Source: an uncultured Maritimibacter sp.
Lineage (GTDB): Bacteria; Pseudomonadota; Alphaproteobacteria; Rhodobacterales; Rhodobacteraceae
Assembly: GCA_913063035.1 (NCBI GenBank)
Contig: CAJXYS010000001.1
Coordinates: forward strand, 62,001 to 126,000
DNA length: 64,000 nt
Direction of reading: 5' to 3'
In this document: positions 1 to 64,000 of the stretch, one piece after another
Position numbering within the stretch: the stretch's first letter is position 1
How the letters are laid out: each line of letters begins with the position of its first letter
Program-made: the position numbers and the translations under genes
The notes under the pieces: model-generated
What the model saw: the letters and a program-made list of their open reading frames with translations, nothing else
Told to the model about the DNA's origin: nothing
Databases searched by the model: none

Positions 1-697
1 GCAGCACTACATGTCCGGCGGCAAGCTCAAGGTGCCGATGGTGCTGCGCACGAATCTCGGCGCGACGCGCCGCTCGGCCGCGCAGCACTCGCAGTCGCTG
101 CAGGCGCTCGTGGCGCATATCCCGGGGCTGAAGGTGGCGCTGCCCTCCTCGGCCTACGAGGCCAAGGGCCTGATGAAGACGGCGATCCGCGACAACAACC
201 CGGTCGTCATCTTCGAGGACAAGCTGATGTACCAGGACAAGGCCCCCGTGCCCGAAGGGGAATTCCTGATCCCCTTCGGCGAGGCCAACGTCAAGCGCGA
301 GGGCGGTGACATCACGCTGATCGCGACCTCCTCGATGGTGCAGGTGGCCGAGAAGGCCGCCGAGACGCTCGCCGCCGAGGGCATCGAGGCCGAGGTGATC
401 GACCCGCGCACCATCGTGCCGCTGGACGAGGCGACGCTGCTGGACAGCGTGAAGAAGACCTCGCGCGCCATCGTCATCGACGAGGGCCACCAGAGCTACG
501 GCGTCACCGCCGAGATCGCGAGCCGCCTGACCGAGAAGGCCTTCTACCACCTCGACGCGCCGGTCCTGCGGATGGGCGCGATGGACGTGCCGGTGCCCTT
601 CAGCCCGGCGCTCGAGGACCTGACCGTGCCGACGCCCGAGGCCGTGGTCGAGAACGCGCGCAAGCTCTGCGCCGGGGAGATGATCCATGCCGCATGA
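1..697 (+). CDS. 2-oxoacid dehydrogenase E1 component, beta subunit (5' truncated)
   Basis: This is the C-terminal part of the thiamine-diphosphate E1-beta subunit of a pyruvate- or acetoin-type dehydrogenase complex. The frame is open from base 2, so the real start lies outside the window and the ATG at base 11 is internal. Visible family hallmarks are YMSGGKLKVPMVLR, the region around HSQSLQALVAHIPGLKV, and the C-terminal transketolase domain (IDPRTIVPLDEATLLDSV, DEGHQSYGVTAEIA). E1-beta pairs with E1-alpha, presumably encoded just upstream, to decarboxylate a 2-oxoacid and reductively acylate a lipoyl carrier. Its stop overlaps the next gene by 11 nt, so the two are co-translated. Whether the substrate is pyruvate, acetoin or a branched 2-oxoacid cannot be decided from this fragment. 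Confidence 0.9.
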   Translation, partial: QHYMSGGKLKVPMVLRTNLGATRRSAAQHSQSLQALVAHIPGLKVALPSSAYEAKGLMKTAIRDNNPVVIFEDKLMYQDKAPVPEGEFLIPFGEANVKREGGDITLIATSSMVQVAEKAAETLAAEGIEAEVIDPRTIVPLDEATLLDSVKKTSRAIVIDEGHQSYGVTAEIASRLTEKAFYHLDAPVLRMGAMDVPVPFSPALEDLTVPTPEAVVENARKLCAGEMIHAA

Positions 698-2018
698 GGT
701 GATCATGCCGGCGCTCGGCATGGCGCAGGACAGCGGCGTGATCGTGCGCTGGCTGAAATCGGCGGGCGACCCGGTCAAGGAGGGCGACGCGCTCTTCGAG
801 GTCGAGACCGACAAGGCCACGATGGAGGTCGAGGCCCAGGGTGGCGGCTTCCTGACGGACGTCGCGGCCGCGGCCGGCGACGACGTGCCGGTGGGCCGCG
901 TGATCGCGCGGATCTCCGACACGGCCGAGGACAGCGGCCCGCCCGCGGCAGACGGCGCGCCAGCGGCGGAAACCGCGGAAGATGGCGCGGGCGATGCCCT
1001 GCCTGACGGGCAATCCGTCATCATGCCGGCGCTCGGCATGGCCCAGGACAGCGGGCTGATCGTCAGCTGGCAGAAAGCGCCCGGCGACGCGGTCGCGGCC
1101 GACGACGTGCTCTTCGAGGTCGAGACCGACAAGAGCACGATGGAAGTTCCCGCCGGCCATGACGGCTATCTCGCCGCGACGCTGGCCGTGGCGGGCGAAG
1201 AGGTGCCGGTGGGCGAAAGCGTGGCCATCATAGCCGCCGGGAAACCCGACGCCCCCGTCGCGCGCAGCCGGGCGGAGGCCCCAGCCGCCCCCGCCCCGGC
1301 CGCGGCGCCCCCCGCCGCCGAGGCCGCGCCCGCGCCCCCTGCCGAGAAACCCGCGGCCCCGGCCCGGGCGGCCCCGGCCGAGACCGGCGGGCGCGTCCTG
1401 GCCTCGCCCAAGGCGCGCCGGCTGGCGCTGCAGGAAGGCCTCGACCTCGCCCGGCTGGCCGAGGCGGGCCATCCGCAGCCCTATCATGTCCGCGATCTCG
1501 ACACGCTTCGCGGCATGCCTGCCGCGCAGGCCGCCGCGGCGCCCGGCACCGCGGCGGCCGCGCAGCGGCTGGTTGCGGAAACCGCCGCGGACGGCTTCGC
1601 GGATTTCGCCGCCTGGGCGGCCGAGGGCGCCGGCCTGGCCGACGACATGGCCCTTCTGGCAGGCCTCGGCGCCGCCAGCCTGCGCCGCAGCGGCGCAGAG
1701 GGCCCGCTGACCGTCGCGGTGGCGCGGTTCGGAACCGAGCGGCGCTATGCCGATCCCGACCGGCCCGCGCTTGGCCGGGCGGCGCACGACCCCGACGCCC
1801 CGGCGCCGGACCTGGTGCTGCGCGACCTGCGCCAGAGCGCCATCGCAAGCGTCGCGATGGGGGCCGAACCCGCCCCGGTCCTGACGCTCACGCGCGCCGG
1901 CGACGGGCTCTCGATCACCCTCGAATGCGGGCCGGGGCAGCTTGCGCCCGGCCGGGCGATCACGCTTCTCACCGAATTCGCAGGCCGGATGGAGCAGCCG
2001 CTCCGCCACCTGCTCTGA
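687..2018 (+). CDS. E2-like protein with two lipoyl domains and a degenerate acyltransferase domain
   Basis: The 443-residue product has two nearly identical lipoyl domains, at about residues 3-76 and 110-183. The predicted lipoylated lysines are Lys43 and Lys149, each in an ETDK(A/S)TMEV motif. An Ala/Pro-rich hinge follows (about 190-232), then a peripheral-subunit-binding domain (about 237-272, VLASPKARRLALQEG). The last 150 residues keep the outline of the 2-oxoacid dehydrogenase acyltransferase fold. Where the catalytic HRxxx(D/N)G motif should be, the chain reads TLECGPGQLAPGRA, with no His. The protein therefore looks like a mobile lipoyl carrier and scaffold rather than an active acyltransferase. 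The catalytic role is probably supplied by the separate E2 core encoded at 3478-4362. Its start overlaps the E1-beta gene. Confidence 0.85.
   Translation: MPHEVIMPALGMAQDSGVIVRWLKSAGDPVKEGDALFEVETDKATMEVEAQGGGFLTDVAAAAGDDVPVGRVIARISDTAEDSGPPAADGAPAAETAEDGAGDALPDGQSVIMPALGMAQDSGLIVSWQKAPGDAVAADDVLFEVETDKSTMEVPAGHDGYLAATLAVAGEEVPVGESVAIIAAGKPDAPVARSRAEAPAAPAPAAAPPAAEAAPAPPAEKPAAPARAAPAETGGRVLASPKARRLALQEGLDLARLAEAGHPQPYHVRDLDTLRGMPAAQAAAAPGTAAAAQRLVAETAADGFADFAAWAAEGAGLADDMALLAGLGAASLRRSGAEGPLTVAVARFGTERRYADPDRPALGRAAHDPDAPAPDLVLRDLRQSAIASVAMGAEPAPVLTLTRAGDGLSITLECGPGQLAPGRAITLLTEFAGRMEQPLRHLL
700..1165 (+). repeat. Internal duplication of the lipoyl-domain coding sequence
   Basis: The segment encoding the first lipoyl domain (from about 700) and that encoding the second (from about 1016) are almost the same at DNA level. 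Examples are atcatgccggcgctcggcat at 703 and again at 1020, and ttcgaggtcgagaccgacaa near 797 and again near 1112. Synonymous positions are conserved too. This points to a recent tandem duplication or to gene conversion between the two domains. Confidence 0.7.
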
Positions 2019-2036
2019 CAGATGAAGGACTCCCCG

Positions 2037-3467
2037 ATGGACTTCACCGATCTCTATATCAACGGCCAGTGGACACCCGGCGCCGAGGGGACGCGGTTCG
2101 ACGTGCTGAACCCCGCGACCGAGGAGGTTCTGGCCTCCGTCGCCTCCGCCGAGATCGCCGATGCCGACGCCGCGCTCGACGCGGCCGAGGCCGCGATGGC
2201 CGACTGGGCCGCGCGCACCCCGCGCCAGCGCTCGGAGGTGCTGCGCAAGGCCTGGGAGCTGATGACCGCCCGGCTCGACCATTTCGCCAGACTGATCACG
2301 CTGGAAAACGGCAAGGCGGGCGTGGATGCCAGGGGCGAGGCGGCCTATGCCGCCGAGTTCTTCCGCTGGTTCGCCGAGGAAGCCGTCCGCGCCGACGGGC
2401 TGATCACCCATGCGCCGGCCTCCGGCGCGCGGATCATGGTCCAGCACAAGCCCGCCGGGCTGGCCGTGCTGGTGACGCCCTGGAACTACCCGGCGGCGAT
2501 GGGCACCCGCAAGATCGCGCCGGCGCTGGCGGCGGGCTGCGGCGTGGTGATCAAGCCCGCCTCCGAAACGCCGCTGACCATGCTGGCGCTGATGCCGCTG
2601 CTCGAGGAAGCGGGCGTGCCCAGCGGGCTGGTCAACGTGCTGCCCTCGAAGCGCACGGGTGCGCTGGTCGATCACATGCTGCATGACCCGCGCGTGCGCG
2701 TGGTCAGCTTCACCGGCTCGACCGGGGTGGGCCGCAAGCTCTTGCATTCCGCCGCCGACCAGGTGCTGAAGCCGGCGATGGAACTGGGCGGCAACGCGCC
2801 CTGCGTGGTGTTCGAGGACGCCGATATCGAGACGGCGGTGGAGGGCACGATGCTCGCCAAGATGCGCAATCTCGGCGAGGCCTGCACCGCGGCGAACCGG
2901 ATCTACGTCCACGCGGATATCGCGGAGGCCTTCACCCGCCGCCTGGCCGAGGAGATGGGCAAGCTCAAGCTGGGCGACGGCACCGACCCGTCGGTCGATG
3001 TGGGCCCGCTCGTCAACGCCGAGACCCGTGACAAGGTCGCCCATTTCGTCGAGGACGCGGTTGCCAAGGGCGCGAAGATCGAATGCGGCGGGCAGCTGCC
3101 CGACGGCACCGGGTTCTTCTACCCGCCGACGGTGCTCTCTGGCGTGCCGGAAACCGCCGAATGCGTCCATGACGAGATCTTCGGCCCGGTCGCGGCGATC
3201 CAGTCCTTCACCGACCAGGAGGACGTCATCCGCCGCGCCAACGACACCGAGTACGGGCTCGTGGCCTATGTCTTCACCGAGGACATGAAGCGCGGCCTGC
3301 AGGTCTGCGAACGGCTGGATTACGGCATGGTCGGGCTGAACCGCGGGCTCGTCAGCGACCCGGCCGCGCCCTTCGGCGGCACCAAGCAATCCGGGCTCGG
3401 CCGCGAGGGCGGGCACGAGGGCATGCTGGAATTCATGGAAACCCAGTACATCTCGGCCAGCTGGTAA
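2037..3467 (+). CDS. NAD(P)-dependent aldehyde dehydrogenase, succinate-semialdehyde dehydrogenase type
   Basis: This is a 476-residue ALDH-superfamily enzyme. The general base Glu249 (MELGGNAP) and the catalytic Cys283 (LGEACTAANR) are present, as are the NAD-binding TPWNYP and FTGSTGVG motifs and the C-terminal FGGTKQSGLGREGG. It should oxidise an aldehyde or semialdehyde to the acid. The frame is open from 2022, but the ATG at 2037 is preferred because AAGGA lies 7 nt before it. The gene sits between the two halves of the E2 function, 18 nt after one and 10 nt before the other. It is therefore almost certainly in the same operon and may supply or remove an intermediate of that complex. The substrate cannot be fixed from sequence. 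It resembles the protein at 61655-63130. Confidence 0.9.
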   Translation: MDFTDLYINGQWTPGAEGTRFDVLNPATEEVLASVASAEIADADAALDAAEAAMADWAARTPRQRSEVLRKAWELMTARLDHFARLITLENGKAGVDARGEAAYAAEFFRWFAEEAVRADGLITHAPASGARIMVQHKPAGLAVLVTPWNYPAAMGTRKIAPALAAGCGVVIKPASETPLTMLALMPLLEEAGVPSGLVNVLPSKRTGALVDHMLHDPRVRVVSFTGSTGVGRKLLHSAADQVLKPAMELGGNAPCVVFEDADIETAVEGTMLAKMRNLGEACTAANRIYVHADIAEAFTRRLAEEMGKLKLGDGTDPSVDVGPLVNAETRDKVAHFVEDAVAKGAKIECGGQLPDGTGFFYPPTVLSGVPETAECVHDEIFGPVAAIQSFTDQEDVIRRANDTEYGLVAYVFTEDMKRGLQVCERLDYGMVGLNRGLVSDPAAPFGGTKQSGLGREGGHEGMLEFMETQYISASW

Positions 3468-3477
3468 GGAGACTCCC

Positions 3478-4362
3478 ATGTCCGACGTCATCGCCAGCCC
3501 CTCGGTCCGCAAGCGCGCGCTCGAGCAGGGCGTCGATCTCGACGACCTCGCGCGGAAACTCGGCCGCGAGACCATCGCGCGCGAGGATCTCGACGGGGCC
3601 GCCCCGGCCGCCGGGGCCGCCCCGGCCGGCGACCGCTCCTACTGGGAGGTGGACCACGCCGCCTACGGCCCCGTGACCGAAGAACCGATGAGCCGCTTCG
3701 CCCGGGTCGCGGCGCAGAACCTGGCCGCGGCGCAGGCGCTGATCCCCGCGGTCACGCATCACGACCGCGCCGACGTCTCGGCCGTCGAGGCGCTGCGCAA
3801 GTCGCTCCGGGGCGAGGCCGGCGCGCGGGGCGTGAAGCTGACCGCGCTGGCCTTCCATGTCGCGGTCCTGGCGCGCTGCCTGCGGGACTTTCCGCGGTTC
3901 AACGCCTCGCTCTCGGCCGATGGCGAGACCCTGATCCTGAAGGACTACGTGCATATCGGCATCGCCGTGGACACGCCCCACGGGCTGATGGTGCCGGTCA
4001 TCCGAGACGCGGACGCCAAGGGCATATGGACCATCGCCGCCGAGATCACCGATCTCGCCGGGCGCGCACAGGCCCGCAAGATCGCCCCCGACGAGATGGG
4101 CGGCGCCTCGATGACGATCACCAACCTGGGCGGGATCGGCGGCACCGCCTTCACCCCCATCGTGAACCCGCCCGAGGTCGCGATCCTGGGCATCACGCGG
4201 ACCGAGACCGTCACCGCATGGGACGGCGACACGCCCCGCCCGGTGCCCATGGTCCCGCTGGACCTGAGCTACGATCACCGGGTGATCAACGGCGCGGACG
4301 CGGCGCGCTTCCTCAGCCGCTACGCGGCCCTGATGGCCGAGCCGCGCCTGCTGCTCGTTTGA
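3478..4362 (+). CDS. Stand-alone 2-oxoacid dehydrogenase E2 catalytic core (no lipoyl domain)
   Basis: The 294-residue dihydrolipoamide acyltransferase begins directly with a peripheral-subunit-binding domain (about 4-40, IASPSVRKRALEQG). A short Ala/Gly/Pro linker follows, then a full catalytic domain (about 60-294). The active site reads SYDHRVINGADAARF with His267; Asn in place of the usual Asp four residues later is a variant known in some E2p enzymes. The MTITNLGGIGGTAFTPI segment is intact. Normal E2 chains carry one to three lipoyl domains at the N terminus and this one has none, so it must accept acyl groups from a lipoyl domain on another chain. The best candidate is the product of 687-2018. 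A strong ribosome site (AAGGAG) precedes the ATG. Confidence 0.88.
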   Translation: MSDVIASPSVRKRALEQGVDLDDLARKLGRETIAREDLDGAAPAAGAAPAGDRSYWEVDHAAYGPVTEEPMSRFARVAAQNLAAAQALIPAVTHHDRADVSAVEALRKSLRGEAGARGVKLTALAFHVAVLARCLRDFPRFNASLSADGETLILKDYVHIGIAVDTPHGLMVPVIRDADAKGIWTIAAEITDLAGRAQARKIAPDEMGGASMTITNLGGIGGTAFTPIVNPPEVAILGITRTETVTAWDGDTPRPVPMVPLDLSYDHRVINGADAARFLSRYAALMAEPRLLLV

Positions 4363-4527
4363 TCCGAAAGGCTGCGGCGCCCACCCTTTTGCCGCCCCGA
4401 CCGGATGGCCACGACAGAGGCGCGCCGCGCGGCGCCGCGACGGGGACCAAGATCGGCAACCGGTAGCGCCGCCGCGGCCGGCTTCGCCTTGCATGTTCCG
4501 CACATTCGGGGCCATAACTTCGCGGGC

Positions 4528-5925
4528 ATGACGCCTGCGACCCCTCTCGACAAGGCGACCGGCGCGCTCCTCGTCCTGATCACCGCCGTCATGGTGCTGG
4601 TCGAATGGGGCGCGGCCGCGATCGCGCGCCCGGCGCTGCCGGCGCTGGTGATCCTCGTCACCGCCCTTCTCACGGTGCAGGTCCGGCCCGGCCGGTCCGC
4701 CTTCGTGGCCGTGGCGGTGGCCATGACGATGGCCCTTGCGGTGCGCGACCCCGGCTGGGAGTCGGTGGCGCTGCGCGGCCTCCATACCGCCGCCTTCATC
4801 GGGGCGTTCTTCACCGCGCTTGCCACCCTGCGCAGCGCGGCCGAACCCGCGCCGGCGATCCGGCGGGCCGGCCGATTCCTCTCCCAGCAGCCTCCGGGCC
4901 GGCGCTACCTTGCGCTGACGGTCGGCGGGCAGATGTTCGCGCTGGTGCTGAATTACGGGGCCATCGCGCTGCTCGGCAGCCTCGCCACCGCGAGCGCCGC
5001 CGAGGAAGCCGACCCGGAAATCCGCCATCACCGCACGCGGCGCATGCTGCTGGCGATCCAGAGGGCGTTCACATCGACACTGCCCTGGTCGCCGCTGTCC
5101 TTCGCGGTCGCGATCTCGACGGCGCTGATCCCCGGCGCAAGCTGGGGCGGTGCGCTGATCCCCGGTCTCGTGACCTCGGTGCTGATGGCCGGGACCGGAT
5201 GGGCGCTCGACTCGATCTTCAAGCCGAGGCTCTCGGGGCCCCGGCCCCCGGCTGTCCGCCCCGAGGGCGGCTGGGACCGCATGGCGCCGCTGGCGATCCT
5301 GCTGGCGATCCTCGTGGGCAGCATCGTCACGCTGCACCTGGCCACGGGCATCCGGGTGGTGGGACTCGTCATCCTGATCGTACCGCTGATGGCGGCCGGG
5401 TGGCTGGTCATGCAGACCCGTGGCGCGCATGGCGGCCCCGGGTTCCGGAAACGCCTGGCCGATTACGTTTTCGTCGAGCTTCCAGGCTTCCGCGGCGAGA
5501 TCGTGCTGTTGATGATGGCCGGTTACATCGGCACCGTCGGCGCGCCGCTTTTGCAGCCGTTGATGACCGCCGCGGGCCTCGATCTCTCGGCGGTACCCCC
5601 CTGGATGCTGCTGGTCTCGTTCGTCTGGATCATCCCGCTGGCCGGCCAGCTGGGCATGAACCCGATCCTCGCGGTGACGCTTGCCGCGCCGCTGATCCCG
5701 TCGGCCGCGGCGCTTGGCGTGGCCCCCACGGCGATCATCGTCGCGATCACGGCCGGCTGGGCGCTGAGCGGCGTCACCTCGCCCTTCACCGCGACCACGC
5801 TGCTGATCGGGTCCTTCGGCAAGGTGAGCGCCCGGCATGTGGGGCTGCGCTGGAACGGCGGTTACTTCCTCGTCGCGGCCATCATCCTCTCGGCCTGGGT
5901 GCTGGTATACGCCCAGCTTGGCTGA
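4528..5925 (+). CDS. Polytopic membrane protein, possible ion-transporter-superfamily permease
   Basis: The product is about 465 residues with roughly ten to twelve hydrophobic segments. A cytoplasmic-looking loop (EEADPEIRHHRTRRM) falls near the first third. The C-terminal half contains GMNPILAVTLAAPLIP and WALSGVTSPFTATTLL, which recall the paired re-entrant regions of ion-transporter-superfamily permeases (ArsB or dicarboxylate type). That is an impression, not a proven assignment. The frame is open from an ATG at 4405, but those extra 41 residues are basic, Ala-rich and unlike a membrane protein, so I place the start at 4528. No clear ribosome site supports either start. It converges on the CaCA antiporter with a 3-nt gap. 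Confidence 0.7.
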   Translation: MTPATPLDKATGALLVLITAVMVLVEWGAAAIARPALPALVILVTALLTVQVRPGRSAFVAVAVAMTMALAVRDPGWESVALRGLHTAAFIGAFFTALATLRSAAEPAPAIRRAGRFLSQQPPGRRYLALTVGGQMFALVLNYGAIALLGSLATASAAEEADPEIRHHRTRRMLLAIQRAFTSTLPWSPLSFAVAISTALIPGASWGGALIPGLVTSVLMAGTGWALDSIFKPRLSGPRPPAVRPEGGWDRMAPLAILLAILVGSIVTLHLATGIRVVGLVILIVPLMAAGWLVMQTRGAHGGPGFRKRLADYVFVELPGFRGEIVLLMMAGYIGTVGAPLLQPLMTAAGLDLSAVPPWMLLVSFVWIIPLAGQLGMNPILAVTLAAPLIPSAAALGVAPTAIIVAITAGWALSGVTSPFTATTLLIGSFGKVSARHVGLRWNGGYFLVAAIILSAWVLVYAQLG

Positions 5926-5928
5926 GCG

Positions 5929-6912
5929 TCAGAGCGCGGCCAGCCCAAGCGGCGCGCGCAGACCGGGGACGATCTGCACGGCCAGGTAAAGCGCATAGCC
6001 CGCAAGAAGAACCATCCCCTCGGTCCGGCTGATGCGCGCCGCGGTGACCGCGAACACGGTCAGCGCCACCGCCGCGCCGAGCATGATCCAGACGTCGAAA
6101 CGCGCGATCTGGGCCGGGACGGTGAGCGGCGAGACCAGGGCCGTCGTCCCCGCGATGCCAAGCAGGTTGAAGATGTTGCTGCCGATCACGTTGCCGAAGG
6201 CCACGTCCCCGTGCCTGCGCACCGCCGCGAGCACCGAGGTGACGAGTTCCGGCAGCGAGGTGCCGACCGCGACCAGCGTCAGCCCGATCACCGCCTCGGA
6301 CACCCCCGCCGCACTCGCGATCGCGATGGCGGACCCGACCAACAGGTCCGCGCCGATGATCACGCCCGCGATGCCGCCCAGCGTGAGGACGATCGCCAGC
6401 CCCATCGAGATCGGCCGCTCGGCGAATTCATCGGCTTCGGCGGCATAGAGATCGGTCACCGGGCTGGCGCGGCGGCGTTCGAGAAGATAGGTCGCCACGG
6501 TGTAGACCACGAGCGCGCCGAGAAAGGCGCCGCCCGCCGCGCGCCCGATGGTGCCGACGAGCACAAGGGCGGTCATGGCCGCGCTGGCCGCCAGCAGCAC
6601 CGCCCCGTCCCGGCGGAGCGCCCGTCGGTCGACGGCGATCGGCAGGATCACGGCGGCAAGGCCAAGGATCAGCAGGACGTTGGCGATGTTGCTGCCGACG
6701 ACATTTCCCATGGCGACCCCCGGGGACCCGGCCAGCGCCGCCCGCAGGCTCGCCACCAGTTCCGGCATCGATGTCCCGAACCCGACGAGCGTCAGCCCGA
6801 TCACCAGCTTGGAGACCCCGAGCCGCGTCGCCGCCGCGACGCTGCCCCGGACCAGCGCCTCGCCGCCGCCGAGCAGCAGCACGAGACCGATGACGAGTTC
6901 CAGTCCGACCAT
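5929..6912 (-). CDS. Calcium/sodium antiporter, CaCA family (YrbG-like)
   Basis: The 327-residue inner-membrane cation exchanger contains the two inverted alpha-repeats of the CaCA family. The first is TLVGFGTSMPELVASL with GNVVGSNIANVLLILG. The second is TLVAVGTSLPELVTSV with GNVIGSNIFNLLGIAG. These Glu-containing motifs bind the transported cations. About ten transmembrane segments are visible and the length fits the family. It should exchange Ca2+ (or K+) for Na+ or H+. It is not obviously in an operon, and the rhomboid gene starts 753 nt upstream on the same strand. Confidence 0.92.
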   Translation of the reverse strand: MVGLELVIGLVLLLGGGEALVRGSVAAATRLGVSKLVIGLTLVGFGTSMPELVASLRAALAGSPGVAMGNVVGSNIANVLLILGLAAVILPIAVDRRALRRDGAVLLAASAAMTALVLVGTIGRAAGGAFLGALVVYTVATYLLERRRASPVTDLYAAEADEFAERPISMGLAIVLTLGGIAGVIIGADLLVGSAIAIASAAGVSEAVIGLTLVAVGTSLPELVTSVLAAVRRHGDVAFGNVIGSNIFNLLGIAGTTALVSPLTVPAQIARFDVWIMLGAAVALTVFAVTAARISRTEGMVLLAGYALYLAVQIVPGLRAPLGLAAL

Positions 6913-7008
6913 GCGGGTTCCCCCAACCGAAGACGGCCATGCGCCCGCGGCGCAGGCTCGATGATGAAGCGGCCCGGCGGCAATGGCACGGCGGTGCCGC
7001 CGTCGCGC

Positions 7009-7665
7009 TCATCCGCCGCGGTGGCGCCGGGCGAAGCCGGTCATCACCGGGCCCAGCGCCGCCCCCGCGACGAAGCCCCCCAGGTGGGCCTGCCAGGCCA
7101 GCGCCCCCTGCACCAGGATCGCGATCAGCACGTTCAGCACCACGAGGCCGGCCAGTGTCTGCAGCATCGGGGCGAGCGTCAGCCCCATGCGCCGGCGCGC
7201 CGTCGCCTCCCAGTATTGCCAGAGCCCGAGCAATCCGAAAACCGCGCCCGAGGCCCCGATCATCGGCGCGTCGGCCTCGGCCAGCAGCCCGAAGCCAACA
7301 CCGCCGCCGACCGCCGCCGCCGCGAGCAGCAGCATCAGCGGCCAGACCCCGGTCTGCTCGGCCACGAACTTGCCGAGCGACAGCAGGATCACCCCGTTCA
7401 TCGCGACATGAAGCAGTCCGCCATGAAGGAAGGCATGGCTCAGGAACATCGTGTAGGGTTGCAGGGCAAAGGCCGGACGCAGCCGGCCATCGAGCAGCGG
7501 TTCCCAGAAGGCGCCGTAGACCAGCGCCGCGCGCCGCCAGTCGACCCCGCCGAAAAGCCCCCGATCCGCGGCCGAGAGCGCCAGTTCGATCACCACGATG
7601 GCGCCGACCAGCGCCAGCAGCGGGCCGGGGACGCGTTCGCCGGTTCCCACGGGTCGTATCAGCAT
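7009..7665 (-). CDS. Rhomboid-family intramembrane serine protease
   Basis: The product is about 218 residues with six or seven hydrophobic segments. The serine motif GASGAVFGLLG lies in one helix and the partner histidine (AHLGGFVAGAALGPV) in a later helix, which together make the rhomboid Ser-His dyad. The conserved HxxxN-type segment (HGGLLHVAMNGVILLSLG) is also present. I place the start at 7665 because GAGGAG lies just upstream; the frame stays open to 7704. The likely role is cleavage of single-span membrane proteins. The substrate is unknown. Confidence 0.88.
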   Translation of the reverse strand: MLIRPVGTGERVPGPLLALVGAIVVIELALSAADRGLFGGVDWRRAALVYGAFWEPLLDGRLRPAFALQPYTMFLSHAFLHGGLLHVAMNGVILLSLGKFVAEQTGVWPLMLLLAAAAVGGGVGFGLLAEADAPMIGASGAVFGLLGLWQYWEATARRRMGLTLAPMLQTLAGLVVLNVLIAILVQGALAWQAHLGGFVAGAALGPVMTGFARRHRGG

Positions 7666-7735
7666 GCGCGGCTCCTCGGATGACTTCGGAAGGCTGCGGA
7701 CCACAGCCGCGCCGGGGCGTCAAGGGCCGCCGGGA

Positions 7736-8398
7736 TCAGGTCGCGGTCTCGACAAGATGCAGGTTCACCGCCGCGAAGAAAAGCAGGCTGGCCGCGAGGA
7801 CGAAACCGTGCCAGATCGTATTGTGAAACGGCAGGCTTTCCAGCAGAAAGAAGACCACCCCCACGGTGTAGAGCACGCCCCCCGTCACGATCAGCGCCAG
7901 CACCGGCCCCGAGAGGGTCCCGAGCATCGGCCAGCCCGCCACCAGCCCGGCCCAGCCCATCGCCAGATAGAGCGAGAGCGCGAGCCAGCGGCACCGCCCG
8001 GCGGCAAAGACCCGCAGCGCCGTGCCGAAGGCCGCAGCCCCCCACAGCCCCGCCAGCAGCCCGGCACCCTGCCCGGAAAGCACCGTAAAGGGCGTGTAGG
8101 TGCCGGCGATCTTCCAGTAGATGGCCGAGTGATCGAGCCGGCGCAGCACGCCTTTCCAGCCGGGCCTGGGCACCATGTGATAGAGCGCCGAGCAGAGGAT
8201 CATCGCGAACAGGGTCGCCCCGTAAACCGCGGCACCCAGCACCGCCGGCGGGTCCCCGCAAAGCACCACGGCAAGAATCACCAGCGCCGGCACGCCGACC
8301 GCCACGGCGACCAGCCCGGCGACGTGGATGCCGGCATCGCTGAGCCGTTCGGCCCGACTGTAGGCGTTTTCGGCGCGGGGGGCGAAAAGCGTGCGCAT
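7736..8398 (-). CDS. Hemolysin III family / PAQR-like membrane protein
   Basis: The 220-residue protein has seven predicted transmembrane helices. The family signature residues are SALYHMV, the LDHSAIYWKIAGTYTPF stretch and the C-terminal FHNTIWHGFVL, whose His residues with the conserved Asp and Ser form the putative metal site of HlyIII/PAQR proteins. Despite the family name the cellular role is not settled; membrane fluidity or lipid hydrolase functions have been proposed. It stands alone on the minus strand between the rhomboid gene and ychF. Confidence 0.9.
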   Translation of the reverse strand: MRTLFAPRAENAYSRAERLSDAGIHVAGLVAVAVGVPALVILAVVLCGDPPAVLGAAVYGATLFAMILCSALYHMVPRPGWKGVLRRLDHSAIYWKIAGTYTPFTVLSGQGAGLLAGLWGAAAFGTALRVFAAGRCRWLALSLYLAMGWAGLVAGWPMLGTLSGPVLALIVTGGVLYTVGVVFFLLESLPFHNTIWHGFVLAASLLFFAAVNLHLVETAT

Positions 8399-8456
8399 GG
8401 GGCGACCCTAAGCCATGGCGGCCGGCGCACCAACGCCCCTGCGCGGACGCGCCGCG

Positions 8457-9554
8457 TCAGGCGTTGAAGAGGAAATGCATCACGTCGCCGTCCTGAACGA
8501 CATAGGTCTTGCCCTCGACGCGCATCTTGCCGGCTTCCTTGGCACCCTGCTCGCCGCCACAGGCGACGAAATCGTCATAGGCGATGGTCTCTGCACGGAT
8601 GAAGCCGCGTTCGAAATCCCCGTGGATCACACCGGCGGCCTGCGGCGCGCGGGTGCCCCGCGGGATGGTCCAGGCGCGCGCCTCCTTGGGGCCGACGGTG
8701 AAATAGGTCTGGAGCCCCAGAAGGTCGTAGCCGGCGCGGATCATCCGGTCGAGCCCGGCCTCTTTCAGCCCGAGCTCCTCCATGAACATCTCGGCGTCCT
8801 CGGCGTCGAGCTGGCTGATCTCCTCCTCGATCCTGGCGGAGATCACCACATGCGCCGCGCCTTCGGCCGCGGCCTTTTCCGCGACGCGGTCGGAATGGGC
8901 GTTGCCGGTCCCGGCCGCGCTTTCCTCGACGTTGCAGACATACAGGATCGGTTTCGACGTCAGCAGTTGCAGCATCGCCCAGGCCTTGGCGTCTTCCTGC
9001 GCCACCTCGACGGTGCGGGCCGGGCGGCCCTCTTCCAGCGCCGCCAGTGCGGCGCGCAGCAGCCGATCCTGCTGCTGGGCCTCCTTGTCGCCGCCCTTGA
9101 GCTTGCGCACGAGCCCCTGGAGCCGCTTCTCGATGGAGTCCATGTCGGCCAGCATCAGCTCGGTCTCGATCACCTCGGCATCGGCGATCGGGTCGACGCG
9201 GCCCTCGACATGGGTGACGTCCTCTTCCTCGAAGCAGCGCAGCACATGGGCGATGGCATCGACCTCGCGGATATTGGCGAGGAACTGGTTGCCGAGCCCC
9301 TCGCCCTTGCTGGCGCCCTTCACCAGCCCGGCGATGTCGACGAAGGTCAGCCGCGTCGGGATGACCTGGCGCGACTGCGCGATTTCGGCCAGCTTCTCGA
9401 GCCGCGGGTCGGGCACGGCGACCTCGCCGACATTGGGCTCGATCGTGCAGAAGGGAAAGTTTTCCGCCTGCGCGGCCGCCGTCCGGGTCAGCGCATTGAA
9501 CAGTGTCGACTTGCCCACGTTCGGCAGCCCGACGATCCCGGTCTTGAAGCCCAT
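8457..9554 (-). CDS. ychF: Redox-regulated ribosome-binding ATPase YchF
   Basis: The 365-residue protein of the Obg-related family opens with GLPNVGKSTLFNAL (P-loop). It has DIAGLVKGASKGEGLGNQFL (switch/G3 region) and a C-terminal TGS domain ending in VVQDGDVMHFLFNA. YchF hydrolyses ATP rather than GTP and binds ribosomes, with roles in stress and translation. The coiled-coil insert between the G domain and TGS is present. It is transcribed away from trpA, with 125 nt between the two genes holding both promoters. Confidence 0.97.
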   Translation of the reverse strand: MGFKTGIVGLPNVGKSTLFNALTRTAAAQAENFPFCTIEPNVGEVAVPDPRLEKLAEIAQSRQVIPTRLTFVDIAGLVKGASKGEGLGNQFLANIREVDAIAHVLRCFEEEDVTHVEGRVDPIADAEVIETELMLADMDSIEKRLQGLVRKLKGGDKEAQQQDRLLRAALAALEEGRPARTVEVAQEDAKAWAMLQLLTSKPILYVCNVEESAAGTGNAHSDRVAEKAAAEGAAHVVISARIEEEISQLDAEDAEMFMEELGLKEAGLDRMIRAGYDLLGLQTYFTVGPKEARAWTIPRGTRAPQAAGVIHGDFERGFIRAETIAYDDFVACGGEQGAKEAGKMRVEGKTYVVQDGDVMHFLFNA

Positions 9555-9679
9555 GCTCGCATCCTCGCTTTCGATCCGCGGGCATGTAGGGTGCGGGCGC
9601 GCCCCGCGTCAAGGCGGCCATTGATTTTCCGCGCGCACTGTCGCAAACCGCAGGGGAGATCGGGCACGGGGGACGGGAC

Positions 9680-10471
9680 ATGACCAGGATCGACGACACG
9701 TTCGCGCGGCTGAAGGCCGAAGGGAAGAAAGCCTTCGTGGCCTACATCATGGCCGGGGACCCGGACTATGACACCTCGCTGGAACTGGTGAGGGGTCTGC
9801 CGGGCGCCGGCGTCGACATCATCGAGCTGGGCATGCCTTTCACCGACCCGATGGCCGACGGCCCGACGATCCAGCTGGCCGGGCAGCGCGCGCTCGAGGC
9901 CGGGCAGACGCTCAGGAAGACCCTCGAGATGGCGCGAAGCTTCCGGAAGGAGGACGCGACGACCCCGATCGTGATGATGGGATACTACAACCCGATCTAC
10001 AATCACGGCGTCGCGCAGTTCCTGGACGACGCGCGCGACGCGGGGATCGACGGGCTGATCGTGGTCGACCTGCCCCCCGAGGAAGACGCGGAACTCTGCA
10101 TCCCGGCGCAGAATGCGGGGCTCAACTTCATCCGTCTGGCGACGCCGACGACCGACGACAGGCGCCTGCCCAAGGTGCTGCAGAACACGAGCGGCTTCGT
10201 CTACTACGTCTCGATCACGGGCATCACCGGTTCGGCCGAGGCGCAGGCGGCGGATGTCGGCCCCGAGGTCGCGCGGATCAAGTCGCAGACCGACCTGCCG
10301 CTGATCGTCGGCTTCGGCATCAAGACCCCGGCGGCCGCCGAGGCGATCGCCGGCGTGGCCGACGGCGCGGTGGTCGGATCGGCCATCGTCAAGCAGATCG
10401 AGGAACAGCGCCCGGTGGGCGAGATCCTGGATTTCGTCCGCGGCCTTGCCGACGGCGCGCATCGCGCCTGA
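9680..10471 (+). CDS. trpA: Tryptophan synthase alpha subunit
   Basis: The 263-residue TIM barrel cleaves indole-3-glycerol phosphate to indole and glyceraldehyde-3-phosphate. The two catalytic acids Glu49 (DIIELGMPF) and Asp60 (TDPMADGP) are in place, as are [10 protein letters not shown] and the phosphate-binding loop near GFGIKTP and [17 protein letters not shown] ribosome site precedes the ATG. The partner trpB lies about 7.3 kb away on the other strand, so the two subunits are not in one operon here. It converges on the ZIP transporter gene with a 6-nt gap. Confidence 0.98.
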
Positions 10472-10477
10472 CCGGAC

Positions 10478-11251
10478 TCAGCCAAGCGTCACGTCGAGCA
10501 TCAGCATCAGGACCAGCCCCGCGGTCAGCCCGGCCGTGGCCTTGTTCTGGTGGCCGTGGCGGTGGGTTTCGGGGATGATCTCGTGACTGATGACATAGAT
10601 CATCGCGCCCGCGGCAAAGGCCAGCGCCCAGGGCAGCAGCGGCTCTGACAGGGTGACGGCACCCGCGCCCACGAGCCCGCCCAGCGGCTCGACCAGGCCG
10701 GTCAGGGTGGCCACGGTAAAGGCATGGCGCCGGCTGTAGCCCTGGCCGCGCAGCGCCACGGCCACGGCAAGCCCCTCGGGCGCGTTTTGCAGCCCGATCC
10801 CGGTGGCCAGCGAAATGCCGTTGGCGACGTTCCCGCCGCCGAAGCCCACGCCGACGGCCAGGCCCTCGGGGAAGTTGTGGATCGTGATGGCGAAAACGAA
10901 CAGCCAGATCTTCGCCAGCACCTCGACCTCGGCACCCTCGCGGCCCAGCAGGAAATGCTCGTGCGGGACCAGTTCGTTGAGCGCCGCCACCGCCAGCACC
11001 CCCAGCACGATCCCGCCGCCCGAGATCAGCGCGGCCACCCCGATGCTGCCATGCTGGGTTTCGCCCGCCTCGATCCCCGGCAGGATCAGCGAGAAGAACG
11101 AGGCCGCGAGCATGACCCCGGCCGCGAACCCGAGCAGCGTGTCGTTCCATCCCCGGGACATCGACCGCCCGAAAAGCACGGGCAGGGCGCCGACCCCGGT
11201 CATAAGCCCGGCCAGCAGGCTGGCGGTCACGCCGTAGAACAGGATTTCCAT
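10478..11251 (-). CDS. ZIP family divalent metal transporter
   Basis: The 257-residue membrane protein of the ZIP (ZupT-like) family has the signature helix pair FAITIHNFPEGLAVGVGFG and GLQNAPEGLAVAVAL, whose His, Asn and Glu residues form the metal site. A loop with histidines (NELVPHEHFL) and a C-terminal EIIPETHRHGHQNKAT are also typical. It should import Zn2+ or related ions. The frame is open to 11446, but the ATG at 11251, with GGGAGGG upstream, is the convincing start, and the upstream residues do not look like protein. The start faces lldD, with 136 nt between them. Confidence 0.9.
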   Translation of the reverse strand: MEILFYGVTASLLAGLMTGVGALPVLFGRSMSRGWNDTLLGFAAGVMLAASFFSLILPGIEAGETQHGSIGVAALISGGGIVLGVLAVAALNELVPHEHFLLGREGAEVEVLAKIWLFVFAITIHNFPEGLAVGVGFGGGNVANGISLATGIGLQNAPEGLAVAVALRGQGYSRRHAFTVATLTGLVEPLGGLVGAGAVTLSEPLLPWALAFAAGAMIYVISHEIIPETHRHGHQNKATAGLTAGLVLMLMLDVTLG

Positions 11252-11345
11252 GCGCCGACCCTCCCGAAAGGCGCCTCCAGTGGACCGCACCGCGGGCCTG
11301 GTCGCAAGCACCGCGCCGAAATGCACATTGCCAGGTCCGGGCCGG

Positions 11346-11368
11346 ATTGGTAATGCAATTTGACCAAT
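11346..11368. promoter_or_regulatory. Inverted repeat upstream of lldD, candidate operator
   Basis: Perfect 6-bp arms ATTGGT and ACCAAT are separated by 11 nt, ending 19 nt before the lldD start. The right arm overlaps TTGACC, a possible -35 element. Arms of this kind resemble operators of GntR (TTGGT...ACCAA) or LysR (T-N11-A) regulators. No regulator gene is adjacent. It could also serve the divergent ZIP gene. Confidence 0.45.
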
Positions 11369-11387
11369 ACCGCCGAAGGATCGCCCC

Positions 11388-12551
11388 ATGCCCGTCATTA
11401 CCAGCATCGACGACCTGCACCGCCTGTATGCCCGGCGCGCGCCCAAGATGTTCTACGACTACACCGAGTCGGGCAGCTGGACCGAGCAGACCTTCCGCGA
11501 CAACATCTCGGATTTCTCGGAGATCCGGCTGCGCCAGAAGGTGGCGGTCGACATGTCGGGGCGCTCGACCGCGACGACGATGGCCGGGCGGGAGGTCTCC
11601 ATGCCGGTGGCGCTGGCGCCGGTCGGGCTGACGGGCATGCAGCACGCCGACGGCGAGATCAAGGCCGCCCGCGCGGCCGAGAAATTCGGCGTGCCCTTCA
11701 CGCTGTCGACCATGTCGATCTGCTCGATCGAGGACGTGGCAGAGCACACGGACACCCCGTTCTGGTTCCAGCTCTACGTGATGAAGGACGAGGATTTCCT
11801 GCGCGACATCCTGCGCCGCGCAAAGGACGCGGGATGCGACACGCTGGTGCTGACACTCGACCTGCAGATCCTCGGCCAGCGGCACAAGGATCTCAAGAAC
11901 GGCCTCTCGGCCCCGCCGAAGCTGACCATCCCGACCATGCTGGACCTGGCCACGAAATGGCGCTGGGGTCTCGGCATGCTGGGCACGAAGCGCCGCAAGT
12001 TCGGCAATATCGTCGGCCATGCCAAGGGTGTCTCGGACACCTCGTCGCTGATGTCCTGGACGGCCGAGCAGTTCGACCCGCAACTCGACTGGAAGAAGGT
12101 CGAACGGATCATGGACATGTGGGACGGCAAGGTGATCCTGAAGGGCGTCCTCGACCCCGAGGATGCGAAGATGGCCGCGAAGACCGGCGCCGCGGCGATC
12201 ATCGTCTCGAACCACGGCGGCCGGCAGCTCGACGGGGCGCTCTCGTCGATCCGGATGCTGCAGCCGATCCTCGACGCGGTCGGCGACGATGTCGAGGTTC
12301 ACATGGACGGCGGCATCCGCTCGGGCCAGGACGTGCTGAAGGCCGTCGCCATGGGCGCGCGCGGCACCTATATCGGACGCGCCTTCGTCTATGGGCTCGG
12401 CGCGATGGGCGAGGCCGGCGTCACCCGGGCGCTCGAGGTGATCCACAAGGAACTGGACACCTCGATGGCGCTTTGCGGTGAACGGCAGATCGCCGACATG
12501 GGACGCGACAACCTTCTGATCCCGCACGATTTCACCGGCCGCTGGGCCTGA
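11388..12551 (+). CDS. lldD: FMN-dependent alpha-hydroxy-acid (L-lactate) dehydrogenase
   Basis: The 387-residue TIM-barrel flavoenzyme oxidises L-lactate, or a close 2-hydroxyacid, to the 2-oxoacid and passes electrons to the quinone pool. The FMN and substrate motifs are [20 protein letters not shown] near the N terminus, [20 protein letters not shown], and the catalytic-histidine motif [14 protein letters not shown]. The phosphate site is [19 protein letters not shown]. An AAGGA ribosome site lies 7-8 nt before the ATG. The length fits LldD. No lactate permease is adjacent. Confidence 0.93.
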
Positions 12552-12727
12552 CGCCCGGCCGCCCCGGGCACGCGGCCCCACCCGATCGCCGGCACCGGCG
12601 CGGTGCTGCCCGACGGCGCGCGTTTTCCCCTTTCCAAGCCGTCGAATCTGCCCTATACGCTGCGCTTCATGCGGGCATGCACCCTTGGAGGATGTCCGTT
12701 GTTCGAAAATTTATCAGGAGTGCCAAG

Positions 12728-13390
12728 ATGGCTGGACAGATCCCAGATCTGAACGCCACGGTACGGACGGGGACAGGCAAGGGGGCCGCTCGTCAAGCCC
12801 GCCGTGAGGGTCTCGTACCGGGTGTCGTTTATGGTGGTGGCGCAGATCCGCTGCCGATCAACATCAAATACAACGAGCTGTTCAAGCGGCTGAAGGCCGG
12901 ACGTTTCCTCTCGACCCTCTTCAACCTGAAGGTCGACGGCGAAGAAGACGTCCGCGTGATCGCCCGCAACGTGCAGCGCGACGTGGTCAAGGACCTGCCG
13001 ACCCATGTCGACCTGATGCGGCTGCGCCGCACCTCGCGCATCAACCTCTTCATCCCGGTCGAATTCGTGGGCGAGGAAGAGTGCCCCGGCCTCAAGCGTG
13101 GCGGCGTGCTGACCGTGGTGCGCCAGGAAGTCGAGCTGAAAGTGACCGCCGGCGACATCCCGGAAAAGCTGGTCGCGGACCTCAACGGTCTCGACATCGG
13201 TGACACGGTCACGATCTCGATGATCGACCTGCCGCAGGGCACCCGGCCGATGATCACCGACCGCGACTTCGTCATCGCCAACATCTCCGCGCCGTCGGGC
13301 CTGAAGTCCGACGAGGCCGAAGAGGAGACGCCGGAAACCGAGGTGATCGGCGAAGAGAAGCCGGAGGCCGACGAAGAGAGCGAGGACTGA
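12728..13390 (+). CDS. rplY: 50S ribosomal protein L25 (CTC form)
   Basis: The 220-residue product is the long, two-domain form of L25 that binds 5S rRNA. The N-terminal domain has [18 protein letters not shown]. The C-terminal CTC beta domain includes [21 protein letters not shown]. The protein ends in a strongly acidic tail rich in Glu and Asp. The frame is open from 12677, but the ATG at 12728 is supported by AGGAG 7 nt upstream. A clear intrinsic terminator follows, so the gene is probably a single transcription unit. Next comes pth, a common neighbour of rplY in bacteria. Confidence 0.96.
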
Positions 13391-13414
13391 GTCCCGCCTT
13401 TCCGAACCGGATCG

Positions 13415-13447
13415 AGGGCGCGGGCGCGAAAGCCCCGCGCCCTTTTT
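13415..13447 (+). terminator. Intrinsic terminator of rplY
   Basis: A perfect 10-bp stem AGGGCGCGGG / CCCGCGCCCT with a 9-nt loop is followed by a run of five T. It lies 25 nt after the rplY stop. Confidence 0.88.
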
Positions 13448-13571
13448 CGTCGCGACGCCGTCCGGGACGGCGACCGCCGGACGGCAGACCGCGCCCCGGG
13501 CACGTTGCATCCCCGGTACCGCGCCCATATCCTCTGCCCACCAGAACGCGGCGACGACCGAGGACATCAGC

Positions 13572-14273
13572 GTGCGACTCTTCGTGGGGCTCGGCAATCC
13601 GGGGCCGAAATACGCGGGCAACCGGCATAATATCGGCTTCATGGCCGTGGACCGGATCGCCGAGGATCACGGCTTCGCGCCGTGGCGCTCGAAGTTCCAG
13701 GGCCAGGTGACCGAGGGGCGGCTCGGCGGCGAGAAGGTCGTGCTGCTGAAGCCCGAGACCTTCATGAACCGCTCCGGCCAATCGGTGGGCGAGGCACTGC
13801 GTTTCTTCAAGCTCGCCCCCGGGGACGTCGTCGTCTTTCACGACGAGCTGGACCTTGCGCCGGGCAAGGCACGCGTCAAGCAGGGCGGCGGACATGCCGG
13901 CCATAACGGCCTGCGCTCGATCCATCAGCATATCGGCGCGGATTACGCCCGCGTGCGGCTCGGTATCGGGCATCCGGGGCACAAGGATGCCGTTTCGGCC
14001 TATGTCCTGAACGATTTTGCAAAGGCCGACAGGGACTGGCTGGACGATCTGCTCCGCGGCATCAGCGACGGCGCCGCGGCGCTGGCCGCGGGCGATGGCG
14101 GGCGCTTCATGAACGCGGTGGCGCTGCGAACTGCGCCGGCCCGCAGCTCGGGCGACGGCGGCGGCAAGGCCAGACCCGCCGCCCCGGCGTCCAGGCCCGA
14201 CCCGGCGCCCGCGCCGGAACCGGAAAGCGACGCCCGCTCGCCCCTGCAGAAGCTCGTCGACCGTTTCCGGTGA
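13572..14273 (+). CDS. pth: Peptidyl-tRNA hydrolase
   Basis: The 233-residue enzyme releases tRNA from prematurely ended peptidyl-tRNA. Family motifs are [18 protein letters not shown] with the catalytic histidine, [34 protein letters not shown] with the catalytic Asp, and GHNGLRSI. It starts with GTG, supported by GAGGA upstream. After about residue 185 the chain continues in a Pro/Ala-rich tail not found in short Pth proteins. Its stop overlaps the DUF2332 start by 4 nt, so the two are translationally coupled. Confidence 0.97.
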
Positions 14274-15340
14274 CCCCGCGGCGGGCGTTCCGCAGCCAGG
14301 CCGCGGCCTGTGCCCGGCTCGGCTCGCCCTTCATGGCGCGACTGCTCGGCCTGCTCTGCGAGATGCTCGACCGCGACACCGCGCTCGGCGCGCGGATCCT
14401 CGATTGGCCGGGCGATACGGGACCGCATGGCGACTCGGTTCCGCTCCGGCTGGCGGGCGCGCTGCACGCGCTCGTGCTCGACGGGACCGCGCCCGACCTG
14501 GCGGCGGCCTACCCGCCCCGGGATCGCACGGTCGACGACGCAAGCTTGCGCGCGATCCTGGCGGACAGCATGGCGCGGCACGCCTCCCGCCTGCTCGCCT
14601 GGCTCGATCAGCCGCCCCAGACCAACGAGGTGCGCCGCAGTGCCGCGCTGATCCCGGCCTTCCACCTGCTGGCCGGGCAATACAAGACACCGCTCGTGCT
14701 GTCGGAACTCGGGGCCAGCGCGGGTCTCAACCTTTTCTGGGACCGCTACCGGCTCGACCTGGGAACCGCCGCCTACGGTCCGGCGGACTCGCCGGTGATC
14801 CTTGCGCCGCGCTGGACCGGGACGCCCCCTGCCCCGGCGCGGATCGAGGTGGCGGAGCGGGCCGGCGCCGACCTGCGCCCACTCGACGGGACCAAGCCGG
14901 AGGACCGGTTGCGCGCGCTGGCCTATCTCTGGCCGGACCAGCCCGGCCGGATCGCGCGGACGCGGCGGGCGCTCGACCTGCAAGGCTTGTCAGGCGCCCC
15001 GGTGACCCGCGCGGATGCCATCGACTGGCTGCGCGGGCGGCTGGCCGCCCGGCGGCCCGGCCATCTTCACGTGGTCTATCACAGCATCGCCTGGCAGTAC
15101 TTCCCGCCCGCGGCCCGCGCGGCGGGGCGCGCGCTGCTGGCCGAGGCGGGGGCGGAGGCCAGCGCCGACGCGCCGCTGGCGCATCTGGAACTGGAAAGCG
15201 ACGGGCGGGCCGAGGGCGCCGCGCTGCACCTGACCTGCTGGCCGGGCGGGCGGCGGCGACGGCTCGGCCGGGTGGATTTCCACGGCCGCTGGGTGCGTTG
15301 GTCCGGGGTCGGGTCCGGGCCCGGCGCACGGCGCCCTTGA
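14270..15340 (+). CDS. DUF2332 family protein
   Basis: The 356-residue protein starts at a GTG that overlaps the pth stop. The central [17 protein letters not shown] stretch resembles a methyltransferase-like nucleotide-binding turn, and [13 protein letters not shown] lies in the C-terminal part. These match the DUF2332 family as I remember it. The biochemical function is unknown. It is probably co-transcribed with pth and followed 30 nt later by the DUF2237 gene. Base composition is like its neighbours. Confidence 0.75.
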
Positions 15341-15370
15341 ACCCCGGCACGATCGCGTTAGCCTCGGCCC

Positions 15371-15757
15371 ATGAGCATTGAACGCGCCCCCTCGATCAAC
15401 GTTCTCGGCGAAGAGCTGGAACCCTGCTCCTCTGACCCTATGACCGGGTTCTTCCGCAACGGCTGCTGCGACACCGGGCCGTCGGACAGGGGCAGCCACA
15501 CGGTCTGCGCCGTCATGACGGCGGAGTTCCTGGCCTATTCGAAATACGTGGGCAACGATCTCTCGACGCCGCGGCCCGAATTCGGCTTTCCGGGGCTGAA
15601 GCCCGGCGACCGCTGGTGCCTCTGCGCGGGGCGGTTCCTGCAGGCGCATGACGAAGGCTGCGCGCCGGACGTTCACCTCGGGGCGACACACGAGGCCGCG
15701 CTGGACATCGTGTCGATGGATATCCTGCGCCGCTACGCCACCGATGCCGCCGGCTGA
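15371..15757 (+). CDS. DUF2237 family small protein
   Basis: The 128-residue soluble protein has the DUF2237 pattern NVLGEELEPCSSDPMTGFFR, then CDTGPSDRGSHTVCAVMT, GNDLSTPRPEFGFPGLKPGD, and WCLCAGRFLQAHDEG. Its several conserved cysteines could bind metal or form a redox site; that is inference. No function is established. The last 25 nt overlap the 3' end of the convergent LuxR-type gene. Confidence 0.85.
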   Translation: MSIERAPSINVLGEELEPCSSDPMTGFFRNGCCDTGPSDRGSHTVCAVMTAEFLAYSKYVGNDLSTPRPEFGFPGLKPGDRWCLCAGRFLQAHDEGCAPDVHLGATHEAALDIVSMDILRRYATDAAG

Positions 15758-16305
15758 GCCGCGCGGTCCACCAGCCCGTCCCCCATCAGTTCCTCGACGA
15801 AAAGGCTCAGCAGCTGTGCGCGCCCGCTGACATCGGCCTTGCGGTAGATCGCGTTGGTCTGCGCCTTGACCGTGCCGGCGCTGGTCTCGCGCAACTCCGC
15901 GATCTCGGAGGTGGAGAGCCCCTTGATGACGAACAACGCGACATCGCGCTCGGCCGGGGTCAGCTGCCAGTCGGCGAAACGCTCTTCCAGGATTTCCATG
16001 AACGCCCCCGAGGCCGCGCGCAGCTCGGCCTCGACCTTCTGGCGGCGCCGGTTCGTCCGGCTGAGCGCCACCGCCCCCAGGAAGAGGCCCAGCATAAGCC
16101 CGAGCGCCGCGCCGATCTCCAGCAGCTCGCGCGTCTGCCAGCTGATCGGCTGGGCACGCACCCCGATCACCCCGAGCAGAATGTCGGAAATGAAGAAAAC
16201 GGCGCAGGCGAACTGCAGCAGGTAGATGGGCCAAAGCAGAAAGCGGCTTTTCACATCTTCACTCCACCCTGCGCCGTCAGGCCGTCCCGGCGGCTTGCGG
16301 TTCAA
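15733..16305 (-). CDS. Membrane-anchored LuxR-type transcriptional regulator
   Basis: The 190-residue protein has two predicted transmembrane helices near the N terminus (FLLWPIYLLQFACAVFFISD and LLEIGAALGLMLGLFLGAVA). A basic stop-transfer segment (RTNRRRQK) and a short coiled-coil-like stretch follow. A C-terminal LuxR helix-turn-helix comes last (LTPAERDVALFVIKGLSTSE, GTVKAQTNAIYRKADVSGR). The DNA-binding domain should face the cytoplasm. No receiver or ligand domain is present, so the sensing part must be the membrane segment or a partner. It begins with TTG, which overlaps the stop of the Asp-rich gene upstream (TTGA), so the two are coupled. This suggests that it responds to, or regulates, the exported acidic proteins. 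Confidence 0.85.
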   Translation of the reverse strand: MNRKPPGRPDGAGWSEDVKSRFLLWPIYLLQFACAVFFISDILLGVIGVRAQPISWQTRELLEIGAALGLMLGLFLGAVALSRTNRRRQKVEAELRAASGAFMEILEERFADWQLTPAERDVALFVIKGLSTSEIAELRETSAGTVKAQTNAIYRKADVSGRAQLLSLFVEELMGDGLVDRAAQPAASVA

Positions 16306-16802
16306 TCATCATCGTCCGAGTCGCCGCCGCCGTCGTCGGAGTCGTCACTGTCGTCGGAGTCGTCACTGTCATCGGATCCGTCACTGTCGTCGGAATCGTC
16401 ACTGTCGTCGTCAGCCTCGTCGTCGCTGTCGTCACGGTCGTCGTCGTAGCGATCATCATCATCGTCGTCGTACCGGTCGTCGTCGTAGCGATCATCCTCG
16501 TCGTCATCCGCGGTTGGATCGAACAAGAGGCCGTCCGCGTCGTCGTCGTCGTCGTCATCCGTGCCGCGCCAGTAATCTCTCAGGATCTCCCCCGTCCGGG
16601 TATTGAGAATCAGTTCCCGCCAGAGCGTGTCGCTGGTCGCGACGATCCGGGTCCGCCCAAGCCAGGTCCGCGAGATGCGAATCTCGTCGAACCCCTGCTG
16701 CTGCAGCTGCGCGACGATGGGGTCATAGGCTTCGTCCGCATGCGCCGGGCCACCCAGCGTCAGTGCCGCGGCGACGAGACAGGCAGTCAAGGCAGATTTC
16801 AT
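16302..16802 (-). CDS. Exported Asp-rich protein, PepSY-like core with long poly-Asp tail
   Basis: The product is about 166 residues. A signal peptide (cut likely after GPAHA) leads to a core of about 55 residues: DPIVAQLQQQGFDEIRISRT, then LGRTRIVATS and LILNTRTGEILRDYW. The core resembles a single PepSY-type unit and is paralogous to the start of the neighbouring protein. The last 85 residues are almost only Asp with Ser, Tyr, Arg and Gly, as DDDRYDDD and DDSDDSDDS units. Such a tail would be highly charged and could bind Ca2+ or other cations, but no function is known. A GTG three bases upstream is an alternative start. It lies between its paralogue and the LuxR-type gene. Confidence 0.8.
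   Translation of the reverse strand: MKSALTACLVAAALTLGGPAHADEAYDPIVAQLQQQGFDEIRISRTWLGRTRIVATSDTLWRELILNTRTGEILRDYWRGTDDDDDDDADGLLFDPTADDDEDDRYDDDRYDDDDDDRYDDDRDDSDDEADDDSDDSDDSDGSDDSDDSDDSDDSDDGGGDSDDDD
16305..16556 (-). repeat. Low-complexity GAC/GTC repeat encoding an Asp-rich tail
   Basis: About 250 bases consist of short imperfect trinucleotide and 9-15-nt repeats such as tcgtcggagtcgtcactg. They encode D and DDS units. Such tracts are prone to slippage, so tail length may vary between strains. Confidence 0.75.
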
Positions 16803-16836
16803 CACTATGCAATCCTAGGCCGGGATCAAAGGGCGT

Positions 16837-16868
16837 CGCCCCCAGTCTATACCAATGGACCGGGGGCG
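16837..16868 (-). terminator. Hairpin between the two Asp-rich genes, possible attenuator
   Basis: A 7-bp stem CGCCCCC / GGGGGCG extends inward by 3 bp after one mismatch and encloses about 10 nt. It lies in the 92-nt gap between the two paralogous genes. There is no long T-run after it on the minus strand, so termination would be partial. Its inner sequence CCAATGGACCGGGG nearly matches the trpB terminator at 17684-17697. Confidence 0.5.
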
Positions 16869-16894
16869 GCACTTCTTAGTGTAACCTGTGGGGC

Positions 16895-17605
16895 TCAGTC
16901 GTCATCCCCGTCGTCGTCGTCGCCGTCATCGTCGCCGCCGTCGTCGTCGCCGCCATCATCGTCGTCGCCGTCGTCATCGTCACCGTCGTCGTCGTCGCCG
17001 CCGTTGTCGTCGTCATCGTCGCGGTCATCATCGTCGAAGCGATCATCGTCGTCATCATCATCGTCGTCATCGTCGACGGGCTCGCTTTCCGTGGCGATGA
17101 CATTGCCCGCGGCATCGAAATAGGTCTCGATCTCCATGCCGTTCTCGATGCGCTCTTCCTTGCGGCCGGTCACGTTGCCAGCCGCGTCGTAGAAGGTTTC
17201 CGTTTCGACGCCGTTCTCGGTCGTCTCCACCTTCTGCACGATGCCATTCTCGTCGTAGTAGACCTCGCGCTCGAACCCGGCACTGCTGACTTCTTCCTTC
17301 ATGATGGTGCCATCGGCGCCGTAGGTCCGTTCAGTCTCGACACCGTTCTCCGTGCTCTCTTCCTTGAGCAGGACGCCCTGCCGGTTGAACGTCCGCTCGA
17401 GCTTGCGGCCGTTGGCGTCGGTCGCTTCCAGTTCGAAGCGCATCCCGAGGAACCCGCGATCCACCTCGACGCGCGAGAAGCCCGCGGCGCCGAATTCCTG
17501 GGCTTTCTGCTGGATCAGCTCGTCGAGGCTGCCCTGCTGTGCGAGCGCCGTGCCCGACATGAGGGCCGCGGTGGCCGAGAGGGCGATGAAGCTCTTGATA
17601 TGCAT
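16895..17605 (-). CDS. Exported repeat protein with long poly-Asp tail (paralogue of 16302-16802)
   Basis: The 236-residue product has a signal peptide (cut likely after TALA). A PepSY-like core (about 26-82, QEFGAAGFSRVEVDRGFLG) follows. Then come four tandem units of about 22 residues (about 86-107, 108-129, 130-153 and 154-175) with the pattern ENGxExExxYDAxGxV, which recalls MORN/YD-type beta repeats. A tail of about 59 residues (178-236) is nearly all Asp and Gly. AAGGA lies 8 nt before the ATG. It is the first gene of a likely three-gene unit with the second Asp-rich protein and the LuxR-type regulator. I know no characterised homologue. A role at the cell surface or in cation binding is inference. 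Confidence 0.82.
   Translation of the reverse strand: MHIKSFIALSATAALMSGTALAQQGSLDELIQQKAQEFGAAGFSRVEVDRGFLGMRFELEATDANGRKLERTFNRQGVLLKEESTENGVETERTYGADGTIMKEEVSSAGFEREVYYDENGIVQKVETTENGVETETFYDAAGNVTGRKEERIENGMEIETYFDAAGNVIATESEPVDDDDDDDDDDDRFDDDDRDDDDDNGGDDDDGDDDDGDDDDGGDDDGGDDDGDDDDGDDD
16898..17074 (-). repeat. Low-complexity GAC/GGC repeat encoding an Asp/Gly tail
   Basis: This tract of about 177 bases is made of trinucleotide and hexanucleotide repeats (gtcgtcgtcgccgtcatcg-like) and encodes DDDDGDDDD units. It is a second, independent tract, with Gly rather than Ser as the interrupting residue. Confidence 0.75.
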
Positions 17606-17667
17606 CTGTCGTTCCTTTCCTGTGGACGTATCCCTGCCGCGTGCAGGTCACGTCCCGAAGACAGCGC

Positions 17668-17699
17668 AAAAAGGAACCCCGGCCCATTGGACCGGGGTT
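17668..17699 (-). terminator. Intrinsic terminator of trpB
   Basis: An 8-bp stem AACCCCGG / CCGGGGTT extends by two more pairs after a mismatch, with a 3-nt loop. On the minus strand it is followed by TTTTT. It lies 47 nt beyond the trpB stop and separates trpB from the Asp-rich cassette. Confidence 0.85.
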
Positions 17700-17745
17700 T
17701 AATCCGCCGCCGATAAACCCGCGGCGAACGGGCATAAACCGAAGT

Positions 17746-18978
17746 TTATGCGGTTCCGCCCATATCGACGCCCAGCGCCTTGGCCACCGTGAAGATGTCC
17801 TTGTCGCCTCGGCCGCACATGTTCATGACGATGACGTGGTCGGACGGCAGCTCGGGGGCGATCTTGGTCACATGGGCCAGCGCGTGGGACGGCTCCAGCG
17901 CCGGGATGATGCCCTCCGTCTCGCAGGACAGCTGGAACGCCTCCAGCGCCTCGGCATCGGTGACCGAGACGTATTTGGCCCGGCCGATATCATGCAGCCA
18001 GGAATGCTCCGGGCCGATGCCCGGGTAGTCGAGCCCGGCCGAAATCGAATACCCCTCGAGGATCTGGCCGTCCTCGTCCTGAAGCAGATAGGTCCGGTTG
18101 CCATGCAGCACGCCGGGACGCCCGCCGGTCAGGCTGGCGCAATGCTCCATCTTGTCGTTGACGCCCTTGCCACCGGCCTCGACCCCGATGATCGAGACCT
18201 CCGCATCGTCGAGGAACGGGTAGAACAGGCCCATCGCGTTCGACCCGCCGCCGATCGCGGCGATGATCGTGTCGGGCAGGCGCCCCTCGGCGGCCATGAT
18301 CTGCTCTTTCGTCTCCTTGCCGATGATCGACTGGAAGTCGCGCACCATCGCCGGATAGGGATGCGGCCCGGCGACCGTGCCGATGCAGTAGAAGGTGTCG
18401 CGGACATTGGTCACCCAGTCGCGCAGCGCGTCGTTCATCGCGTCCTTCAGCGTGCCGCGTCCCGACGTCACCGGCACCACCTCGGCGCCGAGAAGCCGCA
18501 TGCGGAACACGTTGGGCGCCTGGCGCTCGACGTCATGGGCGCCCATGTAGACCACGCATTTCAGCCCGAACTTGGCGCAGACGGTCGCGGTCGCGACGCC
18601 GTGCTGCCCCGCGCCGGTCTCGGCGATGATGCGTTCCTTGCCCATCCGACGCGCCAGCAGGATCTGGCCCAGCACGTTGTTGATCTTGTGCGCGCCGGTG
18701 TGATTGAGCTCGTCGCGCTTCATGTAGATCTTCGCGCCGCCCAGGCGCTCGGTCAGGCGCGCCGCGTGGTAGAGCGGGCTCGGCCGGCCCACGTAATGGG
18801 TCCAGAGATCATCCATCTCGGCCCAGAAGGACGGGTCGTCCTTGGCGCGCTCGTATTCGGCCTCCAGCTCGAGGATCAGCGGCATCAGCGTCTCGCTGAC
18901 GAACCGCCCCCCGAAAATCCCGAACCGGCCCTGATCGTCGGGGCCGGAGCGGTAGGAATTCGGAAGATCGTCTGGCAT
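17746..18978 (-). CDS. trpB: Tryptophan synthase beta subunit
   Basis: The 410-residue PLP enzyme condenses indole with serine. The PLP lysine lies in [15 protein letters not shown], the substrate-binding acid in [13 protein letters not shown], and the phosphate-binding glycine loop in [13 protein letters not shown]. The start at 18978 is preferred because [13 protein letters not shown] matches the usual N terminus and GGGAG precedes it; the frame stays open to 19026. It follows trpF after 1 nt, so the two form an operon that ends in the terminator at 17668-17699. Confidence 0.98.
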
Positions 18979-18979
18979 C

Positions 18980-19627
18980 TCACTCTCCCTTTGCGGCCCT
19001 GACGAAGGCCACCATTTTCTCCGCATCCTTTTCCCCCGGCGCGCTTTCCACGCCCGAGGACACGTCCACCTGCCGCGCGCCCGTCAGCCGGATCGCCTCG
19101 GCCACGTTGGCGGCGTCGAGCCCGCCGGCCAGCATCCACGGCACCGGCCAGCGCACATCCGCGATGAGCCGCCAGTCGAAGGGCAGCCCGTGCCCGCCGG
19201 GCACCTCTGCCCCTTTCGGCGGCTTGGCATCCACCAGCAGCTGGTCGGCGACGCGCCCGTAGGGCGCGATCTGCGCCAGGTCGGCCGCGTCGGCGATGCC
19301 GATCGCCTTCATCACCGGGAGGCCGGACCGTTCGCGGATCGCGGCCACGCGTTCGGGGCTTTCCGAGCCGTGGAGCTGCAGCATGTCCAGCGGCACCCGC
19401 GCGGTGATCGCATCGATATCGGCGTCGCTGGCATCCACGATCAGGCCGACCTTGCAGATGCCCTCGGGCACCGGGCCAGCCAGCTCCGCGGCCTCCGCGA
19501 TGCTCAGGTGGCGCGGCGACTTGGCGAAGAAGACGAAGCCAAGGTAGCTCGCCCCCGCGAGGAGCGCGGCGGGAATATCGGCGCTGCTGGTCAGACCGCA
19601 GATCTTGACGCGGATTTCATCTGTCAT
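18980..19627 (-). CDS. trpF: Phosphoribosylanthranilate isomerase
   Basis: The 215-residue TIM barrel catalyses the third step of tryptophan synthesis. Motifs are VKICGLTS with the catalytic Cys, [34 protein letters not shown], and [15 protein letters not shown] with the catalytic Asp. The ATG at 19627 fits the family N terminus ([11 protein letters not shown]). It is followed immediately by trpB and preceded by lapA at 29 nt. Confidence 0.97.
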
Positions 19628-19656
19628 GCCGTCAGCTTCTGCCCGATCCGGCCGGA

Positions 19657-19998
19657 TCACTCAAGCAGCGCGAGCACGTCGTCCTTGCCGTCCGCCTTTT
19701 TGTCGCGGAGCGACTTCACCTCGCGCTCGAGCTCGCGGGCGTGGCGACGCTCGCGCGCGGCCTCGCTGCGGTGCTTGTGTTCGCGGAACCACTCCCAGAC
19801 GAAGCCGATCACCAGCCCGGCCAGCACACCGCCGAGGACGACCAGGAACAGCGGCATGGTCACGGAGGTGCCGAAAGGCAGGAAGGCGGCCATTTCCTCG
19901 GGAAGGAGACGCAGGGTCACCGGGTGGCGGTTGGCCAGCGCCACGGTCAGAAGCAGGATGCCGACGACGGCCAGGAAGGCCAGGCGGAGATAGCGCAT
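19657..19998 (-). CDS. LapA-domain inner-membrane protein
   Basis: The 113-residue protein has two transmembrane helices ([20 protein letters not shown] and [20 protein letters not shown]) joined by a short periplasmic loop, then a basic, coiled-coil-like cytoplasmic tail. This is the LapA/YciS architecture, a family tied to lipopolysaccharide assembly and FtsH control in enterobacteria. Whether that role holds here is not known. It lies between ihfB and trpF in the usual Rhodobacterales order. Confidence 0.85.
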
Positions 19999-20016
19999 GT
20001 GTTCAGTCCTGTGGGC

Positions 20017-20298
20017 TCAGCCGCCGTTGAGGCGTTCGCGAAGCAGTTTGCCGGTCTTGAAGAAGGGAACGCATTTGGCCTCGACATGGACGGCCTCGCC
20101 GGTGCGCGGGTTGCGCCCCGTGCGCGCGTCGCGCTGCTTGACCGAGAAGGCGCCGAAGCCACGCAACTCGACCCGGTTGCCTTCGGCCATGGCGTCGATG
20201 ATCTCTTCGAAAATCGTGTTCACGATACGCTCGACATCGCGTTGGTAGAGGTGGGGGTTTTCATCGGCGATCTTCTGAATGAGTTCAGAGCGTATCAT
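20017..20298 (-). CDS. ihfB: Integration host factor beta subunit
   Basis: The 93-residue HU/IHF protein bends DNA as a heterodimer with IHF-alpha. The signature [20 protein letters not shown] is intact and includes the Pro that intercalates in the minor groove. The start [17 protein letters not shown] is typical, and the frame upstream to 20322 is not. It is followed 18 nt later by lapA and preceded by a plausible sigma-70 promoter. Confidence 0.97.
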
Positions 20299-20355
20299 GC
20301 AGCGGTGTCCCCCTCGTTCCATTCGGCGCGCCCGCGCCGGGCCCGGTTTTGTCCA

Positions 20356-20385
20356 ACTATAGTCGGAAACCCGGTGTGCTGGAAA
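20356..20385 (-). promoter_or_regulatory. Probable sigma-70 promoter of ihfB
   Basis: On the minus strand TTTCCA is followed after 18 nt by TATAGT, whose 3' end lies 57 nt before the ihfB ATG. The -10 matches the consensus at five of six positions and the -35 at four. The rest of the gap 20299-20607 holds only the rpsA terminator and no open frame I would support. Confidence 0.45.
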
Positions 20386-20540
20386 CAGGAAGCCACCCCG
20401 GCGATGCGGATTTGACGCGCTAAGTCGCTGAAATCCGGCTCTATTGGCAAGCAGTTCCGGAAATCGGGCATACGCCGCCGCAAGAGGCGGGGCGCGTCGG
20501 GCGCGGCCGGGCGGCGCGGCGGGGCTGATTCGGCGCCCCG

Positions 20541-20572
20541 AAAGCGAAAGGGGCGGCCCGGCGGGCCGCCCC
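20541..20572 (-). terminator. Intrinsic terminator of rpsA
   Basis: A perfect 10-bp stem GGGGCGGCCC / GGGCCGCCCC with a 3-nt loop lies 36 nt past the rpsA stop. On the minus strand it is followed by CTTTCGCTTTC, a T-rich but interrupted tail. Confidence 0.78.
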
Positions 20573-20607
20573 CTGCAATGTCCTCGATCGATACCGCCGA
20601 TGGCGGA

Positions 20608-22293
20608 TCAGTCGTCGTCCTGCTTGTTGAGCGCGGCCCCAAGGATATCGCCGAGCGAGGCACCGGAGTCCGACGAGCCGTATTGCTGCACGGCCTCTTT
20701 CTCTTCGGCGATCTCGCGCGCCTTGATGCTGAGCCCCAGACGGCGCGACTTGGCGTCCACGTTGGTCACGCGGACGTCCACCTTGTCACCCACCTGGAAG
20801 CGCTCGGGGCGCTGCTCGGCACGGTCGCGGCTCAGGTCGGACCGGCGGATGAAGGATTTCATGCCCTCGTGCTCCACCTCGATGCCGCCATCCTCGATCG
20901 CGGTCACGGTCACGGTGATGATCGAGCCGCGCTTCACGCCGGCGACGGCATCCTGGAACGGATCGCCCTCGAGCGCCTTGATGGAGAGCGAGATACGCTC
21001 CTTCTCGGTGTCGACCTCGGTGACGACGGCCTTGACGACGTCGCCCTTCTTGTACTCCTGGATCGCCTGCTCGCCAGCCATGTCCCAGCTCAGGTCGCTC
21101 AGGTGCACCATGCCGTCGATGTCGTTGTCGAGACCGATGAACAGACCGAACTCGGTGATGTTCTTGACCTCGCCCTCGACCTCGGTGCCGACCGGGTGAG
21201 TCTCGGCGAAGACTTCCCACGGGTTGCGCATGGTCTGCTTGAGGCCGAGCGACACCCGGCGCTTGGCCGTGTCGATCTCGAGCACCATGACGTCCACTTC
21301 CTGAGAGGTGGACACGATCTTGCCCGGATGGACGTTCTTCTTGGTCCAGGACATCTCGGAGACGTGCACCAGGCCTTCGACGCCCGGCTCCAGCTCCACG
21401 AAGGCGCCGTAGTCGGTGATGTTGGTGACGCGGCCGGTATGCACGGTTCCGATCGGGAACTTCGCCTCGACATTGGTCCAGGGATCCTCCTGGAGCTGCT
21501 TCATGCCGAGCGAGATACGGTGCGTTTCCTTGTTGACCTTGATCACCTGCACCTTGACCGTCTCGCCGATCGAGAGGATCTCGGAGGGGTGGTTGACGCG
21601 GCGCCAGGCCATGTCGGTGACGTGCAGCAGGCCGTCCACACCGCCGAGGTCCACGAAGGCCCCGTATTCGGTGATGTTCTTGACCACGCCGTCGACCACG
21701 TCACCCTCGTTGAGCTTGGCGATGACCTCGGCGCGCTGCTCGGCGCGGGACTCTTCCAGGATGGCGCGACGCGAGACCACGATGTTGCCGCGGCGGCGGT
21801 CCATCTTGAGGATCTGGAAGGGCTGCTTGAGACCCATGAGCGGGCCGGCGTCGCGCACGGGGCGCACGTCGACCTGGCTGCCCGGCAGGAAGGCCACGGC
21901 GCCGCCGAGATCGACGGTGAAGCCGCCCTTGACCCGGCCGAAGATCGCGCCCTCGACGCGGGCGTCGTCGGCATAGGCTTTTTCGAGGCGGTCCCAGGCT
22001 TCCTCGCGGCGGGCCTTGTCACGGCTGATGACGGCCTCGCCACGGGCGTTTTCGACGCGCTCGAGATAGACCTCGACCTCGTCGCCCGGTTCGATCTCGG
22101 GCGCTTCGCCCGGGCTCGCGAATTCCTTGAGATCGACACGGCCTTCCATCTTGTAGCCGATGTCGATGATGGCCTGGCCCGCCTCGACGGCGATGACCTT
22201 GCCCTTGACGACCGCGCCTTCGCTCGGCGTGTCGATCTCGAAGCTTTCTTGCAGGAGGGCTTCGAATTCCTCCATCGATGCGTTAGCAGACAT
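20608..22293 (-). CDS. rpsA: 30S ribosomal protein S1
   Basis: The 561-residue protein has six S1 RNA-binding repeats. The four C-terminal repeats are the best conserved (GVVKNITEYGAFVDLGGVDG, GRVTNITDYGAFVELEPGVE, GEVKNITEFGLFIGLDNDID). It binds mRNA and helps initiation on leaders with weak ribosome sites. The length and an N-terminal MSANASMEEFEALLQESFE segment are normal for alphaproteobacteria. AAAGGA precedes the ATG. It follows cmk after 105 nt, the standard cmk-rpsA order. Confidence 0.98.
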   Translation of the reverse strand: MSANASMEEFEALLQESFEIDTPSEGAVVKGKVIAVEAGQAIIDIGYKMEGRVDLKEFASPGEAPEIEPGDEVEVYLERVENARGEAVISRDKARREEAWDRLEKAYADDARVEGAIFGRVKGGFTVDLGGAVAFLPGSQVDVRPVRDAGPLMGLKQPFQILKMDRRRGNIVVSRRAILEESRAEQRAEVIAKLNEGDVVDGVVKNITEYGAFVDLGGVDGLLHVTDMAWRRVNHPSEILSIGETVKVQVIKVNKETHRISLGMKQLQEDPWTNVEAKFPIGTVHTGRVTNITDYGAFVELEPGVEGLVHVSEMSWTKKNVHPGKIVSTSQEVDVMVLEIDTAKRRVSLGLKQTMRNPWEVFAETHPVGTEVEGEVKNITEFGLFIGLDNDIDGMVHLSDLSWDMAGEQAIQEYKKGDVVKAVVTEVDTEKERISLSIKALEGDPFQDAVAGVKRGSIITVTVTAIEDGGIEVEHEGMKSFIRRSDLSRDRAEQRPERFQVGDKVDVRVTNVDAKSRRLGLSIKAREIAEEKEAVQQYGSSDSGASLGDILGAALNKQDDD

Positions 22294-22398
22294 TCAGTTC
22301 GTTTCCTTTACAGTCAGTCTTTTTCCGGCCTGGCGGTTGTCTCCGCCGGTCTTGGGTTGGTCAGGTCAGGTGGTCCACTAAACAATCAGGGCCGGTGA

Positions 22399-23043
22399 TT
22401 ATCCCCGACCCTGCTCGATCCGTTCTTCAACGGCGTTGACCGCCTCTTCGACGGCTGCTTCTATAGACAACTCCGTCGTGTCGAGCAAGACCGCTTCTTG
22501 CGCGGGCCGCAACGGCGCCGCGTCCCGCGCGGCATCGCGCGCGTCGCGTGCCTTGAGGTCTTCCAGAACCGCCGCGCGGGTGGTGTCGTGCCCCCCGGCC
22601 ACCAGTTCCAGGTAGCGCCGTTCGGCCCGGACCGCGTCGCTCGCCGTGACGAACAGCTTCAGCTCCGCGTCGGGGCAGATCACGGTGCCGATGTCACGCC
22701 CGTCCAGCACCGCGCCGCCGTCGCGCGCCGCGAAATCGCGCTGGAAGTCCAGCAGCGCCTGGCGCACCTCGGGGATCGCGGCCACGACGCTGGCCGCCTG
22801 CGCGACCGCGGGCGTGCGCAGGTCGTCGCGCTTCAGGTCCGCCGGATCGAGCGCGCGGGCCGCCGCGATGGCCGTCGCGGCGTCGATCTCGCCGCCCGCC
22901 GCCCCGTCGAGCGCGCGGCGCCCGACCGCGCGGTAAAGCAGCCCGGTATCCAGATGGGCAAAGCCGAAGCGCGCGGCCACGGCCCTCGAGATCGTGCCCT
23001 TGCCGGCCGCGGCCGGGCCGTCTATCGCGACCGTGAACCTCAT
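22399..23043 (-). CDS. cmk: Cytidylate kinase
   Basis: The 214-residue P-loop kinase phosphorylates CMP and dCMP. It opens with [19 protein letters not shown] and contains the CMP-binding insert and [20 protein letters not shown]. Its ATG overlaps the aroA stop (ATGA), so it is translationally coupled to aroA. rpsA lies downstream. Confidence 0.97.
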
Positions 23044-24389
23044 GCCTCGGCGCGCGCAATATCGGCGCCGAGCCCCTGCATCAGCGGCTCGAAGACCGGG
23101 AAGCTGGTGGCGATCGGTCCGCCGTCATCGACCGTCACCGGCTTCCGCGCGGCCAGCCCGAGGCAGAGGAAGGACATCGCGATCCGGTGGTCGAGCCGGC
23201 TTGCGCAGGTCGCGCCGCCCGGCACGCCGCCCGGCCCCATGCCGTGCACGATCAGCGTGTCCTTTTCCTCCTCGACGGTCACGCCACAGGCCTCGAGCCC
23301 GCGGGCCATCGCGTCGATCCGGTCGCTTTCCTTGACCCGCAGCTCGGCGATGCCGCGCATCACGGTCTTGCCCTCGGCGCAGGCCGCGACCGCCGCGAGG
23401 ATCGGGTACTCGTCGATCATCGAGGGCGCGCGCCCGGGCGGCACCTCGATGCCGGCAAGCGCCGAGAACCGCGCGCGCAGGTCGGCCACGGGCTCGCCGC
23501 CCTCGACCCGCTCGTTCTCGAAGACGAGATCGGCGCCCATCTCGCGAAGCGTGGTGAACAGGCCCGCGCGCGTCGGGTTCAGGCCGATATTCGGCACCAG
23601 AACGTCCGAGCCCTCGACGATCAGGGCGGCGGCCACCGGGAAGGCCGCGCTCGACGGGTCGCGGGGCACAACGATTTCCTGGGGCTGCAGCTCCGGCTGC
23701 CCGGTCAGGGTGATGACACGCCCCTCCGGCGTGTCCTCGGCCCCGATCCCGGCCCCGAAGCCCGCCAGCATGCGCTCGGTGTGGTCGCGTGTCGCCTCGG
23801 TCTCGATGACCACGGTCTCGCCCGGCGCGTTGAGCCCGGCCAGCAGCACCGCGGATTTCACCTGCGCGGACGGGACCGGCACAGTGTAGCGCACCGGCAC
23901 CGGCGTGACCGCGCCTTTCAGCGTCAGCGGCAGCCGCCCGCCGGCGCGGCCATGCGCCTCCGCCCCGAAAAGACGCAGCGGGTCGGTGACCCGGTTCATC
24001 GGCCGCGCCCGCAGGCTCGCATCGCCGGTGAAGGTGGCGGAGATGGGCGAAGTGGCCATCGCCCCCATGATGAGCCGCACGCCGGTGCCGGAATTGCCGC
24101 AATCGATCACGTCCGCGGGCTCGGCGAAGCCGCCGACGCCCACGCCGTGCACCGTCCAGGCGCCCGCGCCCGTCCGGGTCACCTCGGCGCCGAAGGCCCG
24201 CATCGCCTTGCCGGTATCGAGCACGTCCTGCCCTTCCAGCAGGCCGGTCACCCGGGTCTCGCCCACCGACAGCGCGCCAAGGATCAGCGCCCGGTGGCTG
24301 ATCGACTTGTCGCCCGGCACCTCGGCCACCCCCGTCAGGGGCCCGGCGCGGCGGGCCGTCATCGGAATCGGATCACCATGTGCTGACAT
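23040..24389 (-). CDS. aroA: 3-phosphoshikimate 1-carboxyvinyltransferase (EPSP synthase)
   Basis: The 449-residue enzyme joins shikimate-3-phosphate with phosphoenolpyruvate. Motifs are [36 protein letters not shown] (with Ala after the second Gly pair, as in class II enzymes), and [14 protein letters not shown]. The ATG at 24389 has GAGGG 7 nt upstream and is preferred over a GTG at 24395. It heads the aroA-cmk pair and lies 76 nt upstream of the trmB 3' end. Confidence 0.97.
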
Positions 24390-24465
24390 CTGCACCCTCG
24401 AAAAGTCTCGGTCCCGGGCGAGGCTTAGCGAAAGCGCCGCGGGCGGTCCACCGCCAATCGGGACC

Positions 24466-25176
24466 TCAGCGGCGCCGGAAGGTCAGGTAGTGGGGGACGC
24501 GGCCCTCGCGCAGCGCCTTCTGCTCGTAACGCGTGGACATCCAGTCGTCCCACGGCTCTCGCCAGTCGGCGGGGCGTTCTGCAAGCCAGTCGAAGCCATG
24601 GCGCGGCACCTGCTCCAATGCCTGGCGCACGTAGTCGGGAATATCGGTCGCCACGCGCAGAACCGCGCCCGGCTTCATCACGCGGGCCAGCGGCACGAGG
24701 TATTCCGGCGTCACGAACCGGCGCCGGTGATGCTTCTTCTTCGGCCACGGATCGGGATACAGCAGGAAGACCCGGTCGAGACTCGCCGCGGGCAGCACGT
24801 CGAAGAGATCGCGCACGTCGCCGGGATGCACCGCCAGGTTCTCCACGCCGGCCGCGCGGATCTTGCCCATCAGCATGGCGACGCCGTTGATGAAGGGCTC
24901 GCAGCCGATGATGCCGACCCCGGGGGTCCCGGCGGCCTGGTGCACCATGTGCTCGCCGCCGCCGAAACCGACCTCCAGCCAGACCGGGCGCCCCCCGAAG
25001 AGCGCACCCAAGTCGAGCGGCCTGCGATCGGGATTCGCGTCCCAGTCGACCCCGCGCAGCGCGAAGGTCTCGAGATCCTCGAGATAGGCGCGCTGCGCCG
25101 GCCTCAGCTGCTTGCCGTGGCGGCGGCCGTAGAAGTTCCGGGTCACCGGCCGGCGCGCCGCACCGTCTCCGCTCAT
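24466..25176 (-). CDS. trmB: tRNA (guanine-46-N7)-methyltransferase
   Basis: This Rossmann methyltransferase of about 236 residues uses SAM. It has the SAM loop [16 protein letters not shown], the substrate motif [18 protein letters not shown], and a C-terminal ST(R)[10 protein letters not shown] segment, all standard for TrmB. The ATG at 25176 has GGGGAC 6 nt upstream; an ATG at 25188 is also possible. It lies just downstream of metK, which makes its cofactor, with an interspersed repeat between the two genes. Confidence 0.95.
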
Positions 25177-25195
25177 GCGCGTCCCCATTTCGCTC

Positions 25196-25253
25196 GCCCG
25201 GGTCCAAGTGGGGGAAATATCCCCGCCGGAGGCATGATTCCGCCGCGCAGCGG
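25196..25253 (-). repeat. Interspersed intergenic repeat, copy A
   Basis: Read on the minus strand, this is a small hairpin GCCGC-TGC-GCGGC, then GGAATCATGCCTCCGGC, GGGGATATTT and CCACTTGGAC. The same order of elements, with a different but still paired stem, occurs at 53908-53968 on the plus strand. It sits between metK and trmB. Confidence 0.65.
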
Positions 25254-25255
25254 CC

Positions 25256-26407
25256 TCAGACGGCCGCCTTCAGCTCGGCCACGAGATCGGTCTTTTCCCA
25301 GCTGAAGCCGCCGTCATCCTCGGGCTTGCGTCCGAAATGGCCATAGGCCGCGGTGCGCTGGTAGATCGCGCGGTTGAGCGCGAGGTGCTCGCGGATGCCG
25401 CGGGGCGTCAGGTCCATCACCTGGCGCAGCGCGGCCTCGATCCTTTCCTCGGCCAGCGCGCCGGTGCCATAGGTGTCCACGTAGACCGACAGCGGCTTGG
25501 CCACGCCGATCGCGTAGGACAGCTGGATCGAGCAGCGCGCCGCCATCCCCGAGGCGACCACGTTTTTGGCCAGGTACCGCGCCGCGTAGGCCGCCGAGCG
25601 GTCCACCTTGGTGGGATCCTTGCCGGAAAAGGCGCCGCCGCCATGGGGCGCCGCCCCGCCATAGGTGTCGACGATGATCTTGCGCCCGGTCAGGCCGGCG
25701 TCGCCGTCCGGCCCGCCGATCACGAAGGCGCCGGTCGGGTTCACCCACCATTCGGTCTCGGGCAGAAGCCATCCCTCGGGCAGGGTCGCGCGGATATGCG
25801 GCTCGACGATCTCGCGCACCTGTTCAGAGGTCAGCGCCGGGTCCATGTGCTGGGTCGAGAGCACCACCGAGGTGATGCCGACCGGGCGACCGTTCTCGTA
25901 GCGCACGGTCAGCTGCGATTTCGCGTCGGGCCCGAGCCGGTCTTCCGCGCCGCTCTTGCGCAGTTCGGCGAGGCGTTTGAGGATCGCGTGCGAGAACAGG
26001 ATCGGCGCCGGCATCAGCTCGGGCGTTTCATCGCAGGCATAGCCGAACATGATGCCCTGGTCGCCCGCCCCGTCCTTGTCGACGCCCTGCGCGATATGCG
26101 CCGATTGCGCGTGCAGGTAATTGTCGACATGCAGGTTGGCCCAGTGGAAACCCTCCTGCTCGTAGCCGATATCGCGCACGCAGTCGCGGGCGATCTCCTC
26201 GACCCGGCGAATGACCTCGCCGGGGCCGCGCACCTCGCCCCCGATCACCACGCGGTTGGTCGTCGCGAACGCCTCGCAGGCGACGCGAGAATGCGGATCC
26301 TCGGCGAGGAAGGCATCCAGCACGGCATCGGAGATCCGGTCGCAGACCTTGTCCGGGTGGCCCTCGGACACCGACTCCGAGGTAAAGATGTAGTTCTGAC
26401 GCGGCAT
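25256..26407 (-). CDS. metK: S-adenosylmethionine synthetase
   Basis: The 383-residue enzyme makes SAM from methionine and ATP. Motifs include [34 protein letters not shown] and the phosphate loop [19 protein letters not shown]. The start at 26407 lies directly after a SAM/SAH riboswitch whose conserved GGAGCA element doubles as the ribosome site, so translation should fall when SAM is plentiful. lnt lies upstream and trmB downstream. Confidence 0.98.
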
Positions 26408-26413
26408 GGGAAG

Positions 26414-26460
26414 TGCTCCATTAAAAAGTCCCCGTCACGCCAGGAAGCCGTTGTGACGGG
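26414..26460 (-). ncRNA. SAM/SAH riboswitch controlling metK translation
   Basis: The minus strand carries the outer stem CCCGTCAC / GTGACGGG around the conserved CACAACGGCTTCCTGGCG core, then an A/T-rich linker and ATGGAGCA. This agrees with the SAM/SAH class described upstream of metK in Rhodobacterales, in which the core pairs with GGAGC in a pseudoknot. The GGAGC lies about 7-8 nt before the ATG, so ligand binding would hide the ribosome site. Confidence 0.93.
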
Positions 26461-26471
26461 CAATGCGACTT

Positions 26472-26500
26472 GAGTTACTGAGCCTGGCGCCGGGCGTCAA
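26472..26500 (-). promoter_or_regulatory. Probable metK promoter
   Basis: TTGACG and TAACTC are spaced by 17 nt on the minus strand and overlap the lnt stop codon. The predicted start of transcription falls within a few bases of the 5' end of the riboswitch stem. The -10 is a poor match. Confidence 0.45.
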
Positions 26501-28029
26501 TCCAATACTGCGCGCCGCCGCCGCGCGCCGAGCCCCGCGAGCCCCGCCAGCAGCACCGCCAGCACCGGCCAGTCCGGCCAGCGGCTGTAAGGCGTCGGCG
26601 CCAGGCGGCCGGGAAGGCGGGCATCGAGATGGCCCGCCTCGCCGAGCGGCAGCGCGGCGGTGACGCGCCCATGCGCGTCGATCACCGCCGAAACGCCGGT
26701 ATTGGCCGCGCGCAGCATCGGCAGGCCCTGCTCGATCGCGCGCACCCGCGACTGCGCGAGATGCTGATAGGGCCCGGCGACGCGCCCGAACCACGCGTCG
26801 TTGGTGATGTGCACGAGCACGTCCGGCCGGTTCGGCGCGCCGAACACGTCCTGTGGAAAGACGGCCTCGTAGCAAATGAGCGGCAGCACCCGGCCCAGCC
26901 CGGGGATCTCCAGCAGCTCCGGCCCGGGACCGGGGACGTATCCCCCGCCGACGCGGCTGGCGATCCCGTAGAGCCCAAGCTTCGCCAGCTGCGAGTCGAA
27001 GGGCAGGTATTCCCCGAAGGGCACGAGATGATGCTTGTCATAGAGCGCCGAGGGCGCGGCGCCCTCGGCGATCACGGCGAGGCTGTTGTGATACCCCGCA
27101 TCGCTTCGGCGCTGCGCCCCGAAGATCAGGGCCGGCGCAGCCCCGGCCGCCGCGCGCATCTCTTCGATTGCCGGTTCCGCGCCGTTCAGCAGCCACGGCA
27201 TCGCGGTTTCGGGCCAGATGACCACGTCCGGGGGCGTGTCCGACGGGGCGGCGGTCAGGTCGAGCGCGCGGTCGAAGAAGACCGGGATCATGTCGCGACG
27301 CCACTTGAGATGCTGCGCGGCATTGGGCTGCACGAGCCGCACCTGGGTCTGCGTCGCCGGCGCGCGCTCCGCCAGCCGCACCGTCCCCGCGGCCCAGGCC
27401 GCCCCCAGAACCGCCAGGGCGAGCCCGGCTGCCGCGCCGCCCCGTCCCGACCAACCGGCGGCCGCCGGCAGGGCCACGGCCAGCAGCGTCACCAGGCCAA
27501 CGCCGTGAATGCCGGCATAGGCGGTCAGCTGGATCACCGGGGTCTCGGTCCAGACATAGGCCGGCAGGGCCCAGGGAAAGCCCGTCAGCACATAGGCCCG
27601 AAGGATCCCCGCCAGCGTCAGGGTCAGCGCCATCGCCAGCGCGCGGCTGGCCTGTCCGGTGCCAAGGCGGTGCGCGATCCAGGCGGCGGCGCCCCAGAAC
27701 ATCGCCATGCCCCCCGCCATGCCGACCAGCGCGAAGGGCGCCATCCAGCCATGGCGCGCCACGTCCACCATGAAAGGCTCGACGATCCAGAACAGCGTGC
27801 CGGCGAAATAGGCGCAGCCCGCCGCCCATCCGCGCCAGAGCGCGGCCCGGGCGTCCGGCGCCGTGGCCACGAGCCAGATCGTCAGCGCAAGGCCCGGCAG
27901 GGCCAGGACCGGCAGCGCCACCGGCACATGCCCCGCCGCGCCGGCCAGCCCGGCCAGCGCCGCAAGTGCCAGCGCGCGGCGCGGCGAGAGCGCGCGCCGC
28001 GGCACGGCGGAGGCGCCGCCCGCGCCCAC
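26497..28029 (-). CDS. lnt: Apolipoprotein N-acyltransferase
   Basis: The 510-residue inner-membrane enzyme adds the third acyl chain to lipoproteins. About seven hydrophobic helices precede a periplasmic nitrilase-type domain. The catalytic triad is the Glu in VIWPETAMPW, the Lys in YDKHHLVPFGEYLP and the Cys in LICYEAVFP. It starts with GTG 2 nt after the corC stop and is probably coupled to it. The length is normal. Confidence 0.96.
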   Translation of the reverse strand: MGAGGASAVPRRALSPRRALALAALAGLAGAAGHVPVALPVLALPGLALTIWLVATAPDARAALWRGWAAGCAYFAGTLFWIVEPFMVDVARHGWMAPFALVGMAGGMAMFWGAAAWIAHRLGTGQASRALAMALTLTLAGILRAYVLTGFPWALPAYVWTETPVIQLTAYAGIHGVGLVTLLAVALPAAAGWSGRGGAAAGLALAVLGAAWAAGTVRLAERAPATQTQVRLVQPNAAQHLKWRRDMIPVFFDRALDLTAAPSDTPPDVVIWPETAMPWLLNGAEPAIEEMRAAAGAAPALIFGAQRRSDAGYHNSLAVIAEGAAPSALYDKHHLVPFGEYLPFDSQLAKLGLYGIASRVGGGYVPGPGPELLEIPGLGRVLPLICYEAVFPQDVFGAPNRPDVLVHITNDAWFGRVAGPYQHLAQSRVRAIEQGLPMLRAANTGVSAVIDAHGRVTAALPLGEAGHLDARLPGRLAPTPYSRWPDWPVLAVLLAGLAGLGARRRRAVLD

Positions 28030-28031
28030 GC

Positions 28032-28919
28032 TTATTCCGCGGGATGGGGGTTGAGCCGTACGCGCACCCGCTTGATCCGGCGGGCATCGGCGTCGACGAT
28101 CTCGAACTCCGCGCCGGCGGGGTGGCGGATCACCTCGCCCCGGCCCGGCACGCGGCCCGTCAGCACGAAGACGAGCCCGCCCAGCGTGTCGATCTCTTCC
28201 TCGTCGTCCTCGTCGACCAGCTTGAGGCCGGTTTCGGCCTCGAACTCGTCGAGCGGAGTGCGCGATTGCGCAAGATAGACGCCGGGCTTCTCGAGAAGCC
28301 AGAACTTGTCCTCATCGATGTCGTGTTCGTCGCTGATCTCGCCGATGACCTGCTCGATCAGATCCTCGATCGTCACCAGCCCGTCCACGCCGCCGTATTC
28401 GTCGATCACCAGCGCCATGTGGCGCCGGTCGCTCTGCATTTTCTGCAGCAGCACCCCGATCGGCATCGAGGGCGGCGCGAACAGGAGCGGGCGCACCATG
28501 GTCTTGAGATCGAAATTGCCGCCGCCCTTGCCGTTGAAGCCGTGGCGCAGCGCCAGGTCCTTGAGGTGGATGAGTCCCACCGGCGTGTCGAGCGTGCCGT
28601 CATAGACCGGCAGCCGGGTCAGGCCGCTTTCGCGGAAGACCTCGACCAGTTCCGGCAGGCCGATGTCCTGCGGCACCGACACGATCTCGGCGCGCGGCAG
28701 CGCCACGTCCTCGACCCGCATCTGTCGGAGATTGCCCATGCCGCCGCGCGGCACCTGCAGGTTCCCGAGCTCGTCGTGATGGTCATGGCCGTCCGCGGCG
28801 TCTTCGTCCTCGCCGCCGAATGCACCGAAAAGCCTTTCGAAAAGGCCCTTTTCCTTGTTCTCTTCCGTATCCTGCGCGCCCTGCGCCGCGCTAGAGGATC
28901 CGTCGGTCGTCTCGCCCAT
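28032..28919 (-). CDS. CorC/HlyC-type CBS-domain protein
   Basis: The product is about 295 residues. An acidic, His-containing N-terminal segment leads to two CBS domains (about 70-190, including RLPVYDGTLDTPVGLIHLKD and HMALVIDEYGGVDGLVTIED). A C-terminal CorC_HlyC domain follows. It lacks the membrane domain of larger relatives. CorC is linked to Mg2+/Co2+ handling in enterobacteria; the role here is not proven. The start at 28919 has GGAAAGAG upstream. It lies 40 nt after ybeY in the conserved phoH-ybeY-corC-lnt order. Confidence 0.92.
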   Translation of the reverse strand: MGETTDGSSSAAQGAQDTEENKEKGLFERLFGAFGGEDEDAADGHDHHDELGNLQVPRGGMGNLRQMRVEDVALPRAEIVSVPQDIGLPELVEVFRESGLTRLPVYDGTLDTPVGLIHLKDLALRHGFNGKGGGNFDLKTMVRPLLFAPPSMPIGVLLQKMQSDRRHMALVIDEYGGVDGLVTIEDLIEQVIGEISDEHDIDEDKFWLLEKPGVYLAQSRTPLDEFEAETGLKLVDEDDEEEIDTLGGLVFVLTGRVPGRGEVIRHPAGAEFEIVDADARRIKRVRVRLNPHPAE

Positions 28920-28959
28920 CTCTCTTTCCAACACAAAAACCCGAACGCGTCGGGCCCGT

Positions 28960-29463
28960 TCAATATGGGTCCGCCACCCCGAGCGTTGCAAGGGCGCGGC
29001 GTTCCACCCCCTCCATCAGGAGGGCATCTTTTTCAGATATGTGATCATAGCCCAACAAATGAAGGGTTCCATGCACAAGAAGATGCCGGCAATGATCCGC
29101 GACCGGCTTGCCCTGCGCCGCGGCTTCGCGGGCGACGGTGTCATAGGCGATCGCGATATCCCCGAGATGCGTGCGCGCCTCGAACGGGTCGGCGGCCGGA
29201 CCCGGCGGCACCGCGCCCGGCGCGTCCGCGACCAGGTGCTGCGCCGGCCAGGACAGCACGTTTGTCGGGCGCGCCCTGTCCCGGAAATCGGCGTTCAGGG
29301 CCGCGATGCGGCCATCGTCGCAGGCCAGAAGCCCGATCTCGAAGCCGGCCGGATCGTATCCGCATTCCCGCAGGGCCGCGGCGCAGGCCTGCGCGGCGAG
29401 CGCCTCGAGATCCGTGGCCGTCCAGCGGTCATCCTCGACAACCGCGTCGACGAGATCATCCAT
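28960..29463 (-). CDS. ybeY: Endoribonuclease YbeY (16S rRNA maturation)
   Basis: The product is about 167 residues. It carries the zinc-binding signature HLLVHGTLHLLGYDH and the upstream NVLSWP segment of the UPF0054 family. It takes part in 16S rRNA 3' processing and ribosome quality control. The ATG at 29463 overlaps the end of phoH by 8 nt and gives the usual length; an ATG at 29484 is possible. corC follows. Confidence 0.95.
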   Translation of the reverse strand: MDDLVDAVVEDDRWTATDLEALAAQACAAALRECGYDPAGFEIGLLACDDGRIAALNADFRDRARPTNVLSWPAQHLVADAPGAVPPGPAADPFEARTHLGDIAIAYDTVAREAAAQGKPVADHCRHLLVHGTLHLLGYDHISEKDALLMEGVERRALATLGVADPY

Positions 29464-30475
29464 CGCCGCCGAGATCCCGGTCATAGGCGTCGATGATCTT
29501 GGCCACCATCGGGTGGCGCACCACGTCGCGGGACGAGAAATAGGTGAAGGAAATGCCGTCGACCGCGCGCAGGATGCGCTCGGCCTCGGCCAGCCCCGAG
29601 GACATGCCGCGCGGCAGGTCCACCTGGCTGCGGTCGCCGGTGATCGCCATGCGCGACCCCTCGCCCAGGCGCGTCAGGAACATCTTCATCTGCATCGCGG
29701 TGGCGTTCTGGGCCTCGTCCAGCACCACGAAGGCATTGGACAGCGTCCGGCCGCGCATGAAGGCCAGCGGCGCGATCTCGATGCGCTTCTCCTCCATCAG
29801 CTTGGCCAGTTGCTTGCCGGGGATGAAGTCGTTCAGCGCATCGTAGAGCGGCTGCATGTAGGGATCGACCTTCTCCTTCATGTCGCCGGGCAGGAAGCCC
29901 AGCCGCTCGCCGGCTTCGACCGCGGGGCGCGACAGGATGATCCGGTCCACGTGGCCGTCGATGAACATCGACACCGCGACCGCCACGGCGAGGTAGGTCT
30001 TGCCGGTCCCCGCCGGCCCGATGCCGAAGCACAGCTCGTGCGAAAAGAGCGACTCGACATAGGCCTTCTGGGTCTGGGTGCGCGGCTCGATGACCTTCTT
30101 GCGGGTCTTCACCTCGACCTTGCCGCCCTGGAACATCTCCAGCTGGTCGCCGTCGCGGCTGCCGGTCTCCGCGTAGCTGTCACCGAAGCGGATCGCCGCG
30201 TCGATATCGGCCGGATCCACGGGCCGCCCCTGTTCGAGCCGGTGGTAGAGCGCCTGCAGCACGTCGACCGCCTGGCCGCGGGCCTCCTCGTCGCCGAGCA
30301 CCCCCAGCTGGTTGCCGCGGCGCAGGATCTGCACCTCGAGCCGATCCTCGATCTGGGCAAGGTTCCGGTCGAATTCTCCGCAGAGATCGATCAGCAATCG
30401 GTTGTCAGGAAATTCCAGAGCCGTCTCGCGGACGTCTTCGGGGATCTGCGGGGGGGTCAGGGCGCTTGTCGCCAA
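29456..30475 (-). CDS. PhoH-family ATPase
   Basis: The 339-residue protein has an N-terminal KH-like region and a C-terminal PhoH ATPase with Walker A FGIGPAGTGKTYLAVA, LSRPAVEAGERLGFLPG, Walker B AFVVLDEAQNAT and sensor ITGDRSQVDLP. It is thought to act in RNA metabolism together with YbeY, whose gene overlaps its 3' end. The start appears to be TTG at 30475, with GGAG 6 nt upstream; no better in-frame ATG is seen near it. miaB lies 124 nt upstream. Confidence 0.94.
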   Translation of the reverse strand: MATSALTPPQIPEDVRETALEFPDNRLLIDLCGEFDRNLAQIEDRLEVQILRRGNQLGVLGDEEARGQAVDVLQALYHRLEQGRPVDPADIDAAIRFGDSYAETGSRDGDQLEMFQGGKVEVKTRKKVIEPRTQTQKAYVESLFSHELCFGIGPAGTGKTYLAVAVAVSMFIDGHVDRIILSRPAVEAGERLGFLPGDMKEKVDPYMQPLYDALNDFIPGKQLAKLMEEKRIEIAPLAFMRGRTLSNAFVVLDEAQNATAMQMKMFLTRLGEGSRMAITGDRSQVDLPRGMSSGLAEAERILRAVDGISFTYFSSRDVVRHPMVAKIIDAYDRDLGGDG

Positions 30476-30599
30476 GAACGGCTCCGTTCCAGAGTTTCTG
30501 CTCTTTCAAGGTGCCAACTCCGGGACATCCAATCAAGAGGCATGGGCAAACTTCATCTTGCCGACACAGAGCCGGGCCGCGGGGCGGGCGCGGGCCGGC

Positions 30600-31925
30600 T
30601 CAGAGCGCGAGTTCGCCGGCCAGCGAATGCGGTTCGGCGCGCAGGATGCGGACAGGGGCGATGCGGCCGATCATCTCCGGCGCAGCCTGGGCATGGACGG
30701 CGTGCAGGTAACCCGACTTGCCCACGAGTTGACCCTCGAGCCTGCCGGGCTTCTCGAACAGCACGTCGAGCGTCCGGCCCACCATCGACTCCTGCGCGGC
30801 GCGCGCCTGCTCGTTCAGCAGTGCCTGCAGCCGCTGGAGCCGCTCGGATTTCCGATCCTCCGGAACCTCCTCCTGCTCTGCCGCGGGCGTGCCCGGGCGC
30901 GCGGAATACTTGAACGAGAACGCCTGCCCGTAGCCGACGGTCTCCACCAGGGCGAGGGTATCGCGGAAATCCGCCTCTGTCTCGCCGGGGAAGCCCACGA
31001 TGAAATCGCCCGAGAGCAGCAGGTCCGGCCGCGCGGCGCGGATGCGTTCGATCAGGCGGATATAGCTCTCGGCGGTATGCTTGCGGTTCATCGCCTTGAG
31101 AACGCGGTCCGAGCCCGACTGCACCGGCAGATGCAGGTAGGGCATCAGCTTGTCGCAGTCGCCATGGGCGGCGATCAGGTCGTCCTCCATGTCGTTGGGA
31201 TGCGAGGTGGTGAAGCGGATGCGCTCCAGCCTGTCGATCTCTGCCAATGTCCGGATCAGCCGCGCCAGCGACCAGTCGCGCCCGTCCGGCCCCTCGCCGT
31301 GATAGGCGTTGACGTTCTGGCCCAGCAGCGTGATCTCGCGCACGCCGCGCGCGACCAGGTCGCGGGCCTCGCGCAGGATGCGGTCCACCGGCCGGCTGAC
31401 CTCGGCGCCGCGGGTATAGGGCACGACGCAGAACGCGCAGAACTTGTCGCAGCCCTCCTGCACCGTCAGGAAGGCGGTGGGGCCGCGCCTGGCCTTGGGG
31501 CGATCCTTGAGGATCTCGAACTTGTCTTCCTCGGGAAAGTCGGTGTCGAGCGCCTTCTCGCCGGCGCGGGCCTTCGCCTCCATCGCGGGCAGGCGGTGAT
31601 AGCTTTGCGGGCCGACGACAAGGTCGACCAGCGGCTGGCGCCGCATGATCTCCTCGCCCTCTGCCTGGGCCACGCAGCCGGCGACGCCGATCTTGAGATC
31701 CGGCTTCTCGGCCTTCAGCCCCTTGAAGCGCCCCAGCTCGGAATAGACCTTCTCGGCGGCCTTCTCGCGGATATGACAGGTGTTCAGCAGGATCATGTCC
31801 GCATCGTCGGCGCGATCCGTGGTCTCGTAGCCCGAAGCGCCCAGCGCCTCGGCCATCCGCTCGCTGTCATAGACGTTCATCTGACAGCCATAGGTCTTGA
31901 TGAAGAGTTTCTTCGGCTCGGCCAT
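30600..31925 (-). CDS. miaB: tRNA-2-methylthio-N6-dimethylallyladenosine synthase
   Basis: The 441-residue radical-SAM methylthiotransferase modifies A37 of tRNAs. The N-terminal domain carries three cluster cysteines ([22 protein letters not shown]). The radical-SAM motif is [18 protein letters not shown]-terminal TRAM domain follows. The ATG at 31925 has AGGA upstream. The 124 nt between it and phoH contain an imperfect GC-rich inverted repeat just after the stop (about 30567-30600), which might be a weak terminator. Confidence 0.97.
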
Positions 31926-32089
31926 CGTCGGTATCCTGTCGCGCATTCAAGGCCGGCGGTCTACACGATGCGGCCTGCACCCGCAACGCCCCGCCGGGCC
32001 GATTCCCCCCGATCCGGCGATTGCTCGCGCAGGACGGGGACCCCTATCCGGTAATGGTGTGTTATCCCTGCCGCGGCAAGGTCCGCCCG

Positions 32090-32953
32090 ATGGTTTTCAA
32101 CGATCTCGACGCCTTCCTCGACCGGGCGGCGCGTGAGCGCCGCGACGCGCCGCTGGCGCTCGTGTTCCTGGAAGACGGGCGTGCCGCCGGCGCGACGGTG
32201 CAGCATCTGCGCCGCCTCGGCTTTGCGCGGATCGCCGTGCTCGGCGCGCCGCACCACGCGCTCGACCCGGCCCATGCCACCCATGTCGACCGGATCCGCT
32301 ATGACGCCACGGTGCCGGGCGCCGTCGCGGCGGCGGTCGACGCGGTGACGGCCGCGACGCCGGGGCGCTGGATCCATTACTGCTTCAACGCGGAATTCCT
32401 GTTCTTCCCGTTTTGCGAATCCCGCTCGATCCGGGATCTCGTGACCTTCGTCGAGACGGAACGGCGCGCGTCGGTGCTGACATTCGTGGTCGATCTCTAC
32501 GCCGGGGATCTCGCCGCCCATCCGGACGGCGTCGCGCCGGAGGATGCCCATATGGACCGTGCCGGCTATTTCGCGCTGCCCCGCCGGACCGCGGCCGGCC
32601 ATCCCCGCGAGCGGCAGCTGGATTTCTACGGCGGCCTGAAGTTCCGCTTCGAGGAACACGTGCCGCCGGCGCGGCGCCGGATCGACCGGGTCGGGCTTTT
32701 CCGCGCCGCGCCCGGCCTGCGGCTGGGCGACGATCACCGTTTCAACATCCAGGAATACAACACCTATGCCTGCCCCTGGCACAACAACGTGACCGCCGCG
32801 ATCTGTTCGTTCCGCAGCGCCAAGGCGCTGCGCGCGAACCCCGGCTCACGCTTCGAGATCGGGCGTTTCACATGGGATCACTCTGTGCGGTTCGAGTGGC
32901 GCGCGCAGCAACTCATGGATCTGGGCCTGATGGAACCCGGCCAGTGGTTCTGA
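32090..32953 (+). CDS. Uncharacterised protein, distant glycosyltransferase-2-like outline
   Basis: The product is about 287 residues, with no signal peptide and no membrane helix. The N-terminal half (LVFLEDGRAAGATVQHLRRL, LGFARIAVLG, then WIHYCFNAEFLFFPF) has the order of elements of family-2 glycosyltransferases that act on cell-surface glycans. The expected DxD is replaced by FNAEF, so catalysis is doubtful. The C-terminal half has FNIQEYNTYACPWHNN and ends near DHSVRFEWRAQQLMDLGL. I do not recognise a named family. The ATG at 32090 is chosen for AAGG upstream; the frame is open from 32021. It converges on irr with a 6-nt gap. Confidence 0.65.
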   Translation: MVFNDLDAFLDRAARERRDAPLALVFLEDGRAAGATVQHLRRLGFARIAVLGAPHHALDPAHATHVDRIRYDATVPGAVAAAVDAVTAATPGRWIHYCFNAEFLFFPFCESRSIRDLVTFVETERRASVLTFVVDLYAGDLAAHPDGVAPEDAHMDRAGYFALPRRTAAGHPRERQLDFYGGLKFRFEEHVPPARRRIDRVGLFRAAPGLRLGDDHRFNIQEYNTYACPWHNNVTAAICSFRSAKALRANPGSRFEIGRFTWDHSVRFEWRAQQLMDLGLMEPGQWF

Positions 32954-32959
32954 GCCGGC

Positions 32960-33376
32960 TCAGCTGCGGCGCAGCCGGATCACGACGTCGACCTTGGCGA
33001 TTTCCGTCCCCTCGGGGGCCCGCGGAAGGCTGTCGATCCGCAATTCGTCCTGGGGGGCATCGGTCAGCGCGCCGGTGTCTTCCCAGAAGAAATGCGGATG
33101 ATCGTCGATCCGGGTGTCGAAATAGGATTTGTTGCCGTCCACGGTGACCTCCTTGATGAGGCCAGCGTCGCAGAACGCCCGCAGGGTATTGTAGACCGTG
33201 GCCAGGGAAACGCCCTCGCCCGCGGACCGCGACGCGTCGTAGAGGCTCTCGGCGGTGACGTGCCGGTTCTGGCCATCGCCCACGAGCAGGGCGGCCAGCG
33301 ACATGCGTTGGCGCGTCGGGCGCAGCCCCGCGCTGCGCAGCCATTCGGCGCCTTTTTCGAGGGTCTCCGGTTTCAT
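32960..33376 (-). CDS. irr: Fur-family iron response regulator Irr
   Basis: The 138-residue protein has a Fur-type winged helix (GLRPTRQRMSLAALLV, SLATVYNTLRAF). The dimer domain carries the DDHPHFFWEDTG region. The N-terminal part lacks the Cys pairs of classical Fur, and the short HxH stretch is typical of Irr, the haem-responsive iron regulator of alphaproteobacteria. The start MKPETLEKG at 33376 fits; the frame runs on to 33454. It is divergent from fabA with 175 nt between, in which I see no clear iron-control box. Confidence 0.88.
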   Translation of the reverse strand: MKPETLEKGAEWLRSAGLRPTRQRMSLAALLVGDGQNRHVTAESLYDASRSAGEGVSLATVYNTLRAFCDAGLIKEVTVDGNKSYFDTRIDDHPHFFWEDTGALTDAPQDELRIDSLPRAPEGTEIAKVDVVIRLRRS

Positions 33377-33551
33377 GCGGCGGTTCTGTCCTTTTCGTCT
33401 CTGCTGAATATGGAGCCTTTGGGCCCTGTTTTCAAACGGAATCGGGTGCGGCACGGCCGCCCGCGGCGGCCGGTGTGGCTATTGCCTATTCTCCGAGCGG
33501 GGTGATAGGAGGAAGCGGATCATACCGCAAAAACCACGGGGGCGAGCCTGA

Positions 33552-34058
33552 ATGCCGGATTACCCAACCCATTTCGACAAGGACGGACTGCTCCGGTGCG
33601 CGCGCGGCGAGCTGTTCGGTCCGGGCAATCCGCAACTGCCGGAACCGCCGATGCTGATGATGGACCGGGTCACGGACATCTCGGCCGATGGCGGCGAACA
33701 CGGCAAGGGCCACGTGGTGGCGGAACTCGACATTCACCCCGATCTCTGGTTCTTCGCCTGCCATTTCCCGGGCGACCCGGTCATGCCCGGCTGCCTGGGG
33801 CTGGACGCGCTCTGGCAGCTGACGGGGTTCAACCTGGGCTGGCGCGGCATGACCGGCCGCGGCCGCGCGCTCGGCGTGGGCGAGGTCAAGTTCACCGGCA
33901 TGGTGACGCCCGAGACGAGCAAGGTTACCTATTACGTCGATTTCACACGCGTCATCGACCGCAAGCTCAAGCTTGGCCTCGCCAATGGCCGGATGCTGGC
34001 GGATGGCGAGGAGATCTACACCACGACCGACATGAAAGTCGGTCTGTTCACGGATTGA
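33552..34058 (+). CDS. fabA: 3-hydroxyacyl-ACP dehydratase/isomerase FabA
   Basis: The 168-residue hot-dog enzyme dehydrates 3-hydroxydecanoyl-ACP and isomerises trans-2 to cis-3-decenoyl-ACP. The catalytic His and Asp lie in [20 protein letters not shown]. With fabB it forms the anaerobic route to unsaturated fatty acids. fabB follows after 34 nt with an AAGGAGG ribosome site. Confidence 0.97.
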
Positions 34059-34092
34059 TAGACCCCGGCACCGCCGGAAAAGGAGGCCACGC

Positions 34093-35316
34093 ATGCGCCG
34101 CGTCGTCGTAACCGGACTGGGTATCGTTTCCCCGATCGGCAACAGCCAGGAAGACGTCACGAAATCCCTGCGCGAAGGCCGCTCCGGCATCACCTTCGCC
34201 GAGGATTACGCCGAAAAGGGCTTCCGCAGCCAGGTCCACGCCAAGCCCGACATCGTACTCGAGGACCACATCGACAAGCGCCAGCTGCGCTTCATGGGGC
34301 CGGGGGCGGCCTACAACTACATCGCCATGCAGCAGGCGATCGAGGACAGCGGGCTCGAGGAGTCGGACGTGTCGAACGAACGCACGGGGCTGATCGTCGG
34401 GTCCGGCGGGCCGTCGACCTCGAACTTCCTGACCGCACACATGACCGTGCTGGAAAAGGGCGCGCCCAAGCGGATGGGACCGTTCATGGTGACCCGCTGC
34501 ATGTCTTCGACCAATTCGGCCTGCCTCGCCACCCCCTTCAAGATCAAGGGCGTGAACTACTCGATCACCTCGGCCTGCTCGACCAGCGCGCACTGCATCG
34601 GCAACGGGGTGGAACAGATCCAGCTCGGCAAGCAGGACATCGTCTTCGCCGGCGGCGGCGAGGAAGTGGACTGGACGCTCAGCTGCCTCTTCGACGCGAT
34701 GGGGGCGATGAGCTCCAAGTACAACGACACGCCGACCACGGCCTCGCGCCCCTTCGACGCCACCCGCGACGGCTTCGTGATCGCCGGCGGCGGTGGTGTC
34801 CTGGTCCTCGAGGAGCTTGAGCACGCCAAGGCGCGCGGGGCCAAGATCTACGGCGAGGTGACGGGCTACGGCGCCACCTCCGACGGCTACGACATGGTGG
34901 CACCGTCGGGCGAAGGCGGCGAACGGTCGATGAAGCTGGCGCTCTCGACGATCGGCGACCGCAAGGTCGATTACATCAACGCCCACGGCACCTCGACGCC
35001 GGCCGGCGACGTGACCGAAGTCGAAGGCGTGCGCAACGTTTTCGGCGCGGACAACGTGCCCCCCATCGCCTCGACCAAGTCGCTGACCGGCCACAGCCTC
35101 GGCGCCACCGGCGTGCACGAGGCGATCTATTCGCTCCTGATGATGCATGGCGGGTTCATCGCCGCCTCCGCGAACGTGACGGAGCTCGACCCGGCGCTGA
35201 AACCCGAGGAGATCGTGACCGAGTTGCGCGAGGCGGAACTCGACACGGTGCTGTCCAACAGCTTCGGGTTCGGCGGCACCAACGCAACGCTGGTCTTCAG
35301 CAAGTATCACGGATGA
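34093..35316 (+). CDS. fabB: 3-oxoacyl-ACP synthase I
   Basis: The 407-residue condensing enzyme elongates acyl-ACP, including the cis-unsaturated intermediate. The catalytic triad is visible as Cys in [15 protein letters not shown], His in [12 protein letters not shown] and His in [11 protein letters not shown]. The C terminus [16 protein letters not shown] is typical. Its stop overlaps the fabI start by 4 nt (ATGA). Confidence 0.97.
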
Positions 35317-36110
35317 GCGGAATGGCGGAGTTGATGAAGGGCAAGCGCGGCCTGGTGATGGGCGTCGCGAACGAGAAGTCCATCGCCTGGGGCATTGCCA
35401 AGGCCATGGCGGCCGAAGGCGCGGAGCTTGCCTTCACCTACCAGGGGGAAAACTTCGGCAAGCGGGTCCTGCCGCTCGCGCAGTCGCTCGGGTCGAACTT
35501 CATCATGGACGCCGACGTCATGAACGACGAGTCCATGGACCGGGCTTTCGAAACCCTCGCCGGCGAGTGGGGCAGCCTCGATTTCATCGTCCATGCCATC
35601 GCCTATTCGGACAAGACCGAACTCACCGGGCGCTTCATCAACACGACCCGCGAGAACTTCCGCGACTCGCTGACCATATCCTGCTATTCGCTGATCGACG
35701 TCGCGCGCCGGGCCCGGCCGCTGATGACGAACGGCGGCGCGATCCTGACCCTGACCTACCAGGGATCCAACCGCGTGACGCCCTATTACAACGTCATGGG
35801 CGTGGCCAAGGCGGCGCTGGAATCCGCGGTCCGCTACCTCGCCAACGATCTCGGCCCCGAGCAGATCCGCGTCAACGCGATCAGCCCCGGCCCGATGCGC
35901 ACCCTCGCCGGGGCGGCCATCGGCGGCGCGCGCAAGACCTTCAAGACCACCGAGATCAACGCGCCCCTGCGCGCGAACGCCACGCTCGAGGCGGTGGGCG
36001 GCACCGCCGTCTACCTGGCCTCGGATTACGGCGCCTGCACCACCGGCGAGATCGTCAAGGTGGATGGCGGCTACCACGTTCTCGGCATGCCGCAGATCGA
36101 GAACCTCTGA
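35313..36110 (+). CDS. fabI: Enoyl-ACP reductase (NADH)
   Basis: The 265-residue SDR-fold enzyme catalyses the last step of each elongation cycle. The N-terminal [17 protein letters not shown] loop, the active-site Tyr/Lys in [16 protein letters not shown] and the substrate loop [17 protein letters not shown] are all FabI features. It is third in the fabA-fabB-fabI operon. The small kinase-like gene starts 4 nt later. Confidence 0.97.
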
Positions 36111-36114
36111 GCCC

Positions 36115-36654
36115 ATGTCCGGTGCGGCCCTCGTCGTGCTGGGCGGGCTGCCGGCCACGGGGAAGTCGACCGTGGCCCGGCATTTCGCCCGCGCCGCCGG
36201 GGCGGTTCACCTGCGGATCGACACCATCGAACAGGGCATCCGCGATGCCGGGCTGGCCGGCACGGAGATGGGCCCGGCCGGGTACGTCGTGGCACACGGG
36301 ATCGCGGCGGATAACCTGGCGCTGGGCCGCGTGGTCGTGGCCGACAGCGTGAACGCGCTTGCCCTGACGCGGCAGGGCTGGCGCGACGTCGCCCGCCGTG
36401 CCGGCGTGCCTACGCTCGAAGCCGAGATCGTCTGCAGCGACCGCGAGCAGCACCGTCACCGGGCAGACTCCCGCGAGCCGGGCGTACCCGGGCTCGCGCT
36501 GCCCGACTGGCAGGCGATACAGGCCCGCCATTACGAAGCCTGGCCCGAGGCCGACCTGACGCTCGACACCGCCCGGCTTACCCCCGACGGGGCCGCCGCC
36601 GCGCTGGCGGAGGCACTGGCCCGCAAGACCGCGGCAGGGTCAGCCGATCTCTGA
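36115..36654 (+). CDS. P-loop kinase-like ATPase
   Basis: The product is about 179 residues with Walker A LGGLPATGKSTVARHFA at the very N terminus and the kinase-type IDTIEQGIRDAGL after it. It belongs to the AAA_33/zeta-toxin-like group of small nucleoside or antibiotic kinases, but the substrate is unknown. It is probably the last gene of the fab operon. Its 3' end overlaps the convergent VOC gene by 15 nt. No antitoxin-like partner is seen. Confidence 0.8.
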   Translation: MSGAALVVLGGLPATGKSTVARHFARAAGAVHLRIDTIEQGIRDAGLAGTEMGPAGYVVAHGIAADNLALGRVVVADSVNALALTRQGWRDVARRAGVPTLEAEIVCSDREQHRHRADSREPGVPGLALPDWQAIQARHYEAWPEADLTLDTARLTPDGAAAALAEALARKTAAGSADL

Positions 36655-37032
36655 CCCGGCCGGGGTCATCAGCCCGACCATCGCGCCGGTCGGATCGGAA
36701 AGGATCGCGATCCGGCCCACATCCGCCATCTCGAAGGGTTCGCGCGCCAGCGCGCCGCCCGCGGCGACGGTGTCGGCGATCGCGGCATCGAGATCATCGA
36801 CCGCGATATAGGTGAACCAGTGGGCGGGAACGCCTTCGAGTTCCTCCAGCCCGGTCATGTCCATGACGCCCGCCACGGGCTGACCGTCGCGCATGGCGAC
36901 CAAATAGGTTCCGCCGGGCATCGGCATCTCGTCCCAGCTCCAGCCGCAGACTTGCCCGTAATAGGCCATCGCCGCCGCGGGATCGCGGGTCATCAGTTCC
37001 GACCACCAGATGGCCCCGTGTTGTTCTGACAT
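36640..37032 (-). CDS. VOC (glyoxalase/dioxygenase fold) protein
   Basis: The 130-residue protein has the beta-alpha-beta-beta-beta pattern of the vicinal-oxygen-chelate superfamily (IWWSELMTRDPAAAMAYYGQ, FTYIAVDDLDAAI, ILSDPTGAMVGLM). Related proteins bind small hydrophobic ligands or act as dioxygenases and resistance proteins. The metal-binding residues are not obvious, so the function is open. Confidence 0.85.
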   Translation of the reverse strand: MSEQHGAIWWSELMTRDPAAAMAYYGQVCGWSWDEMPMPGGTYLVAMRDGQPVAGVMDMTGLEELEGVPAHWFTYIAVDDLDAAIADTVAAGGALAREPFEMADVGRIAILSDPTGAMVGLMTPAGSEIG

Positions 37033-37107
37033 GGAAAACGCTCCTCGAACTCGTACTCAGAGCAGCGAGGATGCATGATTCCGGCGGCGTTGGCGCGCGA
37101 AATCGGG

Positions 37108-37131
37108 GGCCCGGGCCCACCGGCCCGGGCC
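37108..37131 (-). terminator. GC-rich hairpin after the FKBP gene
   Basis: Perfect 9-bp arms GGCCCGGGC / GCCCGGGCC with a 6-nt loop lie 8 nt past the stop of the minus-strand FKBP gene. There is no T-run, so termination strength is uncertain. Confidence 0.5.
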
Positions 37132-37138
37132 GTCGCGA

Positions 37139-37567
37139 TCAGACGATCTCGACCAGTTCGACGGCGAAGTTGAGATCCTTGCCGGCGAGCGGGTGGTTGG
37201 CGTCCAGGACGACCTCGTCCTCGGTCACCTCGGCCACGCTCACGGCGACGGCCTGGCCGTCCGGCGTCTGCAGCTGGAGCTGGGTGCCGATATCCAGCGG
37301 GATGTGGTCCGGCACCTGGTCGCGCGGCACCGCCTGGGTGCGGCCGGGATCGTGGTCGCCATAGGCCTCGGCGGCGGCGACGGTGACCGACTTGGCCTCG
37401 CCGACTGCCATGCCTTCGACCTCCTTGTCGAGGCCGGGGATGATCTCGCCCGAGCCGACGGTGAATTCCAGCGGGTCGCGTCCCTCGGAAGAGTCGAAGG
37501 TCGATCCGTCGCTCAGCGTGCCGGTATAATGAATGCGGACTTTGTCGCCCGGCTTTGCCTGGGTCAT
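37139..37567 (-). CDS. FKBP-type peptidyl-prolyl isomerase, SlyD-like
   Basis: The 142-residue protein has a split FKBP domain (VRIHYTGTLSDGSTFDSSEG, EIIPGLDKEVEGMAVGE) with an insert-in-flap domain (about 72-120, AYGDHDPGRTQAVPR) and the signature DANHPLAGKDLNFAVEL. It lacks the His-rich metal tail of E. coli SlyD. It is expected to be a cytoplasmic folding helper. The start MTQAKPGD at 37567 has AGAGAG upstream; the frame extends to 37717. Confidence 0.93.
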   Translation of the reverse strand: MTQAKPGDKVRIHYTGTLSDGSTFDSSEGRDPLEFTVGSGEIIPGLDKEVEGMAVGEAKSVTVAAAEAYGDHDPGRTQAVPRDQVPDHIPLDIGTQLQLQTPDGQAVAVSVAEVTEDEVVLDANHPLAGKDLNFAVELVEIV

Positions 37568-37743
37568 GAGGTACTCTCTGTTTTTGGGAGGGTTGATTTG
37601 AGAGGCCGCGCGCGCAGGCGCAGGTTCTCCGGGGTTCGGACCCAAGGTAAACACGATCTCGCTTATGTAAACCCTCGGGGCGGGAATCGGGGTATCAACC
37701 GCGCCGGGGCTGTGCAAGAGTTCGCCCCCGAGGAGGAGGAGAG

Positions 37744-38433
37744 ATGCCCGTCACCACCTGCGTATTCGACGCCTACGGCACCTTGTTCGACGTCGCCGCC
37801 GCGGCCCGCGAGGCCGCCGGCGAACCCGGTCGAGACGCGCTGGCCGCACGGTGGCGGGAGCTGGCCGAGCACTGGCGGCAGAAGCAGCTGCAGTATACCT
37901 GGCTCCGGGCCGTGTCGGGCACGCATGCGGATTTCTGGGAGGTCACGCAGAACGGACTTGACTGGGCGCTGGAGAAGACCGGGCTCGACGGCGATACGGA
38001 ACTGCGTGAACGGCTGCTCGCGCTTTACTGGGAACTCGCCGCCTACCCGGAAGTGCCCGGAATGCTCGGCGCGCTCAAGGCGGCCGGCCGCACCACGGCG
38101 ATCCTGTCGAATGGCGCGCCCGCGATGCTGGCCGGCGCGGTCGACTCCGCCGGACTCGGGGACATGCTGGACGACGTGCTCAGCGTGGAAAGCGTCGGCG
38201 TCTTCAAGCCCCATGCCGGGGTCTACGATCTCGTCGGTCAGCGTTTCGGCTGCGACCGCAACGAGGTACTGTTCGTCTCGTCCAATGGCTGGGACGCGGC
38301 CGCGGCCAGCGGCTACGGCTTTACCACGGCATGGGTGAACCGCGCGGGCGACCCGATGGATCGCCTGCCCTGGACGCCGCAGCACGTGCTGCCGGACCTG
38401 ACGGGCATCCCGGCGCTCGCGGGGGTGGAATGA
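37744..38433 (+). CDS. Haloacid dehalogenase type II
   Basis: The 229-residue HAD hydrolase has nucleophile Asp9 in VFDAYGTLFD, motif II ILSNGAP, the Lys/Asp pair in VGVFKPHAGVYDL and FVSSNGWDAAAA. This is the L-2-haloacid dehalogenase pattern. The residue set supports dehalogenation of short haloacids, though other phosphatase roles are possible. A GAGGAGGAGGAG ribosome site precedes the ATG. Its stop overlaps the next start by 4 nt. Confidence 0.9.
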   Translation: MPVTTCVFDAYGTLFDVAAAAREAAGEPGRDALAARWRELAEHWRQKQLQYTWLRAVSGTHADFWEVTQNGLDWALEKTGLDGDTELRERLLALYWELAAYPEVPGMLGALKAAGRTTAILSNGAPAMLAGAVDSAGLGDMLDDVLSVESVGVFKPHAGVYDLVGQRFGCDRNEVLFVSSNGWDAAAASGYGFTTAWVNRAGDPMDRLPWTPQHVLPDLTGIPALAGVE

Positions 38434-39257
38434 CGCAGTTTTTCACCAGTTCCGACGGCTTGCGCATTGCCTACCGCGACGAGGGCGCGGGCTTGCCCGT
38501 GCTCTGCCTCTCGGGGCTGACGCGCAACGCCGCAGATTTCGACTACATGGCGGCGCGGCTGGACGGCGTGCGGCTTGTTCGCATGGACTACCGCGGCCGC
38601 GGGCGGTCGGCGTGGTCCGACGACCCGATGAGCTACGCGGTCCCCGTGGAGGCCCGCGATGCGCTCGAACTGCTGGACCATCTCGGTCTCGAGCGGGCCG
38701 CGGTGATCGGCACGTCCCGTGGCGGGCTGATCGGGCTCTTCCTCGCCGCCACGGCCAGGGATCGCCTGGCGGGGCTGCTGATGAACGACGTCGGCCCGGA
38801 AATCGAGCGCGCCGGGCTCGAGAAAATCTTCGACTATGTGGGCCGGAATCCCGCCTTCGGGAGCCACGCGGACGCCGCCGCCGCCATGCCCGCGCTGATG
38901 ACCGGTTTCTCGGACGTCCCCGAGGGCCGCTGGCTGGACGAGGTGCGCCACCATTTCGACGAGACGCCGGACGGGCTGCGCATCAACTACGACCCCGGCC
39001 TGCGCCAGTCTTTCCTGGCCGCATTCGAAGGCGAGCCACCCGATCTCTGGCCGCTCTTCGACGCGCTGGAAGGGCTGCCGGTGGCACTGATCCGCGGTGC
39101 GAACTCCGATCTTCTCTCGCGCCGCGTTGCCGACGAGATGCGCCGGCGGCGCCCGGACATGCTCTTCGCCGAGGTGCCCGGCCGCGCCCATGTCCCCTTT
39201 CTCGACGAGCCGGAGAGCCTGACGGTGATCCGCGAATTCCTGGACCGTTGCCAATGA
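38430..39257 (+). CDS. Alpha/beta hydrolase
   Basis: The product is about 275 residues with nucleophile Ser in VIGTSRGGLIG, Asp in RGANSDLLS and His in VPGRAHVPFLDEP. LCLSGLTRNAADFDY supplies the oxyanion region. It could be an esterase or lactonase; the substrate is unknown. Both ends overlap neighbours by 4 nt (ATGA), placing it in a tight operon with the dehalogenase and the PLP enzyme. Confidence 0.9.
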   Translation: MTQFFTSSDGLRIAYRDEGAGLPVLCLSGLTRNAADFDYMAARLDGVRLVRMDYRGRGRSAWSDDPMSYAVPVEARDALELLDHLGLERAAVIGTSRGGLIGLFLAATARDRLAGLLMNDVGPEIERAGLEKIFDYVGRNPAFGSHADAAAAMPALMTGFSDVPEGRWLDEVRHHFDETPDGLRINYDPGLRQSFLAAFEGEPPDLWPLFDALEGLPVALIRGANSDLLSRRVADEMRRRRPDMLFAEVPGRAHVPFLDEPESLTVIREFLDRCQ

Positions 39258-40234
39258 CCGACATCACCATGATCGAGGCCGCCGCCGCGCGGCTGGAGGG
39301 CCATGTGCGGCGCACGCCGCTCCTGTCCTCGCCGTTTCTCGACCGGCTCGCCGGGCGGCGCGTGCTGGTGAAGCCCGAATGCCTGCAGCACACGGGCTCG
39401 TTCAAGGCGCGGGGCGGCTGGGCGGCGATCTCGGCACTGGACGCGGCCGCGCGACGGGCGGGCGTGATCGCCTATTCCTCGGGCAACCACGCGCAGGGCG
39501 TGGCGCGTGCCGCGGCGGCGCTCGGCGCGCCGGCGGTGATCGTGATGCCGTCGGATGCACCGCGCCTGAAGATCGAGAACACGCGCGCGCTGGGCGCGGA
39601 GGTCGTGCTCTACGACCGCGCGCGCGACTCCCGCGAGGAGATCGGCGACCAACTCGCCGCGGATCGCGGGCTGACGCTCATCAAGCCCTATGACGAACCG
39701 GAGGTGATCGCGGGCCAGGGCACCTGCGGGCTTGAGATCGCCGAGCAGGCCGCCGCGGCCGGGGTGACCGAGGCCGACGTCCTGGTCTGTTGCGGCGGTG
39801 GCGGCCTGACCGCCGGCATCGCGCTGGCGCTGGAGGCCCGCGCGCCGGGGCTGCGCGCGCGGCCCTGCGAACCCGAAGGCTTCGACGACACGGCCCGCTC
39901 GCTCGCGGCGGGGCGCGTCTTGGGCAACGACCGGCTGACCGGCTCGATCTGCGACGCGATCATGACGCCGGAACCGGGGCAGCTCACCTTTCCGATATTG
40001 CGGAAACTCTGCGGCCCGGGGATCGTGGCCAGCGACGAGGACTGCCTGCGCGCGATGGCCCAGGCCTTTCTTCGGCTGAAGATCGTGCTCGAACCGGGCG
40101 GCGCGGTGGCGCTGGCCGCGGCGCTGTTCCAGCCGGATGCGGTCGCCGGGGACACGGTGATCGTGGTCGCCACCGGGGGAAACACGGACGCCGCGACCTA
40201 CACGGCCGCGCTGGAGCGCTTCGGCGCGGGCTGA
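39254..40234 (+). CDS. Threonine/serine dehydratase, PLP fold type II
   Basis: The 326-residue enzyme forms its PLP Schiff base at Lys51 (HTGSFKARGG). It has AYSSGNHAQGVARAAA and the phosphate-binding loop VCCGGGGLTAGIAL. It lacks the C-terminal regulatory ACT domain of biosynthetic IlvA, so it resembles catabolic threonine dehydratases, serine racemase or hydroxyaspartate dehydratases. The third gene of the dehalogenase operon, it starts inside the hydrolase stop. Confidence 0.9.
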   Translation: MTDITMIEAAAARLEGHVRRTPLLSSPFLDRLAGRRVLVKPECLQHTGSFKARGGWAAISALDAAARRAGVIAYSSGNHAQGVARAAAALGAPAVIVMPSDAPRLKIENTRALGAEVVLYDRARDSREEIGDQLAADRGLTLIKPYDEPEVIAGQGTCGLEIAEQAAAAGVTEADVLVCCGGGGLTAGIALALEARAPGLRARPCEPEGFDDTARSLAAGRVLGNDRLTGSICDAIMTPEPGQLTFPILRKLCGPGIVASDEDCLRAMAQAFLRLKIVLEPGGAVALAAALFQPDAVAGDTVIVVATGGNTDAATYTAALERFGAG

Positions 40235-40241
40235 GCCCGGG

Positions 40242-41150
40242 TCAGTCGAGCGTGGCCCGGATGCGGGCGAGCCCGGCGCGCACCATGCGCCCGGAATCCT
40301 CGCTTGCCGGCGGCATTCCCTGCGCCGTCAGCGCCGCGCCGTAGACCCCGGCGAGCCCTTCCCCGGCGATCACGGCGACCTCTTGCCCAAGCCAGTAGGG
40401 CCGTGCGGCGGCCAGTTCGATCCCGACGAGGAGCCCCGACAGCCGCGCCCGGGCGGCCTCGGGGGCGAGGTCTTTCAGAAGGTATTCGGCGCGCAGTTCA
40501 AAAAGCCGTGCCGCCACGCGCTCGGGTTTCGACAGCGCGTCGTCGAGCGCCGTTCGGAAGGCCCCGGCCTCCCAGCCGCCCTGCCCCATGCCGTGGCGCA
40601 GGATCGAGCGCGCGGCCAGCAGGTCGAACAGCTCTCCCGTCATGAAGCTCTGGAAACTCACCACCTCGCCGGCGCTGATCTGAACCCAGAAACTATGCGT
40701 TCCGGGCAGGCAGAGCACGCCGTCGAAATCCGGCCGGCCGGCGAGGAATCCGGCGATCTGGGTCTCTTCGCCACGCATGACGGCCGCCGGGTTGTCCTGG
40801 CAGAGCCCCGGCAGGATACGCAGCGCGATGCGCGGGTCGTCGCAGGGCAGTTCGGGCGGCGGGGCCTCGGCGCGCGGGGTGCAGGGCACCTTGCGATAGG
40901 GGATCTCGGTCCAGCCCTCGCGCGACCCGATCGCGCCGCAGGCCAGGACGGGCGTCCGCCGCCCATCGGCCAGCCAATGCCCGATCCGGTCGGCCAGGGC
41001 CGGGGCGAACCCCGCCCCGGAAAGCGCGGCGACACCGGGTCCGGTCGTCTGGCCGATCGCCTCGCCCCCCGCGGACATCGCCCAGGCCCGGAGCCGCGTA
41101 TTGCCCCAGTCCGCGGCGATCCAGTCCACTGCGCCTGCATCGTCTGTCAT
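40242..41150 (-). CDS. dgoK: 2-dehydro-3-deoxygalactonokinase
   Basis: The 302-residue sugar-acid kinase opens with WIAADWGNTRLRAWA (phosphate 1 loop). It has ACGAIGSREGW, LCLPGTHSFWVQI and IAGEGLAGVYGAAL, which match the DgoK family. It phosphorylates 2-keto-3-deoxy-galactonate at C6 in the De Ley-Doudoroff route. The usual partner aldolase dgoA is not in the window, so the gene is isolated. Confidence 0.9.
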   Translation of the reverse strand: MTDDAGAVDWIAADWGNTRLRAWAMSAGGEAIGQTTGPGVAALSGAGFAPALADRIGHWLADGRRTPVLACGAIGSREGWTEIPYRKVPCTPRAEAPPPELPCDDPRIALRILPGLCQDNPAAVMRGEETQIAGFLAGRPDFDGVLCLPGTHSFWVQISAGEVVSFQSFMTGELFDLLAARSILRHGMGQGGWEAGAFRTALDDALSKPERVAARLFELRAEYLLKDLAPEAARARLSGLLVGIELAAARPYWLGQEVAVIAGEGLAGVYGAALTAQGMPPASEDSGRMVRAGLARIRATLD

Positions 41151-41189
41151 CTGGGTCTCCGGCGATTCCGCCGCGGCCCGCCCGCGGCA

Positions 41190-41214
41190 CCGGCCCGGCC
41201 TACTGCCGGGCCGG
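41190..41214 (-). terminator. GC-rich hairpin after znuA
   Basis: Perfect 10-bp arms CCGGCCCGGC / GCCGGGCCGG with a 5-nt loop lie about 20 nt past the znuA stop on the minus strand. The following bases are not T-rich, so this is a candidate only. Confidence 0.5.
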
Positions 41215-41232
41215 CGGTGGCGTCAACACCGG

Positions 41233-42252
41233 CTAGCGCGTCCCGAGGCAGTCGATCATCCCGTCGGCGAGGCCCCGGATGAGCGCGGGATAGAGTTTCG
41301 CCCCCGGCGCGAGATCCGCGCCCAGCGGGTCGAGCGTTCCGGTCTGCGCCGTGCTGCCCTCGATCAGCGTGTCGACGAGCCGCGGCGGAAACTGGGGTTC
41401 GGTGAACACGCAGGCCGCGCCGGTGTCGCGGATCAGGTCGCGGATCTCGGCCACGCGGCGCGGACCCGGGTCCGTCGCGTCGGAGACCGAGACCGCGCCC
41501 GCGGCCTCGATATCGAAACGCGCCTCGAAATAGTGATAGGCGTCGTGGAAGACCACGAAGGGCAGGCCGCGCACCGGGGCCAGCCGTGCATCCGTTTCCG
41601 CGACCAGCGCTTCGAGTTCCTCCTCGGCCAGGGCTGCGTTGCTGCGATAGGTGTCGGCATTCTCCGGGTCCGCGGCCGACAGGGCCGCCGCGATGGCGTT
41701 CAGCCAGAGCGCGGCATTCGCCGGATCGAGCCAGAGATGCGGGTCGATCGCGCCATGGTCGTGAGTGTCGTGATCGTCGTCGTGACCGTGGTCGTCGTGA
41801 GCATGGTCGTCATGGGCGGGGTCGTCGTCATGGGCGTGGTCGTCATGACCGTGGTCATCGTCGTCATGGGCGTGGTCGTGATCATGGGCCTCGAATGTCG
41901 CGCCCTCGCGCATCTCGAGGCGGGCGAGTCCGGGCGTTTCCGACAGGGTCATGATCTCGGCCGTGCCGCCAAGCGTATCCAGCGCCTCGTCGAGCCAGGG
42001 GGTCAAGACCGGGCCGACCCAGAACACGATATCGGCTTCGGACAGGGCTCGTGCCTCGGAAGGGCGCATCGCGTAGTCATGGGGCGAGGCACCGGGCCGC
42101 AGCAAGAGAACGGGATCCGCGACCCCCTCCATCACCCGCGCGGTCAACGCATGGATCGGCGGGATGTCCGCGACGACGCGCGGCGGGTCCGCCGCGACGG
42201 CGCCGGAGAAGAACACGGAAAAGCTCGCTAGCACTGGAAAAAGGGGTTTCAT
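41233..42252 (-). CDS. znuA: Zinc ABC transporter, substrate-binding protein
   Basis: The 339-residue periplasmic protein of the cluster A-I family has a signal peptide (cut after GAVAA) and the ADIPPIHALTARVM region. A His/Asp-rich loop spans about residues 120-166 (repeats of HDHAHDDD and DHGHDD type), followed by the IDPHLWLDP zinc site and FHDAYHYFEARF. The loop is characteristic of ZnuA and probably buffers Zn2+. The start at 42252 is chosen because the signal peptide begins there; the frame stays open to 42678. It is divergent from zur-znuCB and shares the Zur box. Confidence 0.96.
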   Translation of the reverse strand: MKPLFPVLASFSVFFSGAVAADPPRVVADIPPIHALTARVMEGVADPVLLLRPGASPHDYAMRPSEARALSEADIVFWVGPVLTPWLDEALDTLGGTAEIMTLSETPGLARLEMREGATFEAHDHDHAHDDDDHGHDDHAHDDDPAHDDHAHDDHGHDDDHDTHDHGAIDPHLWLDPANAALWLNAIAAALSAADPENADTYRSNAALAEEELEALVAETDARLAPVRGLPFVVFHDAYHYFEARFDIEAAGAVSVSDATDPGPRRVAEIRDLIRDTGAACVFTEPQFPPRLVDTLIEGSTAQTGTLDPLGADLAPGAKLYPALIRGLADGMIDCLGTR

Positions 42253-42301
42253 CGCGGTCTCGCCTTGTCTATTGCCGGGAACGGCTCCTGCATATATGAT
42301 A

Positions 42302-42316
42302 TGTAATACTATAACA
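42302..42316. promoter_or_regulatory. Zur box in the znuA/zur divergent promoter
   Basis: TGTAATACTATAACA is a near-perfect inverted repeat centred on C42309, with one mismatched pair. It agrees closely with the alphaproteobacterial Zur operator (TGTTATA-N-TATAACA). It lies 14 nt before the zur ATG and 49 nt before the znuA ATG, so one site can repress both units when zinc is sufficient. Confidence 0.85.
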
Positions 42317-42330
42317 ATCAGAAAGTCGCC

Positions 42331-42828
42331 ATGTCCGCCCCTGATCACTCCGTCGCCTTCGAGAGCCATGACCACGCCGGCTGCGTGGCCGGCGTGATCG
42401 CGCGCGTCGAGGCGGTCTGCGACCGGGAAAAGCTGCGCCTGACGCCGGTGCGGCGCCGGGTGCTGGAAATCCTGCTCGAGACCCACGCGGCCATGGGCGC
42501 CTACGACGTGCTGGAACGTCTCGCCGCCGAAGGACTCGGCCACCAGCCGCCGGTCGCCTACCGGGCGCTGGATTTCCTGGTCGAGAACGGCTTTGCCCAC
42601 CGGATCCGGCGGCTCAACGCGTTCACGGCCTGCATGCATCCCGGCGAGGCCCATGCGCCCGCCTTCCTGATCTGCCATGACTGCGGCTCGGTCGCCGAAG
42701 CCGACAGCGCCGCGGCCCGCGCGGAGCTGGACGCGGCGGCGGCGGCGCTGGGCTTCGCCATCGACCGCACCGTGATCGAGGCGGTCGGGCTCTGCCCGGC
42801 CTGCACCGCGCCGGAGCCGCGCCCATGA
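42331..42828 (+). CDS. zur: Fur-family zinc uptake regulator Zur
   Basis: The 165-residue repressor has the winged helix (KLRLTPVRRRVLEILLE, PVAYRALDFLVENGF). The structural zinc site is formed by the Cys pairs of FLICHDCGSV and GLCPACTAPE. Its place as the first gene of zur-znuC-znuB and the Zur box in front indicate autoregulation. It overlaps znuC by 4 nt. Confidence 0.94.
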   Translation: MSAPDHSVAFESHDHAGCVAGVIARVEAVCDREKLRLTPVRRRVLEILLETHAAMGAYDVLERLAAEGLGHQPPVAYRALDFLVENGFAHRIRRLNAFTACMHPGEAHAPAFLICHDCGSVAEADSAAARAELDAAAAALGFAIDRTVIEAVGLCPACTAPEPRP

Positions 42829-43565
42829 GCCTGATCGACGCCGAGAACGTCACCGTCCGGCTGGGCGGGCAAACCGTGCTGGAGGCCGTGGATTTCCGGA
42901 TCGCGCGCGGCGAGATCGTCACCGTGGTCGGGCCGAACGGGTCCGGCAAATCGACGCTGATCCGCACGCTGGTCGGCGCGCTCCGCCCCGCGCGGGGCCG
43001 CGTGCGCCGGGCGCCCGGGCTCTCGATCGGCTACGTGCCGCAACGGCTTCACCTCGACGAAACGATGCCGGTCACGGTTGGCCGGTTCCTCGACCTGCCG
43101 GATCCGCAGCCGCCCGAGGCCGTCGCGGCCGTGCTCGCACGCGTCGGGTTACCGGGCCTGGTCGGCCGCAGCCTGCGCGGGCTCTCGGGCGGGCAGTTCC
43201 AGCGGGTTCTGCTGGCCCGGGCGCTGCTGCGCGACCCGGACATCCTCGTCCTGGACGAACCGACGCAAAGCCTCGACCAGCCGGGCACGGCGGAATTCTA
43301 CAAGCTGATCGAACAGGTTCGGGCCGAAACCGGCTGCGCGGTGCTGATGGTCAGCCACGACCTCCACGTCGTCATGAGCGCCTCGGACCGGGTGATCTGC
43401 ATCAACGGCCATGTCTGCTGCGAGGGCACGCCCACCGTTGTCTCGGCCGCGCCGGAATACCGTGCGCTGTTCGGGCCGGGCACCGGCGGGACGATGGCGC
43501 TCTACCGCCATGAGCATGATCACGGGCACGAACATGCCCACGCCCACGGGCCGGGGGACGGCTGA
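42825..43565 (+). CDS. znuC: Zinc ABC transporter, ATP-binding protein
   Basis: The 246-residue ATPase has Walker A VVGPNGSGKSTLIRTLVG, signature LRGLSGGQFQRVLLARA and Walker B ILVLDEPTQSLD. The C terminus ends in a His-rich stretch (HEHDHGHEHAHAHG), a feature of zinc importers. The ATG overlaps the zur stop; the stop overlaps znuB by 1 nt. Confidence 0.96.
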   Translation: MSLIDAENVTVRLGGQTVLEAVDFRIARGEIVTVVGPNGSGKSTLIRTLVGALRPARGRVRRAPGLSIGYVPQRLHLDETMPVTVGRFLDLPDPQPPEAVAAVLARVGLPGLVGRSLRGLSGGQFQRVLLARALLRDPDILVLDEPTQSLDQPGTAEFYKLIEQVRAETGCAVLMVSHDLHVVMSASDRVICINGHVCCEGTPTVVSAAPEYRALFGPGTGGTMALYRHEHDHGHEHAHAHGPGDG

Positions 43566-44359
43566 TGCTGGACGATTTCCTCCTGCGCGCGGCGCTGGCC
43601 GGCGTCGGGCTCGGGCTGGCCGCCGGGCCGCTGGGCTGTTTCGTCGTCTGGCGGCGCATGGCCTATTTCGGGGATGCGACGGCCCATGCCGCGATCCTCG
43701 GCGTCGCGCTGGCGCTGGCGCTGGAGATCTCGATCTTCGCGGGCGTTCTGGCCGTGGCCCTCGCCGCCGCGGCGGTGGTGGCCGGCCTTGGCGGGCGCGC
43801 CCATTCCACCGACACGCTGCTCGGGGTCGTCGCGCATTCGACCCTTGCGCTGGGGCTGGTGGCGGTGTCGCTTCTCGACGGCGTGCGGGTCGACCTGCTG
43901 GGCTATCTCTTCGGCGACATTCTCGCGGTGGGCCGCGCCGACCTGGCGGTGATCTGGGGCGGCGCGGCGGCGGTCCTCGGGCTGCTGGCCTGGCGCTGGC
44001 GGCCGCTGCTGACGGCAACCCTGAACGCCGATCTCGCCTTCGCCTCGGGCATCGATCCCCGGCGCGAGCGGATGGTGCTGACCCTGGCGCTGGCGCTGGT
44101 GGTCGCGGTGGCGATCAAGGTGGTGGGGGCGCTGCTGATCGCCTCGATGCTGATCATCCCGGCCGCCGCGGCGCGCAGCTTTGCCCGATCCCCCGAAGGC
44201 ATGGCCGCGCTCGCCGCGCTCTTCGCCGCCGGGGCGGCGCTGGCCGGGCTTGGGGCGTCCTTTCACTGGGACACCCCCACCGGGCCCACGATCGTCGCGG
44301 TCGCTGCGGCCGGCTTCGCCGTCGCGCTCGCCGCCGGGCGGGCGATCCGGCAGGACTGA
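43565..44359 (+). CDS. znuB: Zinc ABC transporter, permease
   Basis: The 264-residue membrane protein of the ABC-3 family has about eight helices. GCFVVWRRMAYFGDATAHAA, DTLLGVVAHSTLALGLV, LLGYLFGDILAV and the KVVGALLIASMLIIPAAAAR coupling region are typical. With ZnuA and ZnuC it makes a complete high-affinity Zn2+ importer. Confidence 0.96.
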   Translation: MLDDFLLRAALAGVGLGLAAGPLGCFVVWRRMAYFGDATAHAAILGVALALALEISIFAGVLAVALAAAAVVAGLGGRAHSTDTLLGVVAHSTLALGLVAVSLLDGVRVDLLGYLFGDILAVGRADLAVIWGGAAAVLGLLAWRWRPLLTATLNADLAFASGIDPRRERMVLTLALALVVAVAIKVVGALLIASMLIIPAAAARSFARSPEGMAALAALFAAGAALAGLGASFHWDTPTGPTIVAVAAAGFAVALAAGRAIRQD

Positions 44360-44396
44360 CCCCGCGCGCCGGGCAGCTTGAAACGCCCCGGCTTCC

Positions 44397-45449
44397 ATGC
44401 AACGCTCCGCCGCGATCGCAGCCGAGACGAGGGCTTTCCCCGTGCAGACCTCCACCCACGCGCAGGCCGGGGCCAAGGTGCCCGACCTGCCCCAGGTCCA
44501 GCCACAGCGCAACCCCGGGACCGCGCTCGATCTGGACTGGGTCGCTGCCGTGCAGGCCAATACCAGCGCCATCGAACGCCGCGCAAAGACCCTGCCGGGG
44601 CGGCGGTCGGTCAAGAAGGACTGGCAGGCCGCGTGGCTGCTGCGCGCCATCACGCTGATCGACCTGACGACGCTCGCGGGAGACGACACGCCGGGCCGCG
44701 TGCGGCGGCTCTGCGCCAAGGCGCGCCACCCGGTCCGCGACGACCTGCTGGAGGCGCTCGGGATGACCGGGACGCGGCTCACCACGGGGGCGGTCTGCGT
44801 CTATCACGAAATGGTGCCGCCCGCGGTCGCCGCGCTTGCGGGCAGCGGTATCCCGGTCGCGGCGGTCTCGACGGGGTTTCCGGCCGGGCTCTCGCCGCTG
44901 CATCTCCGGATCGCGGAAATCGAGGAGTCGGTAAAGGCCGGCGCGGACGAGATCGACATCGTGATCTCGCGCCGCCACGTGCTGACCGGCGACTGGCAGG
45001 CGCTCTATGACGAGATGCGCGCCTTTCGCGCAGCCTGCGGCCCCGCGCATGTGAAGGCGATCCTGGCCACCGGGGAGCTCGGCACGCTGCGCAACGTGGC
45101 CCGGGCGAGCCTCGTGTGCATGATGGCCGGGGCCGATTTCATCAAGACCTCGACCGGCAAGGAGCCCGTCAACGCCACCCTGCCCGTCTCGCTGACCATG
45201 CTGCGCGCGATCCGCGACTACGGCGCACGCACCGGTCACGCCGTCGGCTTCAAGCCGGCGGGCGGAATTTCGAAGGCCAAGGATGCGCTGACCTGGATGA
45301 CCCTGATGAAAGAGGAACTGGGCGACGACTGGCTGCGCCCGCATCTCTTCCGCTTCGGCGCCTCGAGCCTGCTGGGCGATATCGAGCGCCAGCTCGAACA
45401 CCATGTCACCGGCCATTACTCGGCCGGCTACCGCCATCCGATGGGGTAA
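44397..45449 (+). CDS. deoC: Deoxyribose-phosphate aldolase, long (eukaryote-type) form
   Basis: The product is up to 350 residues. It cleaves 2-deoxyribose-5-phosphate to acetaldehyde and glyceraldehyde-3-phosphate. The Schiff-base lysine is Lys250 in FIKTSTGKEPVNAT, and KAILATGELGT and VGFKPAGGISKAKD are also present. From about residue 40 the whole chain follows the human DERA pattern (GTALDLDW, RRSVKKDWQAAWLL, DIERQLEHHVTGHY) rather than the shorter E. coli form. A GTG at 44442 with GAGGG upstream is a credible alternative start. The downstream aldehyde dehydrogenase could oxidise the acetaldehyde. Confidence 0.94.
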   Translation: MQRSAAIAAETRAFPVQTSTHAQAGAKVPDLPQVQPQRNPGTALDLDWVAAVQANTSAIERRAKTLPGRRSVKKDWQAAWLLRAITLIDLTTLAGDDTPGRVRRLCAKARHPVRDDLLEALGMTGTRLTTGAVCVYHEMVPPAVAALAGSGIPVAAVSTGFPAGLSPLHLRIAEIEESVKAGADEIDIVISRRHVLTGDWQALYDEMRAFRAACGPAHVKAILATGELGTLRNVARASLVCMMAGADFIKTSTGKEPVNATLPVSLTMLRAIRDYGARTGHAVGFKPAGGISKAKDALTWMTLMKEELGDDWLRPHLFRFGASSLLGDIERQLEHHVTGHYSAGYRHPMG

Positions 45450-45453
45450 GGCC

Positions 45454-47826
45454 ATGACCGTGAAAGAGATCTTCGAGACCATGGACTACGGCCCGGCCCC
45501 CGAGGATGCGCGCCCGGCGATGGACTGGCTGGAAGGTAACGACCGCCGGTTCGGACTGTTCATCGGTGGCGCGTTCCGCGCGCCTCTTTCCGGGCGGCAT
45601 TTCGAGACCGTGAACCCGGCAGACGAGGTGACCCTCGCCCATGTGGCCGAAGCCGGGGCCGCGGATGTGGACGCCGCCGTGGCCGCGGCCCGCAAGGCCC
45701 AGCCCGGCTGGGCTCGGCGCAGCGGGCATGCGCGGGCCCGGCATCTCTATGCCCTGGCCCGGCTGGTGCAGAAACACGCGCGGCTGCTCGCGGTGCTCGA
45801 GACGCTCGACAACGGCAAGCCCATCCGCGAGAGCCGCGACATCGATATCCCGCTCGTCGCGCGGCATTTCTACTATCATGCCGGTGCGGCGCAGCTGATG
45901 GAAACCGAGATGCCCGGCCAGGCGCCGCTGGGCGTCTGCGGGCAGGTGATCCCGTGGAACTTCCCGTTGCTGATGCTCGCCTGGAAAATCGCCCCGGCAC
46001 TGGCCATGGGCAACACGGTGGTGCTGAAACCCGCCGAGCAGACACCGCTGACCGCCCTGCTCTTCGCCGAGATCTGCCGGGAGGCCGGGCTGCCGGCGGG
46101 CGTCGTCAATATCCTGACCGGCGCCGGCGAGACCGGCGCGGCGCTTGTCGCGCATGCGGGCGTCGACAAGGTGGCCTTCACCGGGTCCACCACCATCGGT
46201 CGGCGCATCCGCGCGGCCACGGCCGGCCAGGGCAAGCGGCTGACGCTGGAACTCGGCGGCAAGTCGCCCTTCATCGTCTTCGACGACGCCGACCTGGACA
46301 GCGCCGTCGAGGGCCTGGTGGACGCGATCTGGTTCAACCAGGGCGAGGTCTGCTGCGCCGGCTCGCGGCTGCTGGTGCAGGAAAGCGTGGCGGACGGCTT
46401 TTATGCCAGGCTCAGGGCGCGGATGGACAAGCTGCGCGTGGGCGATCCTCTGGACAAGGCCGTGGACGTGGGCGCGATCGTGGATCGCGGCCAGCTCGAC
46501 CGGATCACGCGACTGGTCGAGGACGGCACCGCCGAGGGCGCACAGGTGCATCGCACCGCCGCGCCCCTGCCCGAGGGCGGCTGCTACTACCCGCCGACGC
46601 TGGTCACCGGCCTCGATCCGGCAGCCCCGCTGATGCAAGAGGAAATCTTCGGCCCGGTGCTGGTCTCCACCACGTTCCGCACACCTGCCGAGGCCGTGGC
46701 GCTGGCCAACAACACCCGCTACGGGCTGGCCGCGAGCGTCTGGTCGGAAAACATCAACCTCGCCCTCGACATCGCGCCGCGGCTGGCCGCGGGCGTGGTC
46801 TGGGTGAACGGCACCAACATGTTCGACGCCGCCGCGGGTTTCGGCGGGCGGCGCGAGTCGGGCTTCGGCCGCGAGGGCGGGCGCGAAGGGCTCTATGCCT
46901 ATACCCGGAAGATCCCGGCGGCGACGCCGAGACGGCTGGTCGCGCGACAGGGTGCAGCGCGCGCCGCCCCGCGCGCCGGCGACGGGATCGACCGCACCGC
47001 CAAGCTCTATATCGGCGGCAAGCAGGCCCGCCCGGACGGCGGCTATGCCATGCCCGTCGCCGGGCCGCGCGGCCGGCTCGCCGGGCATGTGGGGCTGGGC
47101 AACCGCAAGGATATCCGCAACGCCGTCGAGGCTGCCCGCAAGGCCGATGCCTGGGGGCGGACACATGGCCACCAGCGGGCGCAGATCCTCTACTTCATCG
47201 CGGAAAACCTGTCGGCCCGCGCGGCCGAGTTCGCCGCGCGCATCCGCGCGATGACCGGCCAACAGATCAAGGCCGCCACGGCCGAGGTGGACGCCGCGGT
47301 GCAGCGGCTCTTCACCTATGCCGCCTGGGCCGACAAGTATGACGGCGCGGCCCATGACGTGCCGATGCGCGGCATGGCGCTGGCCATGAACGAACCGGTG
47401 GGGGTGATCGGGGCGATCTGTTCCGACGCGGCGCCGCTGCTCGGGCTTGTGTCGGTGATGGGACCGGCGGTGGCGATGGGCAACACCTGCGTTCTGGTGC
47501 CCTCCGAGACCGCCCCGCTGGCGGCGACGGACTTCTACCAGGTGCTCGACACCTCGGACCTGCCGGGCGGCGTCGTCAACATCGTCACCGGCCGCCACGG
47601 CGACCTGGCCGGGCCGCTGGCCGGGCATCTCGACGTGGACGCGGTCTGGTGTTTCGGGGCGGCGGAACTTTCCGCCCCGATCGAGGCGGAGTCCGCCGGG
47701 AACCTGAAGCGGACATGGGTCAATGACGGCCTGGGCCGCGACTGGGCCGGGCCGGATGGCGAGGGGCAGGAGTTTCTGCGCCAGGCGACCGAGGTCAAGA
47801 ACATCTGGGTGCCCTGGGGCGCGTGA
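45454..47826 (+). CDS. Tandem-fused aldehyde dehydrogenase (second domain degenerate)
   Basis: The product is about 790 residues. The first ALDH domain (about 1-500) is complete, with general base Glu266 (LELGGKSP) and catalytic Cys300 (NQGEVCCAGSR). The second (about 520-790) repeats the ALDH N-terminal fold (KLYIGGKQARPDGGYAMPVA, AMGNTCVLVPSETAPLAATD) but stops before a catalytic Cys and lacks the Glu motif. Duplicated ALDHs of this type form a known small family. It starts 4 nt after deoC with TAAGG, so the two are co-expressed. Its likely role is to oxidise the acetaldehyde made by DeoC (inference). Its stop abuts that of the convergent DUF1523 gene. Confidence 0.9.
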   Translation: MTVKEIFETMDYGPAPEDARPAMDWLEGNDRRFGLFIGGAFRAPLSGRHFETVNPADEVTLAHVAEAGAADVDAAVAAARKAQPGWARRSGHARARHLYALARLVQKHARLLAVLETLDNGKPIRESRDIDIPLVARHFYYHAGAAQLMETEMPGQAPLGVCGQVIPWNFPLLMLAWKIAPALAMGNTVVLKPAEQTPLTALLFAEICREAGLPAGVVNILTGAGETGAALVAHAGVDKVAFTGSTTIGRRIRAATAGQGKRLTLELGGKSPFIVFDDADLDSAVEGLVDAIWFNQGEVCCAGSRLLVQESVADGFYARLRARMDKLRVGDPLDKAVDVGAIVDRGQLDRITRLVEDGTAEGAQVHRTAAPLPEGGCYYPPTLVTGLDPAAPLMQEEIFGPVLVSTTFRTPAEAVALANNTRYGLAASVWSENINLALDIAPRLAAGVVWVNGTNMFDAAAGFGGRRESGFGREGGREGLYAYTRKIPAATPRRLVARQGAARAAPRAGDGIDRTAKLYIGGKQARPDGGYAMPVAGPRGRLAGHVGLGNRKDIRNAVEAARKADAWGRTHGHQRAQILYFIAENLSARAAEFAARIRAMTGQQIKAATAEVDAAVQRLFTYAAWADKYDGAAHDVPMRGMALAMNEPVGVIGAICSDAAPLLGLVSVMGPAVAMGNTCVLVPSETAPLAATDFYQVLDTSDLPGGVVNIVTGRHGDLAGPLAGHLDVDAVWCFGAAELSAPIEAESAGNLKRTWVNDGLGRDWAGPDGEGQEFLRQATEVKNIWVPWGA

Positions 47827-48420
47827 TCAGCGCCCCGAGAAGAACCGCCTGACCCGCTGCCACAATCCGCTGGCGCGGTCGCCCATCTCGTCCCAGCTTT
47901 CGTCGATATCCTCGAGCACCGGGTCGATGCGGCGGCGCCGGAAACGCTGGATGCGGCGGTAGATCGCAAAGAGCGCCAGGGCCAGAACGGTCAGGAAGAT
48001 CACGTTGAACCAGGGGAAGAAGCTCGCCGCCGGTCCGGTGACCTCGCGCAGGCTGACCGCGTTCGGGAACATCGAGAAGAGCGGGATCCGCCAGCCGTAA
48101 TGGGTCACCGCCACCCATTGGTCGGTCTTGGCCAGGCTCTGCGCCTCGGCGGTCAGGTCGCCGGTGTCGAACTTGAAGTAGAAGGGAAACCCCCACCCCG
48201 TGTCCTCGTTGCGGTACACGCGCGGGCGGCCTTCCTCGGTCCGGGCATTGATGAACCGCACGTCGCGGCTCATGATCTCGCCGTCGCCGCGGGTGACGTC
48301 CTCGCGCTTCACGTCGGTTCCCACGATCTGCACGATGTCGCGCTGCGGCAGCGACCAGTGCAGCAGCCCCACGAAGGCGGCAAGCACAGCGGCGATCACC
48401 CCCCATTTCACATAAGCCAT
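47827..48420 (-). CDS. DUF1523 family membrane-associated protein
   Basis: The 197-residue protein has an N-terminal helix (VKWGVIAAVLAAFVGLLHWS) and a second helix near residues 135-155 (WFNVIFLTVLALALFAIYRR). Between them is a periplasmic domain with DVKREDVTRGDGEIMSRDVR and GWGFPFYFKFDTGDL. This fits the DUF1523 family, whose function is unknown. A GAGGAGAG ribosome site precedes the ATG. Confidence 0.85.
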   Translation of the reverse strand: MAYVKWGVIAAVLAAFVGLLHWSLPQRDIVQIVGTDVKREDVTRGDGEIMSRDVRFINARTEEGRPRVYRNEDTGWGFPFYFKFDTGDLTAEAQSLAKTDQWVAVTHYGWRIPLFSMFPNAVSLREVTGPAASFFPWFNVIFLTVLALALFAIYRRIQRFRRRRIDPVLEDIDESWDEMGDRASGLWQRVRRFFSGR

Positions 48421-48549
48421 GGCACTCTCCTCGTTTGGCGGGCTGATAGCAGCGCGCGGCAGGGCTGGCCATGCCCGATATGGGGCGCGCGGCCCGCGGA
48501 TGGAAGATGCGGATTGCCGGCACGTTGGGCGGCCGCTAGGCTCCGCGCC

Positions 48550-49842
48550 ATGACCGCACCCGCCGACATGGACCGCCTGACCGCCGAGATCGACGCCCGG
48601 CGCGACGACCTGGTCGCCCTGACGCAGGCGCTGATCCGCATTCCCACGCTGAACCCGCCGGGCCGGCATTACCGCGACATCTGCGAGGCGCTGAAGCCCC
48701 GGCTGCACGCCGCGGGATTCACGGTGCAGCTGTTGCGGGCCGAAGGCGCGCGGGCCGACAGCGACAAGTACCCGCGCTGGAACCTCCTTGCCCGGCGCGA
48801 GGGCACGCGCCCCGGGGACTGCGTTCATTTCAACGGCCACACGGACGTGGTCGAGGTCGGCCAGGGCTGGTCGACCGACCCCTTCGGCGGCACGGTGAAG
48901 GACGGCCGCGTCTATGGCCGCGGGGCCTGTGACATGAAAGGCGGCATCGCCACGGCGATCGTCGCCGCGGAGGCCTTCGTCGCCTGCTTTCCGGACCATG
49001 CCGGCGCGATCGAGATCTCGGCCACGGCGGACGAGGAATCGGGCGGCTACGGCGGCGTCGCCTGGATGGCGGACCAGGGCTATTTCACGCCCGAGCGCGT
49101 CCAGCACGTGATCATCCCCGAACCGCTGAACAAGGACCGCGTCTGCCTCGGCCACCGGGGCGTCTGGTGGGCCGAGATCGAGACCAAGGGGCGGATCGCC
49201 CACGGGTCGATGCCGTTCCTCGGCGACTGCGCGGTGCGCCACATGGGCGCCGTGCTGGCCGAGATGGAGGAGCACCTCTTCCCGCTGCTCGCCTCGAAGC
49301 ACACCGATATGCCGGTGGTGCCGGACGGGGCGAAGCAATCCACCCTGAACATCAACTCGATCCATGGCGGCGAGCCGGAACACGAGGCGGGCTATGACGG
49401 GTTCCCGGCGCCCTGCGTGCCGGACCGCTGCCGCATCGTGATCGACCGCCGCTTCCTCATCGAGGAAGATATCGCCACCGTGAAGGCCGAGATCCGCGCG
49501 ATGATGGAGCATATCAAGGCGGGCCGGCCGGGTTTCGACTACGAGATCCGGGACATGCACGAGGTGGTGCCGTCCATGACCGAGCGCGACGCGCCCGTCG
49601 TCCGGACCGTCAGCGCCGCGATCGAGCGCGTGCTGGCCCGCGCGCCGGATTACGTCGTCAGCCCCGGAACATACGACCAGAAGCACATCGACCGGATCGG
49701 GCGCATGAAGAACTGCATCGCCTATGGCCCGGGGATCCTCGACCTGGCCCACCAGCCGGACGAATGGGTCGGGATCGACGACATGGCCGACAGCGCGAAG
49801 GTGCTGACGCTGACGCTGGCCGAACTGCTGCTGGCGCGCTGA
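48550..49842 (+). CDS. M20-family deacylase/peptidase (ArgE/DapE group)
   Basis: The 430-residue metallohydrolase has the zinc ligands in HFNGHTDVVEVGQGW and GRGACDMKGGIATAI, and the catalytic Glu pair in ATADEESGGYGG. The dimerisation domain is present in the middle. Relatives remove N-acyl groups from amino acids (acetylornithine, succinyl-diaminopimelate). The exact substrate is not evident. It is followed 77 nt later by an ABC substrate-binding protein, which hints at peptide or acylated amino-acid use. Confidence 0.9.
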   Translation: MTAPADMDRLTAEIDARRDDLVALTQALIRIPTLNPPGRHYRDICEALKPRLHAAGFTVQLLRAEGARADSDKYPRWNLLARREGTRPGDCVHFNGHTDVVEVGQGWSTDPFGGTVKDGRVYGRGACDMKGGIATAIVAAEAFVACFPDHAGAIEISATADEESGGYGGVAWMADQGYFTPERVQHVIIPEPLNKDRVCLGHRGVWWAEIETKGRIAHGSMPFLGDCAVRHMGAVLAEMEEHLFPLLASKHTDMPVVPDGAKQSTLNINSIHGGEPEHEAGYDGFPAPCVPDRCRIVIDRRFLIEEDIATVKAEIRAMMEHIKAGRPGFDYEIRDMHEVVPSMTERDAPVVRTVSAAIERVLARAPDYVVSPGTYDQKHIDRIGRMKNCIAYGPGILDLAHQPDEWVGIDDMADSAKVLTLTLAELLLAR

Positions 49843-49919
49843 CCGCGCCCGGCACTTCCCAAGCCGCGGGCTTTCGGGATAGCCTGCGGCCAAAGACAGA
49901 CCCACGGGGAGGGACATCC

Positions 49920-51395
49920 ATGTTGAAGCGCCTGACAACCGTCGCCGCCGCCGCGCTGCTGGCCGGCGCGACCGCCGCCGCCGCCCAGACCGACATCACG
50001 ATCGGGATGCAGCTGGAGCCGCCCAACCTGGACCCGACCGGCGGCGCCGCGGCCGCCATCGACGAGGTCGTTTACGCCAATATCTTCGAGGGTCTCACCC
50101 GCTACCAGGCCGACGGCTCGATCGCGCCGGCCCTGGCCGAGAGCTGGGAGATTTCCGGCGACGGCGCGGTCTACACCTTTGACCTGCGCGCGGGCGTGAC
50201 CTTCCACGACGGCTCCGAGATGACCGCCGAGGACGTGAAATTCACGCTCGACCGTGCCCGGGCCGAGGAGTCGACCAACGCGCAAAAGGCGCTCTTCGCC
50301 GGGATCACCGATGTCGAGGTGATCGATCCGCTGACCGTGCGGGTCACGCTCTCGGCGCCGGATGGCGGTTTCCTGACCAAGATGGCCTGGGGCGACGCGG
50401 TGATCGTGGCGCCCGAATCCATCGACAAGGCCGCGACCGCGCCGGTCGGCACCGGCCCCTTCATGTTCGAGGAATGGGTCAAGGGCGACCGGGTCGAGAT
50501 CGTGCGCAACCCCGATTACTGGGGCGAGGCCCCGGCGCTCGAGTCCGCGACCTTCAAGTTCATCTCGGACCCGACGGCGGCGTTCTCAGCCATGATGGCC
50601 GAGGACATCGACGCCTTCCCGGGCTATCCCGCGCCGGAAACGCTGGCCCAGTTCGAGGCCGATCCGCGGTTCCAGCTGCTGATCGGCTCGACCGAGGGCG
50701 AAACGATCCTGTCGACCAACAACGCCGACGAGGTGCTGTCGGACATCCGCGTTCGGCAGGCCATCGCCCACGCGATCGACCGCCAGGAGATCATCGACGG
50801 GGCGATGTTCGGGTACGGCACGCCCATCGGCACCCATTTCGCCCCGCATCACCCCGATTACGTGGACCTCACCGGCCAGTCCGCCCACGATCCGGACAAG
50901 TCCCGCGCGCTGCTGGAAGAGGCCGGCCATGGCGAGGGGCTGACGCTCTCGCTGAAGCTGCCGCCGCCCTCCTACGCCCGGCGTGGCGGAGAGATCGTGG
51001 CCGCGCAGCTGCGCGAGGTGGGGATCGAGACCGAGATCGAGAACCTCGAATGGGCGCAATGGCTGGAACAGGTCTTCAAGGGCACGGATTACGACCTGAC
51101 CATCGTCAGCCATACCGAGCCGATGGATATCGGCATCTATGCCCGCCCGGACTACTACTTCAACTACGACAGCCCGGAGTTCCAGGCGCTGATGGAACAG
51201 CTGACCCAGGCGACCGATCCGACGAAACGCTCAGAGCTGATGAAGGCCGCGCAGCGCCACATCGCCGACGATTTCGTCAACGGCTATCTCTTCCAGCTCG
51301 CCCGGACGGGCGTGGCCCGGGCGGAGCTGCGCGGGCTCTGGGAAAACGCGCCGACCCAGGCGAACGATCTCACCGGCGTCTACTGGGAAGAGTGA
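49920..51395 (+). CDS. Oligopeptide-type ABC transporter, substrate-binding protein
   Basis: The 491-residue family-5 (DppA/OppA) solute-binding protein has a signal peptide (cut after TAAAA). Hallmarks are YANIFEGLTRYQADGSIAPA, LRAGVTFHDGSEMTAEDVKF and RVRQAIAHAIDRQEII. No lipobox cysteine is present, so it should be free in the periplasm. It is separated from the permease genes at 54043 by a DMT transporter and creatinase, an unusual split if they form one system. GGGAGGGAC precedes the ATG. Confidence 0.93.
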   Translation: MLKRLTTVAAAALLAGATAAAAQTDITIGMQLEPPNLDPTGGAAAAIDEVVYANIFEGLTRYQADGSIAPALAESWEISGDGAVYTFDLRAGVTFHDGSEMTAEDVKFTLDRARAEESTNAQKALFAGITDVEVIDPLTVRVTLSAPDGGFLTKMAWGDAVIVAPESIDKAATAPVGTGPFMFEEWVKGDRVEIVRNPDYWGEAPALESATFKFISDPTAAFSAMMAEDIDAFPGYPAPETLAQFEADPRFQLLIGSTEGETILSTNNADEVLSDIRVRQAIAHAIDRQEIIDGAMFGYGTPIGTHFAPHHPDYVDLTGQSAHDPDKSRALLEEAGHGEGLTLSLKLPPPSYARRGGEIVAAQLREVGIETEIENLEWAQWLEQVFKGTDYDLTIVSHTEPMDIGIYARPDYYFNYDSPEFQALMEQLTQATDPTKRSELMKAAQRHIADDFVNGYLFQLARTGVARAELRGLWENAPTQANDLTGVYWEE

Positions 51396-51503
51396 CACCG
51401 ACCGTCGCCGGCCGGCCGCCCGTGCCGCACACTTGACGGCGCGGGAGGCCGGTGCGAACCATCGGGCTGAGCCGGGCCATTTCGCCCGGCCCGGGACCCG
51501 ACC

Positions 51504-52493
51504 ATGACAACGCCAGAGAGCACCGCGCCCGACCGGCCGGCCGTCGGCATCGCCCTTATCCTGCTGGGCGTGACGGCCATCTCGGTCAACGACATGCTGA
51601 TCAAGCAGCTCTCGGGCGGCTACCCGCTGCACCAGCTCGTCTTCACGCGGTCGGCCATCGCGCTGGTCTTCACCCTGGTCCTGGTGCGACTCGAAGGCGG
51701 CTGGCACCTCCTGAAAACGGATCGCCCGCTGCTGCATCTCTTCCGCGGTCTCTGCATCGTGGTGGCGAACATGTCCTTCTTCGCCGCCATTGCCGTGCTG
51801 CCCCTGGCCGAGGCGACGGCGCTCTTTTTCGCCGCCCCCCTCTTCATCACGGTGCTGTCGGTCCCGATCCTCGGCGAGAAGGTCGGACCGCTCCGGATCG
51901 GGGCGGTCGTGGTCGGTTTCCTCGGGGTGGTGATCATGCAGCGCCCCTGGGCCGGCGAGGCCACGCTCGACGTGCCGCGGGCCGTGCTGCTGCTGCCGGT
52001 CTTCGCCGCGCTCATGTACGCGATGATGCAACTCATGACCCGCAAGCTCGGCGTCGGCGCGCGGGCCTCGGCGATGGCGGTCTACATCCAGGGCAGCTTC
52101 CTGCTGGTCTCGGCGCTGTTCTGGCTCGTGGCCGGCGACGGGCGCTTCGCCGCCGGGATGGAAAACGAGAGCCTGCGTTTCCTGCTGCGGGCGTGGATCT
52201 GGCCCGAGGGCACGGACCGCTGGCTGTTCCTCGGTCTCGGGCTCTGCTCGGCGGTGATCGGCTATTGCCTCTCGGCGGCCTATCGCATCGCCAGCGCGGC
52301 GACGGTCGCCCCCTTCGAATATGTCGGGCTGCCGCTGGCGGTGCTCTGGGGCTGGGCGATCTGGGGCGATCTGCCCGCCCCCGAGGTCTGGGCCGGTATC
52401 GCGCTGATCGTGGGCGCGGGGCTCTTCGTCTTCCTGCGCGAGCGTCAGAAGGCCCGCCCGGTGGCCAGCCGGCGGCCCGCGCGGCGCCACTGA
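51504..52493 (+). CDS. DMT-superfamily (EamA) transporter
   Basis: The 329-residue membrane protein has ten predicted helices in two EamA repeats (IALILLGVTAISVNDMLIKQ; SVPILGEKVGPLRIGAVVVG; the second repeat from about 150). Such carriers export or import amino acids, nucleosides or other metabolites. The substrate is unknown. It lies between the ABC binding protein and the convergent creatinase gene. Confidence 0.92.
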   Translation: MTTPESTAPDRPAVGIALILLGVTAISVNDMLIKQLSGGYPLHQLVFTRSAIALVFTLVLVRLEGGWHLLKTDRPLLHLFRGLCIVVANMSFFAAIAVLPLAEATALFFAAPLFITVLSVPILGEKVGPLRIGAVVVGFLGVVIMQRPWAGEATLDVPRAVLLLPVFAALMYAMMQLMTRKLGVGARASAMAVYIQGSFLLVSALFWLVAGDGRFAAGMENESLRFLLRAWIWPEGTDRWLFLGLGLCSAVIGYCLSAAYRIASAATVAPFEYVGLPLAVLWGWAIWGDLPAPEVWAGIALIVGAGLFVFLRERQKARPVASRRPARRH

Positions 52494-52512
52494 CGCCGCA
52501 CGGGCCTGTCGC

Positions 52513-53727
52513 CTATCCGACCACGTTGAACGCCGGGCCGTAGGGATAGCCGGTGATGTTCTCGGCCCCGTCCGCGGTCACCACGAGGATGTCGTGCTCG
52601 CGGTAGCCGCCCGCGCCCGGCTGACCGTCCGGGATCGTAAGCATCGGCTCCATCGACACGACCATGCCGGGTTCCAGCACGGTGTCGATGTCCTCGCGCA
52701 GCTCGAGGCCGGCTTCGCGGCCGTAGTAATGGCTGAGAATCCCGAAGCTGTGGCCGTAGCCGAAGCTGCGATACCGCAGCAGATCGCGGTCGGCGAAGAA
52801 GGCGTTGATCTCGGCGGTGATGCCGGAACAGCTCGCCCCCGGCCGGATCAGCGAGATGCCGAGCTCGTGGGCCGCGACGTTGGCCTCCCAGATCTCGCGC
52901 GACGCCGGGTCGACCGCGCCGAGGAACATCGTGCGTTCCAGTGCCGTGTAGTAGCCCGAGATCATCGGAAAGGTATTGAGGCTCAGGATATCGCCCCGCG
53001 CGAGGGCGCGCCCGGTGACCGGGTTGTGCGCCCCGTCGGTGTTGAGACCCGACTGGAACCAGACCCAGGTGTCGCGGTACTCGGCCTCGGGAAAGCGACG
53101 TGCGATCTCGCGCTCCATCGCGTCGCGCCCGGCCATGGCGACGTCGATCTCGCGCGTGCCTTCGCGGACCGCCTCGCGGATCGCGTAGCCGCCGACATCG
53201 GCCACCGCGGCGCCCTGGCGGATCAGGTCGATCTCCGCGGGCGATTTGTGCATGCGCTGGCGCATGGTGGCCGGGGCGATGTCCACCGTCGCGGCCGGGG
53301 CAAGGAACGCCTGCAGCTTCCCGGACTGTTCCAGCGTGAGGTGATCGCCCTCGTAGCCGATCCGCCCGCCGGTGCCCGCGACCGACCGGACCGCGCGCCA
53401 GAAATTGTCGCGCGCCCAATCGGTATAGGTGATGTTGTCGCCGGCCGAGCGGCGCCAGGGCTGGCCCGCGTCGATCCCGGCCGAGATCGTCACGCAATCC
53501 GCCGGCGTGACCACGCAGGCATAGGGCCGCCCGAAGGCGCAGTAGAGAAAGCCGGCGTAATAGGCGACGTTCTGCATCGAGGTGAGAACCACGGCCGTCA
53601 CGCCCGCCTCGTCCATCGCCGCGCGCAGCCCGGCCAGGCGCGCGGCGTATTCTTCCGCCGCGAACGGCAGCGCGGCCTTCTCGCCGTTGTGGAAACGATA
53701 GAATTCCGGTCTCTGGGTATCTGTCAT
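52513..53727 (-). CDS. Creatinase (creatine amidinohydrolase)
   Basis: The 404-residue protein has the pita-bread fold of the M24 family and follows the Pseudomonas creatinase sequence closely through its length. Examples are FLYCAFGRPYACVVTPADC, WVWFQSGLNTDGAHNPVTG, FGYGHSFGILSHYYGREAG, VLEPGMVVSMEPMLTIP and NITGYPYGPAFNVV. Creatinase hydrolyses creatine to sarcosine and urea without a metal. The match is far better than to Xaa-Pro aminopeptidases of the same fold. GGAGGTCG precedes the ATG. It is divergent from the ABC permease operon. No creatininase or sarcosine oxidase gene is in the window. Confidence 0.93.
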   Translation of the reverse strand: MTDTQRPEFYRFHNGEKAALPFAAEEYAARLAGLRAAMDEAGVTAVVLTSMQNVAYYAGFLYCAFGRPYACVVTPADCVTISAGIDAGQPWRRSAGDNITYTDWARDNFWRAVRSVAGTGGRIGYEGDHLTLEQSGKLQAFLAPAATVDIAPATMRQRMHKSPAEIDLIRQGAAVADVGGYAIREAVREGTREIDVAMAGRDAMEREIARRFPEAEYRDTWVWFQSGLNTDGAHNPVTGRALARGDILSLNTFPMISGYYTALERTMFLGAVDPASREIWEANVAAHELGISLIRPGASCSGITAEINAFFADRDLLRYRSFGYGHSFGILSHYYGREAGLELREDIDTVLEPGMVVSMEPMLTIPDGQPGAGGYREHDILVVTADGAENITGYPYGPAFNVVG

Positions 53728-54042
53728 CTTCGACCTCCGTCCACGGGGGCCGGTGCGCCCGGACCCCTCGAAAGGTCCCGGCGTGCAGGACGACAGCGGG
53801 CGATCCGCCCGCGAGCGCGGGGCCACGTGCCGGCCCCGGTGGCGACGCCATCGCCACGGCTCGGCGCCGTTATCGGATGGAATCACCGGCCTGGCAAGCC
53901 CGGCGCGCCCTGCGGGCGCGGATTTCATGCGCGCCGCGCAGGGGATATTTGGACCACTTGGACGGGCCGGTCGCGCTTCGGGCTGGACCCCCGTGCAGGC
54001 CGCGCCTAGGCTCGGGCCGGACCAGGGAGGACCCTCGCCGGA
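53728..54042. other. Divergent intergenic region between creatinase and the ABC permease operon
   Basis: This 315-nt stretch has no supported gene. It must hold the promoters of creatinase (minus) and of the dppB-like gene (plus), but I see no clear -35/-10 pair or operator. It contains copy B of the interspersed repeat at 53908-53968, and GGGAGGA lies about 10 nt before the permease ATG. Confidence 0.6.
53908..53968 (+). repeat. Interspersed intergenic repeat, copy B
   Basis: A hairpin CGCGCCC-TGC-GGGCGCG is followed by GATTTCATGC, GCGCCGCGCA, GGGGATATTT and CCACTTGGAC. The order of elements matches copy A at 25196-25253. The stem sequence differs between copies but remains paired, and the TGC loop is the same. 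Confidence 0.65.
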
Positions 54043-54990
54043 ATGCTCCGCTTCGCCATCTCGCGCCTCGTCTCGCTGGGGCTGAGCCTGATCGTCGCGA
54101 GCCTCGTGATCTTCGCGGTGATCGAGGGGGTTCCGGGCGACCCGGCGGCCTTCATGCTGGGTCTGAACGCAGATCCGGCCGCGGTCGCCGCGCTGCGGGA
54201 GGAACTGGGCCTGGGCGGCAGCCTGCCGGCCCGCTACCTCGACTGGATCGGCGGCATGCTGCGGGGCGATTTCGGCATCTCCTACACCTACCGCGTGCCG
54301 GTGGCCGACCTGGTGGCGGCCCGGCTCTGGGTGTCGCTGCCGCTGGCGGCCTACGCGCTGGCCCTCTCGACGGCGATCGCCTTTCCGGTGGGCCTGATCG
54401 CGGCGGCGCGGCGCGGCACCGCCGTGGACGCCGGCATCATGGGGGCCACGCAGCTGGGCATCGCGGTGCCGAATTTCTGGTTCGCGATGCTGCTGGTGCT
54501 GGTCTTCGCGATCCAGTTGCGGCTGTTCTCGGCGGGCGGCTTCCCCGGCTGGGACGAGGGGATCTGGATCAACGTCAAGGCGCTGACCCTGCCGGCGGTG
54601 GCGCTGGCGCTGCCGCAAGCCTCGATTCTCGCCCGCGTGATGCGCTCGAGCGTGCTGGAGACGCTCGGCCAGGACTACATCCGCACCGCGCGGGCCAAGG
54701 GGCTGACCCGGCGCCAGGCGGTGTTCCGTCACGCGCTCCGGAACGCGATGATCCCGGTGCTGACCATTATCGGGCTCCAGTTCTCGTTCCTGCTGGCCGG
54801 CGCGATCATCATCGAGAACGTCTTTTTCCTGCCGGGTCTCGGGCGGCTCATCTTCCAGGGAATCACGCAGCGCGACCTGGTGGTCGTGGAGTCGGTCGTG
54901 ATGCTGCTGGTCTTCGCGGTCATCACCGTCAATTTCCTGGTCGATCTCGCCTATGCCGCGGTCGACCCGCGGCTGCGGAGGCGGCGATGA
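54043..54990 (+). CDS. ABC transporter permease, DppB type
   Basis: The 315-residue inner-membrane protein has six helices. The N-terminal SLIVASLVIFAVIEGVPGDPAAF pattern is typical of DppB/OppB, and the EAA coupling loop reads YIRTARAKGLTRRQAVFRHA. It is the first gene of a dppB-dppC-dppDF run and overlaps dppC by 4 nt. Confidence 0.94.
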   Translation: MLRFAISRLVSLGLSLIVASLVIFAVIEGVPGDPAAFMLGLNADPAAVAALREELGLGGSLPARYLDWIGGMLRGDFGISYTYRVPVADLVAARLWVSLPLAAYALALSTAIAFPVGLIAAARRGTAVDAGIMGATQLGIAVPNFWFAMLLVLVFAIQLRLFSAGGFPGWDEGIWINVKALTLPAVALALPQASILARVMRSSVLETLGQDYIRTARAKGLTRRQAVFRHALRNAMIPVLTIIGLQFSFLLAGAIIIENVFFLPGLGRLIFQGITQRDLVVVESVVMLLVFAVITVNFLVDLAYAAVDPRLRRRR

Positions 54991-55805
54991 GGTGGCCGCC
55001 GGCCCTGCTGCTCGGGGGGGCGCTGACCGCGGTCTTCGCGGTCGCGGCGCTCGTGTCCTTCGTCTGGACGCCGCACGGGGTCGAGGGGCTCAACATCGCC
55101 GAGAAACTCCGCACGCCCGGTGCCACCTACTGGCTCGGCACCGACCATTTCGGGCGCGACATCCTGTCGATGCTGATGGTGGGTGCGCGGACATCGATCG
55201 CGGTGGCGATCGTGGCCGTCGGCATGGGCGTGACGCTCGGCGTGCCGCTGGGGCTGCTGGCCGCCGCCCGGCGCGGCGGGCTCGTGGACGAGGTGGTGAT
55301 GCGGGGCAACGACCTGATCTTCGCCTTTCCGGCGCTGGTGATCGCGATCCTGATCACGGCGGTGTTCGGGCCATCGGCGCTGAACGCGATCCTGGCCATC
55401 GGCATATTCAACACGCCGGTCTTCGCGCGGGTCACCCGCGGCGCGGCGCTGAGCCTCTGGACGCTGGACTACATCCTTGCCGCGCGCGTCGCGGGCAAGG
55501 GCGGTTTTCGCATCTCGGTCGAGCATATCCTGCCCAATATCGCCAACCTTCTGATCGTGCAGGCCACGATCCAGTTCTCGCTCGGCATCCTGGCCGAGGC
55601 CGGGCTCAGCTATGTCGGGCTCGGGGCGCAGCCGCCGACGCCCTCCTGGGGGCGGATGCTGGCCGAGAGCCAGACGATGATCTCTTTCGCGCCTCATCTC
55701 GCGATCTTCCCCGGGCTGGCCATCGTGCTGACGGTTCTGGGATTGAACCTGATGGGTGACGGCCTGCGCGACCTGCTCGACCCCAGGCTCCGGAGGGCGC
55801 GATGA
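54987..55805 (+). CDS. ABC transporter permease, DppC type
   Basis: The 272-residue protein has five or six helices, the family segment YWLGTDHFGRDILSMLMVGA and an EAA-type loop (YILAARVAGKGGFRISVEHI). It starts in the dppB stop (ATGA) and ends in the ATPase start (ATGA), so the three are coupled. It should pair with the DppB-like protein as a heterodimeric channel. Confidence 0.94.
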   Translation: MRWPPALLLGGALTAVFAVAALVSFVWTPHGVEGLNIAEKLRTPGATYWLGTDHFGRDILSMLMVGARTSIAVAIVAVGMGVTLGVPLGLLAAARRGGLVDEVVMRGNDLIFAFPALVIAILITAVFGPSALNAILAIGIFNTPVFARVTRGAALSLWTLDYILAARVAGKGGFRISVEHILPNIANLLIVQATIQFSLGILAEAGLSYVGLGAQPPTPSWGRMLAESQTMISFAPHLAIFPGLAIVLTVLGLNLMGDGLRDLLDPRLRRAR

Positions 55806-57406
55806 GCCTGCTCTCGGTCGAGACCCTGTCGCTCGCCATCAGGGCAGAGCCGATCCTGCGGGACGTTTCCTTCGAGATCGGCGCGGGCGAGGTCTTCGGG
55901 CTCGTGGGCGAGAGCGGATCGGGGAAATCGATGACGGCGCTCGCCCTGATGCAGCTGCTGCCCGACGGTGCCCGGGCCGAAGGCGCGGCGCGCTTCGGCG
56001 GGCGCGACCTGCTCTCGCTCGGGGAGCGGGCGATGTGCGGGCTGCGCGGCAACGAGATCGGGATGATCTTCCAGGAGCCGATGACCGCGCTCAACCCGGT
56101 GCAGACCGTCGGCGACCAGGTGGCCGAAACGCTGATCGTGCACGGCGCGGCCGACCGCGCCGGCGCGGCCGCGGCCGCGCGGGACCGCCTGGCGCGGGTC
56201 GGGCTGCCGGCGGAGCGTTTCCCGCTGTCGCGGTATCCGCACGAACTCTCGGGCGGGCAGCGCCAGAGGGTCTGCATCGCCATGGCGGTGGCGTTGCGGC
56301 CGAAGCTGCTGATCGCCGACGAGCCCACGACGGCGCTCGACGTGACGACCCAGGCGCAGATCCTCGATCTGCTGAAGGGACTCGTCGCCGAGGAGGGCAT
56401 GAGCCTGATGCTGATCACCCACGATCTCGCGGTGGTCTCCGGCATGGCCGATCACGTCGCGGTCATGCAGGACGGACGGATCGTCGAGGCGGCCGCGACC
56501 GAGACGCTTTTCCGGCGCAGGGCGCATCCCTATACCGACCGGCTCTTCGCGGCGACGGCCCATGTGCCCGAACGCCACGGCGCGCCCCGCGAAACGCCGC
56601 TGCTGGACGTGCGCGGGGCGGTGCGCGACTACGCGCTGCCGGGCACCCGGCTCTTCGGCGCAGCGCCGACGTTCCGGGCGGTCGACGGCGTCAGCTTTAC
56701 CCTGCACGCGGGCGAGAGCCTCGGGCTGGTCGGGGAATCCGGCTGCGGGAAGTCCACGCTGACACGCGCGATCCTCGGGCTGGAAGATCTGCAAGGGGGC
56801 AGGATCACGCTGGACGGCGCGACCGTGCATGCGGGACGCCGCATGCCGGCGACGCTGCGGCGCAAGATGCAGGTGGTGTTCCAGGATCCCTTCGGCTCGT
56901 TCAACCCGCGCCACCGGGTGGCCCGGCTGGTGGCCGAGCCGTTCCACCTGCTCGACCATGCGCCCGAGGACCGCGACGACCGGATCGCCGGGGCGCTGGA
57001 GGCGGTGGGCCTGTCCCCCGCCGACGGGGCGCGCTACATCCACGAGTTCTCGGGCGGGCAGCGCCAGCGTATCGCGATCGCCCGGGCGCTGATCATCCGG
57101 CCCAAGCTGATCGTGCTGGACGAGGCGGTCTCGGCGCTCGACGTGTCGATCCGGGCGCAGATCCTCGATTTGCTGGCCGATCTGCAGGGGCGCTTCGGGC
57201 TCTCCTACCTGTTCATCAGCCACGACCTGACGGTGGTGCGCGCCATCACCGACCGGGTGCTGGTGATGAAGGCCGGCGAGATCGTCGAGGAAGGCCGGAC
57301 CGAGACGGTTTTCGACGCACCCGCCCATCCCTACACGCGGCAACTGATCGCGGCCGCCCCGGCCATCCCGGCCCACTGGACGGAGGACAGACATGGCACT
57401 GGATAA
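55802..57406 (+). CDS. ABC transporter ATP-binding protein, fused DppD-DppF type
   Basis: The 534-residue protein carries two complete ATPase domains. Domain 1 (about 1-255) has Walker A GESGSGKSMT, signature LSGGQRQRVC and Walker B LLIADEPTTALDV. Domain 2 (about 265-534) has GESGCGKSTLT, FSGGQRQRIA and LIVLDEAVSALDV. This fusion replaces the separate DppD and DppF subunits. The 3' end overlaps the aldehyde dehydrogenase by 14 nt, tying transport to metabolism of the imported compound. Confidence 0.95.
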   Translation: MSLLSVETLSLAIRAEPILRDVSFEIGAGEVFGLVGESGSGKSMTALALMQLLPDGARAEGAARFGGRDLLSLGERAMCGLRGNEIGMIFQEPMTALNPVQTVGDQVAETLIVHGAADRAGAAAAARDRLARVGLPAERFPLSRYPHELSGGQRQRVCIAMAVALRPKLLIADEPTTALDVTTQAQILDLLKGLVAEEGMSLMLITHDLAVVSGMADHVAVMQDGRIVEAAATETLFRRRAHPYTDRLFAATAHVPERHGAPRETPLLDVRGAVRDYALPGTRLFGAAPTFRAVDGVSFTLHAGESLGLVGESGCGKSTLTRAILGLEDLQGGRITLDGATVHAGRRMPATLRRKMQVVFQDPFGSFNPRHRVARLVAEPFHLLDHAPEDRDDRIAGALEAVGLSPADGARYIHEFSGGQRQRIAIARALIIRPKLIVLDEAVSALDVSIRAQILDLLADLQGRFGLSYLFISHDLTVVRAITDRVLVMKAGEIVEEGRTETVFDAPAHPYTRQLIAAAPAIPAHWTEDRHGTG

Positions 57407-58847
57407 GCTCTGGTTTGACCCGGAACAGCTCTTCATAGGGGGGCGCTGGCAGCCGCCCGAGGGCCGCGCGACCCTGCAGCTGGAAGATCCCTCCACCGGC
57501 TCCGGGATCGGGGCCATCGCACGCGGCGGGGCGGCGGACATCGAGGCCGCCGTGGCCGCGGCCAGGGCCGCGCGCGACGGCGACTGGGGCCGGATGACGG
57601 CGACCGAGCGCGGCCGCATCCTGTCCCACATCGGCCAGCTGGTCGCCGCGCGGGCCGACACGCTTGCCGAGATCGAGGCGACGGATGTCGGCAAACCGCT
57701 GAAGCAGGCCCGCGCGGACGCCCTCGCGCTGGCGCGCTACATGGAATTCTACGGCGGCGCGGCCGACAAGGTCATGGGCGAGACGATCCCCTATCTCGAC
57801 GGGTACACGGTCTACACCCTGCGCGAGCCGCATGGCGTGACGGGCCATATCGTGCCTTGGAACTACCCGATGCAGATCATCGGCCGGTCCGTCGGCGCGG
57901 CGCTGGCGATGGGCAATGCCTGCGTCCTCAAGCCCGCCGAGGAGGCCTGCCTCACCGCGCTGGCCTTCGCCCATATCGCCGCCGAGGCCGGCCTGCCCGC
58001 GGGCGCGCTGAACGTGGTGCCGGGTCTGGGCGAAGAGGCCGGCGCCGCCCTGGCCGGGCACCCGGGCGTCGATCACCTGAGCTTCACCGGCTCCGTGGGC
58101 GTGGGGGCGCTGGTGCAGACCGCGGCGGCCCGCAACATCGTCCCGGTCACGCTGGAGCTCGGGGGCAAATCCCCGCAGCTGGTCTTTGCCGACGCCGATC
58201 TCGACGCGGCGCTGCCCTTCCTGGTGAACGCGGGCATCCAGAACGCCGGGCAGACCTGTTCCGCGGCCTCGCGCATCCTGGTGGAGCGGCGCATCCATGA
58301 CGCGCTGCTGTCCCGCATGGCCGACCGCTACCGCGCGCTGCGCACCGGACCCGCGGTGGCCGATCTCGACGTGGGACCGCTGATCTCGGCCCGGCAGAAG
58401 CAGATCGTCGAGGGATACCTGGACCGGGCCGGCGATCTGACCGAGGCCGCGCGCGGCGAAATCGTCGGCAACGCGCCCGCCGGCGGGCACTACGTCGCGC
58501 CGGTCCTGCTGGCCGGCGTGACGCCCGGGCACGTCCTGGCACGCGAGGAAATCTTCGGACCGGTGCAGTGCGTCATCCCTTTCGACGACGAGGACGAGGC
58601 CGTCGCCATCGCGAACGGCACCGATTACGGGCTGGTGGCCAGCGTCTGGTCGCGGGACGGCGGGCGGCAGATGCGGCTGGCCAAGCGGCTGCGCGCCGGC
58701 CAGGTCTTCGTCAACAATTACGGCGCGGGCGGCGGGGCCGAACTGCCCTTCGGCGGCGTCGGGAAATCCGGCCATGGCCGTGAGAAGGGCTTCGAGGCGC
58801 TCTACGGGTTCTCGGCGCTCAAGACGGTGGCGGCGCATCACGGCTGA
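57393..58847 (+). CDS. NAD-dependent aldehyde dehydrogenase (betaine-aldehyde dehydrogenase-like)
   Basis: The 484-residue ALDH has general base Glu255 (LELGGKSPQLVF) and catalytic Cys289 (AGQTCSAASR). PWNYPMQ and FTGSVGVG form the cofactor site. The NAGQTC and GGKSPQ motifs are like those of betaine-aldehyde and aminoaldehyde dehydrogenases. GGAGGAC inside the ATPase gene serves as its ribosome site. It is the last gene of the coupled ABC transporter run, so its substrate probably derives from what that transporter brings in. Confidence 0.92.
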   Translation: MALDKLWFDPEQLFIGGRWQPPEGRATLQLEDPSTGSGIGAIARGGAADIEAAVAAARAARDGDWGRMTATERGRILSHIGQLVAARADTLAEIEATDVGKPLKQARADALALARYMEFYGGAADKVMGETIPYLDGYTVYTLREPHGVTGHIVPWNYPMQIIGRSVGAALAMGNACVLKPAEEACLTALAFAHIAAEAGLPAGALNVVPGLGEEAGAALAGHPGVDHLSFTGSVGVGALVQTAAARNIVPVTLELGGKSPQLVFADADLDAALPFLVNAGIQNAGQTCSAASRILVERRIHDALLSRMADRYRALRTGPAVADLDVGPLISARQKQIVEGYLDRAGDLTEAARGEIVGNAPAGGHYVAPVLLAGVTPGHVLAREEIFGPVQCVIPFDDEDEAVAIANGTDYGLVASVWSRDGGRQMRLAKRLRAGQVFVNNYGAGGGAELPFGGVGKSGHGREKGFEALYGFSALKTVAAHHG

Positions 58848-58916
58848 GTGACTTGCCGCGGCCCGGTCCTGCCCCCATCTGAGCGGGTGTATCCCAGTGA
58901 CGGAGGACCCGCTCTC

Positions 58917-59159
58917 ATGAAGTGCCCTATCGACGGAGAGACCCTGGTGATCGCGGATCGCAGCGGCGTCGAGATCGACTACTGCCCGAAATGCCGCGGC
59001 GTCTGGCTGGACCGGGGGGAACTCGACAAGATCATCGAGCGCGCCGCCCCGCCGCCGCCGCCGCCCCAGCCCGAACGGGCCCCGCGCTACGACGACCCGC
59101 AGCGCCCCTACAAGCGCAAGAAAAAGGAAAGCTTCCTGAGCGAGCTCTTCGACTTCTGA
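58917..59159 (+). CDS. Small zinc-finger protein (TFIIB-type ribbon)
   Basis: The 80-residue protein has the zinc ribbon MKCPIDGETLV ... YCPKCRGVWLDRGELDKI (about 1-41), a Pro-rich linker, and a basic segment (RPYKRKKKES) before the end. This matches the zf-TFIIB family of small bacterial proteins of unknown role. GGAGGA lies 10 nt before the ATG. It stands 69 nt after the aldehyde dehydrogenase. The 233 nt that follow contain a small hairpin (59172-59187) but no supported gene. Confidence 0.85.
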   Translation: MKCPIDGETLVIADRSGVEIDYCPKCRGVWLDRGELDKIIERAAPPPPPPQPERAPRYDDPQRPYKRKKKESFLSELFDF

Positions 59160-59392
59160 TCGAGGCGCAACGGAGCATTCCGATGCTCGCACGGGCCCGC
59201 GCGGCCGTTCTGGCCGGGCGGTCATGTGCTTTTGCACGTCGCTCGGCTTCGCCATCGCCATGGCGATCGGCGCACCGATCCGCCGGCCGGCGCGGCGCAT
59301 GGCCGGCGAACCGGCCTGCCAGGGTTGACCCACCCTTGCCTTTCACGCCCGGCTGGCGAACAGTCGGGCGGACAGACGGGAGGCGGGACGAC

Positions 59393-60133
59393 ATGAGACT
59401 TCAGGGAAAAACGGCGATCGTCACCGGCGGAGGCTCGGGCTTCGGAGCCGGGATCGCGCGGAAATTCGCGGCCGAGGGCGCGACCGTCATGGTGGCCGAC
59501 ATCAACGCGCAGGCGGCCGGGGAGATCGCGGCCGAACTGGGCGGGGTGGCGCAGGCGGTCGATGTCTCGGACGGCGACAGCGTGGCCGCGATGTGCGCCG
59601 CCGCGCTGGACGCCTGGGGGCGGGTCGACATTCTCGTCAACAATGCCGGCATCACCCACGAGCGCGGCGCCCTCGAGGACGTGCCCGAGGACGCCTTCGA
59701 CCGGGTTTTCGCGGTGAATTGCAAATCGGTCTACCTGACCGCGCGGCACGCCGTCCCGGCGATGAAGAAAGCCGGGCATGGCACGATCCTGAACGTCGCC
59801 TCGACGGCCGGGATCAGCCCGCGTGCGCAGCTCAACTGGTACAACGCCTCCAAGGGCTGGATGATCACCGCGACCAAGACCATGGCGGTGGAGCTTGCCC
59901 CCGACGGCATCCGGGTCAACGCGCTGGCCCCCGTCGCCGGAGAGACCCCGCTGCTGGCCAGCTTCATGGGTGGCGACACGCCCGAGACGCGGGCGAAGTT
60001 CCTTTCCACCATTCCGCTCGGCCGGTTCTCGACACCCGGGGACATGGGCAACGCGGCCTGCTATCTCTGCTCGGACGAGGCAGGGATGGTGACGGGCGCC
60101 GTGCTCGAGGTCGATGGCGGGCGCTGCATCTGA
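59393..60133 (+). CDS. Short-chain dehydrogenase/reductase
   Basis: The 246-residue SDR has cofactor motif VTGGGSGFGAGIA, NNAG at about residue 85 and the active-site Ser plus Tyr/Lys in NVASTAGISPRAQLNWYNAS. It oxidises or reduces an alcohol or keto group with NAD(P); the substrate is unknown. GGGAGG precedes the ATG. The P1 peptidase gene starts 7 nt after its stop. Confidence 0.93.
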   Translation: MRLQGKTAIVTGGGSGFGAGIARKFAAEGATVMVADINAQAAGEIAAELGGVAQAVDVSDGDSVAAMCAAALDAWGRVDILVNNAGITHERGALEDVPEDAFDRVFAVNCKSVYLTARHAVPAMKKAGHGTILNVASTAGISPRAQLNWYNASKGWMITATKTMAVELAPDGIRVNALAPVAGETPLLASFMGGDTPETRAKFLSTIPLGRFSTPGDMGNAACYLCSDEAGMVTGAVLEVDGGRCI

Positions 60134-60140
60134 GGCCGCG

Positions 60141-61142
60141 ATGAAACCGGGCAAACGCAACCTGATCACCGACGTGCCGGGCCTGAAGGTCGGCAACGCG
60201 TCCGACGACCGGCTGAAATCGGGCGTGAGCGTTCTGCTTGGCGATGCCCCCTTCACCGCCGCGGTTCATGTCATGGGCGGGGCCCCCGGCACGCGCGAGA
60301 CGGACCTGCTGGCCCCGGACCGGCTGGTGCAGGAGGTAGACGCGCTGGTGCTGTCGGGCGGGTCGGCCTTCGGGCTCGACGCGGCCTCGGGCGTGGCCGA
60401 CGGGCTGCGCGCCATGGGCCGCGGCTTCGCCGTGGGCGATGCGCGGGTGCCGATCGTGCCCGGCGCGATCCTGTTCGACCTGTTGAACGGCGGCGACAAG
60501 GCCTGGGCCGACAACCCTTACAAACCGCTCGGGCGGGCGGCGCTCGATGCCGCGGGCACCGCGTTCGCGCTCGGCAGCACGGGGGCGGGCTGCGGGGCGA
60601 CGACGCAGGACCTGAAAGGCGGGCTCGGATCGGCCTCGGTGGTGATGGAGAACGGGATTACCGTGGGCGCGCTGGTCGCGGTCAATGCCCTCGGGTCGGT
60701 GATCCAGCAGGGCCGGCCGAATTTCTGGGCGGCGCCCTACGAGATGGATGACGAGTTCGGCGGGCTCGGCATGGCCGCCGACTGGCAGCCGGGCCACGAG
60801 CCGGACCCGGCCGCCCACGTCGATACCGGCGGCAACACCACCATAGCGATCGTGGCGACCGACGCCCGGCTGACCCAGGCCGAGGCGACGCGGCTGGCCA
60901 CCGCCGCCCATGACGGCATGGCCCGCGCCATCGTCCCGAGCCACACGCCCTTCGACGGCGACCTGGTCTTCGCCGCCGCCACGGGCGCGCGGCCCTTGCC
61001 GGACCCGACCTGGGACCCGCTGCGCCTGGGACACGCGGCGGCGCTCTGCCTGGCGCGGGCCATCGCGCGCGGCGTCCACGCGGCGCAACCGGCGCCCGGC
61101 GACACGCATCCGACCTGGCAGGCGCGTTTCCGAGGCCCTTAA
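60141..61142 (+). CDS. P1-family peptidase (DmpA/BapA type)
   Basis: The 333-residue protein of the DmpA superfamily is normally made as a precursor that cuts itself ahead of the catalytic Ser. The motif here is DLKGGLGSASVV, so the predicted cut is Gly163-Ser164. ITDVPGLKVGNAS near the N terminus and VLSGGSAFGLDAASGV are typical. Members release N-terminal D-, L- or beta-amino acids from short peptides and amides. No signal peptide is present. It is coupled to the SDR gene and preceded by GAGG. Confidence 0.92.
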   Translation: MKPGKRNLITDVPGLKVGNASDDRLKSGVSVLLGDAPFTAAVHVMGGAPGTRETDLLAPDRLVQEVDALVLSGGSAFGLDAASGVADGLRAMGRGFAVGDARVPIVPGAILFDLLNGGDKAWADNPYKPLGRAALDAAGTAFALGSTGAGCGATTQDLKGGLGSASVVMENGITVGALVAVNALGSVIQQGRPNFWAAPYEMDDEFGGLGMAADWQPGHEPDPAAHVDTGGNTTIAIVATDARLTQAEATRLATAAHDGMARAIVPSHTPFDGDLVFAAATGARPLPDPTWDPLRLGHAAALCLARAIARGVHAAQPAPGDTHPTWQARFRGP

Positions 61143-61196
61143 GCGCACGTTAACCGCCTTTTCCCTAGCCTTGCCCCATTTCAAGGGGGAGGCCCG

Positions 61197-61574
61197 ATGA
61201 CACAGACAGTTCCGGTTCCGGCAAGCCTGCTCGACAGCCTGAAGGCACGCTGGCGCCCCACGCGCTGGGGCGGCGAGCATGTCGCCAGCCACCATCCGCG
61301 CTGCCTCGTGCGCCACCGCGTGATCCGTCCCGGCGCCCGCACCGAGACGGAGGCGCATTTCCACCGTGTCGAGCACTGGGTCGTGCTGCAGGGCGCGGCG
61401 CGCGCCAGCGTCGACGACGAACCGCGCGACCTGCTCGAGGGCGATACCCTCGATCTCCCGGTCGGCGCCCGGCACTGGATCGAGAATCCCGGCCGGGTCG
61501 ACCTGCACCTGATCTCGATCGAGATGGGCGGCTACCTGGAAGACGACGACGTGATCCCCGCGACGGGACACTGA
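61197..61574 (+). CDS. Single-domain cupin (mannose-6-phosphate isomerase type II-like)
   Basis: The 125-residue beta-barrel protein has cupin motif 1 TEAHFHRVEHWVVLQG and motif 2 DTLDLPVGARHWIENPG. It looks like the C-terminal cupin of type II phosphomannose isomerases standing alone. The His and Glu metal ligands are present. An AAGGGGGAGG ribosome site precedes the ATG. The function is not known and could be a sugar-phosphate isomerase or a sensor. Confidence 0.88.
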   Translation: MTQTVPVPASLLDSLKARWRPTRWGGEHVASHHPRCLVRHRVIRPGARTETEAHFHRVEHWVVLQGAARASVDDEPRDLLEGDTLDLPVGARHWIENPGRVDLHLISIEMGGYLEDDDVIPATGH

Positions 61575-61654
61575 CGCGGCGCGCAGGCATCTTGCGGATG
61601 GCAGGGGGCTGTGGCACCCATTCCCCAGCCATTCCAGATAGCGGAGACCGAGCC

Positions 61655-63130
61655 ATGCGCGACACGACAGACCTGATTTCCATGCTGAAGGACCCCGATC
61701 TGCTGCGCGCACAGGCCTATGTCGCGGGCGAGTGGATCGATGCCGGGGACGGCGCCACCTTCGACGTGACCAATCCCGCCCGCGGCGACGTGCTGACGCC
61801 GGTCGCCGATCTAGGCGTGGCCGAGGTCCGCCGCGCCATCGAGGCCGCGCGCGATGCGCAGAAGGCCTGGGCCGCCAAGACCGGCAAGGAGCGTGCGGCG
61901 ATCCTGCGCAAGTGGTACGATCTCATGGTCGAGAACGCCGACGATCTTGCCGCGATCCTGACGGCCGAGATGGGCAAGCCCCTGGCCGAGGCCAAGGGCG
62001 AGATCCTCTACGGCGCCTCCTTCATCGAGTGGTTCGGCGAGGAAGCTAAGCGCGTCTACGGCGAGACGATCCCCGGCCACCAGCCCGACAAGCGCATCGT
62101 GGTGCTTAAGCAACCCGTGGGCGTCGCGGCCTCGATCACGCCGTGGAACTTCCCCAACGCCATGATCGCGCGCAAGGTCGCGCCCGCGCTTGCCGCCGGC
62201 TGCGCCTTCGTCGCGCGACCCGCCTCGGAAACGCCGCTTTCGGCGCTCGCCATGGCGGTCCTCGCCGAGCGGGCCGGCGTGCCCAGGGGGGTGCTGTCCG
62301 TCGTGACCTCGTCCCGGGCCTCCGCCATCGGCAAGGAATTCTGCGAGAACCCGATCATCGCGAAGATCACCTTCACCGGCTCGACCGAGGTGGGCCGCAT
62401 CCTGATGCGCCAGTCGGCCGACCAGATCAAGAAGGCCTCGATGGAACTCGGTGGCAACGCGCCCTTCATCGTCTTCGACGACGCCGATCTCGACGCCGCG
62501 GTCGAGGGCGCGATGATCTCCAAGTACCGCAACAACGGCCAGACCTGCGTCTGCGCCAACCGCATCTACGTGCAGGCCGGCGTCTACGACGCCTTCGCCG
62601 AGAAACTCGCCGCGGCCACGCGCAAGATGCAGGTGGGTGACGGGTTCGAGGACGGCACCACCGCCGGGCCGCTGATCACCGAGGATGCCGTCAAGAAGGT
62701 CGAGGAGCACATCGCCGACGCGCTTTCCAAGGGCGCCAAGATCGTCGCCGGCGGCAAGCGCCACGAGAAGGGCGGCACCTTCTTCGAACCGACCGTTCTG
62801 ACCGGCGTGACCCAGGACATGAAGGTCAGCACCGAGGAAACCTTCGGCCCGGTCGCACCGCTCTTCCGCTTCGAGAACGAGGAGGACGTGATCGCCAAGG
62901 CCAACGACACGATCTTCGGCCTGGCCTCCTATTTCTACGCCAGCGATCTCGGCCGCGTCTGGCGTGTCGCCGAGGCGCTGGAATACGGCATGGTCGGCAT
63001 CAACACCGGCCTGATCTCGACCGAGGTGGCGCCCTTCGGCGGGGTCAAGCAGTCCGGGCTGGGCCGCGAGGGCTCGCGCCACGGCATCGACGAGTTCACC
63101 GAGATGAAATATCTCTGCATGAGCATCTGA
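61655..63130 (+). CDS. gabD: Succinate-semialdehyde dehydrogenase
   Basis: The 491-residue ALDH is of the GabD type, with Glu264 (MELGGNAPFIVF) and catalytic Cys298 in NNGQTCVCANRIYV. The CVC pair is typical of SSADH. It also has ITPWNFPNAM and the C-terminal FGGVKQSGLGREGS. It oxidises succinate semialdehyde to succinate in 4-aminobutyrate breakdown. No GABA transaminase is adjacent. The start at 61655 has GGAG upstream; the frame is open from 61592. A strong hairpin follows the stop. Confidence 0.93.
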   Translation: MRDTTDLISMLKDPDLLRAQAYVAGEWIDAGDGATFDVTNPARGDVLTPVADLGVAEVRRAIEAARDAQKAWAAKTGKERAAILRKWYDLMVENADDLAAILTAEMGKPLAEAKGEILYGASFIEWFGEEAKRVYGETIPGHQPDKRIVVLKQPVGVAASITPWNFPNAMIARKVAPALAAGCAFVARPASETPLSALAMAVLAERAGVPRGVLSVVTSSRASAIGKEFCENPIIAKITFTGSTEVGRILMRQSADQIKKASMELGGNAPFIVFDDADLDAAVEGAMISKYRNNGQTCVCANRIYVQAGVYDAFAEKLAAATRKMQVGDGFEDGTTAGPLITEDAVKKVEEHIADALSKGAKIVAGGKRHEKGGTFFEPTVLTGVTQDMKVSTEETFGPVAPLFRFENEEDVIAKANDTIFGLASYFYASDLGRVWRVAEALEYGMVGINTGLISTEVAPFGGVKQSGLGREGSRHGIDEFTEMKYLCMSI

Positions 63131-63153
63131 AGCCGTTGCAAACACGCATGCCC

Positions 63154-63183
63154 GCCGGGCCCGGTGACCGCACCGGGCCCGGC
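63154..63183 (+). terminator. Terminator hairpin after gabD
   Basis: A perfect 13-bp inverted repeat GCCGGGCCCGGTG / CACCGGGCCCGGC with a 4-nt loop lies 23 nt past the stop. A short T-run (CATTTTAC) follows a few bases later. Confidence 0.75.
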
Positions 63184-63210
63184 AGCGCATTTTACAGAAC
63201 CGCTAGACAT

Positions 63211-63228
63211 CCGTCACGCGCATGTCAT
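63211..63228 (+). promoter_or_regulatory. PHO-box-like site
   Basis: CCGTCACGCGCATGTCAT matches the PhoB box CTGTCAT-N4-CTGTCAT at 11 of 14 fixed positions. It lies 49 nt before the start of the phytase/esterase-like gene, which makes control by phosphate starvation plausible. Confidence 0.5.
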
Positions 63229-63276
63229 GGATTGACGTCACTCCGGGATCGCAGACATCCATAACCGGAGTGCACC

Positions 63277-64000
63277 ATGTCCCCGAAGCTTCTGACTGCC
63301 AGCTCGGCGCTGGCAATGTTTGCGGCGCTTCCCGCCGCGGCCGAGATGAATTTCAACCGCATCGCGTCCTTCCCGGTCGCATCCAACTGGTCCGGCGCCG
63401 CGCCGGACGAAACCGCGCCCGAGATCATCTCGGCCACGGCCGACGGGATGACGCTGGTCTACTCCGACAGCCCCGGCGGCGTGATCGGTGCGATCGACAT
63501 CACCGACCCGGCCAACCCCAAGCCACTCGGCGTGATGGAAATGGACGGCGAGCCGACCGCGGTCTCGATCATCGGAACAACCGCCTTCGTGGGCATCAAC
63601 ACCTCGGAAAGCTACACCCAGCCATCGGGCATGGTGAAGGCCATCGACGTGCCCTCCATGACCGAGCTTGCGCGCTGCGACCTGGGCGGCCAGCCCGATT
63701 CGACCGCCGCTGCGCCGGACGGCTCCTTCATCTCGATCGCCATCGAGAACGAGCGTGACGAAGACGCCGGCGACGGCCGCGTGCCCCAGATGCCCGCCGG
63801 AAACCTGGTGATGATCGACGTGACCGACGGTACGCTCGACTGCACCAGCCTGACCCGGGCCGACCTGACCGGCCTGGCCGATGTCGCCCCGGAAGACCCC
63901 GAGCCGGAATTCGCCGACATCAACGGGCTGGGCGAGACGGCGGTGACGCTGCAGGAGAACAACCACATCGCCGTCGTCGCACGCGACGGCTCGATCGTGT
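63277..64000 (+). CDS. Exported phytase/esterase-like protein (3' truncated)
   Basis: At least 241 residues are encoded and the frame is open to the window edge. The signal peptide (MSPKLLTASSALAMFAALPA, cut likely after PAAA) leads to a beta-propeller-like domain rich in DP and NP turns (AIDITDPANPKPLGVM, MIDVTDGTLDCTSL). This resembles the N-terminal part of roseobacter proteins annotated as esterase-like activity of phytase family or choice-of-anchor I proteins. The catalytic part would lie beyond the window. A PHO-box-like site upstream fits a phosphatase role. The start is chosen from the signal peptide; there is a CGGAG ribosome site 8 nt upstream. Confidence 0.75.
   Translation, partial: MSPKLLTASSALAMFAALPAAAEMNFNRIASFPVASNWSGAAPDETAPEIISATADGMTLVYSDSPGGVIGAIDITDPANPKPLGVMEMDGEPTAVSIIGTTAFVGINTSESYTQPSGMVKAIDVPSMTELARCDLGGQPDSTAAAPDGSFISIAIENERDEDAGDGRVPQMPAGNLVMIDVTDGTLDCTSLTRADLTGLADVAPEDPEPEFADINGLGETAVTLQENNHIAVVARDGSIV

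Follow-up and report, generated by a model that had tools for sequence, protein, structure and literature searches.

The window, the whole 64,000-nucleotide stretch of DNA analyzed here, contains a short hairpin-bearing repeat at two places, which raises the question of whether this repeat is a mobile element of the REP type, a transcript-end signal or a protein-binding site. All three options had been offered by the first-pass annotation. The transcript-end element best fits the positions found, the RAYT-type REP is contradicted by gene content, and the protein-binding site is retained because the tail of the element is genome-specific. From sequence comparison, the reading that we tentatively favor, at somewhat less than even confidence, is a dispersed gene-3'-end element specific to Rhodobacteraceae-type bacteria, which would protect or attenuate message ends in either orientation and would be homogenized within genomes independently of RAYT.

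Window copies and anatomy of the element

Direct reading at both sites confirmed two copies with a common order of parts. Copy 1 was read at 25202-25254 on the minus strand as GCCGC-TGC-GCGGC, ATCATGC, GGGGATATTT, CCACTTGGAC, and sequence, model match and gene calls delimit the whole element at 25203..25254. It comprises a variable hairpin, GCCGC-TGC-GCGGC (25242..25254, minus; sequence, fold and covariation), the core common to the family, GCCTCCGGCGGGGATATTT (25215..25233, minus; genome and family pattern searches), and a genome-specific tail, CCACTTGGA (25203..25211, minus; tail pattern search). Copy 2, which has a minor core type, was read at 53904-53963 on the plus strand as CGCGCCC-TGC-GGGCGCG, TTTCATGC, GGGGATATTT, CCACTTGGAC, and sequence, pattern search and gene calls delimit the whole element at 53904..53962. 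Its variable hairpin CGCGCCC-TGC-GGGCGCG (53904..53920, plus) is read from the sequence only, the computed fold pairing otherwise; its core consists of the alternative palindrome GCGC-GCC-GCGC followed by AGGGGATATTT (53929..53950, plus; sequence and pattern search), and its genome-specific tail is again CCACTTGGA (53954..53962, plus; tail pattern search). The segment first described as a GC-rich spacer is itself able to pair, as GCC-TCC-GGC in copy 1 and GCGC-GCC-GCGC in copy 2 when read from the sequence, although minimum-energy folds favor other pairings. Two matches to the composite TCATGC-N5-15-GGNGATATTT lie in the window, compared with 0.00 in 100 shuffles. By itself, GGGGATATTT (at most one mismatch) is not enriched there (2 versus 0.68 expected; 14 of 100 shuffles reach 2).

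Copy 1 starts 1 base past the metK stop and leaves 14 bases to the trmB start. The entire gap between that stop and that start measures only 67 bases (window 25189-25255) and is mostly occupied by this copy. A SAM/SAH riboswitch (RF01727, 61.8 bits) lies immediately upstream of metK at 26414-26462 (minus), and the same genome contains a second, divergent MetK-like match with 38% identity (G000:C33:14669-15799). The claim that all sites are intergenic agrees with our own gene calls, with copy 2 being atypical in that it is flanked by divergent gene starts at 53727 (minus) and 54043 (plus). A supposed third piece at 37067-37081 (minus) carries neither core nor tail and has no model match listed; it is attributed to chance, the 12 occurrences of ATCATGC in the window being close to the 10.5 expected. 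Around the two copies, a terminator scan (stem followed at once by at least five T in eight) and a scan for sigma-70 type promoters each returned nothing. The only Rfam match in the window is SAM-SAH, and four loci searched with an E-value cutoff of 1 gave no match for the element itself.

Further copies proved to be numerous, whereas the first-pass annotation had named a scarcity of them as grounds for refutation. The pattern CATGC-N4-16-GGGGATATTT has 26 matches in the source genome (3.22 Mb) and none for the reversed control, and a covariance model built from these 26 copies, the genome scan that had been proposed as a check, located 75 places in that genome at E<=0.001. From 5' to 3', the element consists of a stop codon, an optional hairpin, the core GCCTCCGGCGGG-RRTATTT, three free bases and a tail of about 10 bases. 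The usual core is GCCTCCGGC followed by GGGGATATTT; GCCTCCGGC can form a 3-bp stem with the loop TCC, and other GC palindromes replace it in some copies. The extended pattern ATATTT-NNN-CCACTTGGA occurs 66 times in the source genome at up to two mismatches and 65 times at up to one, with no control match. Among the 75 places, 64 carry the tail CCACTTGGA (at most one mismatch) and 11 carry GGAACGRTGAA.

The proposal that the paired stems are under selection holds in part. In the 26-copy alignment, 12 hairpin cells are changed on both sides compared with 3.4 (sd 1.4) after shuffling, a value that 0 of 500 shuffles reach, and 83.7% of the cells are paired versus 70.6% in shuffles; two weaker measures are unremarkable, with both-side-change pairs being reached by 29 and further pair types by 145 of 500 shuffles. 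Watson-Crick stems of at least 6 are present in 40 of the 75 copies, compared with 10.0 (sd 2.8) in dinucleotide shuffles. Once G-T pairs are admitted and the threshold is lowered to 5, only a small excess is left (65 versus 54.6), in keeping with the GC-rich DNA. Whole-element fold energies are moderately low (mean z -1.02 sense and -1.26 antisense, with 21 and 30 of the 75 copies, respectively, below -1.5), and the minimum-energy folds of individual copies are unlike one another.

Distribution across genomes and tail dialects

The core GCCTCCGGCGGGRRTATTT (at most one mismatch) was found in 28 of 61 genomes, namely in 28 of the 37 from the same family, the source genome included, and in none of the 24 from other families of the class; the reversed core gave no match throughout the 61. 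Copy numbers among these genomes reach 85. In the named collection, the core occurs in at least 118 stretches, whose titles refer to Rhodobacteraceae, Paracoccaceae, Rhodobacterales or genera that we take to belong there. Five titles among the matches listed are vaguer or discordant, one of them a MAG titled Hyphomicrobiales. Plasmid searches for the element found little.

At the metK site, 41 genomes were searched and 30 loci read, and only the source genome has the exact core directly past the stop, so metK was rejected as a conserved site of the element. A degenerate sense copy lies 97 bases on in locus L220 and an antisense copy 65 bases on in L227 (both at up to three mismatches), and several metK ends show a looser hairpin-RTATTT-GCAAAGATGAAG form. 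Past metK, loci L220, L221, L225, L230, L242 and L243 contain an RTATTT-like piece followed by a GCAAAGATGAAG-like tail, without the CCTCCGGC core. The counts given here probably underestimate the size of the family. Three gene ends carry the element on the same side in both the source genome and genome G001, and comparison with named contigs adds a few; by a rough estimate this sharing is near chance. General conservation of positions was rejected on account of these few common gene ends, and the sequence comparison indicates that element positions mostly turn over.

The tail largely follows the genome. In G001, tail and core variant are linked in 64 of 65 copies, with one exception: GATATTT goes with CCAAGAAGT in 35 copies, and AGTATTT or AATATTT with GGAAANTCGAA in 29. 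In G087, all 50 listed GATATTT copies carry ACACAT or ACGCAT, and all 12 listed AGTATTT or AATATTT copies carry CAAYAAGAA. Seven further genomes were sampled through 40 stretches taken from earlier matches, so that each sample is small: the tail is CCATTTGGAA in 9 of 12 copies in G003 and CCAATTCGAA in 5 of 11 in G019, takes CCACCGTGAA and AACGAAGAAG forms in G010 and CCAAAGCAG forms in G012, and is CCAATGTGAA or CCAAGATGAA in G022, while two copies in G016 have two unlike tails and three copies read in G036 have three. As judged from these sequences, the rule is that each genome spells the tail in its own way, in one to three classes; G036 is an exception in the copies read. A near-constant core next to a largely genome-bound tail points to shared control or to copying, of a kind for which no description was found.

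Gene ends, inverted pairs and the dnaN-recF junction

By our own gene calls, 70 of the 75 copies in the source genome adjoin a gene 3' end; position relative to gene ends was among the checks suggested earlier. Convergent genes flank 42 of the copies, 15 are tandem in sense and 13 tandem in antisense orientation, 5 are divergent, and none lies inside called genes. The gene caller was our own, had the window as its training set and gave noisy calls on mixed genomes; among the 126 matches listed for named contigs, 11 were set aside for their closeness to a locus end, and the 115 classified ones included 14 in divergent settings, 25 in ORFs and 1 without a neighbor, part of these ORF and divergent calls being necessarily caller noise. 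In G001, 24 of 65 copies lacked one or both neighbors. On the sense side of the source-genome copies, a stop precedes RTATTT by no more than 50 bases in 33 of 57 cases, 16 of them at 31-36 bases; on the opposite side, an opposing stop lies 22-31 bases beyond RTATTT in 23 of 55. In 8 of the 42 convergent cases, the two stops, both measured to RTATTT, are 60-68 bases apart, a gap of one element.

The source genome contains 18 close pairs formed by 36 copies, 17 facing, 1 back to back and none on the same strand. With pairs merged, the 57 sites divide into 30 convergent, 24 tandem and 3 divergent. The convergent excess is significant per site (P=1.7e-4) and for the 39 single copies, 18 of them convergent (P=0.007), against 22 convergent, 50 tandem and 28 divergent gaps of at least 50 bases along a 250-kb part of the annotated Ruegeria pomeroyi megaplasmid, a background taken from another genome than the one tested. 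That megaplasmid was chosen as gene-pair background because it has only 2 core copies (at most two mismatches) in the 250 of its 492 kb that were read. Per-copy values are smaller (7e-6 against the megaplasmid and 1e-9 against the window, a background without any convergent gap of at least 40 bases); pair members are not independent, and the per-site values are relied on. The listed copies of G087 include 12 close inverted pairs, and in 8 of these the 3-base spacers are identical, compared with 0.82 expected; 0 of 10,000 random pairings reach 8, and the spacer is otherwise variable. Selection for a long hairpin, or arm-to-arm correction, would leave such a trace. Facing partners in the source genome often have, by eye, unlike spacers. 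Ten of the 12 listed close pairs in G087 are back to back, with tails outward; the 17 facing pairs of the source genome have their tails inward.

One junction recurs. A search for the dnaN 3' end with the core pattern matched 30 of 295 family genomes, 27 of them at true dnaN ends and 3 not; the detailed search counted family genomes, and the summary of 27 of 295 counts genera. Family genomes have about 21 copies on average, from which, by our own arithmetic, fewer than 2 would be expected by chance. The antisense arrangement was found in 0 of 295 with a stricter pattern; its equivalent core would admit 24 of the 27 sense cases (23 were used in the test). RRTATTT, which the sense pattern did not require, is present in 24 of the 27, and the recF start lies 20-27 bases past TATTT in 19 of the 25 cases with a start found, so that a separate promoter between the element and recF would have little space. 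The tails in loci L304-L332, often GAAGG or GATGAAGG, overlie the expected recF ribosome-binding site, and where sense copies are compact, part of that site may be supplied by the element itself. The gap between stop and core is merely 4-12 bases at 14 of the 27 dnaN ends; for this reason the hairpin is regarded, on comparative grounds, as an optional part. Core and tail are the parts under constraint.

The DnaN proteins of the 27 genomes are 83-94% identical. Five junctions (L312, L318, L323, L325 and L329) share a similar TCGCG-type hairpin between stop and core, in which the stems differ yet pair and the tails differ; this points to descent from one placed element, while the recurrence at dnaN-recF may also reflect independent re-insertion in the same orientation. 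An exact 9-mer of the dnaN tail recurs in 96 of 216 further copies from its own genome versus 2 of 1110 from the remaining five genomes, in a test that covered the source genome and five of eight genomes chosen partly for unusual dnaN tails and that left out G312, G177 and G285 (3 of 37 rows listed for the last). The matching tail is one of several classes in G087, G068 and G119, and G211 has two other copies only. Given this sharing within genomes, the seemingly ancient dnaN copy follows the spelling of its genome.

A proposed gene-end RNA structure and competing explanations

A hairpin function by itself explains neither the invariant core nor the genome-specific tail. In the favored reading of an orientation-neutral gene-end element, the transcribed copy would form a GC-rich barrier behind the stop codon, which would attenuate downstream cistrons such as recF after dnaN or trmB after metK and, once Rho termination or an endonuclease has cut the transcript short, would set or protect the 3' end of the upstream message. 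Because it would be hairpin-based, this barrier would act in both orientations. The moderately low fold energies, the negative terminator scan at both window copies, the turnover of positions and the divergent setting of copy 2 count against this reading. Homogenization would be a separate process that needs no RAYT transposase: copying or conversion within the genome, or a partner molecule common to all copies, would keep them alike. If a trans factor reads the tail, the dialects would represent its specificity; otherwise, they would represent copying lineages. Intercistronic stabilizing hairpins, such as those of the Rhodobacter puf operon and the malEF REP, offer a parallel in that an upstream cistron is followed by a hairpin and then by a presumably less needed downstream cistron, as at dnaN-recF and metK-trmB. 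Unlike those hairpins, the element is a dispersed family with a common core and tail and also occurs between convergent genes.

Among the alternatives, a REPIN-like selfish population is a serious but doubtful one. Here, singlets and inverted doublets would be copied within each genome by some enzyme, the dialects would be lineage-specific subfamilies, and gene ends would tolerate copies because they are free of coding sequence and promoters. The likeness to REP/REPIN sequences is considerable: these are short extragenic repeats with hairpins, genome-specific subfamilies and tens of copies (Bertels and Rainey 2011, PMC3116915, in the portions of text available), and the element is likewise extragenic and dispersed at tens to hundreds of copies (75 places, none overlapping genes), with inverted doublets able to form a long hairpin (the 18 close pairs here and the 12 among listed copies in G087). 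The genome-bound linkage of core variant and tail, as in G001, and the few sites shared with that genome agree with this alternative. So does the lack of a clear orientation bias in tandem contexts, with 52 sense versus 45 antisense (P=0.54) among the matches listed for the source genome, G001 and named contigs, pair members included, and 11 versus 9 among the single tandem copies of the source genome. Against it, no Y1/RAYT gene (Pfam PF01797) was found in the source genome or in 26 of the 28 core carriers, several of them drafts, in a search whose E. coli control matched; the two carriers with matches were G007 and G015, and the four richest carriers had none. A RAYT-driven REP was therefore rejected on gene content. 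According to the available portions of PMC3116915 and PMC8049555, REPINs are defined by RAYTs, so on this point the element falls outside them despite its similar doublets, hairpins and genome-specific families. It further differs in its core, hardly altered across the whole family, its abutment on stop codons, its sense-only recurrence at dnaN (27 versus 0) and perhaps its singlets, which in REPINs would be decaying remnants, whereas the single copies at metK and dnaN retain both core and tail. Recent copying alone, moreover, would not leave varied hairpins next to identical tails.

An unlikely alternative is that a family-specific trans-acting factor, such as a roadblock terminator, a 3'-end factor or a nucleoid protein, binds the element as DNA or RNA at gene ends, reading core and tail, and that the tail dialect co-evolves with it. 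Tails repeated inside genomes and different between them, the dnaN copy included, would be expected of such a partner, and orientation-independent function agrees with the tandem counts. However, single genomes hold two or three tail classes, G036 even three unlike tails, and gene conversion or copying could produce the same pattern. We likewise give a low probability to the broader proposal of family-wide gene-end recognition, in which a protein or RNA factor of Rhodobacteraceae-type bacteria reads the invariant core and the genome-specific tail. If it were true, a shift in the specificity of the factor would cause dozens of dispersed sites, including the old one at dnaN-recF, to change in concert, and these bacteria would possess a dedicated, sequence-specific and orientation-neutral 3'-end or termination system with lineage dialects.

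Processing by RNase E on the sense strand, at AU-rich, single-stranded AUAUUU or AGUAUUU behind an intercistronic hairpin, is very unlikely. The sense, compact copies at dnaN-recF and metK-trmB would suit it, and in Rhodobacter sphaeroides AU is enriched at RNase E sites (PMC6238624, in the portions available); it would require the sense orientation, however, whereas antisense copies are about as common in the tandem counts above, and it leaves the tail unexplained. No motif is described at PNPase-dependent 3' ends in the available portions of a study of the same species (PMC7866481), and neither report mentions the element in the text covered. Ordinary intrinsic terminators that resemble one another through composition are hardly plausible: GC-rich hairpins at gene 3' ends and inverted pairs between convergent genes are shared features, but the scan found no U-tract terminator at the two window copies, and a 19-base core common to genera, absent from the reversed control, as well as a conserved primary sequence and tail, sets the element apart. 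Least plausible of all is a DNA uptake sequence like those of Neisseriaceae, which reportedly combine a constant core, lineage dialects and inverted pairs at gene ends, and which the element resembles in these features and in occurring in both orientations; with 75 copies in 3.22 Mb, or about one every 43 kb, it is far sparser than the roughly one per kb in Neisseria, besides being absent from called genes, longer and structured.

No description of the element was found in the searched literature, outside of which most subscription journals fall, and the available main text of a recent REP survey (PMC12306157) contains no mention of Rhodobacter, Roseobacter, Ruegeria or Paracoccus. The element itself offers two openings. 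The first concerns a family of major marine and model phototrophic bacteria whose message ends are, to our knowledge, little mapped: a near-invariant core behind dnaN in many genera, behind metK here and behind dozens of further genes provides a defined object for the question of how their messages end. The second is the tail, which differs even at one conserved junction and thus represents concerted change within genomes among very short dispersed sequences, with no known mobilizing enzyme; its pattern makes copying, conversion and co-evolution with a partner testable against one another.
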